A stretch of DNA of 64,000 nt from Citrobacter freundii ATCC 8090 = MTCC 1658 = NBRC 12681 (lineage in GTDB: Bacteria > Pseudomonadota > Gammaproteobacteria > Enterobacterales > Enterobacteriaceae): contig NZ_CP049015.1 of assembly GCF_011064845.1 (NCBI RefSeq), positions 2,790,001 to 2,854,000 on the forward strand, given 5' to 3'. Positions 1-64,000 of this stretch are shown here, in pieces (position 1 is the first letter of the stretch; each line of letters starts with the position of its first letter). A program made the position numbers and the translations under genes. Below the pieces are notes generated by a model. It saw nothing but the letters and a program-made list of their open reading frames with translations, had not been told where the DNA came from and searched no databases.

Positions 1-799
1 GCTGCCAGACATGAATACTAAAGTCGGTCTGGCAGTCAAACGTCGTTTTCCCCGCTAACGTTTCCCACACTTCCGGCTTTGCCCGCCAGGCGAACGGCGT
101 CATTTGCAGTAACGCAACGGCCTCGCTGCCCTGAAGCTGCATCTGATATCCCAGCGCAATGCTCTGTTGCAGAACAAAACCGTCCAGTTGCTCAGTATGG
201 GGCGCATGCAAACGCACCTCATCATAAATCAGCCCTTTCAGTTCCATTAAATGGCGTGGTCCCGGCGTGGCGGTGATCACCCATCCACCCGGTTTAACCA
301 CGCGAGCCAGCTCTTGCGCTTTACAGGGCGCATAGATCCGGATGATGGCATCCATTGACTCGTCTGCGAACGGCAGACGATGGCTGGAGGCAACGCAAAA
401 GATCACCTGCGGATAGCGTCTGGCTGCGGCTTTAATTGCCACTTTGGATACGTCAAGACCAAAGGTTGTACAGCCCGCCAGCGCGTCGGCAAACGCATGG
501 GTGTAATACCCTTCCCCACAGCCAATATCCAGGATCGCTGCATCTTCTGAATTCGACTTTTCTTTAAGCACATTCACAATCGCATCACGCAACGGTTGAT
601 AGTGCCCAGCATCAAGAAATGCCCGTCTGGCTTGCATCATTTCAGCGCTATCACCCGGATCGCGCGACCGCTTATGCTGAACCGGCAGTAAGTTGACATA
701 CCCTTCTTTCGCCACGTCAAACTGGTGCCGCCCGGGGCAGACAAAACTGTTATTCGCTTGAGTAAGAGGCTGGTGGCAAAGAGGACAGGAAAACGACAT
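1..799 (-). CDS. rlmA: 23S rRNA (guanine-N1)-methyltransferase RlmA, 3' end cut by window
   Basis: RlmA methylates G745 of 23S rRNA with S-adenosylmethionine. Read from the ATG at 797-799, the frame stays open to the window edge; the family length of about 269 residues implies that only the last few codons are missing. The N-terminus has a zinc-ribbon pattern (CPLC near residue 5, then CPGRHQFD), followed by the SAM-binding motif [12 protein letters not shown] around residue 90 and a second Rossmann strand FGLDVSK. It is transcribed leftwards, in the same direction as the FtsI paralogue upstream. The identification is by recognition of the whole protein and its context next to cspC. Confidence 0.95.
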
Positions 800-822
800 G
801 ACAACTCCGGCAGGTGACTTAA

Positions 823-850
823 GGGCGCAAGTGTAACGCGAATTGCGCCC
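823..850 (-). terminator. hairpin after the FtsI paralogue
   Basis: An 8-bp perfect inverted repeat (GGGCGCAA/TTGCGCCC) lies 12 bases beyond the stop of the FtsI paralogue. There is no clear U-tract, so it may be a weak terminator or only a structured spacer before rlmA. Confidence 0.4.
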
Positions 851-862
851 TGGGAAAATAAC

Positions 863-2608
863 TTACAGCGACGGCGAGGATACGTTGCTGCCGTGCATCA
901 CCAGCAGATGATCAGAGTCGGCAGGCATACCATCCGGTTTAACGTTCTCCAGACGCAGGACATCACCCATTATCTGGCTGAAGACAGGCGCAGAGACAGC
1001 CCCACCATAATAAGCACCGTTTTGCGGATTATTGATGACGACCACCAGTGCAAATTTCGGGTCGCTCGCTGGCGCAACGCCTGCCGTGTAGGCCACGTAT
1101 TTATCGACATACTTACCGTCATCACCAATTTTCTTTGCCGTTCCTGTTTTAACCGCTACGCGATAATCTCTGACCGCGGCTTTAGTTCCCCCACCACCGG
1201 GTAACGCGACGCTTTCCATCATATGTTCAACCTGGTGAACCAGCGCCTCTGGCATCACTCTGGTACCGATTACCGGCGGGTCAATACGGGTAATCGAAAG
1301 GGGTCGATAGATACCAAAACTACCAATGGTTGCATATACGTGCGCCAACTGCAGCGGCGTTACCATTAATCCATAGCCGAATGCAAAGGTCGCGCGATCC
1401 AAATCGCTCCAGTAGCGGCGTTGAGGCATTAAACCGCTACTTTCACCGGTTAATCCCAGTCCGGTTGGATCGCCAAAACCAAAGCTCTTATAGGTATCCA
1501 GCAACTTTTGAACAGGCATAGCCAGTGAAAGGTGCGACACGCCGGTATCGCTCGATTTCTGCAAAATTCCGGTCAACGACAGCTCCGGGTAAAATCCGAC
1601 GTCGCGAATGCGATGTCCATCAAGGTAAAAAGGATGGGTATCAATCACGCTGTCCGGTTGTACTATCCCCTGCTGGAGCGCAGTCATGATCACCAGCGGT
1701 TTAACGGTTGAACCGGGTTCAAACGTATCGCTTATCGCACGGTTACGAAAATCATCCAGTACCGCGCCGTCACGGTTATTGGGGTTGAAGTCAGGAAAGC
1801 TCGCCATGGACAGTATTTCACCGGTAGCAATGTTGACCAGCACTGCGGCTCCTGATTCCGCTTTATTCCACGTAACGGCATTGTCCAACGCATCTTCAGT
1901 GACCGTCTGCAGGCGCTCATCGATGCTGAGCTGTAATTGGTGTGCAGGAACAGGCGTAACTTCGGTGATATTCTCGATTACATGGCCAAATTTGTCTTTA
2001 CGTACCAGACGGGAGCCAGGTTTACCCATCAACTGGTTATTAAAGCTTTTTTCCAGCCCTTCAATGCCTTGTCCATCAATGTTGGTAAAACCTATGAGAT
2101 TCGCCGCTACGTGGCCTGCAGGATAGAACCGGCGGGATTCCTCACGCAGGTTAATGCCCGGGAGATTAAGATCATCGACCCACTCAGCCTGCTGAGGGGA
2201 AATTTGTCGTGCCAGGTAAATAAAACGTCCGCCAGGATTACTGTTAACGCGTTCCGCCAGCGTACTCAGTGACAGATGCAGAGCCCTTGCCAGAGCTTGC
2301 CACCGTTCGTTATAACCCACGCCTCCCTTGCTGATGATGGTCTTAGGATCGGCCCATACGGCGTTAACCGGAACACTTACCGCCAGCGGGCGCCCTTCTC
2401 TGTCGGTAATCATCCCGCGCGGCGAGGCAATAGTTACCTCACGTAATGAACGCATGTCTTCCTGTTTCACCAGACTCGTCGGCGTGACAATTTGCAGCCA
2501 TGCAACCCGACCCAGCAGCAATCCCAGACTCAATAATATTGCCACACAAAGCAGGGCAAAACGTACGGGAGTAAAATTGCGCGCGTCGCCGTCGTTTTTC
2601 TTTTTCAC
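863..2608 (-). CDS. FtsI paralogue, class B penicillin-binding protein (PBP3-SAL type)
   Basis: A class B transpeptidase that cross-links septal peptidoglycan in the periplasm. It has one N-terminal membrane segment (about residues 15-40), a PBP dimer domain, then the transpeptidase domain with STVK at 300-303 (nucleophile S300) and KTG at 487-489. The second motif reads SSD (352-354) where E. coli FtsI has SSN. It closely resembles FtsI but sits between rlmA and cspC, not in the dcw cluster; that is the position of Salmonella PBP3-SAL, a septal synthase described as working at acidic pH. The start is GTG at 2606-2608, with GGAG five bases upstream. Confidence 0.9.
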   Translation of the reverse strand: MKKKNDGDARNFTPVRFALLCVAILLSLGLLLGRVAWLQIVTPTSLVKQEDMRSLREVTIASPRGMITDREGRPLAVSVPVNAVWADPKTIISKGGVGYNERWQALARALHLSLSTLAERVNSNPGGRFIYLARQISPQQAEWVDDLNLPGINLREESRRFYPAGHVAANLIGFTNIDGQGIEGLEKSFNNQLMGKPGSRLVRKDKFGHVIENITEVTPVPAHQLQLSIDERLQTVTEDALDNAVTWNKAESGAAVLVNIATGEILSMASFPDFNPNNRDGAVLDDFRNRAISDTFEPGSTVKPLVIMTALQQGIVQPDSVIDTHPFYLDGHRIRDVGFYPELSLTGILQKSSDTGVSHLSLAMPVQKLLDTYKSFGFGDPTGLGLTGESSGLMPQRRYWSDLDRATFAFGYGLMVTPLQLAHVYATIGSFGIYRPLSITRIDPPVIGTRVMPEALVHQVEHMMESVALPGGGGTKAAVRDYRVAVKTGTAKKIGDDGKYVDKYVAYTAGVAPASDPKFALVVVINNPQNGAYYGGAVSAPVFSQIMGDVLRLENVKPDGMPADSDHLLVMHGSNVSSPSL

Positions 2609-2755
2609 CTGAACTCCAGCAAGATAGTTTTTCAGGTGTCTGATTTAACGAGAAATGTCGTAAGAAAGCGGGGAAAACTATGCTACGAACATCACGCCTT
2701 TGCAACAAAGCGCTAATGGAAGGGCATTTAGAAATATTTAGACGTATTTTGCATT

Positions 2756-2781
2756 AAAAAGCCCCGCATAGGCGAGGCTTT
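2756..2781 (-). terminator. Intrinsic terminator of cspC
   Basis: The stem GCCTCGCC/GcGGGGC is followed on the minus strand by TTTTT. It lies about 50 bases after the cspC stop. Confidence 0.85.
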
Positions 2782-2827
2782 ATATCTGAGATGGTTGCGC
2801 ATATGCGCTTCAAATCAGTGGTGTCGA

Positions 2828-3037
2828 TCAGATAGCTGTTACGTTAACAGCAGCCGGACCTTTCTGGCCGTCCTGAATTTCGAACTCAACGTTCTGGCCT
2901 TCAGCCAGAGTTTTGAAGCCGTTACCCTGGATAGCGGAGAAGTGTACGAACACGTCTTTGCTGCCATCAGCCGGAGTAATGAAACCAAAACCTTTAGACT
3001 CGTTGAACCACTTAACTTGACCTTTAATCTTTGCCAT
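2828..3037 (-). CDS. cspC: Cold-shock-family RNA chaperone CspC
   Basis: A 69-residue single cold-shock domain with RNP1 (KGFGFITP) and RNP2 (VFVHFSA). As far as I can recall, the sequence is identical to E. coli CspC, a constitutively expressed RNA chaperone that stabilises rpoS and stress mRNAs. The start is the ATG before AKIKG at 3035-3037; an in-frame ATG two codons upstream is less likely. In E. coli it is the second gene of a yobF-cspC operon. Here the first gene is broken by an insertion sequence, so cspC is separated from the likely native promoter by about 1.2 kb. Confidence 0.97.
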
Positions 3038-3049
3038 TTGCAAAATTCC

Positions 3050-3117
3050 TTAGAGTATTTTCTTCGCCCGCAGGCATAACATAGATAAAACTGAGACATT
3101 ACTAACATCGGGGTGTA

Positions 3118-3121
<4 letters not shown>
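3050..3121 (-). pseudogene. yobF: 3' remnant of yobF
   Basis: Just upstream of cspC the minus strand ends with codons for SNVSVLSMLCLRAKK plus two residues and a stop, matching the C-terminus of the 47-residue stress peptide YobF. The frame runs only about 23 codons before the insertion sequence. On the far side of the element the continuing frame meets a stop at once and no YobF N-terminus is visible. The first half of the gene is therefore missing, not merely displaced. The gene cannot make normal YobF. Confidence 0.75.
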
Positions 3122-4321
<1,200 letters not shown>

Positions 4322-4965
4322 TCAACGGGGAGCAGGTCAGTACCTCGTTTAACCCAAAACGTGTTATCACATACAACGTTAATAATGGCAAGCCATTTTT
4401 AAACGTGTCTCGATCGGTCGCACAAATCCTGTCGTTCATCAAACAGCAACTGCACAGTTATGCGCCACACCGAGTAGTGTTATATTCCCGCCGCTCGCCC
4501 CATCCCCCGCCAGGCTTGCACCATAGCCGGGACATTTCTACCATAGCTCAATAGCTTCGGTTGTTCCAGATTAGCTGTTACAGGGTGTGCTGAATATCAT
4601 TTTTTATGCTTAGTAATGCATAAAATGTCACAAGCGTAAAAATGAGATCTGCCTTCTGCTTTTGCACCAAAATAATGAAAGAATGATGACAATGCACAAA
4701 AAAAGTAAGAGAAACGTTTCGCTGTTAATAAAACGATCACTATCACAAAAATGACATAATCATATTTTTATCGTATGGGAAATTATATTTATATCAGACC
4801 GGGGATAAGATATTAATTGGCTGGAGCATCTGAAAATACTGAGTTAACACGAGAATCAGGGTGCTAATTACACGACATGTGCAGAAGAAAATAATCTGGC
4901 ATGTTGGCGACAGGATGAAACATCTGAGAACGTAAGTAACAGATCCTCACCCTGTCATACCGTTT
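4322..4965. other. Intergenic region between the IS and yebO
   Basis: No convincing gene is seen. The IS-proximal part carries a candidate promoter for the former yobF-cspC transcript (listed separately). The rest is AT-rich (about 4600-4900) and without recognisable features; the short frames in it lack ribosome sites and homology that I recognise. Confidence 0.5.
4363..4391 (-). promoter_or_regulatory. Candidate native promoter of yobF-cspC
   Basis: On the minus strand TTGCCA (4386-4391) and GATAAC (4363-4368) are separated by exactly 17 bases, pointing towards yobF-cspC. The IS5-family element begins about 45 bases downstream of it, so cspC expression must now read through or start within the element. 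Confidence 0.55.
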
Positions 4966-5250
4966 TTACCGCTCAGCTACCAGGCGGATGATGTCATCAT
5001 CTTCGTCCTTCGCTGTGACCACAGCAGGCTCTGCCGCTTTTTCAGGTTCGTTAGCTTCGCAAAGGCGACGGAGCAATGCGTTCTGTCTTTTTTGCTGATC
5101 TAACAATGCTTCAAGCAGCTCAATCTGCTCATTAGTACGCGAACTTGCCCTATTGACGAAAAACCACAGTACAAGCCCGACAACCAGAATCACCACCGAT
5201 ACAGCCAAAGACGCCAAACTCAACGCGCCAGAATTCAAAACTTCGTTCAT
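4966..5250 (-). CDS. yebO: YebO family membrane protein
   Basis: A 94-residue protein with one N-terminal membrane helix (about residues 14-33, LASLAVSVVILVVGLVLWFF) and a charged, partly coiled C-terminal part. It matches E. coli YebO in length and position. Its function is not established. It lies 74 bases downstream of mgrB on the same strand and may share its PhoP-dependent transcript. Confidence 0.9.
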   Translation of the reverse strand: MNEVLNSGALSLASLAVSVVILVVGLVLWFFVNRASSRTNEQIELLEALLDQQKRQNALLRRLCEANEPEKAAEPAVVTAKDEDDDIIRLVAER

Positions 5251-5324
5251 TTCACCACCTCAATGTAGACAGCGTAGTTTACCACTGCCGCACAAGAAGG
5301 TAATCAACTGTGGCAAAAATGCGC

Positions 5325-5468
5325 TTACCAGGGAATAAATTTATTAATGGCACAAATACCGCTGAAAAATTGTACATCCTGATCGCACATGATGTTGAAC
5401 ACTTGCGCCCACATCAGTATGCATACCAGCACGACAACTATCAGCACTACCCAGCGAATTTTTTTCAC
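5325..5468 (-). CDS. mgrB: PhoP/PhoQ feedback regulator MgrB
   Basis: MgrB is a small inner-membrane protein that binds PhoQ and represses its kinase activity; loss causes colistin resistance in Klebsiella and relatives. The 47-codon frame starts with GTG at 5466-5468. It reads MKKIRWVV..., a membrane segment, the periplasmic cysteines in [18 protein letters not shown], and ends in KFIPW. Both functional cysteines are present and no interruption is seen, so the nearby IS element has not inactivated it. A ribosome site (GGAG) lies upstream of the GTG. Confidence 0.95.
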
Positions 5469-5505
5469 TCCAGCTCCACTCTTCGAATCAACATCTTATG
5501 CCTAT

Positions 5506-5540
5506 AAATTATCATGCGTTACCTAAACCCAGCGTTAACT
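5506..5540 (-). promoter_or_regulatory. PhoP box and -10 of the mgrB promoter
   Basis: The minus strand has AGTTAA-N5-GGTTTA (5524-5540), a good match to the PhoP direct repeat. It is followed after 12 bases by TAATTT (5506-5511), the spacing usual for PhoP-activated promoters. Confidence 0.75.
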
Positions 5541-5632
5541 GTATCGGCATTCAATCTTTTTAGGAATGATTCACTTGTTTCATCCCATGTACAGGCTAAT
5601 CTAATAATAACGAGAAAAGATAAGAGGTTGTA

Positions 5633-5872
5633 ATGCGTCTGATAATCCGCGCTATTGTGTTGTTAGCTCTGGTTTGGATCGGTTTATTACTGAGCGGCTA
5701 CGGAATTTTGATTGGAAGTAAGGAGAATGCAGCAGGCCTGGGCTTGCAATGCCAGTATCTGACCGCACGCGGAACCAGCACCGCGCAATACGTCCACACA
5801 GACAGCGGTATCATTGGCCTGTCGGATTGTCCCTTGTTAAGAAAAAGCACAGTCATTATTGATAACGGTTAA
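5633..5872 (+). CDS. yobH: YobH family protein
   Basis: A 79-residue protein with an N-terminal hydrophobic signal or anchor (about residues 5-28) and two cysteines (QCQYL, SDCPLL) in a presumed periplasmic domain. Length and position between mgrB and kdgR match E. coli YobH, whose function is unknown. It is divergent from mgrB. Confidence 0.9.
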   Translation: MRLIIRAIVLLALVWIGLLLSGYGILIGSKENAAGLGLQCQYLTARGTSTAQYVHTDSGIIGLSDCPLLRKSTVIIDNG

Positions 5873-5929
5873 TATAGCAGCAATACATCCGCTACGTTAT
5901 TTGCACCAACTAACGTTATGACTGTTCAT

Positions 5930-5965
5930 AAAAAACCCCAGATACAAAAATACCTGGGGTTTTTA
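5930..5965. terminator. Bidirectional terminator between yobH and kdgR
   Basis: The stem CCCCAGATA/TACCTGGGG is flanked by A-tract and T-tract, serving the convergent yobH and kdgR transcripts. Confidence 0.9.
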
Positions 5966-5986
5966 CCTTGACGCTATTACATCAGA

Positions 5987-6778
5987 TTAGAACGGATAGT
6001 CGTTATAACCCATTTGTTCTGAAATTTTACGCGCAGCCGTATGCAGCATCGCCACATACTCGTGCAAACGTTCTTCTGAGAAACGCAGCGTCGGGAATGA
6101 AATACTCAAGCCTGCAATCACTACACCGAAACGGTCAAACACAGGTACACCGATGCAGCGCAGACCTTCTTCCTGTTCTTCGTTATCTTCACCGTAGCCC
6201 TGCTCGCGTACTTTATCCAGCAATACCAGCAGCTCATCAGTATTGGTAATAGTACGGTCGGTGCTGCGCTTGTACTCGATACCATCCAGAATCTGCTTCA
6301 CTTCATCGCGGTCACGCCATGCCAGCAAAACTTTACCGATAGCTGTGCTGTACAGCGGATTACGGCGACCTACGCGAGAATACATGCGCAGATTGTACAT
6401 AGAGTCGATTTTATGGATGTAGACGATGCTGTCTTCATCCAGTGCACCAAGGTGCACTGTCTCTTTGGTCAGGCGCGAAAGTTCGCGCATCTGAATATCA
6501 GCGCTACGGATAAGATCGACGTTTTGTAACGCGCGAGCACCCAGCTCGAATAGTTTCAGGGTCAGTGAGTATTTCTCAGACTCCCCTTCTTGTGCCACAT
6601 AACCCAGCGTTTTCATGGTCTGCAAAAAGCGATAAACGGTGCTTTTTGACATCATGACGCGTTGCGACAACTCGGTAATACCAATTTCGCGCTCTTCACC
6701 CAGCGCCTGCAGAATGCCAAAAACCTTCAGCACGGAAGATACAGAATCGGGTTGTTTATCCAGATCTGCGATTGCCAT
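5987..6778 (-). CDS. kdgR: IclR-family repressor KdgR
   Basis: KdgR represses pectin/hexuronate catabolic genes and responds to 2-keto-3-deoxygluconate. The 263-residue protein has an N-terminal winged helix (SKSTVYRFLQTMKTLGYV near residues 46-63) and an IclR effector domain ending in the C-terminal NDYPF. Its likely regulon links to eda at the other end of this window, since Eda splits KDPG in the same pathway. It is divergent from yebQ, with about 170 bases between them. Confidence 0.95.
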   Translation of the reverse strand: MAIADLDKQPDSVSSVLKVFGILQALGEEREIGITELSQRVMMSKSTVYRFLQTMKTLGYVAQEGESEKYSLTLKLFELGARALQNVDLIRSADIQMRELSRLTKETVHLGALDEDSIVYIHKIDSMYNLRMYSRVGRRNPLYSTAIGKVLLAWRDRDEVKQILDGIEYKRSTDRTITNTDELLVLLDKVREQGYGEDNEEQEEGLRCIGVPVFDRFGVVIAGLSISFPTLRFSEERLHEYVAMLHTAARKISEQMGYNDYPF

Positions 6779-6952
6779 TTATCACCCCTTTCGAGTGTTT
6801 TATAAAAATCAGAACCGGTTTTTATTATAATTTCACGTATCAGCCCTCGCAATCGCTCTTTGCTTACTTAGTTACAAATCTGCGACCTAACGCCTGAATA
6901 TCAATGCTAAAATTATTATTCTCATCATAAATTCCAACAGTATTGACTTCCT

Positions 6953-8326
6953 ATGGAAAAAACTCAGACCGATGGTCTGCCATTGCCCCAGCGATATGGC
7001 GCAATTTTAACCATTGTTATTGGCATCTCTATGGCAGTACTCGACGGCGCAATAGCAAACGTTGCCCTCCCCACTATCGCCACCGATCTTCAGGCCTCAC
7101 CCGCCAGCTCAATCTGGATTGTGAACGCCTACCAAATTGCGATCGTTGTTTCGCTGTTATCGCTCTCTTTTTTAGGTGATATGTTTGGCTACCGACGCAT
7201 TTATAAGTGTGGTCTGGTCGTGTTTCTGTTGGCATCGCTGTTTTGTGCCTTGTCAGACTCGCTGCATATGCTGACGTTAGCGCGCGTGGCTCAGGGGTTT
7301 GGCGGCGCGGCGCTGATGAGCGTTAATACGGCATTGATCCGACTCATTTATCCTCAGCGCCAGCTTGGCCGCGGGATGGGTATTAACTCCTTTATCGTGG
7401 CTGTATCCTCGGCAGCGGGTCCGACTATTGCGGCGGCAATTCTTTCTATTGCCTCGTGGAAATGGCTATTTCTGATTAACGTTCCATTGGGGATCATCGC
7501 CCTGCTGCTGGCTATGCGTTTTTTGCCACCCAATTCATCACGTAGCAATAAACCGCGCTTTGATCTGCCCAGCGCAATAATGAACGCCTTAACATTCGGT
7601 TTGTTGATCACGGCACTCAGCGGATTTGCGCAGGGACAGTCACTAAAACTGATTGGTGCTGAACTTGTGGGGCTTCTCGTGGTAGGTTTTTTCTTTATCC
7701 GCCGCCAGCTCGCATTGCCAGTACCGTTATTACCGGTTGATCTACTACGCATTCCGCTGTTTTCACTCTCTATTTGCACCTCAATCTGTTCATTCAGCGC
7801 ACAAATGCTGGCGATGGTTTCACTGCCCTTTTTTATGCAAACGGTTCTCGGACGCAGCGAAGTTGAAACGGGCCTGCTGCTGACGCCGTGGCCGCTGGCA
7901 ACCATGGTGATGGCCCCACTGGCGGGATATTTGATTGAACGTGTTCATGCAGGTCTGCTTGGCGCGCTGGGCATGGCAGTAATGGCGTGTGGGCTGTTTT
8001 CGCTGGTGTTACTGCCCGCATCACCTTCCGATTTTAATATCATCTGGCCAATGATTTTGTGTGGTGCGGGTTTTGGCTTGTTCCAGTCACCGAATAATCA
8101 CACCATCATCACCTCCGCGCCGCGCGATCGTAGCGGAGGCGCGAGCGGTATGCTGGGAACGGCGCGCTTACTGGGTCAAAGTACCGGGGCCGCACTGGTT
8201 GCGCTGATGCTAAATCAGTTTGGTGACAGTGGAACGCACATCTCGCTGATAACAGCGGGCATTCTGGCTTCGCTGGCCGCAATCGTGAGTGGCTTACGTA
8301 TTACACAACCGCGGGTTCAGTCATAA
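6953..8326 (+). CDS. yebQ: MFS drug-efflux-type transporter YebQ
   Basis: A 457-residue inner-membrane transporter of the 14-helix DHA2 type. Helix 1 contains the motif LDGAIANVALPTIA and the loop 2-3 motif reads LGDMFGYRRIYK. It matches E. coli YebQ in length and in position between kdgR and htpX. The substrate is unknown. The start ATG at 6953 follows an AT-rich leader without a strong ribosome site. Confidence 0.9.
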   Translation: MEKTQTDGLPLPQRYGAILTIVIGISMAVLDGAIANVALPTIATDLQASPASSIWIVNAYQIAIVVSLLSLSFLGDMFGYRRIYKCGLVVFLLASLFCALSDSLHMLTLARVAQGFGGAALMSVNTALIRLIYPQRQLGRGMGINSFIVAVSSAAGPTIAAAILSIASWKWLFLINVPLGIIALLLAMRFLPPNSSRSNKPRFDLPSAIMNALTFGLLITALSGFAQGQSLKLIGAELVGLLVVGFFFIRRQLALPVPLLPVDLLRIPLFSLSICTSICSFSAQMLAMVSLPFFMQTVLGRSEVETGLLLTPWPLATMVMAPLAGYLIERVHAGLLGALGMAVMACGLFSLVLLPASPSDFNIIWPMILCGAGFGLFQSPNNHTIITSAPRDRSGGASGMLGTARLLGQSTGAALVALMLNQFGDSGTHISLITAGILASLAAIVSGLRITQPRVQS

Positions 8327-8355
8327 AAAAAGCGCGTCTGTCGACGCGCTTTTTG
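8325..8355. terminator. Bidirectional terminator between yebQ and htpX
   Basis: The stem AGCGCGTC/GACGCGCT is flanked by seven A and five T bases and lies between the convergent genes. Confidence 0.9.
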
Positions 8356-8372
8356 TTGTTGTCTGCTGCAGA

Positions 8373-9254
8373 TTATTTCAGGTACTCACCGCTGCGCAGC
8401 GCTTCAATACGTTTGTCCAACGGGGGGTGAGTCATAAACAGCTCACTCAACGATTTGGATTTACCATTGATGCAGAACGCCATCATACTGGTCGCTTCCT
8501 GCGGCTCATAGCTGGTTTTCAGGCGCTGCAGCGCGGCGATCATTTTTTCACGACCCACCAGTTTTGCAGAACCGGCATCCGCATGGAATTCACGATGACG
8601 TGAGAACCACATGGTAATGATGCTCGCCAGAATACCAAACACCAGTTCCAGCACAGTCGCCACCGCAAAGTAGATCAACGGGTTACCGTTGCTACCCTCA
8701 CCCTCATCACGGTTCCCGCCCATAAAGCCAGCGGCAATTTGCGCCAGAATACGTGAGATAAAGATAACGAAGGTGTTTACTACCCCCTGAATGAGCGTCA
8801 TGGTCACCATATCGCCATTGGCAATGTGGCTGATCTCATGCGCGATAACCGCTTCGGCTTCATCCGGGCTCATGTTTTGCAACAGGCCAGTACTTACAGC
8901 CACCAGCGAGGCATCCCGGCGGGCACCGGTCGCAAACGCGTTAATATCTGGCGCGTGGTAGATTGCAACCTGTGGCATAGCGATCCCGGCCTGGCGGGCC
9001 TGATTCGCAACTGTATTCATCAGCCAGCGTTCTCTTTCATTGCGAGGCTGTTCGATCACTTCCCCGCCAACGGACTTTAACGCCATCCATTTGGACATCA
9101 GCAGCGAAATGAAGGAACCACCAAAACCAAACAGCAGTGCCATGATCAACAAGCCTTGAACGCTGCTTGACTGGATCCCTGTCAGGCTCAATACCAGCCC
9201 GAAAACGACCATCACAGCCAGGTTCGTCAGCAGGAAGAGCGCGATTCGCATCAT
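8373..9254 (-). CDS. htpX: Membrane zinc metalloprotease HtpX
   Basis: HtpX degrades damaged inner-membrane proteins together with FtsH and is part of the Cpx response. The 293-residue protein has two N-terminal membrane helices, the zinc-binding HEISH motif ([13 protein letters not shown], about residue 139), two further hydrophobic segments and the third ligand in [12 protein letters not shown]. All metal ligands are present. Confidence 0.97.
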
Positions 9255-9411
9255 AATTTTCTTTTAACCTCAATTTAACAAAACGCACTATGCGATTACC
9301 CATATCGTATGGGTCTTATGACTATTTTCAAGCATCCATAGGTGCTAAGTCACCAGAAAGACACAACTTTACATTTTATCGTATCAGGCTGACGTCTTCA
9401 TGCACTTGTTA

Positions 9412-9445
9412 AAAAAACAGGCACAATTTCTTGTGCCTGTTCGAG
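9412..9445 (-). terminator. Intrinsic terminator of prc
   Basis: The stem CAGGCACAA/TTGTGCCTG is followed on the minus strand by TTTTTTT, directly after the prc stop. Confidence 0.9.
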
Positions 9446-9446
9446 G

Positions 9447-11495
9447 TTATTGACTGGTTGCGGGCTGTTCCGCTGGCTTCTCTTTCTCAAGATGCGCCAG
9501 GTCGAGCGCGATTTTTACCGTTTCATCCAGGTACGGATCCGGCTCCTGGTAATCCTTCGGCAGATCGTCCAGTTTCTTCAATGGCGGTTTGCCTTCACGT
9601 TTAAACCGATCGTTGATACGCGCCAGACGCATTGCGTCATCTTCGTTATTCTCTTTTTCACGCTGAGCGTAATTCAGAGAAGCGATGTTGCGCTTATCCT
9701 TCATCGCATTGAAACGCGCAATGTCCTTCATGATGTACTGGAACTCAGGATCGTTCGCAATACGTGCATTGTGCTCTTTCAGCAATTCAGGTCCGAACGG
9801 CGTCAGATTATCTGACTTAGTGTAGGTCGCAGCATCAATGCTGTCCCACGGCAGTGCGTTATCTTCAAATTTCTCGCCGGTTTCAGTTTCTTCATTACCT
9901 GTCGGCATGATGATATCCGGCGTAACGCCCTTACGCTGCGTGCTGCCACCGTTTACGCGGTAGAATTTCTGGATCGTGTACTGAACAGAACCCAGCGCTG
10001 GCCATTCCGGACGCAGCATCTGATCGTAAATACGGTTCAGGGAGCGATACTGCTGGACGGTGCCTTTCCCAAAGGTCGGTTCACCAACGATCAACGCTCG
10101 GCCATAATCCTGCATTGCCGCAGCGAAAATCTCTGATGCTGAGGCGCTGAAGCGATCGACCAATACCACCAGCGGGCCTTTGTAGTACACAACGCCGTCG
10201 GTATCGCTGTCTTCACGCACTTTACCGTTATTATCACGAACCTGAACCACCGGGCCGGAAGGAATGAACAGACCGGAAAGCGAAACCGCTTCAGTCAGTG
10301 CTCCACCACCGTTGGTACGCAGATCGATGATAATACTGCTGACATTTTGTTTTTCCAGTTTCTGCAGTTGGACTTTGACATCATCAGTCAGGCCTACATA
10401 GAAGCCAGGAATATCCAGTACGCCAACTTTTTCTTTGCCAACGGTTTTCACGGACATTTTCACGGCGCGGTCTTCGAGACGAATACGTTCACGCGTTAGC
10501 GTCACGGTGCGCGTCTTGGTACCTTTACCGGCAGGCAGAATTTCAAGGCGTACCTTGCTGCCTTTAGGTCCTTTGATCAGTGCCACGACGTCATCCAGAC
10601 GCCAGCCAATCACATCGACCATGCCCTTGCCCGTCTGCCCGACGCCGACAATACGATCGCCAACGCTGATCGACTTGCTCTTGGCTGCCGGACCACCTGC
10701 CACCATGGAGTTAATGACGGTGTAGTCATCATCCATTTGCAGAACCGCGCCAATACCTTCCAAAGACAAGCTCATTTCAGTATTGAACTGCTCGGTATTG
10801 CGCGGAGAGAGATAGTTAGTATGCGGGTCGATTTCACGGGCGAACGCTGTCATCGCCAGTGAGAACACATCTTCGCTGTTGGTCTGCGCCAGACGGCGAA
10901 TCGCAAATTTGTAGCGGCGCGTAAGCGTTTCGCGAATTTCCGCATCGGTTTTACCGGTCAGCTTCAGGCTGAGTTCGTCAAATTTAACCTTACCGTCCCA
11001 CAGCGCATTAAGCTCTGCTTCGCTCTTCGGCCACGGCGCTTTGCTTCGGTCGAGGTTAAACGTGTCGTTACCGGTAAAATCCATCGGACGTGCCAGTACG
11101 CTTAATGCGTACTGATAACGTTCAAATCGGCGTTTTTGCGCCAGATTATAGAGATCGTAAAAGACATCCAGCTTGCCGGTGCGTAGTTCATCGCCGAGGA
11201 CCGTTTTCTTTTTTGCATACTGTTCGATATCGCTCGCCAACAGCACATTGTGGCTGTAGTCGAGCAAATTCAAATAGCGGTCAAAAATTTTTGCCGAAAA
11301 CGCCTGATCCAGATCGAACTGGCGATAGTGTGATCGCGTAAAACGCGACGTCACACGTTCGCTTACCGTCGCATGCTGGGTTTCTTCCTTTAAAACGGGG
11401 ATCTGATCGGCACGCGTGATGTCTTCCACAGCAAGTGCCTGGCCTGCTAATGCAAGCAGACCAGCTAACGCAGTAAGCCTAAAAAAAGTGTTCAT
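9447..11495 (-). CDS. prc: Tail-specific periplasmic protease Prc
   Basis: Prc (Tsp) processes the FtsI C-terminus and degrades tagged periplasmic proteins and, with NlpI, MepS. The 682-residue protein starts at the ATG before NTFFRLTALAGLLALAGQALA, a signal peptide; an in-frame start 16 codons upstream would spoil that signal. It has a PDZ domain (around SVGDRIVGVGQ) and the catalytic serine/lysine region FSASASEIFAAAMQDYGRALIVG. It lies 19 bases downstream of proQ, as in E. coli. Confidence 0.97.
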   Translation of the reverse strand: MNTFFRLTALAGLLALAGQALAVEDITRADQIPVLKEETQHATVSERVTSRFTRSHYRQFDLDQAFSAKIFDRYLNLLDYSHNVLLASDIEQYAKKKTVLGDELRTGKLDVFYDLYNLAQKRRFERYQYALSVLARPMDFTGNDTFNLDRSKAPWPKSEAELNALWDGKVKFDELSLKLTGKTDAEIRETLTRRYKFAIRRLAQTNSEDVFSLAMTAFAREIDPHTNYLSPRNTEQFNTEMSLSLEGIGAVLQMDDDYTVINSMVAGGPAAKSKSISVGDRIVGVGQTGKGMVDVIGWRLDDVVALIKGPKGSKVRLEILPAGKGTKTRTVTLTRERIRLEDRAVKMSVKTVGKEKVGVLDIPGFYVGLTDDVKVQLQKLEKQNVSSIIIDLRTNGGGALTEAVSLSGLFIPSGPVVQVRDNNGKVREDSDTDGVVYYKGPLVVLVDRFSASASEIFAAAMQDYGRALIVGEPTFGKGTVQQYRSLNRIYDQMLRPEWPALGSVQYTIQKFYRVNGGSTQRKGVTPDIIMPTGNEETETGEKFEDNALPWDSIDAATYTKSDNLTPFGPELLKEHNARIANDPEFQYIMKDIARFNAMKDKRNIASLNYAQREKENNEDDAMRLARINDRFKREGKPPLKKLDDLPKDYQEPDPYLDETVKIALDLAHLEKEKPAEQPATSQ

Positions 11496-11514
11496 GCCAG
11501 GCCTGGCCTCCGTT

Positions 11515-12201
11515 TCAGAACACCAGGTGTTCTGCGCGTACAATCAAAGACATACCCGAATTCAGCTGTACACGGACGCCATCTTTGGTGATTTCTAATA
11601 CGGTGGCATCCATCGCATTATTTCCTGCTTTCACCTTCAGAGACTGCCCTACCGTCAGTACTGAAATATCAGATACCGGGGTATGCTGTTCTTCGCGAGG
11701 AGCACGCGGTGCTTTTGCTGCTGGTTTTTCAGCGCGAGGTTTACGCTCTGCACCTTCTTTACGACGCGGTGCAGGACGCGGCTTACGCTCGCGACGCGGT
11801 GCGCCTTCTTTTTCACCGGCAGCAGCTGCCGCTTCGCGTTTTTTCGCCTGTTGCTCTGCGCGTTGCGCCTGAACACGGGCTTTAGCTTCTTCCAGCTGTT
11901 TGCGCGCATGTTCAACATGTTGTTCATCCAGCTCACCACAAGGGTTGCCGTCGAGATCAACACGCGTTGCGCCCAATTTAACGCCGTACAGATAGCGCCA
12001 GCTTGAAGTATAGAGACGTAAGGCAGAACGGAGCTGAGTCTTGCTGAGGTTCATTTCGCCCTCAACACGCTCTACCAGATCCTGAAAAATGCCAATTTTC
12101 AGTGGGCGCGCTTCGCCTTCCGCACTAAAACACTGCGGGAAGCGTTCGGCCAGAAACGCGATGACTTCTTTACTACTATTCAACTTAGGTTGATTTTCCA
12201 T
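11515..12201 (-). CDS. proQ: RNA chaperone ProQ
   Basis: ProQ is a global small-RNA and mRNA 3'-end binding protein. The 228-residue protein has the FinO-like N-terminal domain (residues about 1-120), a basic linker rich in K, R and P ([20 protein letters not shown]), and the C-terminal Tudor-like domain ending in IVRAEHLVF. It is four residues shorter than E. coli ProQ, within the linker. It is co-oriented with prc downstream. Confidence 0.97.
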
Positions 12202-12297
12202 GAAATTTCCTGATTACAACGGACGTAGCCAACAAGCGCAGGCATGAACAGGCGACATTATAATGACGTCATCAGTAATTGCTACGTTATCCGTTGA

Positions 12298-12795
12298 TTA
12301 TCCTGCGACGTGCGCAAAGAATTTTTTGTAATCCGTCGTTGCAAGCACGGTTTCAAGTTGTGCCACCAGTGTACGCAGACCTTGTTCATCTTCCTCAGTA
12401 AAGCGGCCAAACGCCGTGCTATCGATATCCAGCACGCCGATTATCTGATTTTCGACGGTGATTGGCAGGACGATTTCAGCGTTGCTGGCGGCATCACAAG
12501 CAATGTGCCCATCAAAAGCATGTACGTCCTCAATACGCTGAACCTGGTTCTGCGCCACTGCTGTACCGCACACACCACGCCCTACCGGGATCCGCACGCA
12601 GGCAATTTTGCCCTGGAAGGGACCAAGCACCAGCGTATCGTCCTCAAGCAGGTAAAAACCGGCCCAATTCACTTCTGCAAGACGCTCGTACAACAATGCG
12701 CTGGTATTCGCCAGCGTTGCCAGAAAACTGGTTTCACCTGCCATCAATGCCTGAAAATCACGGTTCAGATCCGTGTATAGCTCTATTTTGTTCAT
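12298..12795 (-). CDS. msrC: Free methionine-(R)-sulfoxide reductase MsrC
   Basis: A 165-residue GAF-domain enzyme that reduces free Met-R-sulfoxide with thioredoxin. The cysteines lie in KIACVRIPVGRGVCGTA and in HIACDAASNAEIVLP, as expected for the fRMsr family (E. coli YebR). It is a stand-alone gene divergent from letA. Confidence 0.95.
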   Translation of the reverse strand: MNKIELYTDLNRDFQALMAGETSFLATLANTSALLYERLAEVNWAGFYLLEDDTLVLGPFQGKIACVRIPVGRGVCGTAVAQNQVQRIEDVHAFDGHIACDAASNAEIVLPITVENQIIGVLDIDSTAFGRFTEEDEQGLRTLVAQLETVLATTDYKKFFAHVAG

Positions 12796-12923
12796 TATGT
12801 AATCACTTAGTTGTCTTACTTAAAACTGCAGCCTACTAAAATAAACATTAAATGCGTTAATGCTCAAGATCATTCCCGTCATGAGTTAAGATAACATTAC
12901 TTCAACAATTTGATTCGCGATAC

Positions 12924-14207
12924 ATGGCCTTAACGACACCACGCATCACGCCAACTAAAAAAATAGCCATCAGGTCCATCGGTGAGGCACTACCTCGTGC
13001 ACATTATCATCGCTGCCCTGAATGTGACCTGATATTTAGCTTGCCTAAAATGCGTTCGCACCAAAGTGCCTTTTGCCCACGCTGCCAGGCAAAAATTCGT
13101 GACGGACGCGACTGGTCATTAACGCGACTGGCGGCAATGGCTTTCACCATGTTGCTGCTGATGCCCTTTGCCTGGGGAGAGCCACTCCTGCACATCTATT
13201 TATTAGGCGTGCGCATTGATGCCAATGTTATGCAAGGCATCTGGCAAATGACCCGACAAGGTGACCCCCTCACTGCTTCTTTCGTGCTTTTTTGCGTCGC
13301 TGGCGCGCCGCTAATTCTCGTGACCTCAATTGCTTATCTGTGGTTTGGCAATATTCTTGGGATGAACCTGCGCCCGGTGCTGCTGATGCTGGAAAGGCTC
13401 AAAGAGTGGGTGATGCTCGATATCTATCTTGTGGGCATTGGCGTCGCGTCAATCAAAGTTCAGGACTATGCATTTTTGCAACCCGGTGTGGGGCTGTTTG
13501 CTTTTATTGCGCTGGTGATCCTCAGTATTTTGACGCTGTCGCACCTCAACGTAGAGCAGCTTTGGGACCGATTTTACCCGCAAAGACCAGCCCGTCGCCC
13601 TGATGAAAAGCTCCGCGTCTGCCTCGGTTGTCACTTTACAGGTTATCCGGACGCTCGGGGTCGCTGCCCTCGTTGCCATATCCCGCTGCGCTGGCGCAGG
13701 AATCAAAGTATCCAAAAGTGTTGGGCGGCGCTACTGGCCTCGATTGTCCTGCTTTTGCCTGCTAATCTGCTGCCCATCTCGGTAATTTATGTCAACGGTG
13801 GTAGGCAGGAAGACACTATCCTGTCAGGCATAATGTCTTTGGCAAACAGCAACGTCGGCGTGGCGGCGATCGTTTTTATCGCCAGTATTCTGGTGCCATT
13901 CACCAAAGTGATTGTGATGTTTACGTTGCTCATCAGCATCCATTTTAACTGCGAGCAAGGATTGCGTACCCGCATAAAACTGCTGCGTATGGTGACCTGG
14001 ATTGGTCGCTGGTCGATGCTGGATCTCTTTGTTATCGCTTTAACCATGTCGCTGATTAATCGCGATCAGATACTTGCTTTTACTATGGGACCGGCTGCGT
14101 TTTATTTCGGCGCGGCGGTAATATTGACTATTCTTGCTGTGGAATGGCTGGACAGCCGCTTACTTTGGGATGCACATGAGTCAGGAAACGCCCGCTTCGC
14201 AGACTGA
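12924..14207 (+). CDS. letA: LetA, inner-membrane partner of the LetB lipid-transport tunnel
   Basis: LetA (YebS, PqiA-like) is a 427-residue inner-membrane protein with two zinc-ribbon units ([18 protein letters not shown] and [18 protein letters not shown]), each followed by about four membrane helices. It works with LetB in phospholipid movement between the membranes. The stop overlaps the letB start by 32 bases, so the two are translated as a pair. Confidence 0.95.
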
Positions 14208-16809
14208 AGCGCAGATTAAAACAAAACGCCGTATCTCTCCGTTCTGGCTGCTGCCGTTCATTGCACTGATGATCGCAGGATGGCTTATCTGGGGAAGCTA
14301 TGAAGATCGCGGCAATACCGTAACCATTGACTTCATGTCCGCGGACGGCATTGTACCAGGACGCACGCCCGTTCGTTATCAGGGCGTTGAAGTGGGCACG
14401 GTGCAGGATATCAACCTCAGCAAAGATCTGCGTAAAATTGAAGTCCGCGTCAGCATCAAATCGAGCATGAAAGATGCACTGCGCAAAGATACCCAGTTCT
14501 GGCTGGTCACGCCGAAAGCGTCACTGGCCGGAGTTTCGGGTCTGGATGCATTGGTTGGTGGTAACTATATCGGCATGATGCCCGGAACCGGCGAGGAAGA
14601 AGATCATTTCGTTGCCCTCGACACGCAGCCCAAATACCGTCTGGATAATGGCGATTTGATGCTGCATCTGCGGGCGCCTGACCTCGGTTCGCTCAATAGC
14701 GGTTCGCTGGTTTATTTCCGTAAGATTCCGGTGGGCCGGGTGTATGACTACACTATCAACCCCAACAATCAGGGCGTAACTATCGACGTGCTGATTGAAC
14801 GTCGGTTTACCAATCTGGTGAAAAAAGGCAGCCGCTTCTGGAACGTCTCCGGTGTGAATGCGGATGTCAGTCTCAGCGGCGCGAAGATCAAACTGGAGAG
14901 TCTGGCCGCGCTGGTCAATGGCGCCATTGCTTTTGATTCGCCTGAAGACTCAAAACCCGCCGCAGCCGACGACACTTTTGGTTTATATCAGGATCTCGCG
15001 CACAGCCAGCGCGGGGTGATCGTCAAGCTTGACTTACCCAGCGGGGACGGACTCAAAGCTGGCTCAACATCGCTGATGTATCAAGGATTACAAGTCGGCC
15101 AACTCACCAAACTGGATTTAAATCCAGGCGGTAAAGTGACTGGAGAAATGACGGTCGACCCCAGCGTCGTAACGCTGCTGCGCGACAACACGCGGATTGA
15201 ATTACACAGCCCTAAATTATCGTTAAACGATGCCAATCTCAGCTCACTGCTGACGGGTAAAACGTTTGAACTGGTCCCCGGCGAAGGCGAGCCGCGTAGC
15301 CAGTTTGTGGTTATCCCCGCAGAGAAGTCGTTGTTACACGATCCAGGGGTCATGACATTTACGCTCACCGCACCGGAAAGTTACGGTATTGATGCTGGCC
15401 AGCCGCTGATTCTCCACGGCGTACAGGTCGGTCAGGTGATTGAGCGCACGCTTTCCAGCAAAGGCGTTTCATTTACCGTTGCCATCGAACCGCAGCATCG
15501 TGACCTGGTGCAAGGTGACAGTAAGTTCGTGGTCAACAGTCGCGTGGACGTCAAAGTCGGACTTGATGGCGTGGAGTTCCTTGGCGCCAGCGCCAGCGAG
15601 TGGCTCAGCGGCGGCATTCGCATTTTGCCCGGAACGAAGGGGGAAATGAAAAAAAGCTACCCGCTGTATGCCAACCTGGAAAAAGCGATTGAAAACAGCC
15701 TGAGCGATCTGCCAACCACCACGGTCAGCCTGAGCGCCGAAACGCTGCCTGATGTGCAGGCCGGCTCGGTGGTTCTATACCGCAAATTCGAGGTCGGTGA
15801 AGTGATCAGCGTTCGTCCTCGCGCCGATGCATTTGATATCGATCTGCATATTAAACCGGAATATCGCAACCTGTTGACCAGCAACAGCGTGTTCTGGGCC
15901 GAAGGCGGAGCAAAAGTTCAGCTTAACGGCAGCGGATTAACCGTACAGGCATCTCCCCTTTCACGCGCGCTTAAAGGGGCAATTAGCTTCGATAATTTAA
16001 GCGGTGCCAGCGCCAGCCAACGCAAAGGCGACAAGCGCATTCTGTATGCTTCGGAAACCGCCGCGCGTGCGGTAGGCGGCCAGATAACGCTGCATGCGTT
16101 CGATGCAGGTAAACTCGCTGCTGGCATGCCGATTCGCTACCTGGGAATCGATATCGGCCAGATTCAGACGCTTGAGCTGATCACCGCCCGTAACGAAGTG
16201 CAGGCAAAAGCAGTTCTGTACCCGGAATACGTGCAGACCTTCGCGCGAAGCGGTACCCGTTTCTCCGTGATCACCCCGCAAATTTCGGCAGCTGGCGTGG
16301 AGCATCTGGATACAATCCTGCAGCCGTACATCAACGTTGAACCCGGACGCGGTAATCCGCGACGTGATTTTGAGCTGCAGGAAGCCACCATTACCGACTC
16401 TCGTTACCTCGATGGTCTGAGTATTGTGGTGGAAGCACCGGAAGCAGGTTCACTGAATATCGGAACCCCAGTTTTGTTCAGAGGTATTGAAGTGGGGACC
16501 GTCACCGGGCTGACGCTGGGCTCGCTTTCCGATCGTGTGATGGTTGCCATGCGCATTAGCCAGCGCTATCAGCATCTGGTGCGCAACAACTCCGTGTTCT
16601 GGCTGGCATCCGGCTACAATCTTGACTTCGGCCTGACGGGCGGTGTCGTGAAGACCGGTACCTTCAATCAGTTCATCCGCGGCGGCATCGCCTTCGCGAC
16701 TCCACCAGGTACACCGCTGGCTCCTAAAGCGCAGGCAGGTAAACACTTCCTGTTGCTCGAAAGCGAACCGAAAGAGTGGCGTGAATGGGGAACAGCCCTG
16801 CCACGATAA
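14176..16809 (+). CDS. letB: LetB, seven-MCE-domain periplasmic lipid tunnel
   Basis: LetB (YebT) forms a long hexameric tunnel of stacked MCE rings spanning the periplasm. The 877-residue protein starts at the ATG before SQETPASQ, inside the letA end. It has one membrane helix (about residues 24-42) and repeated MCE modules recognisable by phrases such as [51 protein letters not shown] and [12 protein letters not shown]. Length and repeat number match E. coli. Confidence 0.97.
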
Positions 16810-16888
16810 TCTCTCCACTTGCTCCGGCGTACTCGCGCCGGAGCACTTATGCTACACTGCGCACCTGTTTTTTTGCCGGTGGTACCAA

Positions 16889-18310
16889 GTGGCTTATTTT
16901 CCCGACGCCTTTCTGACTAAAATGCGTGAAGCAATGCCTTCCACGCTCTCATTCGATGATTTTCTCGCTGCCTGTCAGCGCCCGTTGCGCCGCAGCATTC
17001 GCGTCAACACGCTGAAAATCTCCGTTGCCGATTTCCTCACACTGACAGCACCTTACAACTGGTCTCTCACTCCGGTTCCCTGGTGTGCTGAAGGTTTCTG
17101 GATCGAACGCGATGAAGAAGAGTCAGTGCCGCTCGGTAGCACAGCAGAACATTTAAGCGGCCTGTTTTATATTCAGGAAGCCAGCTCAATGCTGCCAGTC
17201 GCTGCGCTGTTTGCCGAAGGCAATACCCCGGAACGCGTAATGGATGTCGCGGCAGCCCCTGGCTCCAAAACCACGCAAATTGCCGCAAAAATGAATAATC
17301 GAGGCGCCATTCTGGCGAATGAATTTTCTGCCAGTCGCGTCAAAGTTCTGCACGCCAATATCAGCCGTTGCGGGATAGCCAACGTCGCCCTGACCCATTT
17401 TGACGGACGAGTATTTGGCGCTGCGTTGCCGGAATCATTTGATGCCATATTGCTCGACGCCCCGTGTTCCGGGGAAGGCGTAGTGCGTAAAGACCCTGAC
17501 GCGCTAAAAAACTGGTCGCCAGAAAGTAATCTGGAAATTGCCGCAACTCAGCGCGAACTGCTCGACAGCGCCTTTCACGCTCTGCGCCCCGGCGGCACGT
17601 TGGTTTACTCCACCTGTACACTTAACCGTGACGAAAATGAAAACGTCATGCAGTGGTTGATTGAAACCTACCCGGACGCCGTCGAGTTTTTACCACTCGG
17701 CGATTTATTTCCACAGGCCGAACGCGTTCTGACGCCGGAAGGATTCCTGCATGTGTTTCCGCAAATTTACGATTGCGAAGGTTTCTTCGTTGCGCGTTTG
17801 CGCAAAACAGCCGCCATCCCTCCACTACCTGCGCCCACATATAAAGTCGGTAACTTCCCGTTTAGCCCGCTGAAAGGACGCGAGTCCGCGCTTGTCGCGC
17901 AAGCCGCGAGCGCTTGTGGACTGCAGTGGGAAGATAATTTACGCCTGTGGCAGCGCGATAAAGAGATTTGGCTATTCCCAACAGAAATTGAGCCACTGAT
18001 CGGCAAAGTCCGCTTTTCCCGACTCGGCGTCAAATTAGCTGAAACGCACAATAAAGGCTACCGCTGGCAGCATGAAGCCGTCATCGCGTTCGCCAACCCA
18101 AATCACAGCAATGCGTTTGAACTGACGCTTGCCGAAGCTGAAGAGTGGTACCGCGGTCGGGATGTCTACCCACAAACCGCACCGACGAGTGACGACGTAC
18201 TGGTTACATTCCAGCATCAGCCTATCGGTCTGGCAAAACGTATTGGATCGCGACTGAAGAATAGCTACCCACGCGATCTTGTCCGGGATGGCAAACTCTT
18301 TACGGGATAA
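16889..18310 (+). CDS. rsmF: 16S rRNA m5C1407 methyltransferase RsmF
   Basis: RsmF (YebU) methylates C1407 of 16S rRNA. The SAM site is [19 protein letters not shown]; the two catalytic cysteines lie in [10 protein letters not shown] and STCTLNRDE. The C-terminal part is the PUA-like RsmF domain. I place the start at GTG 16889-16891, giving 473 residues that begin AYFPDAFL like E. coli RsmF. The frame is open upstream to 16781, but that part overlaps the end of letB and has no homology. GGTGG lies eight bases before the GTG. Confidence 0.93.
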
Positions 18311-18410
18311 CGCACGTTTTTACTGGCGCTTTTGCTAACGTTGACTACGCTGAAAAATGGACGACCTAACTGGTCGTACCACAATCAGCAAATTAACGGA
18401 GAGCACGATG

Positions 18411-18647
18411 ATGAAAACCAGTGTGCGCATTGGCGCTTTTGAAATCGACGACGCCGAGTTACATGGCGAATCGCCGGGGGACCGAACGTTAACCATTCCG
18501 TGTAAATCCGACCCGGATTTATGTATGCAACTGGATGCCTGGGATGCCGATACCAGCGTCCCGGCCCTGTTGAACGGAGAACATTCAGTACTATTTCGCG
18601 AACACTACGATCGTAAGTCAGATGCCTGGATCATGCGCCTTGCCTGA
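18411..18647 (+). CDS. yebV: YebV family protein
   Basis: A 78-residue soluble protein matching E. coli YebV (MKTSVRIGAFEIDD...SDAWIMRLA), of unknown function. Two tandem ATGs are possible (18408 and 18411); GGAGA at 18398 serves either. The E. coli protein has 78 residues, which favours 18411. Confidence 0.9.
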   Translation: MKTSVRIGAFEIDDAELHGESPGDRTLTIPCKSDPDLCMQLDAWDADTSVPALLNGEHSVLFREHYDRKSDAWIMRLA

Positions 18648-18653
18648 TTCAAA

Positions 18654-18682
18654 AAGAACCCGTCGCCAGACGGGTTATTTCC
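18654..18682 (+). terminator. Terminator of yebV
   Basis: The stem AACCCGTC/GACGGGTT lies 10 bases after the yebV stop, followed by ATTTCC. Confidence 0.7.
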
Positions 18683-18749
18683 TGGTTAATTTTCCTCATC
18701 TATCAACATCTTCTACACTACAGCTATGGCTTTACCATTTGAGGATGGA

Positions 18750-18941
18750 ATGTTCACGCTGGTTCTTTTTGTGTGCTACCTGGATGGCGGTTGTGAAGAT
18801 ATCGTGGTTGATGTCTACAAAACTGAGCAGCAGTGCCTGATATCGATGGACGATCAACGTATTCGTAACGGAGGGTGTTTACCCGCGGATGACTACATCG
18901 AAAGTTTCTGGCACCCGGCCCAGGAATACAGCGATTTTTGA
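18750..18941 (+). CDS. yebW: YebW family protein
   Basis: A 63-residue protein matching E. coli YebW (MFTLVLFVCYLDGGCEDIVV...), with two cysteines after a hydrophobic N-terminus. The function is unknown. The stop (18939-18941) directly abuts the stop of the convergent pphA gene. Confidence 0.88.
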   Translation: MFTLVLFVCYLDGGCEDIVVDVYKTEQQCLISMDDQRIRNGGCLPADDYIESFWHPAQEYSDF

Positions 18942-19583
18942 TTATTGCAGTTGTACCAGCGTTAACTCGCCGCCAAATACAGCACCGGTATCAATATAAT
19001 GCAGATTCTCGCGATCCAGCCGATGGCGCAACGGCGTGTGGCCAAACCAAAAGTGATCCGCGCCGCGAATCCCACAACCGTTGTTCATTAGTCTCGAACG
19101 ATCCCACAGCACACGCTGTAAATCGATCTTTTTTAGCCACTGATAATCATCATCCGGGTAATCGGCATGAGCAATAACGTGTATGCCGTTTTGACAGTGC
19201 AGCTCCAGAATCCAGGGTAATTGCCAACACTCTTCAAGAGCGAATTTTGCTGCCGGTTGCTCCGCCTGCGCATACCACGAGCCACCATTCATTAACCACA
19301 TGAATTTATCCCCCGTCGCCAGCGCGTCCAGCGCCATCTGTTCATGATTCCCCCTGACCGCGACAATCCAGCGTTTACGCAATAATTTCAGGCAACGCAA
19401 ACTGTCTGGTCCACGGTCAATAACATCCCCCACTGAAACCAGCAGATCCTGCCAGGGATCAAAACGGTACTGGCGCAGTTTAGCCATCAGTATCGAGAAG
19501 CAGCCGTGGATATCCCCAACCACCCAGACGTGACGCCACTGTGTACCGTCGATTCGTTGATAGATATTGTCAGGTCGTCCCAT
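18942..19583 (-). CDS. pphA: Protein serine/threonine phosphatase PphA
   Basis: A PPP-family phosphatase (PrpA) that signals protein misfolding in E. coli. Metal-binding motifs are all visible: GDIHGC (about residue 27), GDVIDRGPDS, RGNHEQ, and HADYPDD/FGHTPLRH. The start is set at the ATG 19581-19583 because GGAGG lies five bases upstream; the frame extends six codons further only to a TTG. It is the last core gene before the prophage. Confidence 0.93.
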   Translation of the reverse strand: MGRPDNIYQRIDGTQWRHVWVVGDIHGCFSILMAKLRQYRFDPWQDLLVSVGDVIDRGPDSLRCLKLLRKRWIVAVRGNHEQMALDALATGDKFMWLMNGGSWYAQAEQPAAKFALEECWQLPWILELHCQNGIHVIAHADYPDDDYQWLKKIDLQRVLWDRSRLMNNGCGIRGADHFWFGHTPLRHRLDRENLHYIDTGAVFGGELTLVQLQ

Positions 19584-19732
19584 GTCGCCTCCAGAGTACA
19601 AGGGTACCTGGTTATAATTTTAGCAATGATGGTAAAAAAGCCTGGACGATCGAGGGCAGGAGTATGGTATGGTTTATGGAGAATGCAGCATGCGATAAGA
19701 CGTGTTTTGCCCTGGATGGCATCGCATTCGCC
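19584..19732. promoter_or_regulatory. Core sequence left of attL: former upstream region of the antisense RNA RyeA
   Basis: In E. coli the pphA-yebY interval holds the overlapping RNAs SdsR (minus) and RyeA (plus). Here the pphA side, which should contain the RyeA promoter, is left of the prophage, while the RyeA body is right of it, 27 kb away. I cannot mark the exact promoter. Confidence 0.5.
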
Positions 19733-19762
19733 ACATAAAAAGAGACCGAATACGATTCCTGT
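19733..19762. repeat. attL, 30-bp phage attachment core
   Basis: The 30 bases from ACATAAAAAGAG to GATTCCTGT are repeated exactly at 46996-47025. They contain the second stem half, loop part and U-tract of the SdsR terminator. At attL only this partial copy is present. Confidence 0.95.
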
Positions 19763-20067
19763 TTACAAATCAAAACGTAATAACCTATAAACTTCAATAT
19801 GTTAACACCAAAAAACCACTAAAAAACACCTCCTGATACTTACTAATGCACCCATTCAAGATCAATCAGTTGCTATTGGTTTCGTGGCGTCGTCGGGAAA
19901 AATTCGGGATCGCATTGTTCCAGCATCTACATATTTTTAAGAATTCATCAATTCACAAAACCATCATTCCAATTTACCTTACAAGCTCCTTTTTAAATCA
20001 TTACCGGTGCGCACCACTTTTTCTTCCTGCCCTATACTTTCAGTCTGACATATGGCTGGAGGTTTCT
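19763..20067. other. Non-coding left end of the prophage
   Basis: About 300 AT-rich bases between attL and the yedK-like remnant. I see no gene; it probably contains arm-type integrase sites, but I cannot identify them by eye. Confidence 0.5.
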
Positions 20068-20289
20068 ATGTGTGGACGTTTTTTACAGTCAATGACGCGT
20101 GAAGATTATCTTGCCCTGCTCGCTGATGAATCAGAACGCGACATTTCACTCAATCTCGAACCAACTAGTCAACTATATTCGGCACGAGATATTAAAGTTC
20201 AGCTGTTAAATTTATATGGTACACGGTTACACGTATCTTATATAAAATTAAACAATAAAAACAATGCAATACATATTAAACCCCATTAA
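20068..20289 (+). pseudogene. Truncated yedK-like SRAP (HMCES) gene
   Basis: YedK/HMCES proteins shield abasic sites by linking DNA to the catalytic Cys2. The frame starts MCGRFLQSMTREDYLALLADESERDI with Cys2 present and continues like YedK (IKVQLLN) to about residue 50. It then leaves the family and ends at residue 73, inside the end of the convergent EAL gene. GGAGG sits upstream of the ATG. Prophages often carry such a gene near the attachment site; here the rest was lost, probably when the EAL gene was acquired. It is unlikely to be functional. Confidence 0.7.
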
Positions 20290-21835
20290 TATCATTTACT
20301 AACTTTGTCAATTTATCTATAGATAGTGGCTGTGAGTAATACCATCCTTGGACACCGCACTCAGGGAACATTTCAGTTAAATATTTCACCTGAGTTGATG
20401 TCTCGACACCTTCGAAAACGACTTTGTTAGTTATATCTTTAAAAATCTCCACCAATCCTGATACGATATTATTATTTACAGAGGGTTCACCAATAGAATC
20501 TGTAATTGACTTATCAATTTTAATTTCATCTATTTGTAAATTTGATAGCCAGTTTAAATTTGAATGACCAGTCCCGAAATCATCAATAGCTATTGATATA
20601 CCTTTATTATTAAATAAAGAAATAACCTTTTGGAGGGAATTTATTTCCGCGCTCTGCCTTTCTGTTAACTCCATCATTATCATACCAGGTTTTATATTTG
20701 ATTCATCAATCATCTGAAACACTTTTTCTTGAAATGATTCCGACAGAAGGTCTTGAGAACTAACATTAATGCTTATAAAAATATCAAATTCCTCAGAAAG
20801 AGACATGGTTTGCTTTACTACCATTCGAAATACAAAATCACTTATTCCCTGGATTAAACCATGCTTCTCTGCAATAGGGATAAAAATATCAGGAGGAATG
20901 CTACCAATATCATGATCATCCCATCTAATTAGTGCTTCTACACCAATAATTTTTCCGGTTTTTATTTTATAAATAGGTTGATACACAAGATATAATGATT
21001 CGCTTCTTATCGCATTTTTTAATCTTGAAACTAATGATTGCTTACGTGCAACTCTTTGATTATAAAAACCACCCAGAAGAACACCGGTCACAATAGATGT
21101 AAAGGAAATCAACAACATCGTTAACCAACTATCGAAACTCATCCACGGAAATTTAACTCCCCCCATGACACAGATATTATTATTTTTATTACAGCTTTGC
21201 GTGGTAATAAGTCCTAGTTGGTAGGATTTATCATGCTGAGCCTCTTCAAGAAGATCGACCTGCTCACCAAGTTTGAACAAATGAAGCGAATGATCTCTGT
21301 CACCTACAATTGCAGAAAACCCCTTCTCTTCATGGTCTGTAACAAATCTATTAAATGCAAATGGTGAAATCGTTATGGCTAATTTTTGATTGCTTAGCAA
21401 ATCAGCTTTTACATTATTTTCCAGTAACACACCAAAAAACCAAGTTACATTGTCCTTTTCAACTTTTCTATCATAGATATTGAGAAGCAATGGTGCTGGC
21501 AACACTCCCCATAAAGCACTACATATGACTGCACCATTTGAAATAAATGATATATCTTTTATAAGAGCATAGGGCCATAAGGCCACTCTTAGAGCATGAA
21601 GTTGTAGTTCACTACAAGGACTATAAGCATTAAATATTTCATAACTATCATTTATTTTATCAATCTGTTGAATGAGACTAACGCTTCTATTCAAAACTCG
21701 TTCTGTATATGATGCAATCCTCTCCTTGTATATATAATACATTGAAATCTCAGACAATGAGAAAAAAATAAAAAATGAAAACATGATTGATATCATATAA
21801 GGCTTAATTCGTTTTAAATTGTGGTTATTCTTCAC
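20276..21835 (-). CDS. CSS-motif EAL-domain c-di-GMP phosphodiesterase
   Basis: A 519-residue inner-membrane protein: membrane helix (about 13-36), periplasmic CSS-type sensor domain with C74 (CSELQLHALR) and C105 (GAVICSA, where the classic motif has CSS), second helix (about 236-258) and a cytoplasmic EAL domain. The catalytic set looks complete: E300-A-L, N357, E389 (MELTER), D418-D419 (DDFGTG), K439/K442, E475 and Q496. It should hydrolyse c-di-GMP, probably under periplasmic redox control like E. coli PdeB/C/N. It is much richer in A+T than its neighbours, sits where capsid and tail genes should be, and looks like a separately acquired cargo gene. Confidence 0.9.
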   Translation of the reverse strand: MKNNHNLKRIKPYMISIMFSFFIFFSLSEISMYYIYKERIASYTERVLNRSVSLIQQIDKINDSYEIFNAYSPCSELQLHALRVALWPYALIKDISFISNGAVICSALWGVLPAPLLLNIYDRKVEKDNVTWFFGVLLENNVKADLLSNQKLAITISPFAFNRFVTDHEEKGFSAIVGDRDHSLHLFKLGEQVDLLEEAQHDKSYQLGLITTQSCNKNNNICVMGGVKFPWMSFDSWLTMLLISFTSIVTGVLLGGFYNQRVARKQSLVSRLKNAIRSESLYLVYQPIYKIKTGKIIGVEALIRWDDHDIGSIPPDIFIPIAEKHGLIQGISDFVFRMVVKQTMSLSEEFDIFISINVSSQDLLSESFQEKVFQMIDESNIKPGMIMMELTERQSAEINSLQKVISLFNNKGISIAIDDFGTGHSNLNWLSNLQIDEIKIDKSITDSIGEPSVNNNIVSGLVEIFKDITNKVVFEGVETSTQVKYLTEMFPECGVQGWYYSQPLSIDKLTKLVNDINGV

Positions 21836-22092
21836 GCCGACCTCTTTATATGCCTGACCCTATGTAACAACATACATTCTACTATCTGTCGTGAATCAAA
21901 TACATACAGTTAAAACAGATTATCGGCTAAAACAAATATTTCTTTATGTTTTTTATTAGAAAAGAACGTTATAAAATAACGCAAAACCACATCCAAGTTA
22001 GATTTGTGTTTGCATTTTAGCCAAATAAGTGGCACTTCATCTTGTATTCATAGGTCTAATGTAAAGGATGTAATTCTAAGGGAAATAAGTGT
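21836..22092. other. Upstream region of the EAL gene
   Basis: AT-rich, no gene recognised. It should contain the promoter of the leftward EAL gene. The sequence changes to higher GC near 22090 where the DinI/MsgA remnant begins. Confidence 0.4.
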
Positions 22093-22248
22093 GAAACCGC
22101 GCCTTTTCCCGATACTGGTACTTGGGTAAAACCGATGATGACGCTGCCGGCGATCAACACTGACGCCAGCAAGCATGAGAAGGAACAGATAAGCCGTACT
22201 GTTCAGGAAATGTTTGAAGAGGCTGATGTGTGGCTGATGAGCGAATGA
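22093..22248 (+). pseudogene. C-terminal remnant of a DinI/MsgA-family gene
   Basis: One frame reads about 51 codons ending VKPMMTLPAINTDAS...VQEMFEEADVWLMSE and a stop, which matches the C-terminus of the DinI-like MsgA family (ending EMFEEADxWLxSE). No start codon or N-terminal half is present. Related genes lie between the tail genes and the attachment site in other lambdoid prophages, so this marks the left side of the structural-gene deletion. Confidence 0.65.
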
Positions 22249-22416
22249 TGAACGTGTATAACTTGATTTTTCTGTGGGGATGACAGGTCCCCACCCATCA
22301 CCATCCCTCCGCTCTTACCTTTGGACTCAAAGCATTTCTTATTGTCAATAAGAGCAAGAATCTACCCAAAGATAGGGTTCTTGAACGTAAAAAGGACATC
22401 ATACTACTGTATTGAC

Positions 22417-22476
22417 TCAGGTTTTCGATGGTCCTATAGCCGCCAGATGCGGCAGATTAATTAAATTTTTTGTCAT
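22417..22476 (-). pseudogene. 5' stub of the phage head maturation protease gene
   Basis: Just downstream of the portal gene, an ATG opens MTKNLINLPHLAA, which resembles the start of the S49-type prohead protease that normally follows the portal. The frame then diverges (IGPSKT) and stops after 19 residues. This places one breakpoint of the deletion that removed capsid and tail genes at about 22435. Confidence 0.6.
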
Positions 22477-22512
22477 GATGTTTACCAGGTCAGCCCGCAC
22501 TGCGGGTGATAT

Positions 22513-23772
22513 TCAGTTTCTGGACAGAATAGAGTTGATTTCTGCCAGTTGTTTTGCTGTTGGCGTGTTATCGCCAGGTAAGATTTGTTTACTGTCGACC
22601 ATATTCAGAGGCGTCAGGTATTTATCCCCTCCGGCGATGGGTGGAAGGTTCTCCATGCGGCGAATGTCGTTAACCGATAACCAGCCCCACTGGCGGCCTA
22701 AGGCATAAGATTCATAGCGTGACTTCTGATCCCCGCGCAGCAGGCCAGAAACATTGAATTCAATGTACAGATCACCGCGCTCGCTGGGTAAAAGCAGATC
22801 GCGCATTAATGCGCCTTCATGACGCTTCAGCCAGGCCAACAGCGTGTACATCACAAACTGCAGCCCCTGATGCTCAATGTTGTTATTTGTGGCTTTCGCC
22901 AGCATCTGCACCATATGAGGCGGGATTTTATAGAGCCGGCACACTTCCTCCACGCCCCATTGACGGGACTGTAACAACTGCGCTTTCTCATTATCCTGAG
23001 ATAGCTGTTTGTAGCTCATCCCTTCCTGAAGCAATGCAACAGAGAATGCGTTCCTGACGCCGGAATACCTGTCCGTCCACTTTGCCAGCAGTCTGTCTAT
23101 TGCATCCTGGTTTTTGATTGTCGCAGCTTCTTTTGGACGCTCAATAACACCGCTCATCGTCGTACCTCGACGAAAAACCTGAGCAGCATGTTCCTCCACA
23201 GCCAGGTTTAACCCAAGTACATCCGCATTTGTCTGGATTGGAGAACTGCCGATATAACCGTCGAGCGAAAATACTTTCACATGATGAATCATGCGCATTG
23301 GCAACGTTTCGCCAATTTCGGGGAGTTCATAATATGGCATCCCATCCGGGCCTTTCAGGACAATGACCTTTTGGGGATTAACCGGGATTAATTCGCGGGG
23401 ATAACCTTTCCCGTCCCTGTCGATGATCGAGTAGCAATTCCCCTCCAGACCAAGCAGGCCCTGTTGTTGCTCAAAATACTCGAAAGAGGTGTCCTTTTTA
23501 TTAGGCTGGGAATGTACAAGATCATAAACGGGGTGGTCAGTAGCTCGCTTACGGGCTCCGTTAGCACCTCGCCTGTAAAGTTCACACGGCAGCTGCGCCA
23601 CCGATTCTGCCAGAAGCGTTACACATGCGCGGACCGCCGATAGCGCCATTGCGGTTTCAGGTGTAACCATTATTCCCGCCTTGCTCTGGCTGGAACTCAC
23701 ACCACCCAGCATAGCCTGCCAGAAGCCACCACCAGACTGAGATTTACCCCGAAACATCTGGGGAATGAACAT
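22513..23772 (-). CDS. HK97-family phage portal protein
   Basis: A 419-residue portal protein that would form the dodecameric DNA channel of the head. The N-terminal part (TPETAMALSAVRACVTLLAESVAQLPCELYRR) and the C-terminal stretch (YALGRQWGWLSVNDIRRMENLPPI) are typical. The ATG overlaps the stop of the preceding small membrane gene (TAATG). The gene is complete, but the protease and capsid genes that should follow are gone, so it has no partners here. Confidence 0.93.
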   Translation of the reverse strand: MFIPQMFRGKSQSGGGFWQAMLGGVSSSQSKAGIMVTPETAMALSAVRACVTLLAESVAQLPCELYRRGANGARKRATDHPVYDLVHSQPNKKDTSFEYFEQQQGLLGLEGNCYSIIDRDGKGYPRELIPVNPQKVIVLKGPDGMPYYELPEIGETLPMRMIHHVKVFSLDGYIGSSPIQTNADVLGLNLAVEEHAAQVFRRGTTMSGVIERPKEAATIKNQDAIDRLLAKWTDRYSGVRNAFSVALLQEGMSYKQLSQDNEKAQLLQSRQWGVEEVCRLYKIPPHMVQMLAKATNNNIEHQGLQFVMYTLLAWLKRHEGALMRDLLLPSERGDLYIEFNVSGLLRGDQKSRYESYALGRQWGWLSVNDIRRMENLPPIAGGDKYLTPLNMVDSKQILPGDNTPTAKQLAEINSILSRN

Positions 23773-23945
23773 TATTCACCCCCCGATTTAATTACGCTGG
23801 CAGACATCGATCTCGCGATTAAAAATGACCACAGCAGGCAGATTCCACCGCCAGTAATAAGCCCTGCTGCAGGTAAAATAAGCCAGGCACCGGCAGACAG
23901 TAACGCGGCTCCGGCGAGGCCGATAAAAAAACTCAAAAATGTCAT
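23772..23945 (-). CDS. Small membrane protein between terminase and portal
   Basis: A 57-residue protein with two hydrophobic segments (FLSFFIGLAGAALLSAG and a second one ending CLLWSFLIA). Its ATG overlaps the terL stop and its stop overlaps the portal start (TAATG on both sides), which is strong evidence that it is translated by coupling. Small proteins occur at this place in several HK97-like phages; the function is unknown. Confidence 0.75.
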   Translation of the reverse strand: MTFLSFFIGLAGAALLSAGAWLILPAAGLITGGGICLLWSFLIARSMSASVIKSGGE

Positions 23946-25669
23946 TAGCATGCTATATCTTCCTCGTCGTAAACGGATGAATTACTCACCCGGCCATTCA
24001 ACATTGCACGACCTATAGCCATAAAAAGCGCCGTTGCGCCGTCAATTTTTGACTGCTTGTCACCTTTCGTTGGTCGGACGATATCATCGCTACCCGGTAC
24101 CGTTTTGCCGATGACATTGCTGATACACCATGACAGAACAGGATTTCCGTCATGATGGAAGCGTCCACCGGCAAGCGCTGCTTCCAGCTCTTTCATTGGT
24201 GGAGACATGTTGGTGTAGTCCTGCCGGATGGAAATCGGTTCAAAACCGTTATCCTGAAGCTCATGACTGAGCGCTGTTGCTCCGCTGGGGTCTATGGGGA
24301 TCTCGCTGATACGAACCTTATGGATGTCCTGCAGGTCGATAATGCTGGCCAGAATCTCGCGATAATCAGCCTCTGCTCCATCTGTTGCCTCCAGAACACC
24401 CATTTCTTTGAATTTACGATAACGATCAGCAGTTTTAGCTTCTTTCGGATCCGTACTGTTGATCGTATCTTCAGGTACCCAAAATTTCGGGCTTACGCAG
24501 TAGTAGTGCTTTTTGCCTTCGATTTCCCGGACAAAAACCCCAACACCGGCATTAAGGTCAAGACGGCGGGCAAGGTCCAGACCGAGGTAGTAATCCTCGC
24601 CGGCAAAATCTTCATACCGCAGAGACTTATCTTCCGCCGCCTGCCATTGCGTCATGTTGTAGTACGCCGACTTACCAGACACCCAGATATTGAGGCGTTT
24701 AGTTTTGAAGGCGTTTACCTTACGCGGGACCTGTTTTGCGACTTCCAGTAGCTCAACCAAATCGCTGTACTTGATGGAAACATCAAGGTTGGGGTTCGCT
24801 TTAATCAGGTTTTTAGGGTCAGTCCAGTCATCGCCATCATCCAGCTCGTAAATCATGCCGAACAGACGATCATTGCTGACTATGCCGCTGAGAGCCTCTT
24901 TTACCTCTTTGTCTTTGTCATAACATGGTGATTCAAGAGATGTACCTGCAGTCGTGATAATGAGTGTTAGTGGCTGAGAACGCGCGCCCATCCCCATTGT
25001 CATCGCTTCATACATATGGTCCGTATCATGCTCGTGATATTCATCAATAATCGCGCAATGCGGGCTGTCACCATCGCCAGGTTTCCCTGCCATTGGTGCG
25101 AATACGGAACCATCAGGACGGGTCAGGCTGTCCACCCATACTGAGATATCAAATTTAGCCCGGAGAGAAGGTAATCGGTCCGCCATTTGCCTGGCTGGAG
25201 TGAAAACCTTCTTGGCCTGCGCCATTGTCGTCGCACCACAATAGACTTCCGCACTGTTTTCACCATCAGCGCAAAACATGTAAGTGCCAATCCCGGCCGC
25301 AAAAAAGGATTTCCCATTTTTCCTAGCTACCCTGATATATGCTTCGCGAAATCGCCGCTTTTTATCCTTTTTCGTCACCCAGCCAAAAATTGAACAGAAA
25401 ATAAAACTTTGCCACGGTTCCAGTATCAATTTTTGCCCAGCTAAATCCCCGCTAGAATGGGGTAACAACTGAACGAATCTGCATGCACGTTCAGCTAAGT
25501 CTCTGTTGAATTGATAGGGGTAGTTCTTATCCAGTGATTTTTTCAGGTCATCAAAATGGCGCTGACATGCCAGTTTGATATATCGACATGCGAGGATTTT
25601 CCCGCTTAGTACATCGCGTGCATAAGCGTTCGCCAGATTGACGCTCGGGTATGCCGCCATATACTCCAC
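23945..25669 (-). CDS. Phage terminase large subunit (TerL)
   Basis: A 574-residue packaging motor: ATPase with Walker A-like VARKNGKSFFAAG (about residue 112) and Walker B CAIIDEYHEH, followed by a nuclease domain with acidic residues in YYLGLDLARRLD and near the C-terminus (KIDGATALFMAIGRA). It belongs to the HK97-like terminase group. It appears intact. It lies 27 bases after terS. Confidence 0.93.
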   Translation of the reverse strand: MEYMAAYPSVNLANAYARDVLSGKILACRYIKLACQRHFDDLKKSLDKNYPYQFNRDLAERACRFVQLLPHSSGDLAGQKLILEPWQSFIFCSIFGWVTKKDKKRRFREAYIRVARKNGKSFFAAGIGTYMFCADGENSAEVYCGATTMAQAKKVFTPARQMADRLPSLRAKFDISVWVDSLTRPDGSVFAPMAGKPGDGDSPHCAIIDEYHEHDTDHMYEAMTMGMGARSQPLTLIITTAGTSLESPCYDKDKEVKEALSGIVSNDRLFGMIYELDDGDDWTDPKNLIKANPNLDVSIKYSDLVELLEVAKQVPRKVNAFKTKRLNIWVSGKSAYYNMTQWQAAEDKSLRYEDFAGEDYYLGLDLARRLDLNAGVGVFVREIEGKKHYYCVSPKFWVPEDTINSTDPKEAKTADRYRKFKEMGVLEATDGAEADYREILASIIDLQDIHKVRISEIPIDPSGATALSHELQDNGFEPISIRQDYTNMSPPMKELEAALAGGRFHHDGNPVLSWCISNVIGKTVPGSDDIVRPTKGDKQSKIDGATALFMAIGRAMLNGRVSNSSVYDEEDIAC

Positions 25670-25696
25670 CCATAAAAAAAGGGACTAAAGACCCAA

Positions 25697-26131
25697 TTAA
25701 AATTCGTCGAATTCGTTTCCTGGGTTGGTGTTATCTCCTGGCTGCTTTTTCCTGATGCGGCTGTTGGGGTCCAGTTTCAACACAACACTGAGACGAATAA
25801 GTTCGCTGATATATTTGCTCCTGGCCTTTACCGCCGCACCCAGTTTTTGTCCACCTGCAGCAGTGTCGTCGCCAAGACCATCGCTTTTAATTTCCTGATT
25901 CGCGTCGTACAGAAGCTGCACTGTATTGCAGTATTCCATCAGTAAATAACAATCTTCCATCTCGAACGTACCCCTGTTGATCAGGATTTTGCACGTCCGT
26001 CGCCAGGCATCAACAGCCATTTCACCAAGAAGCTCATCAGGCGGGGAAACGGCTCTTGTAAGAGAACTAACCTGCGTTCCTGTGTTATTCGACTTACGAC
26101 CGCCACCTGGTGCTCTCACTCCCGAACCCAT
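25697..26131 (-). CDS. Phage terminase small subunit (TerS)
   Basis: A 144-residue protein of the P27/HK97-type small-terminase family, which recognises cos/pac DNA. It begins with a basic N-terminus (APGGGRKSNN) followed by PPDELLGEMAVDAWRRTCKIL and a helical oligomerisation part. Its place directly upstream of terL supports the call. Confidence 0.88.
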   Translation of the reverse strand: MGSGVRAPGGGRKSNNTGTQVSSLTRAVSPPDELLGEMAVDAWRRTCKILINRGTFEMEDCYLLMEYCNTVQLLYDANQEIKSDGLGDDTAAGGQKLGAAVKARSKYISELIRLSVVLKLDPNSRIRKKQPGDNTNPGNEFDEF

Positions 26132-26358
26132 GTCGAAACACCTCTAAATATGCTCAAAAAAAAATTTCTTATTTCTCACGCGCAAAAATCTACCGGGAGC
26201 GGCAGTCCTGAAGCGCGAAAGGGGTCAGGGATTTGATCCCCCCTCCCCCTTGAAGATGACAGCAAGAAAGCATGCAAAAGCAGATACTGGTCATTCATCA
26301 GGATGTTCAGCATAGTGTCTTCAGTTAATCTCAATAAATAAACGATGGAGTCTAAGAA

Positions 26359-26874
26359 ATGGATAAAACTAGAAAATATGATAGAGCCTTACAACTTGAG
26401 ATCCTCAACGCTCTTATAGATTGTGCTCCCAACTCTTTAAACAAGGCACAGGAGCGAGACCTCATTGAGAAGTTTGATAACTATGATCACTTTGTGGCGT
26501 GCATGCTATATCTTGAAATGCATAGTCTTGTTTCTACACCCTTCGTACGCAGCGAAACCATGGCTGGCGTTGATTTTATTTTCAACGCCCCATACTGCAA
26601 CATTACAGAGAAAGGAATTGATTTTCTTCTTGATGATGGCGGCTTAAGTGCGATCCTTAAGGTTCAAACCGTTCGGTTACACAATGACACGATTGTTGCC
26701 CTTGAGGATATAATCCGTGTCGCAAATATATCTGAAGATCAGAAGAAGGGATTGATTTCAAAACTCCGAGAGCTTCCGGGAGACGCCATAAAACATTTGA
26801 CCCTACAGTTACTGACTCAGGGGGTTCTGAATCTGCCGAACGCACTTCGACTAATTCAAACAACCCTCCAGTAG
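26359..26874 (+). CDS. Unrecognised 171-residue protein, reversed insertion between HNH and terS
   Basis: It encodes 171 residues with no signal peptide or membrane segment, starting MDKTRKYDRALQLEILNALID. The N-terminal half could be a winged helix (LEILNALIDCAPNS..., then ITEKGIDFLLDDGG, a phrase common in winged-helix proteins), and the C-terminal half is helical and leucine-rich. GGAG lies nine bases before the ATG. It is AT-rich, is on the opposite strand to all late genes around it, and splits HNH from terS. These are the marks of a cargo (moron) gene with its own promoter. I cannot assign a function. Confidence 0.75.
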   Translation: MDKTRKYDRALQLEILNALIDCAPNSLNKAQERDLIEKFDNYDHFVACMLYLEMHSLVSTPFVRSETMAGVDFIFNAPYCNITEKGIDFLLDDGGLSAILKVQTVRLHNDTIVALEDIIRVANISEDQKKGLISKLRELPGDAIKHLTLQLLTQGVLNLPNALRLIQTTLQ

Positions 26875-27009
26875 GGCTAAACTCGTCAGAGGGGCGAATT
26901 AACTCAAATTTGCCCCATCCCAGTGTTTTACTTAAAAACACCCAAAATTCCTTCCGGGTATCTGCATGAATGTAGAAACTGTTCTTATGCATTACAGCAG
27001 TGAATATTA

Positions 27010-27372
27010 TCATCGAATACGTTCTCTTGCTGTCTTCGCTCTGTGGCATTCCCAACACAACGACTCAAGATTGGAATCGTCATCAGTACCGCCATGAGCT
27101 TTTGGGATTATGTGGTCAACGCTGGTCGCTTTCTTCGCTATCTTCTGCCGGCGATGGTTCTGACACAGGAATTGATCACGCTGTAAGATACGCTCCCGTA
27201 TGATTTCCCAGGACCGCCCATAACCACGTTCTTGTCTGCTCTTTCCTGCCTGATAACTCCGCCAGCCGTCACCAGCATGCTGCTGTCGGTGTTGGTCACA
27301 ATATCCGCTGACATCATTGGTGATTGCCGCACACCCTTTGTGTCGGCATGGGCGTTTAGCGCGTGCTGGCAT
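27010..27372 (-). CDS. Phage HNH endonuclease
   Basis: A 120-residue HNH nuclease of the type placed before terS in HK97-like phages, where it assists genome cutting at packaging. Zinc ligands CRHKGC and CDQH, then WEIIRERILQRDQFLCQ, the catalytic VDHIIPKAHGG, and NLESLCWECHRAKT are visible. I chose the ATG at 27372 (PARAKRPCRH follows) because CAGGA lies upstream; nine more codons are open in frame. Confidence 0.88.
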   Translation of the reverse strand: MPARAKRPCRHKGCAAITNDVSGYCDQHRQQHAGDGWRSYQAGKSRQERGYGRSWEIIRERILQRDQFLCQNHRRQKIAKKATSVDHIIPKAHGGTDDDSNLESLCWECHRAKTARERIR

Positions 27373-27585
27373 CGGTATAATCCTGTTTATTAGATACAAA
27401 TTTTTTAGTATGAGGAAAGAAAACGGAAACGGTCGTTAGTTGAATTTTTTCATAAATAGAAAGAGCCTCTGCGATTGTCGCCCGTTACAGCCGAGCTCGC
27501 CAGAAGGCCCCGTTAAAAGGAAGGCAGAAAATCTATGCATAGAAGCGAAGGCTTTGACAACGTTCTTAATTTTATGACAGAAATA

Positions 27586-27618
27586 AAAAAGCATTACCTT
27601 GAAAGGTAATGCTTTTTT
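27586..27618. terminator. Strong bidirectional terminator after the gnsB-like gene
   Basis: The stem GCATTACCTT/AGGTAATGC is flanked by A6 and T6. The stretch 27400-27585 around it has no gene that I can support. Confidence 0.9.
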
Positions 27619-27641
27619 ACTCGAATTGAGTCTTATAACTA

Positions 27642-27815
27642 TTAAATTAATGTAATTTTAATATCATAGCTTTCAAGCCCAGTCATTTTTTCACGGGCAG
27701 TAAACTGGATGTCGGAAACTTCTTTTCCTGTCTTTTTTTTGAGTTCAATAATTTTTTTCGTAATGAATTCAGAAATATCCGCTTCAGTTTTTCTTTTTAA
27801 ATCTTCAACGTTCAT
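27642..27815 (-). CDS. GnsA/GnsB family protein
   Basis: A 57-residue protein very close to E. coli GnsA/GnsB: it begins MNVEDLKRKTEADI and contains TGKEVSDIQFTAREKMTGLE. Excess GnsA/B raises unsaturated fatty acids and suppresses secG and fabA defects in E. coli. The ATG overlaps the stop of the upstream membrane-protein gene (ATGA). The E. coli copies also lie next to cold-shock genes (cspG-ymcF-ymcE-gnsA; gnsB in the Qin prophage), so this is a phage-borne version of that module. Confidence 0.9.
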   Translation of the reverse strand: MNVEDLKRKTEADISEFITKKIIELKKKTGKEVSDIQFTAREKMTGLESYDIKITLI

Positions 27816-28015
27816 TGTTTACCTCTCTTGATCTCTAACATATCCACGCCAGGCATGTTACATTCCCCATGGAGCACTTTTAAAAGCGCTGACATGCTTA
27901 AAAGATAGAATGGAAAGACCCAATAATCAAGAGGTTGCAGTACAATCCTCATACAATAATAGCTCACAAACCACACAAACCGCTGAGCTGAAATCTGGGT
28001 CGATAACGAAACCAT
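27812..28015 (-). CDS. Small membrane protein coupled to the gnsB-like gene
   Basis: A 67-residue protein with one long hydrophobic stretch (about residues 12-46) and a hydrophilic tail (MLEIKRGKQ). Its stop overlaps the gnsB-like start (ATGA), so translation is probably coupled. It occupies the position of ymcE in the E. coli ymcE-gnsA pair, which has been proposed to act as toxin and antitoxin, but I do not see clear sequence similarity to YmcE. Confidence 0.6.
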   Translation of the reverse strand: MVSLSTQISAQRFVWFVSYYCMRIVLQPLDYWVFPFYLLSMSALLKVLHGECNMPGVDMLEIKRGKQ

Positions 28016-28021
28016 CAGATA

Positions 28022-28252
28022 TCATTTCAAAAGCTTCGATGCTGCTTCGAGAATCTCTTCGGAACTGACATCACGATCGGAGGCTACATAAACTATTTTA
28101 TGGTCTCCTGTCAGAGATGGAAATCCCGCAGACATCACGGGTAGATGAGCTTTTTCCCCATTAGGAAACTCACGCATTATCGTTGTAATACCCTTCATTA
28201 CGGATACAACTACTGCTGGTTCGGAGTTAAAAAAAACAATTACTTTTTTCAT
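28022..28252 (-). CDS. Unrecognised 76-residue phage protein
   Basis: A soluble α/β-looking protein (MKKVIVFFNSEPAVVVSVMKG...EILEAASKLLK). It lies between the terminator of the csp-ymcF unit and the coupled membrane/gnsB genes, with six bases to the latter. The start region has a TATAAT directly before the ATG and a poor ribosome site, so the exact start is not certain. No function can be given. Confidence 0.65.
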   Translation of the reverse strand: MKKVIVFFNSEPAVVVSVMKGITTIMREFPNGEKAHLPVMSAGFPSLTGDHKIVYVASDRDVSSEEILEAASKLLK

Positions 28253-28295
28253 AATTATACCGTGATGGTTCTTACATAAATGAACGGTTAAGCAT

Positions 28296-28322
28296 ACAAA
28301 AAAGGCTCCATAAGGAGCCTGG
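28296..28322 (-). terminator. Terminator after the ymcF-like gene
   Basis: The stem AGGCTCC/GGAGCCT is followed on the minus strand by TTTTTT, four bases after the ymcF-like stop. Confidence 0.88.
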
Positions 28323-28325
28323 AAT

Positions 28326-28514
28326 TTATTTTCTAAAATCTAACGAAGTCTGACTAGAACGAATGTATAGTGCAACATTATCAAATGTTATCATTGTTGA
28401 TTTGCAAAAAATACATTTTGCTCCGAAAGGATTTTTTTCAGTAACATCAAAGCTTGACGTTCTGTACTGAGATCCGTGACAACACGGGCATCTGAAGTGA
28501 ATATTGTTAGTAAT
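28326..28514 (-). CDS. YmcF/YnfQ-type cold-shock microprotein, probable ATT start
   Basis: A 62-residue protein with four zinc-binding cysteine pairs in CPCC and CIFCKS; the body (IHFRCPCCHGSQYRTSSFDV...) is nearly the same as E. coli YmcF, including its length. No ATG, GTG or TTG fits the N-terminus. The codon at 28512-28514 is ATT, ten bases after the csp stop, with AAGG upstream. E. coli YmcF and YnfQ are reported to start at ATT, and the homologous position is ATT here. The frame is open further upstream only through the csp gene in another reading frame. It is probably co-transcribed with csp and cold-induced. Confidence 0.85.
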   Translation of the reverse strand: MTNNIHFRCPCCHGSQYRTSSFDVTEKNPFGAKCIFCKSTMITFDNVALYIRSSQTSLDFRK

Positions 28515-28524
28515 AACAGTACCC

Positions 28525-28737
28525 TTATACAGCCACGACATTAACTGCTGAGGGGCCTTTAGGTCCCTGTTCAACACTAAATTCTACTTCCTGATTCTCA
28601 TTCAGTGTCTTGAAATCATTGCTCTGGATAGCAGAGAAGTGTACAAACACATCTTTACTGCCATCTTTAGGGGTGATAAACCCAAAACCTTTTTCAGGAT
28701 TGAACCATTTAACTAAACCAGTCATTTTATTAGACAT
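28525..28737 (-). CDS. CspB/CspG-like cold-shock protein
   Basis: A 70-residue single cold-shock domain ([23 protein letters not shown]...[10 protein letters not shown]) of the cold-inducible CspA-CspB-CspG-CspI group, acting as an RNA chaperone. The 5' leader has the hairpin-plus-SD arrangement of cspA-type thermosensor mRNAs. It heads a unit with the ymcF-like gene, as cspG and cspB do in E. coli. Confidence 0.95.
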
Positions 28738-28900
28738 AATAATTACCTTAATTGAGTGAGCCCTTGGGCAGAATGGTCCGAAAAAAATTATCAGAGAGAA
28801 AAGCTAACAAGGAAATCTCAACAGGAACAAGAAATAAAATTATTACAGTGACTGCTTCAGATAAATTCGTAACAAACCAGAGATTCATTAACGCATGATT
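28738..28900 (-). promoter_or_regulatory. Long cspA-type 5' leader (cold thermosensor)
   Basis: Immediately before the csp start the minus strand reads GCCCAAGGGC, then CTCACTCAATTAAGGTAAT, closely matching the end of the cspA leader (GCCGAAAGGC, then ACTTAATTATTAAAGGTAAT). The AT-rich leader upstream is about 150 bases; the transcription start cannot be placed. The remaining bases to 29111 hold no recognisable gene. Confidence 0.65.
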
Positions 28901-29111
28901 AACCAAACATAGCAAGGTTTAGTTTTGTAAGTAAATCACCCATGATTTTGAACATAAAAATTATTTTAAATGGCTAAAATTGAAAATTATGCCATGCTGC
29001 TTAAGACCTTTATCTATCACCCTAAGTTGTCAGGGATTTTTGACTCACGGATGAGTCGTATTTCATTCATTGGACAATTCAAATGTAGTACCTATAAAAA
29101 GTACTAACCTC

Positions 29112-29639
29112 TTAATTTTTCGCTTTATTCAGCATATTTCTATGCGGTCCACTATTAGTATTCCTTATGGCCCCATAAATGCTTTCACAAGTCAATCCGG
29201 CATTGAAGCGGTCGTCAGCAATCTCAGCATAATATTTAGCTTCTGCTGCAATACTTCCGAGCATGTCGGCAAGCATTGTGGCGTCGGCTCCGGCTGTTTT
29301 GCTTCTGGCGGAAGCGGCAATATTTGCGGTGTGCTTTGCGGCGTCCAGGTGGATGGCAAGTTTGGTTGCTTCGTTGCGCAACTGGCTAACAGTAACAGAC
29401 AGACTAGCAGCAGTAGCAGCTGCTTTAGCGGCTTGTGCTTGTGCATCTTTAACGGCCTCATCACGGGCAATAATTCGCCCCTGTTCAATAATGCGGGCGA
29501 CAATTTGGACATTAGCTTCCTGAGAGGATTCAGCGCTGTCGCGTTCCGCCCATTTCTTCTGCCAGCCACGGTCGCTCCAGACGCTTCCGGCAAGAAACGC
29601 ACCGGCCACCAGCAGCAACACAGCAAATATTTTATTCAC
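29112..29639 (-). CDS. Rz-like inner-membrane spanin (DUF2514 type)
   Basis: The i-spanin of the lysis cassette, linking inner and outer membranes at the last step of lysis. I choose GTG 29637-29639, which overlaps the endolysin stop (GTGA) and puts a membrane helix ([19 protein letters not shown]) at the N-terminus. It is followed by a long alanine-rich coiled coil. This gives 175 residues. A start 31 codons upstream is open but lies inside the endolysin gene. Confidence 0.85.
29192..29446 (-). CDS. Rz1-like outer-membrane spanin lipoprotein, nested in Rz
   Basis: In another frame inside the Rz gene, the ATG at 29446 (GAGG nine bases upstream) opens a signal peptide [14 protein letters not shown] with a lipobox cysteine at residue 23. 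A proline-rich mature part follows ([20 protein letters not shown]). Nesting, signal and proline content are the hallmarks of Rz1. It has 84 residues. Confidence 0.8.
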
Positions 29640-30184
29640 TGGTCTATCCCCCAGCACGTCAGCGCACTTTCTTGATCCCGTCGCTCTACCTGACCGTAAC
29701 AGCCATTTTTCTGACCTTTTGTCAGGCGACAATCGCGTCCGCCGTCTTTAATCCACCAGCGGATCGCTTCACAGGCTCCTTTTCGGTCGCCAGCATTGAT
29801 CCGTTTGTAGAAAGTGGAAGGGAAGCATTTTCCGGGACCGATGTTATAAGGGCAGAAAGAAGCGATACCCGCTTTCTGAGGTTCACTCAGCGGGACTTGG
29901 ATATTTTTCTCTACCCACGCCAGCGCCTTGTCGCGTTCTATGGCGTTCACCTGGGCGCATTTCTCAGCAGACAGTTTCATGCTCTGAACTACTGGCTTAC
30001 CGTCAACCATCGTGGCGCCACGGCAAATGGTCCACACTCCGCCGCCGTCGCGATATGCCGTCAGGCTGTTACCCTCTTTCTCATCCAGAAACTGATCGAG
30101 AATCACGGGTGCGGAAGCCCCCGCAAGAATCAGACCAACGACCGCTGCGCTCAGTTTATTCTTCAGCTTTGGTGGCATTGCCAT
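29636..30184 (-). CDS. SAR endolysin (P21 R-like, glycoside hydrolase 24)
   Basis: A 182-residue muralytic lysozyme. It has an N-terminal signal-arrest-release segment ([17 protein letters not shown]) and the catalytic E-D-T set in [21 protein letters not shown]. Exported to the membrane and released on depolarisation, it cuts glycan strands. The ATG at 30184 has GGGAGG eight bases upstream and overlaps the end of the holin gene. Confidence 0.92.
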
Positions 30185-30434
30185 TAAGCCGATCCTCCCT
30201 TTCCTTTTTCCTGTAATACCAGTTCACTGCACAGGTGATAACAGTGCATGCAATACCGACAATAATTGCCCAGTCGCTCAGGCTTAACCCTGCAATTCTG
30301 TCGGCCAACATCCAGGACACCTCTTTTGCTGTTTTAGCTGTTTCGGCATATGCCTTCGCTGATACACCGCAGCCGGTCAGCGTGGTTCCTGTTCCATATG
30401 AAAGTCTGCTGTAAATGGTGCTCATTCTGGTCAT
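30156..30434 (-). CDS. Phage holin
   Basis: A 92-residue membrane protein directly before the endolysin. It has one clear helix (LSDWAIIVGIACTVITCAVNWYY) and a charged tail ([11 protein letters not shown]), like holins of P21/HP1-type cassettes; a second, weaker hydrophobic stretch is near the N-terminus. The ATG at 30434 has GGAGG nine bases upstream. It sets the timing of lysis by depolarising the membrane. Confidence 0.78.
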   Translation of the reverse strand: MTRMSTIYSRLSYGTGTTLTGCGVSAKAYAETAKTAKEVSWMLADRIAGLSLSDWAIIVGIACTVITCAVNWYYRKKEREDRLNGNATKAEE

Positions 30435-30540
30435 AGCCCTACCTCCGATTTTTCGGATGGCGTTGTGTGTAATTAAAGGGTCAGGCTTCACGGGCTGGAT
30501 TTATCAACAAAGCACGTAGTGAGTGATACCCGTGAGCCTG
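30416..30540 (-). repeat. Direct repeat copy 1 (holin leader)
   Basis: About 125 bases covering the first codons and leader of the holin gene are repeated at 30865-30990 with roughly 90% identity. Confidence 0.9.
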
Positions 30541-30587
30541 AAATGAAAAAGGCTGCCAGTTGGCAGCCTCGAAGTGAGTTAAGTTGT

Positions 30588-30776
30588 TTACATTGGCGGA
30601 GAGAGAGGACCTTCTAACACCTCTGCTTCACCGTTATGGCAAATGTCATCACCCCTTGTCAGATGCCAGACACCTGTGATTGTTTTACCCGATTCCAGAT
30701 CATCAACAGTGTCATTCGTGTAGTACGCTACCTGTACAACACCGACATGCTGAATCCAGTAATACCCTTCTTTCAT
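30588..30776 (-). CDS. Unrecognised 62-residue phage protein
   Basis: The ATG at 30776 has GGAGG six bases upstream and opens MKEGYYWIQHVGVVQVAYYTN...WHLTRGDDICHNGEAEVLEG, a soluble protein of a type common in lambdoid phages and without assigned function. It lies between the two copies of the 125-base repeat, so it seems to have been added in front of the holin gene together with a second copy of the leader. Confidence 0.7.
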   Translation of the reverse strand: MKEGYYWIQHVGVVQVAYYTNDTVDDLESGKTITGVWHLTRGDDICHNGEAEVLEGPLSPPM

Positions 30777-30847
30777 ACATTCCTCCGCGATACTCAGCAG
30801 ATAGTATAGAGCGGAACAGATAATGCAGCGTTGCCAGAAGCCACAAC

Positions 30848-30883
30848 TCAATGTTTGCTGTCCGTGGTGCTCATTCTGGTCAT
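30848..30883 (-). pseudogene. Decapitated holin start in repeat copy 2
   Basis: The second repeat copy carries the same ribosome site and holin start codons (MTRMST) but the frame ends after 11 codons (TDSKH, stop). This is the scar of a duplication or recombination at the holin start. Confidence 0.7.
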
Positions 30884-30990
30884 AGCCCTACCTCCGATTT
30901 CTTCGGATGGCGCTGTGTGTGATGAAAGGCTCAGGCTTCACGGGCTGGATTTATCTACAAAGCACGTAGCGGATGTTTCCCGTAAGTCTG
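30865..30990 (-). repeat. Direct repeat copy 2
   Basis: The second copy of the holin leader repeat. Copy 2 sits upstream of the 62-residue gene, copy 1 upstream of the intact holin. Confidence 0.9.
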
Positions 30991-31087
30991 CAACTAGTGA
31001 ATATGTCTGAAATATCAGAGTGTTTATTAAAACAACTCGATAAGTGTGGTAAAATCTGGATATATTCCTTTAATTTACTTTGTACCA

Positions 31088-31267
31088 ATGATTACTAAAC
31101 CCTGCCCCTTTTGCGGGAAACTGATCACCTTACATGCCCTGATGTGCCCACATTGCCAAACCGTAAACCCGTTCGTGAAGGCAGTTAAAAGAGAGAGATT
31201 TAAAAACGTTTGCCTCACCGCTATAGCGATCACCTTGGCAGGGGTTGTTATCTGGTTCTCTTTTTGA
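31088..31267 (+). CDS. Small zinc-ribbon membrane protein
   Basis: A 59-residue protein with a zinc ribbon (CPFCGK...CPHCQ) and a C-terminal membrane helix (VCLTAIAITLAGVVIWFSF). The start at ATG 31088 is chosen because a TAAAAT -10-like element lies in the open upstream stretch; there is no strong ribosome site. It is on the plus strand, against the lysis genes, so it is probably a cargo gene. The function is unknown. Confidence 0.6.
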   Translation: MITKPCPFCGKLITLHALMCPHCQTVNPFVKAVKRERFKNVCLTAIAITLAGVVIWFSF

Positions 31268-31627
31268 ACATAAATTTAGTCGTTTGCACAAAATCCGACC
31301 TGCTTACCTTTCATGCAAAACAAAGTCGGCTGGGACGAACAGGAGGGGAGAGTAAAAAATCCGTTCAAATAACCAGTTCAAAAACAACATTGTTCCTGAG
31401 AGGAGAGTTCTCATCAGCAGGTTCTTTGCGAAACTGTTTTCTTAGTGCTATTCCCGCAAACACTGTCTTCTCGGTGCCTCATCACAATCAATCTATACTC
31501 GTTATCTTACTAATGGCTATATCAATTCAGTCACCGATATTTTTTATCAGCCCACATCTTTTCATAAAAATAAGATTTTCTGGGCAAATTAAGGTAAAGT
31601 TGAAGTCCATACATCAAGGAAAAGCCT
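31268..31627. other. Region upstream of the ynfU-like gene
   Basis: No supported gene. It probably holds the promoter and a leader for the ynfU-like gene; open frames here have no recognisable homology or ribosome sites. Confidence 0.4.
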
Positions 31628-31798
31628 ATGTCAGAACGTAAAGACTCTAAATCACGCCGTAACTATCTTGTCAAATGCACCTGCCCAAACTGTACCCAGC
31701 AATCTGAACACAGTTTTTCAAGAGTACAAAAAGGTTCCCTTTTAATCTGTCCTCATTGCAATAAAGTATTCCAGACGAATCAAAAAGAAGCAGCCTGA
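31628..31798 (+). CDS. YnfU-like zinc-ribbon protein
   Basis: A 56-residue protein starting MSERKDSKSRRNYLVKC with two CxxC pairs (CTCPNC and CPHC). I recognise it as very close to YnfU of the E. coli Qin prophage, a small zinc-finger protein of unknown role. AAGGA precedes the ATG. In Qin, too, such a gene lies among cold-shock genes. Confidence 0.8.
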   Translation: MSERKDSKSRRNYLVKCTCPNCTQQSEHSFSRVQKGSLLICPHCNKVFQTNQKEAA

Positions 31799-32205
31799 AT
31801 CTGTTTGAGATACTGTTTCTCGCACAGAATCACTTCATCTGTATTTTAAGATTAATTAAGCTACAGATAATAAAAAACCCGCTGGCTGCGGGTTTAGTAT
31901 TTTCATATTAAATGAATAGTAATTATTGTGATATCTGGGAAAACCATCCCCTTGCGTACTTTATCGTGTAAAGCAAGCAGTCAGTCTCTGAACGTTAGAC
32001 TTTTCGTGCAGTGAACCAACACTTAACGACAATGGTCAGTATACTTTCTCATTCAAGATTGAGATGAAATATGCTCACCGTTGCCTTTAATGCCGGATCA
32101 GTAACATTTTAACTCTACTGATCCAACAATACATCCATTACTTCTGTCAGTATGTCTACTCAGGCTTTAGCCGTCATCGATATTGCATACAGACAAATAA
32201 GGATT
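31799..32205. other. Intergenic region with terminator and inverted repeat
   Basis: It contains the ynfU-like terminator (31872-31895: AAACCCGC/GCGGGTTT after six A bases) and a separate 9-bp perfect inverted repeat GGATCAGTA/TACTGATCC at 32095-32124, which lies about 80 bases after the leftward csp gene and could end its transcript. No gene is seen. Confidence 0.6.
31872..31895 (+). terminator. Terminator of the ynfU-like gene
   Basis: The stem AAACCCGC/GCGGGTTT follows the gene; the U-tract is short on the plus strand and stronger on the minus strand. Confidence 0.7.
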
Positions 32206-32421
32206 TTACTCTGTGATAGCTACGTTGCCAGCAACCGGACCTTTGGCACCATTCTCAATGGAGAATGAGACTTTTTGACCTTCGAACAAGGTGCGGAAAT
32301 TATCGCTCTGGATAGCAGAGAAATGTACAAACACATCTTTACTACCATCAGCAGGAGAGATAAAACCGAATCCCTTATCAGCATTAAACCATTTTACTAA
32401 ACCAGTCATTTTATTTGACAT
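32206..32421 (-). CDS. Second CspB-like cold-shock protein
   Basis: A 71-residue cold-shock domain ([27 protein letters not shown]...[10 protein letters not shown]). It differs from the copy at 28525 mainly in its C-terminal half ([17 protein letters not shown]). Its leader has GCCGGAAGGC followed by AAATTAAGGAATAA, the cspA-type hairpin and ribosome site. It is divergent from the cspH-like gene, the same arrangement as cspB-cspF and cspG-cspH in E. coli. Confidence 0.95.
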
Positions 32422-32717
32422 TTTTATTCCTTAATTTGGCCTTCCGGCGAACATGGTTTTATTACAGAAACTACTTAGCGCTTAGTGGAGAGACTCAAAG
32501 AAGGGATAAATATACAACACCTGAAATGAGAACTGCTTTAGTAAACTACTTTGTATTTTGTCTGTTCTTCAAACCGACCCAATCATTAACGCATGGGCGT
32601 ATGTAATAATCAATGTTTATTTTAGCCGTCCAGATCTCACGATGGCCGAAAAGTATTTCTGGCATTATCTACAGGCATGTGTATAGTGCACCTCGTTATT
32701 AGCTTTAAGGAATTTTT

Positions 32718-32930
32718 TTGTCTCGTAAAATGACAGGAATTGTCACAGCCTTTGACTGCAAAAGCGGTAAAGGTCTAATCACCCCCTCCGATGGTCGCAT
32801 AGATGTTCAGCTTCACATTTCAGCTCTAAATCTCCGTGACTCAGAAGTACTCCTTCCCGGATTGCGCGTTGAGTTTTGTCGAATAAATGGTCTACGAGGC
32901 CCATCTGCAGCGAACGTGTATCTCTCATGA
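32718..32930 (+). CDS. CspH/CspF-like cold-shock protein
   Basis: A 70-residue protein close to E. coli CspH: it starts [20 protein letters not shown] and continues to [13 protein letters not shown]. The RNP1-like segment is degenerate (GKGLITP, and VQLHISA for VFVHFSA), as in CspF/CspH, so RNA binding is probably weak or different. The start codon is TTG (32718-32720) after TAAGGA. The role of this subfamily is not known. Confidence 0.88.
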
Positions 32931-32992
32931 CTTGTAGCTCACCCTGACTTCTGGAATCATAAAAGAAAATTTAAAAACAGGGAGAGTTTCAT

Positions 32993-33082
32993 ATGTATCC
33001 GAAAATCTATCTAAACGACTGGCTAACAGGTCTTAAGAGCTCATGCTGCACGCTGATAGTGACTATACTCCTTTTCATCTAA
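32993..33082 (+). CDS. Candidate 29-residue membrane peptide
   Basis: A short frame with a good ribosome site (GGGAGAG, eight bases before ATG). It encodes MYPKIYLNDWLTGLKSS followed by a hydrophobic end (LIVTILLFI). An inverted repeat (CTAACAGGT, and CTAACCTGTTAG at 33079-33090) brackets it. It could be a small toxic or regulatory peptide or a chance frame. It lies between Q and the late genes, on the opposite strand. Confidence 0.35.
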   Translation: MYPKIYLNDWLTGLKSSCCTLIVTILLFI

Positions 33083-33216
33083 CCTGTTAGGTTGCCGCGT
33101 CCTGCTGGCCTCGGCTTGAAAACAGGGGCCAGGAATCATGGTATCATCTGGAAAATACTGCAAAATCAAGCTGATGTTGCAACAAGTTGCGGAGCGAAAT
33201 AACAATAGTTAACAGA

Positions 33217-33648
33217 CTAAATAGCTTTTTGGAATTCCACAACCTTTTTTGCTTTATATGTGTCTGTATTTTTTTTCGTGCATTCTATATCCATCTCCAG
33301 AGTTACATCCACCATCGCCAGGCAGCCTTCAATAAACCCCTCAGCAGCCTGCAGTCGCTTTAATACTTGCGTATGGGAAATTCCCAACTTTGTCCCCATA
33401 ACACGAACGGGAATACAATGGATGTAATACCATTCAAGCATCACACATAAAAGAGGATCATGTTTCTTAAGCCTGGCCATAGCGCCATTAATAATTAACC
33501 CATCGTTATCACTGCAAGACAATCTGGTTTTGCATGCCTGGGGCAACAGCCCCTTGAATCCTGCTGCTACTGGAGAATAGTTCACTCCTGAACTATCGCT
33601 TGCCACCCAACCGCCCCATCGTTTTAAAGTCATCTGAATATCTCGCAT
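33217..33648 (-). CDS. Late antitermination protein Q (QuuD-like)
   Basis: A 143-residue protein of the phage antitermination-Q family (MRDIQMTLKRWGGWVASDSSGVNYSPVAAGFKGLLP...), which modifies RNA polymerase at the late promoter so that it reads through to lysis and head genes. I chose the ATG before RDIQMTL because family members begin there; six more codons are in frame. It is followed by the late region, though cold-shock cargo now lies between Q and the lysis cassette. Confidence 0.88.
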   Translation of the reverse strand: MRDIQMTLKRWGGWVASDSSGVNYSPVAAGFKGLLPQACKTRLSCSDNDGLIINGAMARLKKHDPLLCVMLEWYYIHCIPVRVMGTKLGISHTQVLKRLQAAEGFIEGCLAMVDVTLEMDIECTKKNTDTYKAKKVVEFQKAI

Positions 33649-33662
33649 GTTATCTCCCCTAT

Positions 33663-34355
33663 TCATGCCAGTACGCCGATTGCCAGCGCACGATCTATAA
33701 CCCGAAAAATAAGCAACAACTGGTCACCATATTTCGCTTCAAATGCCACAGAATCAGCATGCAACTCATCGTGATGTTCTCTGCACAGTGGTATAACAAA
33801 CAAGTCGTGCGCCTTTGTTCCCATCCCCCCCTGTCCATGGCCAATCAGGTGATGCGGATCATCTGCCGGTCGCCTATAGCTTTCGCAGGGTTGAGTTTTA
33901 ATCCATGCCAGATATCTGGGAGCCGTCCAGCGATTACCTATCGCCAGCTCTGCAGGTTGTTCGCTGTAGTGGTCACGCAAATGGTCATCACAATGTCCAC
34001 ACAGGAGAACCGATCCGGGTTCATGACGCATAGTGGTTAACTCGTGATAATGGTAATCGCTGTGTGGCCACTGGCAGCAATTACCGCCATAACACAGAAG
34101 CCAGTAATCAAGACCACTCAAACCACCAGCAGCCTTTATAACCTTTTCATCCAGGAAGAACGGCCTCAGGGACCCGTCACTGGCAAGCGGCTGGCGAACG
34201 TCAGGAACACGGCCAGCAGGCAACCGTTCCATGACTGCCGGCTGGCTTTCCACCAGTACACACTCACAACTGAATAATGACATGAGCTCGCTGCCCGGCT
34301 TGAGCAGCACAACTCCAAGCTCACGCGCAACCACCGGCTTCAGCAGCGCCCTCAT
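33663..34355 (-). CDS. DUF968 family phage protein with HNH-like C-terminus
   Basis: A 230-residue protein of the DUF968 family found next to rusA and Q in lambdoid prophages. The C-terminal part reads DDPHHLIGHGQGGMGTKAHD followed by LCREHHDELH, an HNH-type zinc-nuclease signature, and CGHCDDHLRDH may add metal ligands. It is probably a recombination or late-stage nuclease. The ATG at 34355 overlaps the rusA stop (ATGA). Confidence 0.85.
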   Translation of the reverse strand: MRALLKPVVARELGVVLLKPGSELMSLFSCECVLVESQPAVMERLPAGRVPDVRQPLASDGSLRPFFLDEKVIKAAGGLSGLDYWLLCYGGNCCQWPHSDYHYHELTTMRHEPGSVLLCGHCDDHLRDHYSEQPAELAIGNRWTAPRYLAWIKTQPCESYRRPADDPHHLIGHGQGGMGTKAHDLFVIPLCREHHDELHADSVAFEAKYGDQLLLIFRVIDRALAIGVLA

Positions 34356-34717
34356 TCTGCTATCTCCCCGATAACTATTTGTCCCTTTTCTCCCCATAAT
34401 TTTGTGACGCGTGAATCCCAGATGTGAGCGTCATCTTCGTAAATGGCATCCATCAGCGCTTTCATCATGTTGTCGAAATCGGGTTTAGCTTGGTGTGGTT
34501 TACCGTTTAACTCAGCCCGTTTCTTTTTGTTCCAGCTCGCAGGCATCGGAAGAATGAAGGTGACATGCGAACCGCTTTCCGGCAGCTCAACACCCTGCAG
34601 ACGAACTTCATCACAGAAAGCCCGGTAACGCAGAACCTCGGGGCGTTTTTTCCATTTGTCAGCGCGCGTCATTCTGGGCTTGCCCATTGGGGTGATATCG
34701 TAGACTTTCACATTCAC
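34352..34717 (-). CDS. rusA: RusA-type Holliday junction resolvase
   Basis: A 121-residue RusA family nuclease that cleaves four-way junctions. The core motif KPDFDNMMKALMDAIYEDD contains the catalytic aspartates (D80, D82 and the acidic pair near 95). Stop and start codons overlap with both neighbours, showing an operon: DUF1367, small gene, rusA, DUF968, Q. Confidence 0.92.
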   Translation of the reverse strand: MNVKVYDITPMGKPRMTRADKWKKRPEVLRYRAFCDEVRLQGVELPESGSHVTFILPMPASWNKKKRAELNGKPHQAKPDFDNMMKALMDAIYEDDAHIWDSRVTKLWGEKGQIVIGEIAE

Positions 34718-34923
34718 CTCCAGATCCGTTGTTGCCAGGTTCTGTCCTGACGCGGAGGCTTAGATGTTTCTGGCAAGAACGCACTAATCGTCCAGTGAAT
34801 GAAGTCATTATCCAGACTGCGCTCGGTCTTAATCTGCTTTGCGCGATAGCGGGCTTCCAGCTCGTCGGCTTGCTCGGTTGTGCATTCGTGATGGTGGAAC
34901 CAGGAATATTTCATCGCCATCAC
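34714..34923 (-). CDS. Small phage protein upstream of rusA
   Basis: A 69-residue protein (MKYSWFHHHECTTEQADELEARYRAKQIKTERSLDNDF...) of unknown function. It is translationally coupled: its ATG overlaps the DUF1367 stop and its stop overlaps the rusA ATG. Two or three ATGs are possible at the start. Confidence 0.75.
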   Translation of the reverse strand: MMAMKYSWFHHHECTTEQADELEARYRAKQIKTERSLDNDFIHWTISAFLPETSKPPRQDRTWQQRIWR

Positions 34924-35519
34924 CCCGCAAAACTCATGAGCTGCGCTGCGGCGTTTTCCGCTTCACGCTGAGTCTTGAATGCCCGGGACAATACCCAGCG
35001 CCACAGAACATCGAGCGCGGCTTTGTACAACTGCTGGAATTCAGTCTCTTCCATGTTGGCGAAAGCAATGCTGCGGGGGTGTTTACGAAGGGTTCCGTCA
35101 GGCAGTTGAATGGCGTCGTAGTGGCCAGCCTCGACAATTACCCAGGCTCGGTATGCATCAAAAGATTTGCAGGCGCTGATACTTCCTGCACGCCTGTCAG
35201 CGATTCGATCGAGGTATTGCTCAGCTGCATCAAGAAGCGCACCTTCGTTTCCACCAAATGCCGCGAGATATTTAGCGTACCCGGTCACCAATTTTCGTTC
35301 ATTGGAGGAGATCGCCCCGCCAGTAGGTTCCCAGTATTCAAACCCGAGATTCAGGAGCGCAAAGAAACGGCGATGGAAAGCGGGATTCCTCACCTGACGA
35401 AATTCGGCTACCAGTACGGCACCGAGTTTGATTTTTGATTGCAGAATATCGCTGGTCTCGGGAGTGGCCGGGATCAGGATTCCTGAAGATTGCTTGATGA
35501 GTTGTAGTTCGTGCGCCAT
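34920..35519 (-). CDS. DUF1367 family phage protein
   Basis: A 199-residue protein (MAHELQLIKQSSGILIPATPETSDIL...) of the DUF1367 family, which sits in the nin-like region before rusA in many lambdoid phages. It is probably involved in recombination, but no activity is known. GGAGAG precedes the ATG. Confidence 0.88.
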   Translation of the reverse strand: MAHELQLIKQSSGILIPATPETSDILQSKIKLGAVLVAEFRQVRNPAFHRRFFALLNLGFEYWEPTGGAISSNERKLVTGYAKYLAAFGGNEGALLDAAEQYLDRIADRRAGSISACKSFDAYRAWVIVEAGHYDAIQLPDGTLRKHPRSIAFANMEETEFQQLYKAALDVLWRWVLSRAFKTQREAENAAAQLMSFAG

Positions 35520-35553
35520 GGTTTCTCTCCGTGGCGCAGTAGGTTACGGTTGT

Positions 35554-35802
35554 TCAGACCGTTGATTTCATATTATCAGAAGGCGGAGTTACCCGGTAGC
35601 CGAGACGGCGGATAAATTGCACAAAACCATTGGGAGTAAAGACTTCTTCATCATCGAGCAAAGGTCGCATTGATACCATTCCATTAACGCGATATATCAG
35701 ATGCCTGCCAGATGAAGGAAAGCTAAACATAACACAACCATCAGAACGTCTGACAAGGTCGTACCAATGATCATCTGATGCCTGCAATGCTGAATTACTC
35801 AC
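35554..35802 (-). CDS. Unrecognised 82-residue phage protein
   Basis: A small soluble protein (MSNSALQASDDHWYDLVRRSDGCVMFSFPSSGRHLIYRV...). It lies between the DinI-like gene and DUF1367 in the rightward-early (minus strand) operon. I do not recognise the family. Confidence 0.65.
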   Translation of the reverse strand: MSNSALQASDDHWYDLVRRSDGCVMFSFPSSGRHLIYRVNGMVSMRPLLDDEEVFTPNGFVQFIRRLGYRVTPPSDNMKSTV

Positions 35803-35912
35803 TTTTTATTCTCCCTTCAATCGACACAGACGCGGTTAAAAGTTGTCGGCAACAGCATCAAAGGGATACACATTTTCGGTATTCTGTTATCTGCGCGCCG
35901 GCTAACCCAAGT

Positions 35913-36146
35913 TCAGTAAAACCAGTCGTCGGCGCTTTCCCATGTTTCCTGCAGGATTTCCTCCACCTTCGTTTTATCGCCCTTATCGCCACCGAAAACA
36001 GTCAGGCTATCGCCGCCAGCCCTGCGGATAACCAGAGAACAATTTTCATATTGATTCTGAAGTCGTTTAAGCAACTCTTTCTCAAGTGCAGGTATGGCGC
36101 GGCGCGGCAGGTCTTTTGATTTGTTGATGGTAAGTTCTATCTTCAT
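35913..36146 (-). CDS. DinI-family protein
   Basis: A 77-residue homologue of DinI, which binds RecA filaments and tunes the SOS response. The N-terminus MKIELTINKSKDLP and the acidic C-terminal helix EEILQETWESADDWF are typical. A LexA box lies 22 bases upstream of the start, so it should be SOS-induced independently of the phage repressor. Confidence 0.93.
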   Translation of the reverse strand: MKIELTINKSKDLPRRAIPALEKELLKRLQNQYENCSLVIRRAGGDSLTVFGGDKGDKTKVEEILQETWESADDWFY

Positions 36147-36167
36147 AATTCCCTCTACATCAATATA

Positions 36168-36183
36168 CTGTACATTTATACAG
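36168..36183 (-). promoter_or_regulatory. LexA operator of the dinI-like gene
   Basis: CTGTATAAATGTACAG on the minus strand matches the CTGT-N8-ACAG SOS box. Confidence 0.9.
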
Positions 36184-36311
36184 TAAACCTATTAAACCTC
36201 ATATTCAAGTGGTTAATAGCACTTTTTGCCAAAGCCATATCTTTGTATACACTAAGTTTTTCCGAGCATTCGGAATTTACTAAATCGGAGAGGAAAAACT
36301 GTGTAGGCAAG

Positions 36312-36333
36312 AAAAAACCCGCCGAAGCGGGTT
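36312..36333 (-). terminator. Terminator between the 121-residue gene and dinI
   Basis: The stem AACCCGC/GCGGGTT is followed on the minus strand by TTTTTT. It would end the early right transcript before the SOS-controlled dinI gene unless antitermination acts. Confidence 0.85.
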
Positions 36334-36421
36334 AGAAGTGCGGGTGCGTTGAGGATACCAAACTAAAAGAGTGGCGGGGATCGCTTCCGTCTTGCTCTCT
36401 TACTCAACTTCGTAGGTTAAA

Positions 36422-36787
36422 TCAATGCAGCTTGTCATTTTTAGCGAGCGAATCTACAAAGCTTACCTGAGACGCATCTTCTTGCTGTCTTTTCTTCCCC
36501 AGTACATCAACACTACTGAGGTCTTTTTCTGCGGGCTTATTTAGTTTTGCCAACTGGTTCCTGAGGGATTTCATTTCGATTTTCAGGGTGGATATTTCAT
36601 TGGTCATTTTTCCACCAGCCTCTTCCCACTCTTTAACGAGATTCCGGCGGGCTTTCTCGTAGTCATCCTGCAGCAGACGCTTCAGGTCATGGATTTTTAA
36701 CTGAACAACGATATTAGCAGCGCAAAAAACATATACGCTTAAGGCTAAAAAAGAAAAAATCAGTACGGCGATGTCGTTAATCGGCAT
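36422..36787 (-). CDS. Membrane-anchored coiled-coil protein
   Basis: A 121-residue protein with one N-terminal membrane helix (about residues 6-28, IAVLIFSFLALSVYVFCAANIVV) and a long charged coiled coil (about 30-85). The family is unknown to me. It lies where replication genes would be expected after cro; it is not a replication protein by any visible motif. Confidence 0.65.
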   Translation of the reverse strand: MPINDIAVLIFSFLALSVYVFCAANIVVQLKIHDLKRLLQDDYEKARRNLVKEWEEAGGKMTNEISTLKIEMKSLRNQLAKLNKPAEKDLSSVDVLGKKRQQEDASQVSFVDSLAKNDKLH

Positions 36788-36853
36788 GAACCCTTCACCC
36801 TCCCAATGTAAAGACCGTATAATCTTACTGTATTCACACTCAGACCATTACTC

Positions 36854-37129
36854 CTATGACTTGTTTCCACTCTCGTCAGCATTGGTTCGTTCTAACTCCC
36901 ACTCAACATCCCTCCCCTGGTACTGCGGCATTACCTCACCTTTGTCTACACTTGTCACAACCTTGTATGACTCATTTTTCCACAAGCCAGTCTGTGGGCA
37001 GATCTGGCCTGATGAACACGATGAAACCGATGGTCTTGAGTATGGGTTGTCATTAGTGCTGTAGAAATTACCGTATCCAGAACCATTTATTGAAGAAACC
37101 ATAAAAACACCACTTAAATAACCAGACAT
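36854..37129 (-). CDS. Unrecognised 91-residue protein with CPxTGxW segment
   Basis: A serine-rich N-terminus is followed by CSSGQICPQTGLWKNE and MPQYQGRDVEWELER. The Cys-Pro-x-Thr-Gly-x-Trp phrase recalls small proteins found with polymorphic toxins, but I cannot assign it. The start could also be the ATG nine codons later (37102). Confidence 0.5.
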   Translation of the reverse strand: MSGYLSGVFMVSSINGSGYGNFYSTNDNPYSRPSVSSCSSGQICPQTGLWKNESYKVVTSVDKGEVMPQYQGRDVEWELERTNADESGNKS

Positions 37130-37216
37130 AATTGCTCAAAGCGGCAATTAATGCTGATTATTAACAATGTCACATCCTAACTGTGAATTTAGTCACACCA
37201 ATACCATCAAGAAACG

Positions 37217-37339
37217 TTACTGCGTAGTCGCGAGCATGGCTGTACGACAGTCATTCCAACCCTCCGCGTACATTTTGGCGTCCTGCCAGTTTGTCTGTAC
37301 GTCAGGGTATGTTGTTTCGACCGTGGTTGGCTCTGCCAC
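37217..37339 (-). CDS. Possible 40-residue protein after cro
   Basis: The frame from GTG 37337-37339, overlapping the end of cro, reads VAEPTTVETTYPDVQTNW and then AKMYAEGWNDCRTAML. The AEGWNDCR phrase is common at the ends of small lambdoid early proteins, so this may be a short gene or the remnant of a longer one. Confidence 0.4.
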   Translation of the reverse strand: MAEPTTVETTYPDVQTNWQDAKMYAEGWNDCRTAMLATTQ

Positions 37340-37601
37340 TATCGGTGCTGGCTACTCTTTGATATGCAGCCGCGGTTCCCTGAGCTGGTAATCCATCCGT
37401 AGGGTTGGGATACAAATCTGGTCGAAGTTCATGTGGTGTAATACCTGTAACCCTGAAAATCGGTAATACGCGGTCCGGAGGAACAGCACCTTTATAACGC
37501 GTTTTCCAGCGGCTAACCGACATGGGCTTTATGCCCAGTAATGCTGCAAGATTGCTGGCATTACCTGCTTTTTTGATAGCTTTCTCTAATCCGTTCATCA
37601 T
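37302..37601 (-). CDS. Cro-like repressor (YdaS/Cro family)
   Basis: A 99-residue protein with an N-terminal helix-turn-helix (NASNLAALLGIKPMSVSRWKTRY). It should bind the same operators as the divergent repressor and favour lytic genes. The ATG at 37601 is preceded by GGAGAC; a second ATG follows directly. It is divergent from cI with three operator-like sites in between. Confidence 0.88.
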   Translation of the reverse strand: MMNGLEKAIKKAGNASNLAALLGIKPMSVSRWKTRYKGAVPPDRVLPIFRVTGITPHELRPDLYPNPTDGLPAQGTAAAYQRVASTDSGRANHGRNNIP

Positions 37602-37623
37602 TGTCTCCAAAAGATACACGAAC

Positions 37624-37654
37624 AAATTAAGCCTTAGACTTAAATACAAATCAA
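37624..37654 (-). promoter_or_regulatory. pR-like promoter of cro
   Basis: On the minus strand, TTGATT (37649-37654) and TAATTT (37624-37629) are 19 bases apart. Operator 1 overlaps the spacer and -10, the same geometry as at pL. Confidence 0.65.
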
Positions 37655-37692
37655 GCCTTGGGCGAGTTTTATTTTATAAGCAAAAGGCTTAT
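37627..37692. promoter_or_regulatory. Right operator cluster, three sites
   Basis: Site 1 (37627-37643) is TTAAGCCTTAGACTTAA. Site 2 (37651-37667) shares the half AAGCCTT. Site 3 (37676-37692) is ATAAGCAAAAGGCTTAT. They fill the cro-cI gap like OR1-3 of lambda, and the site 1 sequence recurs at the left operator. Confidence 0.75.
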
Positions 37693-37701
37693 TCTTTTGA
37701 T

Positions 37702-38088
37702 ATGGCTGAGAAAAAAATACTTAACCCGATTCTCATCGAGCGTTTGACAGAACTGACGCAGCGGGGAATGACAAAATCTGATATGGCAAGGGTTGCAGGG
37801 ATTACTCCGCAATCCGTAAATGGCTGGTTTAAAAAAGGGGTTATCAGCAAAAATTCAGCATTAGCTGTTGCTGATGCTGCTGGGGTATCCGTCCCCTGGC
37901 TACTTGGTGAGGATGTCGGAGAGAAGGATGGCCTTAAGCCTGACGAACAGCGCCTGCTGGAGCTCTACCGCCAACTGCCAGAAGAAGAACAACAGAACAT
38001 GTTGCGGATCGTATCTCTGCGATTGAAAGAGCTCGACGAACTATACGCGAAGTACATGGGGCGTAGAATTAGAAGTGAACCAGAATAA
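37702..38088 (+). CDS. Short CI-type prophage repressor (HTH only)
   Basis: A 128-residue protein from the ATG before AEKKILNPILIERL. It has a helix-turn-helix (MTKSDMARVAGITPQSVNGWFKKG, about residues 23-46), a segment SVPWLLGE typical of CI-like repressors, and a short helical tail (PEEEQQNMLRIVSLRLKEL) that may dimerise. It lacks the S24/LexA peptidase domain of lambda CI, so RecA-driven self-cleavage is not expected. It is divergent from cro. Confidence 0.88.
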   Translation: MAEKKILNPILIERLTELTQRGMTKSDMARVAGITPQSVNGWFKKGVISKNSALAVADAAGVSVPWLLGEDVGEKDGLKPDEQRLLELYRQLPEEEQQNMLRIVSLRLKELDELYAKYMGRRIRSEPE

Positions 38089-38238
38089 TGTGTTTACTTT
38101 CAAATGGTTAGTCTAATATAAATTTGTTATCGTGTGCCTAACAAGCAAGGTATATTTTTCACGACGCATACGAAAATAGCACTTAGATCAAAAACTCGAC
38201 ACTACACAAAAACGTAAATACTTACAGCAAGGCAATGC

Positions 38239-38712
38239 ATGCAAAAGTTGTGTTTTCCCCCGTTACTTACCGCGGGTTTCCATGATTTTGATGACGACGG
38301 ACTGAAGCGTTTATGTGTTGATAGCTTTCCAAAGTCATTGCGCCGAAATGATTTATACTGTAAATATATACAGCATATGAAATTCATTCGCGACATTAAC
38401 CTGCAAATAAAATGTTTTAGCGAAGTTTGGATAGATGGTTCATTTACTACAGAAAAACCAGAGCCAGATGATATTGATTTGCTTTTAGTTTTAGATTATC
38501 AAGCATTGAATCAGTTACCTTCTACATTGCATGGTCAGGTAGGAGCAATGCTGGATCGTCAATACGTAAAGCAGAATTTTAATATTGATGTTCTGCTCTT
38601 GGCTGAAAACCACCCTCAAGTTAACTATAGTGAAAGAAGAAGTTACTGGCGCGGTTGGTTTGGTTTTGATCGTAAGGAGAATCCAAAGGGTTTGGTGAGG
38701 ATCATGCTATGA
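38239..38712 (+). CDS. DUF6932-like nucleotidyltransferase, first gene of accessory pair
   Basis: A 157-residue protein with the DNA-polymerase-beta-type nucleotidyltransferase signature: G67-S68, D78-x-D80 (WIDGSFTTEKPEPDDIDLLL) and a third acid D117 (NFNIDVLL). The catalytic set is therefore complete. The N-terminal part (FPPLLTAGFHDFDDDGLKRL) resembles the DUF6932 family. The stop overlaps the next gene's ATG (ATGA). It is AT-rich and lies between cI and the left operator, where lambdoid phages carry genes expressed in the lysogen. It probably modifies an RNA or protein with nucleotides, as an antitoxin or effector; the target is unknown. Confidence 0.75.
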   Translation: MQKLCFPPLLTAGFHDFDDDGLKRLCVDSFPKSLRRNDLYCKYIQHMKFIRDINLQIKCFSEVWIDGSFTTEKPEPDDIDLLLVLDYQALNQLPSTLHGQVGAMLDRQYVKQNFNIDVLLLAENHPQVNYSERRSYWRGWFGFDRKENPKGLVRIML

Positions 38713-39641
38713 ACGATGATAAAATTTTCAAGTCATTAAATGACAGAATTGCTTTCGTTCAGCGTGAGGTTGACTCTCTTTCCCTAACGAGTAATCACAC
38801 TTTTGCTGATAGAGTTTTATTCAACTCTATGGATTCTCATTTAAGCGATTTACTGGAAGAAAAACGTCACATCGAGTCGAGACACCCACTGGTTGACTTC
38901 ATGGAGTTACGCCTCAGAGGGACTTTGGTTGATTTTGGAACAATTCCTTTAGAGCTTCTTTCTGCATTATCTGGCAGTTTGGCAGGGCTAATTCAAAAAG
39001 CGACACACAGAATCTCAAGCGGTAAAGACTCCAGTAGAGTACCGCAAAGTATAAGAACACAACTAGATATGCGGCTTGCTGACTTAACACCAGGCTCAAC
39101 AAGGTTAGCTATCACCTTTTCAACAGGATCGTGTGAATTGGTTGATACTGTTTCGAGCCATGCTGTTAAGGAGATTTTTTCACTTTTAGGCACTGATAGT
39201 GACGTTGAGTTCATCTCGAAAATTGCTGAAATAGGTACAAATTCTGCCGCCAGTTTGCAAAAAATTGCCCAAGAATGTGAAAAGAACAACTTAAACTTTG
39301 ATCTTAGTTGGGTTGGCCCTCTTAGTAATGGAAAACGCCATGTTTCATTGAACAATGAACGTTTACGTAAGTTATCTCAGCGCCTAATGACCACACATGT
39401 ATCCAAACCTTACGATGAAGTTATCACCGGTGAATTAGCTTTATTATCTATGTTCGGGAAATTGGAAATAGTCAATGAATTCGGCAAGTTTAAATGCTCA
39501 TATCCTATTGAAATGCTTGGTAACTTGCAAAGTAAATATAAGGTAGGGGAGCGTGTGAGCGTAATTGCGACGGTTACAGAAATACACAACGAGAGACTGA
39601 ATTACGTCAAAAAAAATCTAATGATTAAAAGTTTCCAGTAA
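38709..39641 (+). CDS. Unrecognised 310-residue partner of the nucleotidyltransferase
   Basis: A soluble protein in three parts: charged helices (1-60), a middle domain with ELRLRGTLVDFGTIPLELLS and a conserved-looking LTPGSTRLAI phrase (about 62-160), and a C-terminal β-rich part (about 232-305, GKFKCSYPIEML, YKVGERVSVIATVTEI) that could be an OB-like barrel. One R-x4-H string (R225-H230) is present but is weak evidence for a HEPN nuclease. Translation is coupled to the nucleotidyltransferase. A strong terminator follows. I cannot name the family. Confidence 0.75.
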   Translation: MNDDKIFKSLNDRIAFVQREVDSLSLTSNHTFADRVLFNSMDSHLSDLLEEKRHIESRHPLVDFMELRLRGTLVDFGTIPLELLSALSGSLAGLIQKATHRISSGKDSSRVPQSIRTQLDMRLADLTPGSTRLAITFSTGSCELVDTVSSHAVKEIFSLLGTDSDVEFISKIAEIGTNSAASLQKIAQECEKNNLNFDLSWVGPLSNGKRHVSLNNERLRKLSQRLMTTHVSKPYDEVITGELALLSMFGKLEIVNEFGKFKCSYPIEMLGNLQSKYKVGERVSVIATVTEIHNERLNYVKKNLMIKSFQ

Positions 39642-39651
39642 AGTTTTGACT

Positions 39652-39676
39652 CCCGGCCTTCGCGCCGGGTTTTTTA
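39652..39676 (+). terminator. Terminator of the accessory operon
   Basis: The stem CCCGGC/GCCGGG is followed by six T bases, 10 bases after the stop of the 310-residue gene. Confidence 0.92.
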
Positions 39677-39880
39677 TTGCCCTTTTCTCATCATAGCTGC
39701 CGCATCCCGCAATACACCTTTGTGAATCACATTTCCCACTGCCCTGCGCTTAGCCTCTAGGCTGTCAACAATTGCATACCGGCTGATCACAATCCCGTTA
39801 GCTATCAGACTGACAACTGCACCACCAATCTCACCCGCAATGAATGCTGCGCGGTCTTCTTCCAGTTCGTCACGATCCAT
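39674..39880 (-). CDS. Small phage protein at the end of the immunity region
   Basis: A 68-residue protein (MDRDELEEDRAAFIAGEIGGAVVSLIANGIVISRYAIVD...). It is on the opposite strand to the accessory operon and convergent with it; its last codons overlap the U-tract of the terminator. The ATG at 39880 is chosen over one 12 codons upstream. I do not recognise the family. Confidence 0.6.
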   Translation of the reverse strand: MDRDELEEDRAAFIAGEIGGAVVSLIANGIVISRYAIVDSLEAKRRAVGNVIHKGVLRDAAAMMRKGQ

Positions 39881-39943
39881 AACCAACCCTCTATGATGCT
39901 TTTCTGACCATAGCATCCTCTACTCACGTGTATTCGTCAAAAA

Positions 39944-39960
39944 ATAAGCCCGAAACTTAA
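39944..39960. promoter_or_regulatory. Left operator site 2
   Basis: ATAAGCCCGAAACTTAA matches 13 of 17 positions of right operator site 1. Confidence 0.65.
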
Positions 39961-39980
39961 CCATGAGATTAGTTGAAGGC

Positions 39981-40010
39981 TTGACACCAATTAAGTCTGA
40001 GGCTTAATAT
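39981..40010 (+). promoter_or_regulatory. pL-like promoter with operator site 1
   Basis: TTGACA (39981-39986) and TAATAT (40005-40010) are 18 bases apart and direct transcription towards int. The operator TTAAGTCTGAGGCTTAA (39991-40007) lies over the spacer and -10; its reverse complement differs from right operator site 1 at a single base. Confidence 0.85.
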
Positions 40011-40240
40011 AAATCCACATCAACACAACCACCGAGGCAGGACGCCCACGAAGTAGCCGTCCGGGGCATACGAAGACCGGAATGAGGTGGCGAGATTAAC
40101 GCGCAGTAGGTTTGAAATGTTCCGCCAGCCTGGCGACAAGGGCAAACACAGAAGTGAGCTTCGCGGTGGCGAATTGCAGAGTGAAAAAATCAGCGCCGCA
40201 GCGCCACCAGCGAAGTTCACTCAGAAAACTGGAGAACATC
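40011..40240. other. pL leader
   Basis: No supported gene; in lambdoid phages this stretch carries the antiterminator gene or nut-like sites, but neither can be recognised here. Confidence 0.4.
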
Positions 40241-40447
40241 ATGGTTCATCAGCACTACGGTACACAGACAGTAAACCGCGGCGCAGTTCAGCCGGGGATG
40301 CTCGTCAAACACAAAGACTCAACCTGGACGGCATCAGCTAACGCTCGCGGACGTTTGTATCTGCATCGCGGCGTGGAGATGACTTACACCAAGGATTTGC
40401 TGGTTGAAGTTTATCTAAACGGTCTGGGGCATGGCCTCAGGCACTAG
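40241..40447 (+). CDS. Small early phage protein (68 aa)
   Basis: The ATG at 40241 with GGAG upstream opens MVHQHYGTQTVNRGAVQPGMLVKHKDSTW..., a soluble β-rich protein of a type often seen in the pL operon of lambdoid prophages. The function is unknown. It is followed by the cysteine-rich gene 12 bases later. Confidence 0.7.
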   Translation: MVHQHYGTQTVNRGAVQPGMLVKHKDSTWTASANARGRLYLHRGVEMTYTKDLLVEVYLNGLGHGLRH

Positions 40448-40458
40448 CGGAGGATGTC

Positions 40459-40620
40459 ATGTTAGACAAGAAATGCGGATATTGCGGCAAGCCGGTTAAA
40501 ACTGAAGAAGTAATCAAAAGCACCCTTCTCTATCGCAACGGCTCACAGCTGGCACGCAAAGAGAAAGAGTATTGTTCCAAGCGCTGCGCTTCTTACGACC
40601 AGATGGCGCACGAAGGCTAA
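40459..40620 (+). CDS. Small zinc-ribbon early protein (53 aa)
   Basis: A short protein with CGYCGK and CSKRC pairs, starting MLDKKCGYCGKPVKTEEV, very probably a zinc ribbon. GGAGG lies seven bases before the ATG. The function is unknown. It is part of the pL operon. Confidence 0.75.
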   Translation: MLDKKCGYCGKPVKTEEVIKSTLLYRNGSQLARKEKEYCSKRCASYDQMAHEG

Positions 40621-40706
40621 ATAGCAGTCCCAAAATATGAAATTAAAAATTCGCCATTAGTTTGGCGTGGATTCTTACACCCTGAATAAACCAACAGGAA
40701 TAATTT

Positions 40707-40994
40707 ATGAAAATCGTAAAAGTCGAATTAAATCTGAAAGCAGTAAATAAAGAAATTGCTTTATTCAACTGCGAAAAGAAAGTGTCTGGCGTTATTCACT
40801 CAATCAAAAACGGTGCAACAACCGTCGTTCTCGATGGCGGCTATGTGCTCGGTCAGTTCGATTGCCCTCACTGTGCAGTAACAGCCATTTCACTGCTTGC
40901 GGTGCAGGTGAGCGATGGTGATAAGGCAGGTTTTGGTAACTACCGCAGCTACAAACTCGATTACTCAGAAAGAGTTTTCAGCATCGTGCATTAA
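40707..40994 (+). CDS. Early phage protein (95 aa)
   Basis: A soluble protein (MKIVKVELNLKAVNKEIALFNCEKKVSGVIHSI...) with a CPHC pair. It lies just before the recE-like gene. I do not recognise a characterised family. AGGAA precedes the ATG. Confidence 0.7.
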   Translation: MKIVKVELNLKAVNKEIALFNCEKKVSGVIHSIKNGATTVVLDGGYVLGQFDCPHCAVTAISLLAVQVSDGDKAGFGNYRSYKLDYSERVFSIVH

Positions 40995-41865
40995 GAAAAC
41001 GCCCACCGAAGCGGGCGTGCCCTGTCCGGTCCAACCGACCAAAGCGTACCGGACATAACAACCTGCTATATCGGGGTGCTGTTAAGGCACCTCCATTCTA
41101 CACGAATCGAGGATAAAGTAATGAGTGGAACTAATCCTGTATTTTTAGTCCGCAGAGCAAAAAAACAATCCGGTAATAAAGATGCGGTGCTCTGGTGCAG
41201 CGATGATTTTGAGGCTGTAAATGCAACACTGGATTATTTGTTGATTAAAACTGGCGCGAAGCTGAAAAATTATTTTAAAGCTGTAGCCACTAATTTTCCA
41301 GTCGTTAATGAGTTGCCTCCAGAAGGCGAACTCAGCTTAACGTTTTGCGATTTCTACCGCCTCCGCGACGACAATATGACATGGGAACAAATCCCAGGTG
41401 TTACGTTGCCCTCTTCTGATGCGGCCGCCGAAGCACGTCAGCATATCGTTAACGGTGTTGATACCTCCACCGGAGAAATTGTCGATCAATCTCAGTTAGA
41501 CCAGTCTGACAACAATGGCCTGGACGTCGATGAATACGACGATGAATACACCCGGTACCCGATCGTTCAGATGCCCTTCCGTAAGCAACTATTGTCCCAG
41601 TTCACATCCGATGCGCTTCGTCATCATCTCACTCTGACAGAGCATAAAGAGATAGTCGGTCTGGAAATGGATACCGATAACGGATACGTCCAGAACCTGA
41701 TACTTGCAGCCGAAAGTGTCGAAGGTATCAAGAAACTCGACATGCCGTTCCTCTGGCAATATACGAAAGCAATGAAGGACGTATTTGATCCAGAAAAACG
41801 CCACGAGCTTTCTCTTATGTTGCATTTTTCTAAAGCCTGGATTGAAACCACGCATATTGTAGTGG

Positions 41866-43034
<1,169 letters not shown>

Positions 43035-44761
43035 TGAGGCACCTGTAATGTTCTGAGGTGAGCATATCACCTCTGTTCAGGTGGCCAAATTCAGTAAACC
43101 ACTACATATTGATCGCGGCACCTTAGTAAAAGAGTGGATTGCCGGGAACCGCATCAGCAAGGTGTTGCCACCAAACACGCCGGAGAAAGCGCCAGAGAAA
43201 AAAGAAAAGTTAACGACAGTGACGGCAGAACGCTACAAACGTGCCGTTGCTCAGTCTATCTATAACCTGAATGTTGAATCCTGTATTGCCCGCATTTATC
43301 CCGACGCGGAACCCGGTTCAATTACGGTAGAACAATTAAAATCAGCGAAAGAACTCATCGACTCTCGCGATGACATACAAGCCAAAGTTATTAAAGTCAT
43401 TTCTCAAATTAATGACATCATGGATTACGATGCCCTCTCAATTTTTGGCGTCACTCGCGCTATTGACTGGAGTGACTGCCTGAATATCGGTCCTGTAATA
43501 CTGCGAGATCAGGCGCGTAAGTGGCTGGCTGAAAACGGCATCTATTCCAACGGTAAGAAGTCGAACGGCTATAGAGAATGGGAGGAAGATCCTCGCTCGG
43601 CGCGCCACTCCGATAGCCCATCAACGGAAGAAGTTGGTAAGCAACTTGCTGCTCAGCGTGGAGAGTTCGTCGAGGGTATCAGCGACCCTGATGATCCTAA
43701 ATGGGTAAAAACTGAGACAAGCCAGCAGTCTGCAGAAACAGAGCTGGTTAAAAATGTCGGTAACGGAATATTCGACGTTACGGCTTTGCTGCAGAACTCA
43801 GCAACTCATGGCACGAAAAAAGCTACGGAGACCACCAGCAATGTGCAGGTTCAAGAAACTGTCAGTGATGAAAAACAGGCTGGTGATGCGCTGCATACAG
43901 GCAAGAGCAGTGTGGAAACTGGTGAAGAGTCACATACCAGCCAGCAAGCCGATGTAAACCAGAATACAAATTCTGTCCCCCAAAATAGCGATTCTGTAAA
44001 CCAAACCGAACCAGTTGCGGCACAAACCGAGCCAGAAGCGCAATCTGACGAACCGGCTATTGTTTACCCCGCTTACTTCGAGCCAGGCCGCTATGAGGGT
44101 TTGCCGAACGAGGTTTATCACGCAGCGAACGGTATCAGCTCTATCACCACACGTAACTCGCCACTGTGGAAAACAGCGCCGAAGCAGCAGATCGCTTATT
44201 TGGCAGTGAAGTACTGGGCACGCTTGTACTGCCCTGAAGTCATCCTCGGCGTCTACAGCCCAGATGAAGTTGAGCCGCGTACTGAGAAAGAGATTAACCC
44301 GGCACCGAAGCACGTTAACCTGGCTGAAATTTCTGGTGACACCGTCACAACCACGCAAAGCGCACAGGAATCGTCGGTAAATATCGACTCTCTTGCCGAT
44401 GATTTCCGCGAACGAATCGATGCCGCTCAGGATGTTGATAGTGCAAAAGCACTGCGCGCTGATATCGAAAGCGCGAAGACCACGCTCGGTTCAGCCCTGT
44501 TCACTGAGCTGAAGAACAAAGCGGTGAAGCGCTACTACCTGGTTGATTCACGTAACAAGGTTGAGGCCGCGATCAACTCCCTGCCGTCTCCGGGCGAACC
44601 GGATGCAACGGCGCGTTTCGGGGAAGTTGAGCGAGTTCTTGCAACTGCGAAACGTCATCTGGGCGACGAGCTGCACGATCAGTTCAGCATCACCCTGGCG
44701 GATATGAAACCGGAATACGTGGCCTAAGGGAGGCGGGAGGGTCCGCCCTCCCGGTAACAAG

Positions 44762-45106
44762 ATGAGTAAATCTTTAAACGCACGCTGCATCCGCCGCTGG
44801 GAAATTGAGTTCAAAGGGCGTTGCGATTCGAAAGTAAGTCCTTGGTGGCGCAAACACCACCTTCGCGGTTACATCCGGGAATGCGCCCTGGCAACTGCCG
44901 ACTGCATGGTTGAGCGTATGGCTGAGGACAACGCTCTGGTTGATTTTCAAGATAATGGTCGCGGCTGGTCACCGGAGTTCTCTGCCTGGTACCACGAACG
45001 CCGAGAACAGTACCTCAAAGAGGCGCGCGACTATCTAAACGAAGACGCCACCAATGACGAGATCGACGAGGAAATCCAGAACGAGCTGGAGGCCTGGAAT
45101 GACTGA
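44762..45106 (+). CDS. Early phage protein (114 aa)
   Basis: A soluble, acidic protein (MSKSLNARCIRRWEIEFKGRC...WWRKHHLRGYIREC...). It lies after the recE/recT remnant, and its stop overlaps the next start (ATGACTGA). It is a common member of the pL operon of Salmonella/E. coli lambdoid prophages, with no known function. Confidence 0.75.
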   Translation: MSKSLNARCIRRWEIEFKGRCDSKVSPWWRKHHLRGYIRECALATADCMVERMAEDNALVDFQDNGRGWSPEFSAWYHERREQYLKEARDYLNEDATNDEIDEEIQNELEAWND

Positions 45107-45302
45107 GCTGAATTATAACCCGGCAGACCCCGATAAAATGCAACTCCCGAAGGGTAAGACCTGCGGCGACTGCGCCCATATCCGTCGCTGTAAGGCAATT
45201 TTCGGGCATACCGAAACCGATGCCTATTGCGATTGGTCGCCGTCCCGAGCGGTTTTCCGTCAACCATCGAATCCAGAAGGCGGTGACCATGCGATTAATT
45301 AA
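45099..45302 (+). CDS. Early phage protein with cysteine motif (67 aa)
   Basis: It starts MTELNYNPADPDKMQLPKGK and contains CGDCAHIRRC followed by a late cysteine (AYCDW), a probable zinc site. It is coupled to the gene before (8-base overlap) and overlaps the DUF4060 gene after it. The function is unknown. Confidence 0.75.
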   Translation: MTELNYNPADPDKMQLPKGKTCGDCAHIRRCKAIFGHTETDAYCDWSPSRAVFRQPSNPEGGDHAIN

Positions 45303-45531
45303 CCGAGGCAACCAGCAATCCCCGTTAGCGCGTCAGGCATGCGACATAGCACTGGCCACTCATGCAGAACGTTACGGCGACTATGGCCGCAGCAAGATGA
45401 AGGAGACGTACACGGTGAGAGTTGAAGGTGTGAAGGTATGGGTGGAAGTGGTGAACCGTAAGGCGAGCTATGTGGCCACGGCAATGACAGGTATGCGCCG
45501 GTTGCGCGCGCTGCCGGGTCAGGTGAGTTGA
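45289..45531 (+). CDS. DUF4060 family phage protein
   Basis: An 80-residue protein (MRLINRGNQQSPLARQACDIALATHAERYG...) of the DUF4060 family found next to xis in lambdoid prophages. The ATG at 45289 overlaps the preceding gene by 14 bases. Confidence 0.8.
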   Translation: MRLINRGNQQSPLARQACDIALATHAERYGDYGRSKMKETYTVRVEGVKVWVEVVNRKASYVATAMTGMRRLRALPGQVS

Positions 45532-45595
45532 TAACGATATTTCATTAACAGTTTTCCGGCAGCTCTATAATAAGTTGCCGGAAGCCGGAGGTAGT

Positions 45596-45868
45596 ATGGC
45601 CAAGCTTCTTAATCTGCTGGAATGGGCGAATTCAACTTATTCAACCCCACCGTCTCTTTCAACACTTCGCCGCTGGGCGCGGGAGGGGCGTATTTACCCT
45701 GCTCCGGAACTTCACGGCAAAGAATATAAGGTTCAGCCAGATGCCATCTATGTGGATCCGAGCAAAAAGAACCTTCGTCACAAAGCAAAACGCATATCGC
45801 TGCCAACTGGCGGCACTCTACTGGAGAGACTGACTCATGGCGAAAAGGCCAGTACGTTACGACGCTAA
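45596..45868 (+). CDS. xis: Excisionase
   Basis: A 90-residue winged-helix directionality factor: LLNLLEWANSTYSTPPSLSTLRRWAREGRIYPAPELHG is the DNA-binding core. It overlaps int by 32 bases, as in lambda. The ATG at 45596 follows GGAGG. Confidence 0.9.
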   Translation: MAKLLNLLEWANSTYSTPPSLSTLRRWAREGRIYPAPELHGKEYKVQPDAIYVDPSKKNLRHKAKRISLPTGGTLLERLTHGEKASTLRR

Positions 45869-46922
45869 CCTGCCCCGTAACCTGACCTATCGTAAAAGAG
45901 ACAGGCTTTATAGCTGGCGAAACCCGATTACCGGTCAAGAATTATCTCTTGGCCGGATCGACAGAAAGGACGCCATTTCTCAGGCCATCGAGGCCAACAA
46001 CTACATCGACCAAAATTACCTTCCGTCAGCGCTGCTTGACCGCATAAAGGAAACACCAACATTTACGGTGAAAGCGTGGCTTGAGCGCTACGAAGTAATT
46101 CTTGAGCGAAGAGAATTAAAGCCCAACACGATGAAGGTCAGGCGCAATCAGATCGCCACTATCAGTGATGAATTCGGACGTATGCCGCTATCGGCGGTCA
46201 GCACAAAGGACATATCTACTTTCCTGGAGAGTTACATACTCTGCGATAAGAAGAGCATGGCCTCCGGCCTGCGTTCGGTATTGTTGGATATTTTCAGAGA
46301 GGCGATCGTCGAGGGGCATATTGAAAGGAATCCGGCAGAGCCGACAAGAACGCCGACACCCAAAGTGAAGCGCGAGCGTCTTCTACTTGAACAGTTCGAG
46401 ATAATAAGGGATGCCGCAACCGCCCATTCCGAATGGGCTGCAAATGCTTGTGACCTGGCGCTGGTCACCGGGCAAAGAAGAGAGGACGTATCGTTGTTCA
46501 GATTCAGCGATATCAGGGATGGAAGATTGTTTGTCACGCAGGAAAAGACAGGTCACAAATTAGCGTTGCCGCTTGATTTGCGACTGGACTCTGCTGATTT
46601 GGTATTGCAGGATGTTATTGACCGTTGTCGTAAAAACAACCCGTCAGACTTCATGCTTTATTCAGCGGTGAGACGTGGCGGCAGGAAGCCAGGGCCATTA
46701 ACTCCGGACGGAATTACCCAGGCATTTTCTGATATCAGGGATTCTACAGAGTTAAAGTTTGGTCCCAACCCTCCTCCTTTCCATGAGATCAGGAGCTTGG
46801 CGAGCAGACTGTATGAAAGGGAGCGCGGAGAGGATTTCGCACAGAGACTGCTGGGGCATAAAAATTTAACAATGACCAAAAAATACCTGGACGCACGCGG
46901 TGCAGAATATGTTATGGTTTAG
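45837..46922 (+). CDS. int: Lambda-type tyrosine integrase
   Basis: A 361-residue integrase: arm-binding N-terminus, core-binding SAM-like domain and catalytic domain with R214 (TGQRRED), K237, H316-x-x-R319 (FHEIRS), H341 (LLGHKNL) and nucleophile Y350 (KKYLDARG). It lies 74 bases from attR, and its site is the sdsR terminator. It looks intact. Confidence 0.96.
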   Translation: MAKRPVRYDANLPRNLTYRKRDRLYSWRNPITGQELSLGRIDRKDAISQAIEANNYIDQNYLPSALLDRIKETPTFTVKAWLERYEVILERRELKPNTMKVRRNQIATISDEFGRMPLSAVSTKDISTFLESYILCDKKSMASGLRSVLLDIFREAIVEGHIERNPAEPTRTPTPKVKRERLLLEQFEIIRDAATAHSEWAANACDLALVTGQRREDVSLFRFSDIRDGRLFVTQEKTGHKLALPLDLRLDSADLVLQDVIDRCRKNNPSDFMLYSAVRRGGRKPGPLTPDGITQAFSDIRDSTELKFGPNPPPFHEIRSLASRLYERERGEDFAQRLLGHKNLTMTKKYLDARGAEYVMV

Positions 46923-46995
46923 ACAGGATATGGAAATTTCGAGTAATTTTCGTGGGATTACGTGATAGCACCGAAAAAACCCAACGAAAACAAGT

Positions 46996-47025
46996 ACATA
47001 AAAAGAGACCGAATACGATTCCTGT
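46996..47025. repeat. attR, 30-bp attachment core
   Basis: An exact copy of 19733-19762. Here it continues into the remaining SdsR sequence, so integration restored the SdsR 3' end. Confidence 0.95.
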
Positions 47026-47102
47026 ATTCGGTCCAGGGAAATGGCTCTTGGGAGAGAGCCGTGCGCTAAAAGTTGGCATTAATGCAGGCTAAGTTACCCT
47101 GC
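47000..47102 (-). ncRNA. sdsR: Small RNA SdsR (RyeB)
   Basis: The minus strand matches E. coli SdsR over about 103 bases: TTAGCCTGCATTAATGCC, the hairpin GGCTCTCTCCCAAGAGCC, and the terminator stem GACCGAATAC/GTATTCGGTC followed by TCTTTTT. SdsR is an abundant stationary-phase RNA that represses ompD, mutS and others. A sigma-S type -10, CTATTCT (47109-47115), lies six bases before the start. The phage core covers its last 26 bases but leaves the sequence intact. Confidence 0.95.
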
Positions 47103-47191
47103 CATTTAAGAATAGATGACAGCGCCAGGTTTTCCAGTCCGCGACTAAAGTGGCCGGAAAAAAAGGACGTTTGTTACGCATCCAAACGCAA

Positions 47192-47230
47192 AAACCGCAA
47201 GTTCTCGTGTGAGATCCTTGCGGTTTTTTA
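47192..47230 (+). terminator. Terminator of RyeA
   Basis: The stem AAACCGCAAG/CTTGCGGTTT is followed by TTTTTA. Confidence 0.85.
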
Positions 47231-47258
47231 TTGGAAATCAGAGCGCTACATCTGACAA

Positions 47259-47597
47259 TTAGCAGAGCTTTTCTGCACGCTCCACAAACGGTGCCAGGCT
47301 CATTTTTTCGCCCGGTTTCGCCGGATCATCAATCTGGATAATCTCGATCGGCTTTGCCGTGGTTTTTCCGCTCTCCATCTGCTGTCTGGCAACATCATTC
47401 AACGGGTATTGTACCAGCGTACTGGGATTGATGACATACAGCGCGTTACCCGGGCGGCAGGTCAGCATCACCTCTTCCCGATTAAACGCCCACTTATCTT
47501 TGCCAACCTCAAAACGGCTGACGGTAATGACCTGCGGCGCAGCCAGCGCGGCTCCGGAGCTTGCCAGGAGTAATAAAGAGATAATGATTTTTTTCAT
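47259..47597 (-). CDS. yebY: YebY family periplasmic protein
   Basis: A 112-residue protein with a signal peptide ([19 protein letters not shown]), then [31 protein letters not shown] as in E. coli YebY. Cysteines at positions near 49 and the C-terminus may form a disulfide. It follows copD by 20 bases, in the copper-linked copC-copD-yebY operon. Confidence 0.93.
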
Positions 47598-47617
47598 GCG
47601 TTTCGCCAGTCCATCAA

Positions 47618-48490
47618 TCAGAAAGGTTCAAGGGTTGCGAACAGGCTGACAATTGCCAGCACAACGGCTCCTATACCCCATTCCAGCTTGGTCATCCAAA
47701 TAAAATAGAGAGTCATGCCGCGGTTATCCTGCTGCATGCGTGGTACCAGAACATACCGATTCACCAGCGCAATCGCCACCATTAGCATGACCAGGGCACC
47801 TTTTAACAAAAGCAGCCGCCCGTAAGCCATGTGCCAGGGAACAGAAAAACCGACAATAAACAGCGCATTCATAATACCGGTAAGTAAAACACCAATAACA
47901 AAAAGATGCCCGTAGCGGGAGAAACGCATCATGGTGCTGATGGCCTGTTCTCGCCAGCGGCCATGCGCCATTCGCATACAGTAAAGTACGGGTAGCAGGC
48001 CACCGAACCAGGCGGCGGCGCATATCAGATGCAAGGCATGGTTAACCTGCTGGATTGCCCCAGTAATACCACTATGCAGCGTCGCATGCCCGACGCCAGC
48101 CAGCAAAATAAACTGCGCAATCGTCAGCATTAACAGCCGTCGCGGCATGCTACGCGGTACGATAATAACCACCACCAGAGTGACCAGCGCGAGGATAATC
48201 TGCCATAACCAGACGCCGCCAAACTGCGTTTGCAACACCGCGCCCCATACATCTGTAGAGATAACATCCCGCCAGCCTGAGCCCATTAACCCACCCTGGA
48301 TCGCCAGCATCAGCGTCGCGCTGATAAAGCTCCACGTTGCGGCATGCCGTTGCAGACGCAAAAAACGACGCATCATTAAACGACGAACCGAAACGGGAGC
48401 CAGCCATGCGCCGTAAAGCGCACAACCAAACACCAGCATCAAAGTGGTAAAATGGATAAACCGTAATGCAACCCAGGTAAATGCCAGCAT
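47618..48490 (-). CDS. copD: Copper resistance/uptake membrane protein CopD (YebZ)
   Basis: A 290-residue inner-membrane protein with about eight helices and conserved histidines in the helices ([33 protein letters not shown]). CopD is thought to pass copper across the inner membrane, working with CopC. It lies three bases after copC. Confidence 0.93.
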
Positions 48491-48493
48491 CGG

Positions 48494-48868
48494 TTATTTC
48501 ACGCTAAAGGTATATTGCCCCTTCGTCTTGTGACCATCCACGGAAACAACGTGCCAGTCGACCGTATATTTTCCTGCTTCAAGTGTTTGATCAAGCGGAA
48601 CAATCAGCTGCGTTTTGTCCTGCTCACTGCGTGACGCCTTGCCCGTTTTGATCTGTTCTTTGTTTGGACCTGTCAGGGTTGCGCCGCTGAATCCCGGCTC
48701 TACGCCTTCAGAAAAATTCAGCGTCAACGCCTGAGGAGATGCCACAACCTCGGCATTAGCAGCCGGGCTTTGTTTTGTGAGGTGGGCATGCGCCAGGGCG
48801 GCGGGCGTTGCCAGCACGCTGGCGAGTACGATGAGAGCGCTGCGAAGCATAGATGCAGATGAAGCCAT
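48494..48868 (-). CDS. copC: Periplasmic copper-binding protein CopC (YobA)
   Basis: A 124-residue protein with a signal peptide ending ATPAALAHAHL; the mature N-terminal His and HAHLTKQSPA form the copper site, with further ligands in WHVVSVDGHKTKGQ. It is the first gene of the copC-copD-yebY operon. Confidence 0.93.
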   Translation of the reverse strand: MASSASMLRSALIVLASVLATPAALAHAHLTKQSPAANAEVVASPQALTLNFSEGVEPGFSGATLTGPNKEQIKTGKASRSEQDKTQLIVPLDQTLEAGKYTVDWHVVSVDGHKTKGQYTFSVK

Positions 48869-49011
48869 TTCAACTATTCCTTTTTGTTATGTCTAATCTA
48901 TAGAGAATAACCTTCTACAATGATCGAGTCGAGAATCATCATTTCGGTCTTGCCATTAATGCACACTCTTAGTAACTTTGCGCGCCGAAAGACAGAGAAA
49001 AGGAGAAGCCC

Positions 49012-49242
49012 ATGAACATCAATCTGGCCAAACTTGAGCAAGCGGAAATGGATAAGGTCAATGTTGACCTGGCCGCTGCGGGTGTAGCGTTTAAGGAGCG
49101 ATACAACATGCCGGTTGTTGCCGAAGTTGTTGAGCGTGAACAGCCCGAACATTTACGCGACTGGTTTCGCGAAAGACTCATCGCGCACCGACTGGCATCC
49201 GTTTCCCTTTCACGTTTACCTTACGAGCCTAAAGTTAAATAA
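49012..49242 (+). CDS. holE: DNA polymerase III theta subunit
   Basis: A 76-residue subunit that binds the epsilon proofreading subunit of Pol III. It matches E. coli HolE through [21 protein letters not shown] and [17 protein letters not shown] precedes the ATG. It is monocistronic and divergent from the copC operon. Confidence 0.95.
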
Positions 49243-49348
49243 AACTTATACTACGTTACGATTCCTTACATGATGGCTGCTACAGTATAAGTATATTCTT
49301 AATCTATACTTTCAGGATGATTGTAGACACTATGAAAAGGAAATCATT

Positions 49349-50005
49349 ATGTCACACTGGAAAATCGCAGCAGCGCAGTACGAACCTCTTCACACCTCAG
49401 TTACCGAGCATGTCGCACATCACCTGCAATTCATTCAGGCAGCCGCCCAATGCCAATGTGAATTGCTGGTCTTTCCTTCCCTCTCCTTGTTAGGTTGTGT
49501 TGATGAACATGACGCGCTTCCTGCCCCGCCCGATGAAGCGCTGTTAGAACCTCTCGCCCATGCCGCCGTGACTTATCGTATGACAATCATTGCGGGACTA
49601 CCGGTGGAACATAACAACCGGTTCGTAAAAGGCATCGCGCTCTTTTCTCCCTGGATGACCTCGCCCTTAACGTTTCATCAAAGTCACGGAGCCTGTATCG
49701 CCAGACAGCAAAATGCCATTAGCGTAGTGGATAGCCAACCGGAAGGAATCGATATCGACCCGGCTTACTCCCTGTTCACGAGCAGTCAGTCCATTAGCGA
49801 ACCCGAATTGCTCTCCTCCACATCTCGTCTACAGAGTTTCTCGCATAAGTTTGCCATAGCTGTATTAATGGCCAACGCGCGTGGCAGCAGCGCGTTATGG
49901 GATGAGCGAGGCCGATTGATTGTTCGCGCAGACAGCGGTTCTTTGCTGTTAACCGGTCAACGCACGCCACGGGGTTGGCAAGGTGATATCATTCCATTAC
50001 GCTAG
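49349..50005 (+). CDS. yobB: YobB, carbon-nitrogen hydrolase family protein
   Basis: A 218-residue nitrilase-like fold protein (WKIAAAQYEPLHTSVTEHVAHHLQFIQAA..., LLVFPSLSLLGC). The usual catalytic E-K-C triad is incomplete: the Glu of FPE is replaced (FPS) and the lysine/cysteine regions are weak. Catalysis is therefore doubtful. It matches E. coli YobB in length and position before exoX. Confidence 0.85.
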   Translation: MSHWKIAAAQYEPLHTSVTEHVAHHLQFIQAAAQCQCELLVFPSLSLLGCVDEHDALPAPPDEALLEPLAHAAVTYRMTIIAGLPVEHNNRFVKGIALFSPWMTSPLTFHQSHGACIARQQNAISVVDSQPEGIDIDPAYSLFTSSQSISEPELLSSTSRLQSFSHKFAIAVLMANARGSSALWDERGRLIVRADSGSLLLTGQRTPRGWQGDIIPLR

Positions 50006-50028
50006 TCGTTTTGGGTCAGGAGCATGGC

Positions 50029-50691
50029 ATGTTGCGCATAATAGATACAGAAACCTGTGGTCTACAGGGAGGCATTGTTGAAATTGCTTCTGTCGATGTG
50101 GTTGACGGAAAAATAGTCAACCCAATGAGCCACCTGGTACGCCCTGACCGCCCCATCAGCCCACAGGCGATGGCTATCCATCGCATTACTGAAGCAATGG
50201 TGGCCGATAAGCCGTGGATTGAAGACATCATCCCGCAGTATTACGGCAGCGAGTGGTACGTGGCGCACAATGCCAGCTTTGACCGCCGCGTATTACCCGA
50301 TATGCCCGGAGAGTGGATTTGCACCATGAAGCTCTCCCGTCGTTTGTGGCCGGGGATCAAATACAGCAACATGGCGCTGTATAAATCGCGCAAGCTGAGC
50401 GTACAGACGCCAGCGGGTCTCCACCATCACCGCGCCCTGTACGACTGCTACATCACTGCTGCACTCCTGATCGACATCATGCAGACGTCAGGCTGGACAG
50501 CCGATCAAATGGTCGATATTACCGGCCGTCCCGCGTTACTCACTACTTTCACTTTTGGTAAGTACCGCGGAAAACCGGTATCAGAAGTGGCTGAACGCGA
50601 TCCGGGCTATCTGCGCTGGTTATTTAATAACCTTGATAATATGAGCCCGGAACTGCGATTAACGCTAAAACACTATTTGGATCACGCCTGA
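50029..50691 (+). CDS. exoX: DnaQ-family exonuclease X
   Basis: A 3'-5' DNA exonuclease used in mismatch and UV repair. It starts at the ATG before [14 protein letters not shown], giving 220 residues; AGGAG lies six bases upstream. DEDDh residues: D/E in IDTET, D in [11 protein letters not shown] and D in [10 protein letters not shown]. The 3' end overlaps the convergent ptrB end by 10 bases. Confidence 0.95.
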
Positions 50692-52736
50692 GCAGGCAGT
50701 GTTCCCTGCGCCAGTCCAATCAAAAAAGCGTACTCAAGAGCCACACCTTCGTAAGATTTAAAACGCCCGGATTTACCGCCGTGTCCGGAATCCATATCCG
50801 TGCAAAGTAGCAGCAAACGATCGTCCGTTTTCAGCTCACGCAGTTTTGCCACCCATTTTGCTGGTTCCCAGTATTGCACCTGGGAATCGTGTAATCCCGT
50901 CGTGACCAGCAGATGCGGATACGCCTGCGCGGTTACATTGTCATACGGACTGTAGCTTTTCATATAGGTGTAATACTCTTCGTCCTGCGGATTACCCCAC
51001 TCTTCAAACTCACCGGTCGTCAGGGGAATTGATTCATCCAGCATTGTGGTCAGCACATCGACAAACGGCACCTGAGCAATAACACCATGGAAGCGTTCCG
51101 GGCGCTCATTAATGGCGACGCCCATTAACATGCCCCCGGCGCTTCCTCCCATGCCATAACATAACTCAGGCGCGCCATAGCCCATTTTTAGCAGCGCATC
51201 ACAGACGTCGAGGTAATCATTAAAAGTATTTTTCTTGCGCAGAAACTTACCGTCCTCGTACCACTGTTGTCCTAATTCACCACCGCCACGCACATGGGCA
51301 ATGGCGTAAACAAAGCCGCGATCCAGTAAGCTTAAACGGCTGCTGCTGAAATCGGCATCCATGCTGGCGCCATATGAGCCATAGCCATAAACCAGTAACG
51401 GATTTTTTCCTTTCAGGAAATACTTTTGATGATAAACCAGCGAAACCGGAACCTCGGTGCCATCACGTGCCGTTATCCATACGTGTTCGCTACGGTAATT
51501 CGCCGCATCAAATCCGGGGACCTCCGTCTGCTTAAGCACACGACGTTCCCCGGTGTCCATATCCAGTTCAAACAATGTGTCCGGGGTAGTCATGGAGGAA
51601 TAGCCATAGCGCAGGCGCGATGTCTCCGGCTCTGGATTATAGGCAAGCCAGGTCACATATGCCGGATCGTCAAAGGCGATCCCGACCACTTCGCGCGTTT
51701 TACGATTAATCTGCCGCAAGCTGGTTAAGCCCCGCTGACGCTCTTCTACCACCAGCCAGTCGGTGAATAACGTAAAGCCCTCCAGCATCACGTTGTCACG
51801 CGGTGGGATCAGCATCTCCCAGGCTTGCTCATCACGAACACGGGTACGGTACAGGCCGAAATTTTTCCCCTGACGGTTGGAGCGCAGATAAAAGTTGTGC
51901 TGATAGTGATCGAGACTGTATTCGTGGTCTTTGCGTCGCGCTAAAAAGACCAACGGTTCGGCATCTGCCAGTTCTGCATCAAGCAACAAAACTTCACTGG
52001 TGGTCGCACTGGCAATGTGGATAATCACATAATGCAATGATGTGGTTTTATGCAGACTGACATAAAACATGTCATCGGCTTCTTCATACACCAGCTCATC
52101 CAGTGACGATGGCGAACCGACTGTATGTCGCCAGACCTGATACGGCAATAACGTCGTTTCGTGCTTGCGCACGTAATAGAAAGTCTGAGAATCATTCGCC
52201 CATACGAGATCCGCTTCGACGTTTTCCAGCACTTCCGGATACCAGTTGCCGCTTTGCAGGTTGCGAAAACGCACGCCATATTGCCGGCGAGAGAGATAAT
52301 CTTCGGCCAGTGCCATGATGGTGTTATCCGGTGATATCGCCAGTCCTCCCAGCGTATAAAACTCGCTGTGTGCCGCGCGCTGGTTCCCATCCAACAAAGT
52401 GTCCCAATCATCCCACTCTTCACTGAAGGCAGACTGACGCTGATAAATGGCATATTCGCACCCCGGTTCATAAATATGCCGGTAGCGATAACCATTCTTA
52501 ACATAGGGGGCAGAAGCATCCTGAGGCGGGATACGGTCGATAATCTCTTTCAGGACGCGATCCTGCAAAGCCTGCTGCGAGGCCATAACCTGACGGCCAT
52601 ACGCATTTTCTTGTTGCAGATAATCCAGCACTTCTGGCTGCGAGCGAGTGTCATCTCGCAACCAGTAATAATTATCAACACGAGTATCGCCATGCTGCGT
52701 CATGGCGTGGGGAATACGAGAAGCTTTTGGTAGCAT
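50682..52736 (-). CDS. ptrB: Oligopeptidase B
   Basis: A 684-residue serine peptidase of the prolyl oligopeptidase family, cutting peptides after Lys/Arg. An N-terminal beta-propeller is followed by the alpha/beta-hydrolase domain with nucleophile [10 protein letters not shown], an aspartate in [10 protein letters not shown] and histidine in [10 protein letters not shown]. The start is placed at the ATG before [11 protein letters not shown] as in E. coli; an ATG eight codons upstream is also in frame. Confidence 0.95.
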
Positions 52737-52822
52737 GTCATTGTTCTTTTGCTTAAACATCCTATAAGGGTGGCAAAAGACAGCAATGATGCAAGCGAAA
52801 CATGCGCCTTAGCGGTAAGTAA

Positions 52823-53482
52823 TTAACCCGGTAACGCCTGTTTTTGTTCCTTGAGATCCTGTTCAATGCCTTCACGAACATCCTGCGGGATCTTCAACGC
52901 ATCGCCCAGCGCATTGAGATAACTACGTTCCATAAAGTGGTCGATATCAATCGCCGCACAGCTCAGGAAGTAAATTTCTAGCGCTTCTTCTTCGTTACGG
53001 ATCCCATGCGCCAGTCGTTGAGGGTCTAACGGTTGTTCGATGGCGCGTTCAATCAGAACGCGGCCCTGCTCTTCCACGCCCGCTTCACGGAGCTGCTGCT
53101 CAATGGCGCTACGTTCTTTGGCATCAATATGGCCATCGCTTTTCGCCGCAAAAACCAGCGCCAGAATCAGACGTTCAGTTCGCTCATCCAGCGGTGAGCT
53201 TTGTGCGCCAAACTGCGGCTCATCCTGATGCGCTGCGCGAATTTTATCCTTGTACTTGTTCCATAACACAGTCCCGGCAACCGCGCCGCCGCCCACCAGA
53301 AGCGCGCTGGTACCGTATTTACTCAGTAATTTACGAGAAGATTTGTTGGCAACCAGTAATCCTGCCAGACCGCCTAACGCGCCTGGAACGAGAAGTTTAC
53401 TCAGCCCTTGCTCGCCAGAAGATGACGCGGAGGAAGCTTTTTGCCCAAGAAGAGATTGTAGTTGATTTAGCCAGTTAGCCAT
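52823..53482 (-). CDS. yebE: YebE, DUF533 inner-membrane protein
   Basis: A 219-residue protein: hydrophilic N-terminus ([15 protein letters not shown]), a short hydrophobic hinge ([33 protein letters not shown]) and a C-terminal TerB-like domain ([21 protein letters not shown]). E. coli yebE is induced by the Cpx response. The ATG at 53482 has GAGGGG five bases upstream. Confidence 0.92.
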
Positions 53483-53576
53483 TTTGCCCCTCAAGTACAG
53501 ACGAATAATCATCAAAGCGTACCCGAGGGGATGTCAGGAAGTGTTCAGGTCATCAAAAGATGTGCAAATACCTCCG

Positions 53577-53939
53577 TTACTGCGGCTGATACTCCGCTGT
53601 TCCGGCTTTGCAGTCGACTTTTACCTGATAGTGAATATCCGCACTTTTACCGCGAACCGTCAGGGGAACTGACCATTTCCCGTCTTTGCCCGTAATATCG
53701 GGCGTGTTTACCCAGGCGACAGGATCGGCTTGCCCGACGCGCTTTTGATCGTCAGCCCAGCGCGCGATGCGATTTTGTTGATAATCACGTTTCACGCTCG
53801 CCGCAATACCGTTAGCGTCCAGTCCCTCACACTTGGGAAACTGGACGTTTTTGCTTTCCATATTTGCCGCAAATACAGATACGCTGGCAGACAGCAGCAG
53901 CAGCAGCAGCAGGCTCAATAACGTTCTTTTTTTATACAT
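53577..53939 (-). CDS. yebF: Extracellular protein YebF
   Basis: A 120-residue protein exported to the periplasm and then to the medium in E. coli; it also resembles colicin M immunity proteins. The signal peptide ([10 protein letters not shown]...SVFA) contains a run of seven leucines encoded by seven CTG triplets. The mature part ([20 protein letters not shown]...) is conserved with two cysteines. Confidence 0.93.
53892..53912. repeat. CTG/CAG trinucleotide repeat, 7 units
   Basis: A perfect (CAG)7 on the plus strand, coding for the leucine run of the YebF signal peptide. It is a possible slippage site. Confidence 0.95.
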
Positions 53940-54060
53940 TCTTTTCTCCTTAATCTCCCCTTCGTCATTCAGATTGCCTGTAGCAACGTGAAATAACGTC
54001 AGGGATTGCACAATGATTCAGGGAAAAGCATGGTACAAAACGTCAGGAGCGCAAGTCGTT

Positions 54061-54351
54061 TCAGGCAGCCTGAGTATCATCCCCAGCGTGCGCATCGTTT
54101 TCGACAGCCTGCGGCGAAGGCAGCTTGCCATTTTTCAGAATGGCGCTCAGCACATCTTTTTGCTCAGCCAGCCACAGGGAAAGCGCTTCGCGCTGCTCGT
54201 CTTCAAGCGCTACCGGCGATTGCTCCAGCCATGTGTCGAGCAGATCTGCTGTATCCAGCATTTTGTCATACGCATCGGCTTCCTTTTTGCTGGTAAACGA
54301 CATTTTTTCCTCACCTTCCCGAATGACTACGTATTTAACTTCAACCGCCAT
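54061..54351 (-). CDS. yebG: SOS-induced protein YebG
   Basis: A 96-residue DNA-damage-inducible protein of unknown activity, with MAVEVKYVVIREGEEKMSFTS at the N-terminus as in E. coli. A LexA box lies 21 bases upstream of the start. Confidence 0.95.
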   Translation of the reverse strand: MAVEVKYVVIREGEEKMSFTSKKEADAYDKMLDTADLLDTWLEQSPVALEDEQREALSLWLAEQKDVLSAILKNGKLPSPQAVENDAHAGDDTQAA

Positions 54352-54371
54352 TTTGCAGCCTCTTAAATTAC

Positions 54372-54387
54372 CTGTATTTATGTACAG
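54372..54387 (-). promoter_or_regulatory. LexA operator of yebG
   Basis: CTGTATTTATGTACAG (plus-strand reading) is a near-consensus SOS box. Confidence 0.93.
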
Positions 54388-54482
54388 TATATTCTTTTTA
54401 AGCCCTGAAATCAACCTGGTAATAAAGACAGACGCAAACGTTTTCGTATATACTGCGCCCAGATAAAACAGGGGATTAATTT

Positions 54483-55661
54483 ATGACGTTATTAGGCACA
54501 GCGCTGCGTCCAGCAGCAACGCGAGTGATGTTATTAGGTTCGGGAGAACTGGGTAAAGAAGTAGCAATTGAATGTCAACGCTTGGGTGTGGAAGTCATTG
54601 CCGTGGATCGTTACCCCGACGCGCCAGCCATGCACGTTGCCCATCGCTCATACGTTATCAACATGCTGGATGGCGAAGCATTACGCCAGCTCGTCGAGCG
54701 TGAAAAACCACATTATATCGTGCCGGAAATTGAGGCGATCGCCACGGATATGCTGGTAAAACTGGAGCAGGAAGGCCAGCGTGTTGTGCCATGTGCAAGA
54801 GCAACGCAACTGACCATGAACCGGGAAGGAATCCGTCGCCTCGCCGCCGAAGAATTGTCTCTACCGACCTCTTCTTACCGCTTTGCTGACAGTGAAGTCC
54901 GCTTTCGCGAAGCCGTCGCTGAAATCGGCTACCCTTGCATCGTGAAACCGGTAATGAGTTCATCCGGTAAAGGACAAAGCTTTATCCGTTCAGCCGATCA
55001 GCTCGCTGCAGCCTGGGACTATGCTCAACAGGGCGGTCGGGCTGGTGCCGGACGCGTTATCGTCGAAGGCGTAGTGAATTTTGATTTTGAAATCACCCTG
55101 CTAAGCGTTAGCGCCGTTGATGGCGTGCATTTCTGCGCGCCGGTTGGACATCGACAGGAAGATGGCGATTATCGCGAGTCCTGGCAGCCGCAACAGATGA
55201 GTGAACTGGCGCTGGCGCGCGCGCAGGAGATTGCCCGCAAGGTGGTTCTGGCGCTGGGTGGTCACGGACTGTTTGGCGTGGAGCTGTTTGTCTGCGGTGA
55301 TGAGGTGATTTTCAGCGAAGTCTCCCCTCGCCCTCACGACACGGGTATGGTGACCTTAATTTCGCAGGATCTGTCTGAGTTTGCCCTGCACGTACGTGCA
55401 TTTCTCGGTCTGCCCGTTGGCGAAATCCGCCAGTATGGGCCTTCTGCTTCCGCTGTTATTCTGCCGCAACTTACCAGTCAGAATATCACGTTTGATAACG
55501 TGCAGGCCGCTGTAGGTGCGGGTATGCAAGTTAGGTTCTTTGGCAAACCGGAAATCGACGGGAGCCGTCGTCTGGGCGTTGTGCTGGCCACAGCACAGAG
55601 CATTGAAGATGCGGTGATACGCGCGAAAGACGCGGCCGCACAGGTGAAAGTTACTGGATAA
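54483..55661 (+). CDS. purT: Formate-dependent GAR transformylase PurT
   Basis: A 392-residue ATP-grasp enzyme that makes formyl-GAR from GAR, formate and ATP in purine synthesis. N-terminal [20 protein letters not shown]-grasp lid [14 protein letters not shown], and metal/phosphate site [26 protein letters not shown] are visible. It is followed by two terminator hairpins. Confidence 0.97.
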
Positions 55662-55722
55662 AAAAACGGGCCGAATGGCCCGTTACAGATTCGATGCCCG
55701 GTAGTGATTACCGGGCATTTTG
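55661..55722. terminator. Two tandem terminators between purT and eda
   Basis: ACGGGCC/GGCCCGT at 55666-55683 after six A bases, and ATGCCCGGTA/TTACCGGGCAT at 55694-55718 followed by TTT. They serve the convergent purT and eda transcripts. Confidence 0.88.
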
Positions 55723-55727
55723 CACAA

Positions 55728-56369
55728 TTATTGCTTCGCGCCTTCAACAGCCTCACGAGCCAGTTTGGTAATGCGATCGTAATCACCTGCTTCCAGCGCA
55801 TCTGCCGGAACCAGCCAGGAACCGCCGATGCATAGCACGCTTTTCAGTGCCAGGTAGTCGCGGTAATTCGCTGGAGAGATACCACCGGTTGGGCAGAAAC
55901 GGACCTGTGAGAACGGACCCGCAATCGCCTGCAGCGCTTTAGTACCGCCATTTGCTTCAGCAGGGAAGAATTTGAACTCTTTCAAACCGTAGTCCATACC
56001 CAGCATCAGTTCAGATACGGTGCTGATACCAGGGATCAGCGGAATAGTGCCTTCAGTTGCGGCTTTCAGCAACGGCTCGGTCAGACCCGGACTGATAGCA
56101 AACTGTGCACCGGCTTCGGTAACTTCAGCTAGCTGTTGTGGATTCAGTACAGTACCTGCACCAACGATAGCGTCCGGAACTTCTTTTGCGATCGCGCGAA
56201 TGGCATCCATCGCACATGCGGTACGTAGGGTCACTTCCAGAACGCGCACGCCGCCTGCAACCAGCGCTTTTGCCATCGGCACTGCGTGTTCCAGTTTATT
56301 AACCACGATAACCGGTACAACCGGGCCAGTGGTCAGGATTGCTTCTGCACTTGTCTTCCAGTTTTTCAT
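55728..56369 (-). CDS. eda: KDPG/KHG aldolase Eda
   Basis: The last enzyme of the Entner-Doudoroff pathway, splitting KDPG into pyruvate and glyceraldehyde 3-phosphate. The 213-residue protein has the Schiff-base lysine in [14 protein letters not shown] and the catalytic Glu in RVLEVTLRT. It starts at the ATG before [11 protein letters not shown]. It is 34 bases after edd, in one operon. Confidence 0.97.
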
Positions 56370-56403
56370 CAGAGTTTTCTCTCGCCTGATTACAAAATAA
56401 GTC

Positions 56404-58215
56404 TTAAAAAGTGATACAGGTTGCGCCCTGTTCCGCACCGGACAGCTTTTCACGCAACGCGCTGAACATTTCACGGCCTGTGCCCACGCGCGATGCGCTG
56501 AGGTCAGGAATATGAGGCTGACGAGAAGCAAGTTCCTCTTCATCAACCAGCAGCGTCAATTCACCTGTCTGTCCATTCACACGAATGATGTCGCCATCGC
56601 GTACTTTTGCCAGCAGCCCGCCATCATAGGCTTCTGGGGTTACATGGATTGCTGAAGGCACTTTACCTGAAGCACCTGAAAGTCGTCCATCGGTAACTAA
56701 CGCAATTTTGAAACAACGGTCCAATAATACACCAAGTGGCGGCATGAGTTTATGTAATTCTGGCATTCCGTTTGCTTTTGGTCCCTGATGGCGCACAACT
56801 ACTACGCAATCACGATCGAGCAGTCCCGCATCGAAGGCAGGCAATACATCATGCTGACTTTCGAAAACAACCGCGGGCGCTTCAATCACCTGATTTTCTA
56901 CCGGTACCGCCGACGTTTTCATCACTGCGCGGCCGAGGTTTCCACTCAGCACTTTGGTGCCGCCGTGGTGGGAGAAAGGCTGGTCAAAGGTGGCTATCAC
57001 GTTGCTGTCCAGCGACTTCGCCGCACCTTCACGCCAGTCCAGCTCACCCTCGTTGAGCCAGGGTTCCATGGTGTAGCGCGATAAACCAAACCCGGCAACG
57101 GTGTTCACATCTTCATGCAGCAGACCCGCGTTAAGCAGTTCACGCATTAACACCGGCACGCCACCCGCCGCCTGGAAGTGGTTAATGTCTGCCGGACCAT
57201 TCGGGTACAGACGCGCCATCAGCGGCACGATATCGGACAGATCGGAGAAGTCGTCCCAGTTAATCAGAATACCGGCCGCGCGCGCCATTGCGACCAGGTG
57301 CATTGTATGGTTAGTGGAGCCCCCGGTCGCCAGCAGCGCGACAATACCGTTGACCACCACTTTTTCATCGATCATTTTACCGATCGGCATCCATTCATTG
57401 CCGTTGCCGGTCAGACGCGTTACCTGACGAGCCGCAGCGGCGGTCAACGCTTCGCGCAGCGGCGCATCCGGGTGCACGAATGAGGATCCTGGCAGTTGCA
57501 TCCCCATAAACTCCACTACCATCTGGTTGGTGTTTGCCGTGCCATAGAACGTACAGGTACCCGGTGCGTGATAAGACGCAGCTTCGGATTCAAGCAGCGC
57601 CATACGATCGACTTTACCTTCAGCATACAGCTGACGGATACGCACTTTTTCTTTGTTCGCCAGACCACTCGCCATCGGGCCGGAGGGAATAAAGATCGAA
57701 GGCAGATGACCAAATGACAGTGCCGCCATCACCAGACCCGGGACAATTTTGTCGCACACGCCAAGGAATAACGCGCCGTCAAACATATTGTGTGAGAGTC
57801 CCACAGCAGCCGACATAGCAATCACTTCGCGACTCAACAGCGAAAGCTCCATCCCATCCTGTCCCTGGGTCACACCGTCGCACATCGCAGGAACACCGCC
57901 AGCAACCTGGCCTACCGCATTGGCTTCATGCAGCGCTTTACGAATGATGTCCGGGTAATGCTCGTACGGCTGATGTGCGGAAAGCATGTCGTTATAGGAG
58001 GTAATGATCGCGATATTGTTACGCAGCATGCTTTTCAGCGAAGCCTTGTCATCCGGCTGGCAGGCAGCAAAACCATGCGCCAGGTTACCGCACGCCAGTT
58101 GTGAACGATGAACGGTAGTCGATTTCGCTTGTTCAATACGGGCAAGGTAGGCGGAACGTGTGTCGCGAGAACGTTCGACGATACGTTGTGTTACGCGTAA
58201 CAAATTCGGATTCAT
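56404..58215 (-). CDS. edd: 6-phosphogluconate dehydratase Edd
   Basis: An iron-sulfur enzyme that converts 6-phosphogluconate to KDPG. The 603-residue protein has cluster cysteines in [10 protein letters not shown] and [10 protein letters not shown] and in [12 protein letters not shown]. It is the first gene of the edd-eda operon, behind a GntR operator. Confidence 0.97.
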
Positions 58216-58334
58216 AGAGGCTCCTAAAATTTATCTGTCAGAGCGTTGGAAAAACAATGTGTTTCAGTTGGGTTAAAAACAGCTGAATCGCTTGTTAGCC
58301 GTAGCTCAGGGGCAAAATCGTTTCAGGCAGTGTA

Positions 58335-58373
58335 ATAAAAAAAGCCCCGCGGGTGAATCCACGCGAGGCTTAA
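58335..58373 (-). terminator. Terminator of zwf
   Basis: The stem AAGCCTCGCG/CGCGGGGCTT is followed on the minus strand by TTTTTTT, between zwf and edd. Confidence 0.85.
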
Positions 58374-58409
58374 AAGTGCAAAAATTATTCTACAATCTGT
58401 GTTAGATCA

Positions 58410-58425
58410 TGTTACCGGTAAAATA
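58410..58425 (-). promoter_or_regulatory. GntR operator upstream of edd
   Basis: ATGTTACCGGTAAAAT closely matches the GntR palindrome ATGTTACCGATAACAT and lies in the zwf-edd gap, so edd-eda should be induced by gluconate. Confidence 0.75.
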
Positions 58426-58448
58426 ACACCTATGGGCTAGATGATATT

Positions 58449-59924
58449 TTACTCGAATTCGTTCCAGGAACGACCATCACGGGTAATCATGGCCACAGAG
58501 GCAACCGGTCCCCAGGTCCCGGCCTGATAAGGCTTCGGCGCGTCGTTGTCCATTGCCCAGGCTTCGGTAATAGAGTCGACCCACTTCCATGCTTCTTCAA
58601 CTTCATCTCGACGCACAAACAGCGCCTGAATGCCGCGCATCGTTTCAAGCAGCAGACGCTCATAAGCGTCGGCCAGATGTGTTTGGTTGAAGGTTTCGGA
58701 GTAGCTCAGATCAAGTTTGGTAATTTGCAGGTTATGCTTGTGATCCAGACCCGGCACTTTGTTCAGTACCTGGATATCGACACCTTCATCAGGCTGCAAA
58801 CGGATGGTCAGCTTGTTCTGTGGCAGGTCCTGCCAGGATTCTCTGAACAGGTTCAGCTCAGGCGTTTTGAAGTAAACCACGACTTCAGAGCACTTGGTCG
58901 GTAAACGTTTACCAGTACGCAGGTAGAATGGAACACCCGCCCAGCGCCAGTTATCGATATCCACACGGATTGCCACAAACGTTTCCGTATTGCTGCTCTT
59001 GTTCGCACCTTCTTCTTCCAGGTATCCCGGAACTTTTTTGCCCTGGGCAAAACCGGCGGTGTACTGACCGCGAACCGTTTTTTCTCGCACGTTCGAACGA
59101 TCGATGCGACGCAGTGATTTCAGTACCTTCACTTTTTCATCACGGATGCTGTCAGCGCTCAGATCGGACGGTGGAGACATCGCGATCATGCATAGGATTT
59201 GCAGCAGATGGTTCTGGATCATGTCGCGCATCTGACCGGCCTGGTCAAAGTAGCCCCAGCGCCCTTCAATGCCCACTTCTTCCGCCACGGTAATTTCTAC
59301 GTGATCGATAGTGCGGTTATCCCAGTTGTTCACAAACAGGGAGTTGGCAAAACGCAGTGCCAACAGGTTCAGTACCGTCTCTTTGCCGAGATAGTGGTCG
59401 ATGCGGTAAACCTGGCACTCTTCGAAATACTCGCCGACCTGATCGTTGATTTCGCGCGATGTTGCCAGTGACGTTCCTAACGGTTTTTCCATCACCACGC
59501 GGGCAGGCTTAGCATTCAGCTTTGCTTCACCCAAACCTTTGCAGATTGCGCCAAAAGTGCTTGGCGGCATCGCGAAATAGTTAATAGTGGTACGTGATTT
59601 CTGATCCAGCATTTCACCCAGACGGCTAAATGCGGCGGTATCATTGACGTCCAGATTACAAAACTCCAGACGACCGCTGAGGGTCTCCCATAAACCTTCA
59701 TCGATTTTTTCTTTCATGAAGGTTTCGAGCGCTTCGCGCACAACCTTGGTATAAGCTGCTTTGTTCCAGTCGGCACGCCCAACCCCAATGATACGGGTTT
59801 CCGGGTTAATCTGGCCGGCCTTTTCCAGTTGATACAGGGAAGGCAGCAATTTCCGTCGCGCCAGGTCGCCCTTCGCACCGAAAATGACCAGGTCACATGC
59901 CTGGGCTGTTTGCGTTACCGCCAT
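58449..59924 (-). CDS. zwf: Glucose-6-phosphate 1-dehydrogenase
   Basis: It oxidises glucose 6-phosphate to 6-phosphogluconolactone with NADP, feeding Edd. The 491-residue protein has the nucleotide motif [12 protein letters not shown] and the active-site RIDHYLGKE. It starts at the ATG before [10 protein letters not shown]; 14 upstream codons in frame are not used in E. coli. HexR and Sox/Mar boxes lie upstream. Confidence 0.97.
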
Positions 59925-59970
59925 GTCATTCTCCTCAATTAAGTGCCTGGTGCTTTTGCCAGACACTGGT

Positions 59971-59985
59971 TGTAATTTTATTACA
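59971..59985. promoter_or_regulatory. HexR operator of zwf
   Basis: TGTAATTTTATTACA is a palindrome fitting the HexR consensus TGTARTWWWATTACA, 47 bases upstream of zwf and in the zwf-hexR gap. KDPG, made by Edd, releases HexR. Confidence 0.85.
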
Positions 59986-60022
59986 GTGCACTGTACTGCT
60001 TTTACGTGAATCCGGAAACCGT

Positions 60023-60045
60023 AAACGCTTATCCAGCCGTGCTGT
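60023..60045 (-). promoter_or_regulatory. SoxS/MarA box of zwf
   Basis: The minus strand reads GCACGGCTGGATAAGCGTTT, nearly the same as the E. coli zwf soxbox. Confidence 0.75.
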
Positions 60046-60291
60046 TACCGCGAACAGCCGCTTTATTGGCGTATAACCCATCAAAATGGATAAAAAAGTC
60101 GTATTTTTCGTACCCATGACGAAGTATGAAAATCCGACTCCGATCATGTAATGAAAAAAAACAACAACTATTCTGTCCATTTTGCTCCGTTGCTGCATTA
60201 GCAGGGGTAATATCTATACACTAAATTGTGTATCGGTTTCCCCGTATCGCTGAAATCGTTTTTGCCCATGACCCATGAGTCTACCTACATC

Positions 60292-61161
60292 ATGAATATG
60301 CTGGAAAAAATCCAGTTAAAACTGGAACATTTGAGCAAGTCAGAGCGTAAAGTCGCCGACATTATTCTTGCCTCTCCCGAGCGGGCAATCCATTCAAGCA
60401 TCGCCGCACTTGCTGTAGAAGCGAATGTCAGCGAGCCAACGGTGAACCGTTTTTGTCGCAGCATGGACACCCGCGGCTTTCCTGATTTTAAACTGCATCT
60501 GGCGCAAAGTCTGGCAAATGGCACCCCTTATGTTAATCGCAATGTGGATGAGGATGACAGCGTAGAATCTTACACGGGGAAAATCTTCGAGTCAGCGATG
60601 GCAAGCCTCGACCACGTTCGCCAGTCGCTGGATAACGCGGCGGTAAACCGGGCGGTAGATTTATTAACCCAGGCGAAGAAAATTGCCTTCTTTGGTTTAG
60701 GTTCTTCCGCCGCGGTAGCGCATGACGCGATGAATAAATTTTTCCGCTTTAACGTGCCGGTAATTTATTCCGACGATATTGTTCTGCAACGCATGAGTTG
60801 TATGAATTGTAGCGACGACGACGTCATTGTGCTTATTTCTCATACCGGAAGAACCAAAAGTCTGGTTGAACTGGCGCAGTTAGCGCGGGAAAACGATGCC
60901 ATGGTTATCGCCCTCACCTCTCCCGGTACGCCACTGGCGCGGGAAGCCACGCTGGCAATTACCCTCGATGTACCGGAAGATACTGACATTTATATGCCCA
61001 TGGTCTCTCGACTTGCTCAACTGACCGTGATAGATGTGCTGGCTACAGGATTTACTTTGCGCCGAGGGGCAAAATTTAGAGATAACTTGAAGCGTGTCAA
61101 GGAAGCGCTCAAGGAATCGCGTTTTGATAAAGAATTACTCATCAAGAGTGATGACCGCTAA
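60292..61161 (+). CDS. hexR: RpiR-family repressor HexR
   Basis: It represses zwf, edd-eda and other central-carbon genes; KDPG is the inducer. The 289-residue protein has the N-terminal RpiR helix-turn-helix (SIAALAVEANVSEPTVNRFCRSMDTRGFPDFKLHL) and a SIS sugar-phosphate domain (FFGLGSSAAVAHDA; VLISHTGRTKS). It starts at the ATG before NMLEKIQLKLEHL; 22 codons upstream are in frame but not in the family. Confidence 0.96.
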   Translation: MNMLEKIQLKLEHLSKSERKVADIILASPERAIHSSIAALAVEANVSEPTVNRFCRSMDTRGFPDFKLHLAQSLANGTPYVNRNVDEDDSVESYTGKIFESAMASLDHVRQSLDNAAVNRAVDLLTQAKKIAFFGLGSSAAVAHDAMNKFFRFNVPVIYSDDIVLQRMSCMNCSDDDVIVLISHTGRTKSLVELAQLARENDAMVIALTSPGTPLAREATLAITLDVPEDTDIYMPMVSRLAQLTVIDVLATGFTLRRGAKFRDNLKRVKEALKESRFDKELLIKSDDR

Positions 61162-61279
61162 AAGCAATAACAATGTTCTACCCTTTTATCATCCGGGTTG
61201 TTCATTTACCGTTAATGTTTGAGAACGGCCGGATCAATGTTCACGCAACACCAAGTTGTTTCAGTCAACGGAGTATTAC

Positions 61280-62722
61280 ATGTCCAGAAGGCTTCGCAGA
61301 ACCAAAATCGTTACCACGTTAGGCCCGGCAACTGACCGCGATAACAACCTTGAGAAGATTATCGCCGCGGGTGCGAACGTCGTACGTATGAACTTTTCCC
61401 ACGGCTCTCCAGAAGATCACAAACTGCGGGCGGATAAAGTCCGTGAAATTGCCGCAAAACTGGGACGTCATGTAGCTATTTTGGGTGACCTGCAGGGACC
61501 TAAAATCCGCGTATCCACCTTTAAAGAAGGTAAAGTATTCCTTAACGTTGGCGACAAGTTCCTGTTAGACGCCAACCTCGGCAAAGGCGAAGGCGACAAA
61601 GAAAAAGTCGGTATTGATTATAAAGGGCTGCCTGCTGACGTCGTGCCTGGCGATATCCTGCTGCTCGACGATGGTCGCGTACAGCTTAAGGTGCTGGAAG
61701 TTCAGGGCATGAAAGTCTTCACCGAAGTCACCGTCGGTGGCCCGCTATCCAATAACAAAGGCATCAACAAACTGGGCGGCGGTCTCTCTGCTGAAGCTCT
61801 GACCGAAAAAGACAAAGCCGACATCATTACCGCAGCACAAATCAGCGTTGACTATCTGGCTGTCTCCTTCCCGCGCTGCGGCGAAGATCTGAATTATGCC
61901 CGCCGTCTGGCGCGCGATGCCGGTTGCGATGCGAAAATTGTCGCCAAAGTAGAACGTGCAGAAGCCGTCTGCGACCAGAATGCGATGGATGACATCATCC
62001 TGGCTTCTGACGTAGTGATGGTAGCCCGTGGCGACCTGGGTGTTGAAATCGGTGACCCTGAGCTGGTAGGTATTCAGAAAGCGTTGATTCGTCGCGCGCG
62101 CCAGCTGAACCGTGCGGTCATCACCGCTACGCAGATGATGGAGTCGATGATTACCAACCCAATGCCGACTCGTGCGGAAGTGATGGATGTGGCTAACGCC
62201 GTCCTCGACGGCACCGATGCCGTGATGCTCTCTGCAGAAACAGCAGCAGGTCAGTACCCGGCGGAAACCGTCGCAGCAATGGCGCGCGTCTGTCTCGGCG
62301 CTGAAAAGATACCGAGCATCAACGTCTCTAAACACCGCCTTGACGTGCAGTTTGATAACGTTGAAGAAGCGATTGCGATGTCAGCGATGTACGCTGCTAA
62401 CCACCTGAAAGGGGTCACCGCTATCATCGCAATGACGGAGTCCGGTCGCACTGCGCTGATGACTTCTCGTATCAGTTCCGGCCTGCCGATTTTCGCGATG
62501 TCTCGTCATGAGCGCACGCTGAATCTGACCTCCCTGTACCGCGGTGTCACCCCGGTTCACTTCGACAGCGAAACTGACGGCGTCGTTGCCGCCAATGAAG
62601 CGGTGAACCTGCTGCGCGATAAAGGCTACCTGGTTTCTGGTGACCTGGTGATCGTGACCCAGGGCGATGTGATGAGCACCATTGGCTCAACCAATACCAC
62701 GCGTATTCTGACCGTAGAATAA
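61280..62722 (+). CDS. pykA: Pyruvate kinase II
   Basis: It makes pyruvate and ATP from phosphoenolpyruvate; the AMP/ribose-5-phosphate-activated isozyme. The 480-residue protein has the signature [11 protein letters not shown]...[22 protein letters not shown] and [11 protein letters not shown]. It starts at the ATG before [10 protein letters not shown]. Confidence 0.97.
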
Positions 62723-62734
62723 GTCGCTTAAATG

Positions 62735-62767
62735 TAAAAAAGCCTCTCGTTTGAGAGGCTTTTTTTA
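62735..62767. terminator. Bidirectional terminator between pykA and lpxM
   Basis: The stem AGCCTCTC/GAGAGGCT is flanked by A6 and T7, between convergent genes. Confidence 0.93.
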
Positions 62768-63736
62768 TTTCTTCGGATAGAGATCTTTGCGCTTATAGGG
62801 CTCAATCTCGCCGGGTTTACGCGTCTTAAGCAGTTTCAGAATCCAGGTGTATTGTTCGACATGAGGCGTGACAAAAATCTCCACCTCTTCGTTCATCCGT
62901 CTGGCAATGGTGTGGTCATCCGCCGTCAGGATGTCATCCATCGGTGGACGAACATGGATCGTCAGGCGGTGCGTTCTCCCATCGTATACGGGGAACAGCG
63001 GTACCACGCGCGCGTGGCAGACTTTCATCAGACGTCCAATCGCCGGTAACGTTGCTTTATAGGTAGCAAAAAAATCGACAAACTCGCTGTGTTCAGGCCC
63101 ATGGTCCTGATCCGGCAGGTAGTATCCCCAATATCCCTGACGGACAGACTGAATAAACGGTTTGATGCCATCATTACGCGCATGCAAACGACCACCAAAG
63201 CGACGGCGTACCGTGTTCCAGACGTAATCGAATACCGGGTTCCCCTGATTGTGGAACATCGCAGCCATTTTCTGTCCCTGGGACGCCATCAGCATCGCCG
63301 GGATATCTACCCCCCAGCCATGTGGAACGAGAAAAATAACTTTTTCATCGTTGCGCCGCATCTCTTCGATGATTTCCAGGCCCTGCCAGTCAACCCGACT
63401 CTGAATTTTCTCCGGGCCACGTATTGCTAATTCAGCCATCATGACCATCGCCTGAGGCGCAGTTGCATACATATCATCAACAATGGCTTCACGCTCAGCT
63501 TCGCTACGTTCAGGAAAGCAGAGGGATAAATTGATCAATGCTCTGCGACGGGAGCTTTTTCCCAGTCTTCCGGCGAGCCGTCCGAGTTTTGCCAGAATAG
63601 GATCACGAAATGCTGCCGGCGTTAACGCAATACCAGCTATCGCCGCCACCCCCAGCCAGGCGCCCCAGTAGCGCGGATGGCGAAATGATTTGTGAAACTC
63701 AGGGATATACTCAATATTCTTTTTTTTCGTTTCCAT
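62765..63736 (-). CDS. lpxM: Lipid A myristoyltransferase LpxM
   Basis: It adds the secondary myristate that completes hexa-acyl lipid A (MsbB). The 323-residue inner-membrane acyltransferase has one N-terminal helix (WLGVAAIAGIALTPAAF) and the HX4D motif HGWGVD with downstream DQDHGPEHSEFVDFF. It starts at the ATG before ETKKKNIEYIPEF. Confidence 0.96.
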   Translation of the reverse strand: METKKKNIEYIPEFHKSFRHPRYWGAWLGVAAIAGIALTPAAFRDPILAKLGRLAGRLGKSSRRRALINLSLCFPERSEAEREAIVDDMYATAPQAMVMMAELAIRGPEKIQSRVDWQGLEIIEEMRRNDEKVIFLVPHGWGVDIPAMLMASQGQKMAAMFHNQGNPVFDYVWNTVRRRFGGRLHARNDGIKPFIQSVRQGYWGYYLPDQDHGPEHSEFVDFFATYKATLPAIGRLMKVCHARVVPLFPVYDGRTHRLTIHVRPPMDDILTADDHTIARRMNEEVEIFVTPHVEQYTWILKLLKTRKPGEIEPYKRKDLYPKK

Positions 63737-63810
63737 GCTCTTCCAGTGTCTGGTGCCGCGAAAAGTAAATCTGCTGATAGTGTAGCGGCGCACCGTGCGC
63801 CGTACAAAAT

Positions 63811-63843
63811 AAAAAAGCCGGCACGCATAGCGTACCGGCTTTG
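63811..63843 (-). terminator. Terminator of mepM
   Basis: The stem AAAGCCGG/CCGGCTTT with an inner ACGC/GCGT pairing, followed on the minus strand by TTTTTT. Confidence 0.88.
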
Positions 63844-63855
63844 TCAGTGTACTAA

Positions 63856-64000
63856 TTAATCAAAACGTAGCTGAGGCATAACCTCTTTCACCTGCGCCAG
63901 GTAATCGGTGCGATCCGAGCCGGTCAGACCCTCTGTACGCGGCAGTTTCGCCGTCAAAGGGTTCACGGCCTGCTGGTTAACCCATACTTCATAGTGCAGA
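63856..64000 (-). CDS. mepM: Murein DD-endopeptidase MepM, C-terminal end only
   Basis: The last 47 codons of a gene running in from the right: LHYEVWVNQQAVNPLTAKLPRT is the end of the LytM peptidase domain (its HYE is part of the zinc-site motif HLHYE), and the tail ends in PQLRFD as in E. coli MepM. MepM opens D-Ala-DAP cross-links during cell growth and is degraded by Prc in E. coli. Confidence 0.93.
   Translation of the reverse strand, partial: LHYEVWVNQQAVNPLTAKLPRTEGLTGSDRTDYLAQVKEVMPQLRFD

Follow-up and report, generated by a model that had tools for sequence, protein, structure and literature searches.

The window analysed here, a stretch of 64,000 nucleotides from Citrobacter freundii ATCC 8090, contains a two-gene cassette downstream of a phage repressor gene. 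The locus is defined by the following features:

37702..38088, plus strand: phage repressor with an XRE/CI-type HTH, 128 aa (Pfam HTH_3 above cut-off)
38239..38712, plus strand: gene 1, DUF6932 / PDC-M63A nucleotidyltransferase, 157 aa (PF22014 and PDC-M63A matches, structure model)
38709..39641, plus strand: gene 2, PDC-M63B, 310 aa (PADLOC and phrog_6603 matches)
39652..39677, plus strand: intrinsic terminator 3' of gene 2 (6 GC pairs, loop of 6, T run)
39981..40010, plus strand: promoter-like TTGACA-18-TAATAT, downstream border of the slot (consensus scan only)

The two open reading frames overlap by ATGA and are AT-rich, with GC contents of 0.382 (gene 1) and 0.389 (gene 2) versus 0.488 for the whole window, exactly as the first-pass annotation had described them. 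The strong terminator that it assigned to the pair is likewise seen, as a GC hairpin and T run beginning about 10 bases past the gene 2 stop codon. The hairpin is present in both the minimum free energy and the centroid folds, and its RNA fold has a z score of -1.75, with 5 of 200 shuffles equally good. Consensus scanning gave 4 promoter-like sites in the region versus 5.7 in shuffles and listed no promoter-like or terminator-like site on the plus strand between the repressor and gene 1, which makes read-through from the repressor promoter plausible. The repressor is the upstream border of the slot and probably the source of the pair's transcript, and the pair is probably co-read from the repressor promoter in the lysogen. 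At the other border, the TTGACA-18-TAATAT site at 39981 fits a candidate leftward early promoter. The pair sits, as had been proposed, in the interval from the repressor to the left operator, the position of rexAB in lambda. The annotated phages vB_EhrS_59, mEpX1, and PhiR30_1 show the same arrangement, with the repressor first, then the pair, then N or Kil. The record nearest to positions 37000–41000 of the window is an IMG/VR contig that is identical to it, and the gene 2 product of Citrobacter werkmanii NBRC 105721 is identical to that of the window.

Two neighbouring features were recorded in passing. An 80-aa open reading frame on the minus strand (39674–39916) lies antisense to the downstream border, and a 68-aa version occurs in Salmonella phage SW-37 (L065, 3929–4135). 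Further downstream, an IS3-type pair of reading frames (41866–43070, minus strand, by eye) lies between two frames (41076–41873 and 43081–44727) that look like parts of one RecE-type exonuclease gene, so that a prophage recombination gene appears to be interrupted.

Gene 1 belongs to DUF6932 (PF22014; E 8e-25, 88.4 bits against a cut-off of 27) and matches the PADLOC model PDC-M63A over residues 1–156 (E 5.8e-41) as well as phrog_9194 (E 4e-61). Its sequence features are GS at 67–68, D78, D80, D117, and a C-terminal YWRG...PKG motif. G67, S68, D78, and D80 are kept in 83 of 83 aligned relatives and D117 in 82, so the complete polymerase-beta-type site noticed initially is present and near-invariant. 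With GS, DxD, and the third aspartate intact, gene 1 is, judged by its residues, a Pol-beta-type nucleotidyltransferase. The predicted structure (pLDDT 95.8) matches nucleotidyltransferase folds, with MNT antitoxins ranking among the nearest, and a Pfam scan at E values up to 1 returned only DUF6932 and a Pol-beta palm domain (E 0.18).

Gene 2 had been said to belong to no family, which proved wrong: it matches PDC-M63B in PADLOC (E 3.6e-41) and phrog_6603 (E 3.3e-130), and scans of Pfam and NCBIfam returned no above-chance family. The predicted layout comprises N-terminal helices, a mixed middle region, and an OB-fold C-terminus (about 233–310), the last being the only part to which a fold was assigned. 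R68, S130, T136, and W201 are invariant across 99 homologues; E237 (96/99) is the sole acidic residue conserved in at least 90% of them, a level that no His or Cys reaches. As judged from this alignment, gene 2 is without a catalytic set common to its distant family. H59, C190, E66, D75, and D107 are all kept in the 24 close relatives (24/24), which would allow for an enzyme activity limited to the close family. The view that gene 2 is not an evident HEPN partner holds, with no conserved HEPN motif among the 99 homologues; motifs of the RxxxxH type were found as R225–H230 in 1 and as R53–H59 in 14.

Taken together, the profile matches indicate that the pair is the PADLOC candidate system PDC-M63, an uncharacterised phage-defence candidate that is already catalogued, and not an unfamiliar set. 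Both genes match at E values of about 1e-41 in identical order and adjacency, with no difference seen. A text search of the paper on the PADLOC web server (PMC9252829) returned no mention of "PDC".

Homologues of the two genes do stay together, which had been suggested as a check: searches with one profile per gene found the two side by side, in unchanged order, in the window and in 44 of 44 fetched loci. Most of these loci were gathered via gene 2, and they do not count as independent, some being the same record. One unbroken match per gene was found in all of these loci except an Enterobacter plasmid record (L005), in which both genes are fragmented. Fourteen variants were distinguished at a threshold of more than 3% difference in the DNA of gene 2, leaving out L005, L006, L009, L010, and the minus-strand L007. 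The six comparisons that yielded a value gave dN/dS ratios of 0.03–0.13, which are rough since dS, at 1.0–2.8, is near saturation. A set of 398 Pseudomonadota genomes that includes the Citrobacter centre has M63B in 4, all of which also carry DUF6932. Among 5,426 complete E. coli genomes, variant one is present in 96, with gene 1 at 98 places and gene 2 at 96, and variant two in 18; two records are on both lists. The pair is also found outside annotated prophages. One distant pair (L006) lies between transposase-like genes (by eye) in a 4.94-Mb Aeromonas caviae record titled plasmid pKAM479_3 (NZ_AP026896.1), a size that suggests a mislabelled or fused record.

The region between repressor and N is described, in the part of the report available, as a common site of morons such as rexAB and bstA, the latter read from the cI promoter (PMC7067206). 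Comparison of flanking DNA delimits the slot in the window: matches with SEN34, SW-37, and E. coli AREA_C483 stop on the left at 38058–38071 and restart on the right at 39652 (SW-37) or 39942–39945 (AREA_C483, SEN34). Next to the same repressor and left flank, SW-37 carries HipA_2 and DUF3037 genes matching PDC-M66A/B, AREA_C483 a single 467-aa gene without a family, and SEN34 a second HTH gene. Relatives of the repressor in viral sequences number 457, and a survey of the best 80 found cargo (1–3 open reading frames of at least 70 aa) in 69 loci. BLAST sorts this cargo into 24 groups with no gene family in common, one or more of which is a doubtful reading frame of low complexity. No cargo frame was seen in the other 11; in 10 of these, 125–157 bases separate the end of the last repressor-like match from the right flank, and the remaining one is cut by the contig end. 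The M63 pair accounts for 4 of the 80. Among the other cargo, Pfam or PADLOC searches confirmed MqsA (an antitoxin, beside a protein that matches SecB weakly at 22 bits against a cut-off of 26), PIN, and HTH proteins, together with an AAA protein resembling HEC-04; no Pfam family was found in four further scanned proteins.

The slot also holds HTH-containing three-gene sets, and these cassettes are candidates to test. In 8 of 9 loci viewed by eye (for example L103, 4992–5705, and L085, 5699–6244; L154 lay outside the search frame), a PIN-like gene follows one for a 238-aa protein; among these PIN-like genes, that of L085 is the only one for which Pfam confirmed PIN. The 238-aa protein is possibly an undescribed family of PIN antitoxins. 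Similar pairs were seen by eye in L170–L173, where the downstream gene of L170 has no Pfam family.

DUF6932 is not confined to the M63 arrangement. The 398 Pseudomonadota genomes contain 18 matches in 17 genomes, of which 4 are partnered by M63B, 9 by a second type of protein (302–334 aa), 4 by an XRE-IrrE protein, and 1 by none visible; apart from M63B, these classes were sorted by eye and then tested in part. Alignment of the gene 2 homologues with 8 of the 9 second-type proteins (hhalign probability 92.5, P 4.8e-7, 254 columns; reversed controls P 0.52 and 0.6) indicates that the second-type partner is a distant homologue of gene 2. Three of the four XRE-IrrE partners were scanned with Pfam, giving HTH_3 above cut-off in all 3 and Peptidase_M78 in 2. 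Wider flanks were fetched for 11 places, of which 7 were viewed and parts of 3 scanned, a sample chosen after viewing. At one of these (L184), an integrase-like gene (by eye) is followed by DUF6932, PD-Lambda-2_B (E 1e-75), and PD-Lambda-2_C (E 2.1e-38); that genome has no match to PD-Lambda-2_A, and DUF6932 stands where a PD-lambda-2-type operon would have its HigB gene. Elsewhere, DUF6932 and its partner lie between type I HsdS and HsdR with one extra gene before HsdR (L186), or near Cas9 and Cas1 (L187). The L186 locus additionally has, at 3452–5478, a HEPN-like gene followed by a nucleotidyltransferase-like stretch fused to a specificity subunit of type I (Specificity_I E 1e-91; HEPN and nucleotidyltransferase by eye).

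Gene 2 itself has relatives in other PADLOC candidates. It matches PDC-M32A at E 9.2e-5 and PDC-M02B at E 6.4e-3, and hhalign comparisons of its homologues gave a probability of 68.2 for PDC-M32A (P 4.7e-5, 207 columns; reversed controls 0.76 and 0.57) and of 17.4 for PDC-M02B (P 1.4e-3, 218 columns; reversed controls 0.82 and 0.85). PDC-M32A and PDC-M02B did not match each other (hhalign P 0.59). These profiles point to a distant relationship of gene 2 to PDC-M32A and perhaps to PDC-M02B. The neighbours differ from gene 1: a DUF4365 gene precedes PDC-M02B in two scanned loci (L175, L178), and type I methylase-like genes (by eye) lie beside PDC-M32A. A SIR2-like gene was seen by eye 3' of PDC-M02B in L175, and the PIN-linked protein of the phage slot resembles gene 2 by layout alone. 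A broader proposal, speculative and on balance doubtful, is that DUF6932 is a widespread and hitherto unrecognised family of nucleotidyltransferase toxins, and that gene 2 belongs to a modular superfamily of OB-fold inhibitors or sensors fitted to varied enzymes. Its members would be PDC-M63B, the second DUF6932-linked type, PDC-M32A, PDC-M02B, and perhaps the PIN partner.

Several characterised systems resemble the pair in part. MNT-HEPN (type VII) modules share a small Pol-beta-type nucleotidyltransferase with GS...DxD...D, a coupled partner, and a similar predicted fold, and in them the nucleotidyltransferase modifies a tyrosine of its partner; the partner in the window differs in lacking a conserved HEPN motif and in having a predicted OB-fold domain. 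AbiE and MenAT similarly combine a nucleotidyltransferase toxin with a dedicated neutraliser, the toxins acting by nucleotidyl transfer to tRNA. Gene 1, in contrast, has no AbiEii-type Pfam match at E values up to 1, and the window pair has its enzyme gene first, whereas in AbiE the enzyme gene is not first. Phage resistance is conferred by AbiE, as stated in the accessible text of two reports (PMC7725324, PMC10435456). Lambda rexAB and BTP1 bstA are likewise cargo between repressor and N, and neither family was among the matches of four family scans, whose libraries may lack a rex model. PD-lambda-2 consists of a HigB-like gene, an XRE-ImmA/IrrE peptidase gene, and a P4-related third gene. 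The likeness lies in L184, where a DUF6932 gene takes the first position of such an operon; the window pair differs in having neither an XRE-peptidase nor a third gene, gene 2 matching only the PDC-M63B, M32A, and M02B models.

The first-pass annotation had suggested superinfection exclusion, abortive infection, or a toxin-antitoxin system. That the pair is accessory, lysogen-expressed, defence-type cargo is well supported by the variable slot, the strict pairing, and the relatives in type I restriction, Cas9/Cas1, and PD-lambda-2-type contexts (chosen loci). Function is less well supported: in the one published test, deletion of PDC-M63AB from a prophage of E. coli NILS69 left infection by 10 phages unchanged and revealed no defence (PMC12409345). 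That test used virulent phages, and the same text, which reports a rescreen of multiple mutants with 83 further phages, does not state whether this deletion was included (PMC12409345). The best reading is a toxin-antitoxin or abortive-infection system.

Specifically, the pairing, active-site conservation, predicted folds, cargo-slot location, and partner swapping lead us to favour, at somewhat below even confidence, a toxin-antitoxin-like defence module with gene 1 as nucleotidyltransferase effector and gene 2 as its inhibitor or sensor. The lysogen would transcribe the pair together with the repressor, and gene 2 would bind and restrain gene 1. Upon infection, the OB-fold domain of gene 2 may sense a phage nucleic acid or protein and release gene 1, a Pol-beta-type nucleotidyltransferase predicted from its residues to be active. 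Once released, gene 1 would attach a nucleotide to a target in the host or the phage. By analogy with MenT and AbiEii this target would most likely be tRNA or another RNA, and the transfer would stop growth or phage production. The MqsA, PIN, and HipA_2/DUF3037 cassettes in the same slot were counted in favour of this module, as was the presence of gene 2 at a single place in 96 of 96 genomes of E. coli variant one; the negative deletion and the proximity of MNT antitoxins to the gene 1 fold were counted against it.

In the reverse polarity, gene 1 would act as an MNT-like antitoxin by nucleotidylating or binding gene 2, the harmful component; this arrangement is considered unlikely, although it deserves some weight. 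Two natural breaks bear on the question. Insertion sequences interrupt gene 1 and leave gene 2 intact in both interrupted E. coli copies examined, OkiPb01716 (IS3 near the gene 1 end, removing the stretch with K150–G151) and KL53 of variant two (ISVsa5 near codon 50), which is mild evidence, from small numbers, that gene 1 is the component that carries the cost; by hand calculation, the chance of all insertions falling in gene 1 is about 0.11 for two and 0.04 for three, and the insertions may silence gene 2 by polarity. The XRE-IrrE swaps are equivocal. Within the PD-lambda-2 text available, the second gene is toxic alone and is rescued by the HigB-like first gene, and defence requires the third (PMC9519451), so that DUF6932 in the first position could mean antitoxin. 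A Serratia pair of VapC toxin and IrrE-like HTH antitoxin is described as functional in the available part of another report (PMC7725324). The two reports imply opposite polarities for XRE-IrrE, and the swap alone thus leaves unsettled which M63 gene is harmful.

Superinfection exclusion without a toxin, in which the nucleotidyltransferase modifies an incoming phage component or signals on infection and gene 2 serves as sensor or scaffold, perhaps with specificity for temperate relatives, is a fairly remote alternative. It draws on the moron site shared with rexAB and bstA (PMC7067206, in part) and on the use of virulent phages in the negative test (PMC12409345, in part), but the XRE-IrrE swaps and occurrence outside prophages look more like general defence or toxin-antitoxin function. 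A role as addiction or maintenance cargo with no anti-phage activity, which would suit the toxin-antitoxin-type cassettes in the slot and the deletion without a defence effect (PMC12409345, in part), is improbable in view of the distant relatives located near restriction and CRISPR genes (2 loci selected out of the 11 that were fetched). Least credible, and highly improbable, is a housekeeping or regulatory function that the phage requires in lysogeny or replication. The conserved site beside the repressor speaks for such a role; against it stand the slot survey, in which the same repressor is mostly found with other cassettes (the pair in 4/80, no cargo frame in 11/80), and the occurrence outside annotated prophages.

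PDC-M63 is present in about 2% of E. coli genomes, both variants combined, and in the cultured phages mEpX1 and PhiR30_1, yet a literature search found no mechanism in print. New here are the 44/44 adjacency, the multi-cassette lambdoid slot, the conservation of the nucleotidyltransferase site, the partner swaps, and the relatives of gene 2. The swaps lead to a testable reading, namely which gene is toxic and what the nucleotidyltransferase modifies. The slot between repressor and N is confirmed as a rich hunting ground for defence-type systems. More generally, a shared protein module may link several separate PADLOC candidates; if the superfamily proposal is true, an OB-fold module would be joined to nucleotidyltransferase, DUF4365, restriction, and PIN enzymes in many candidate defence systems.
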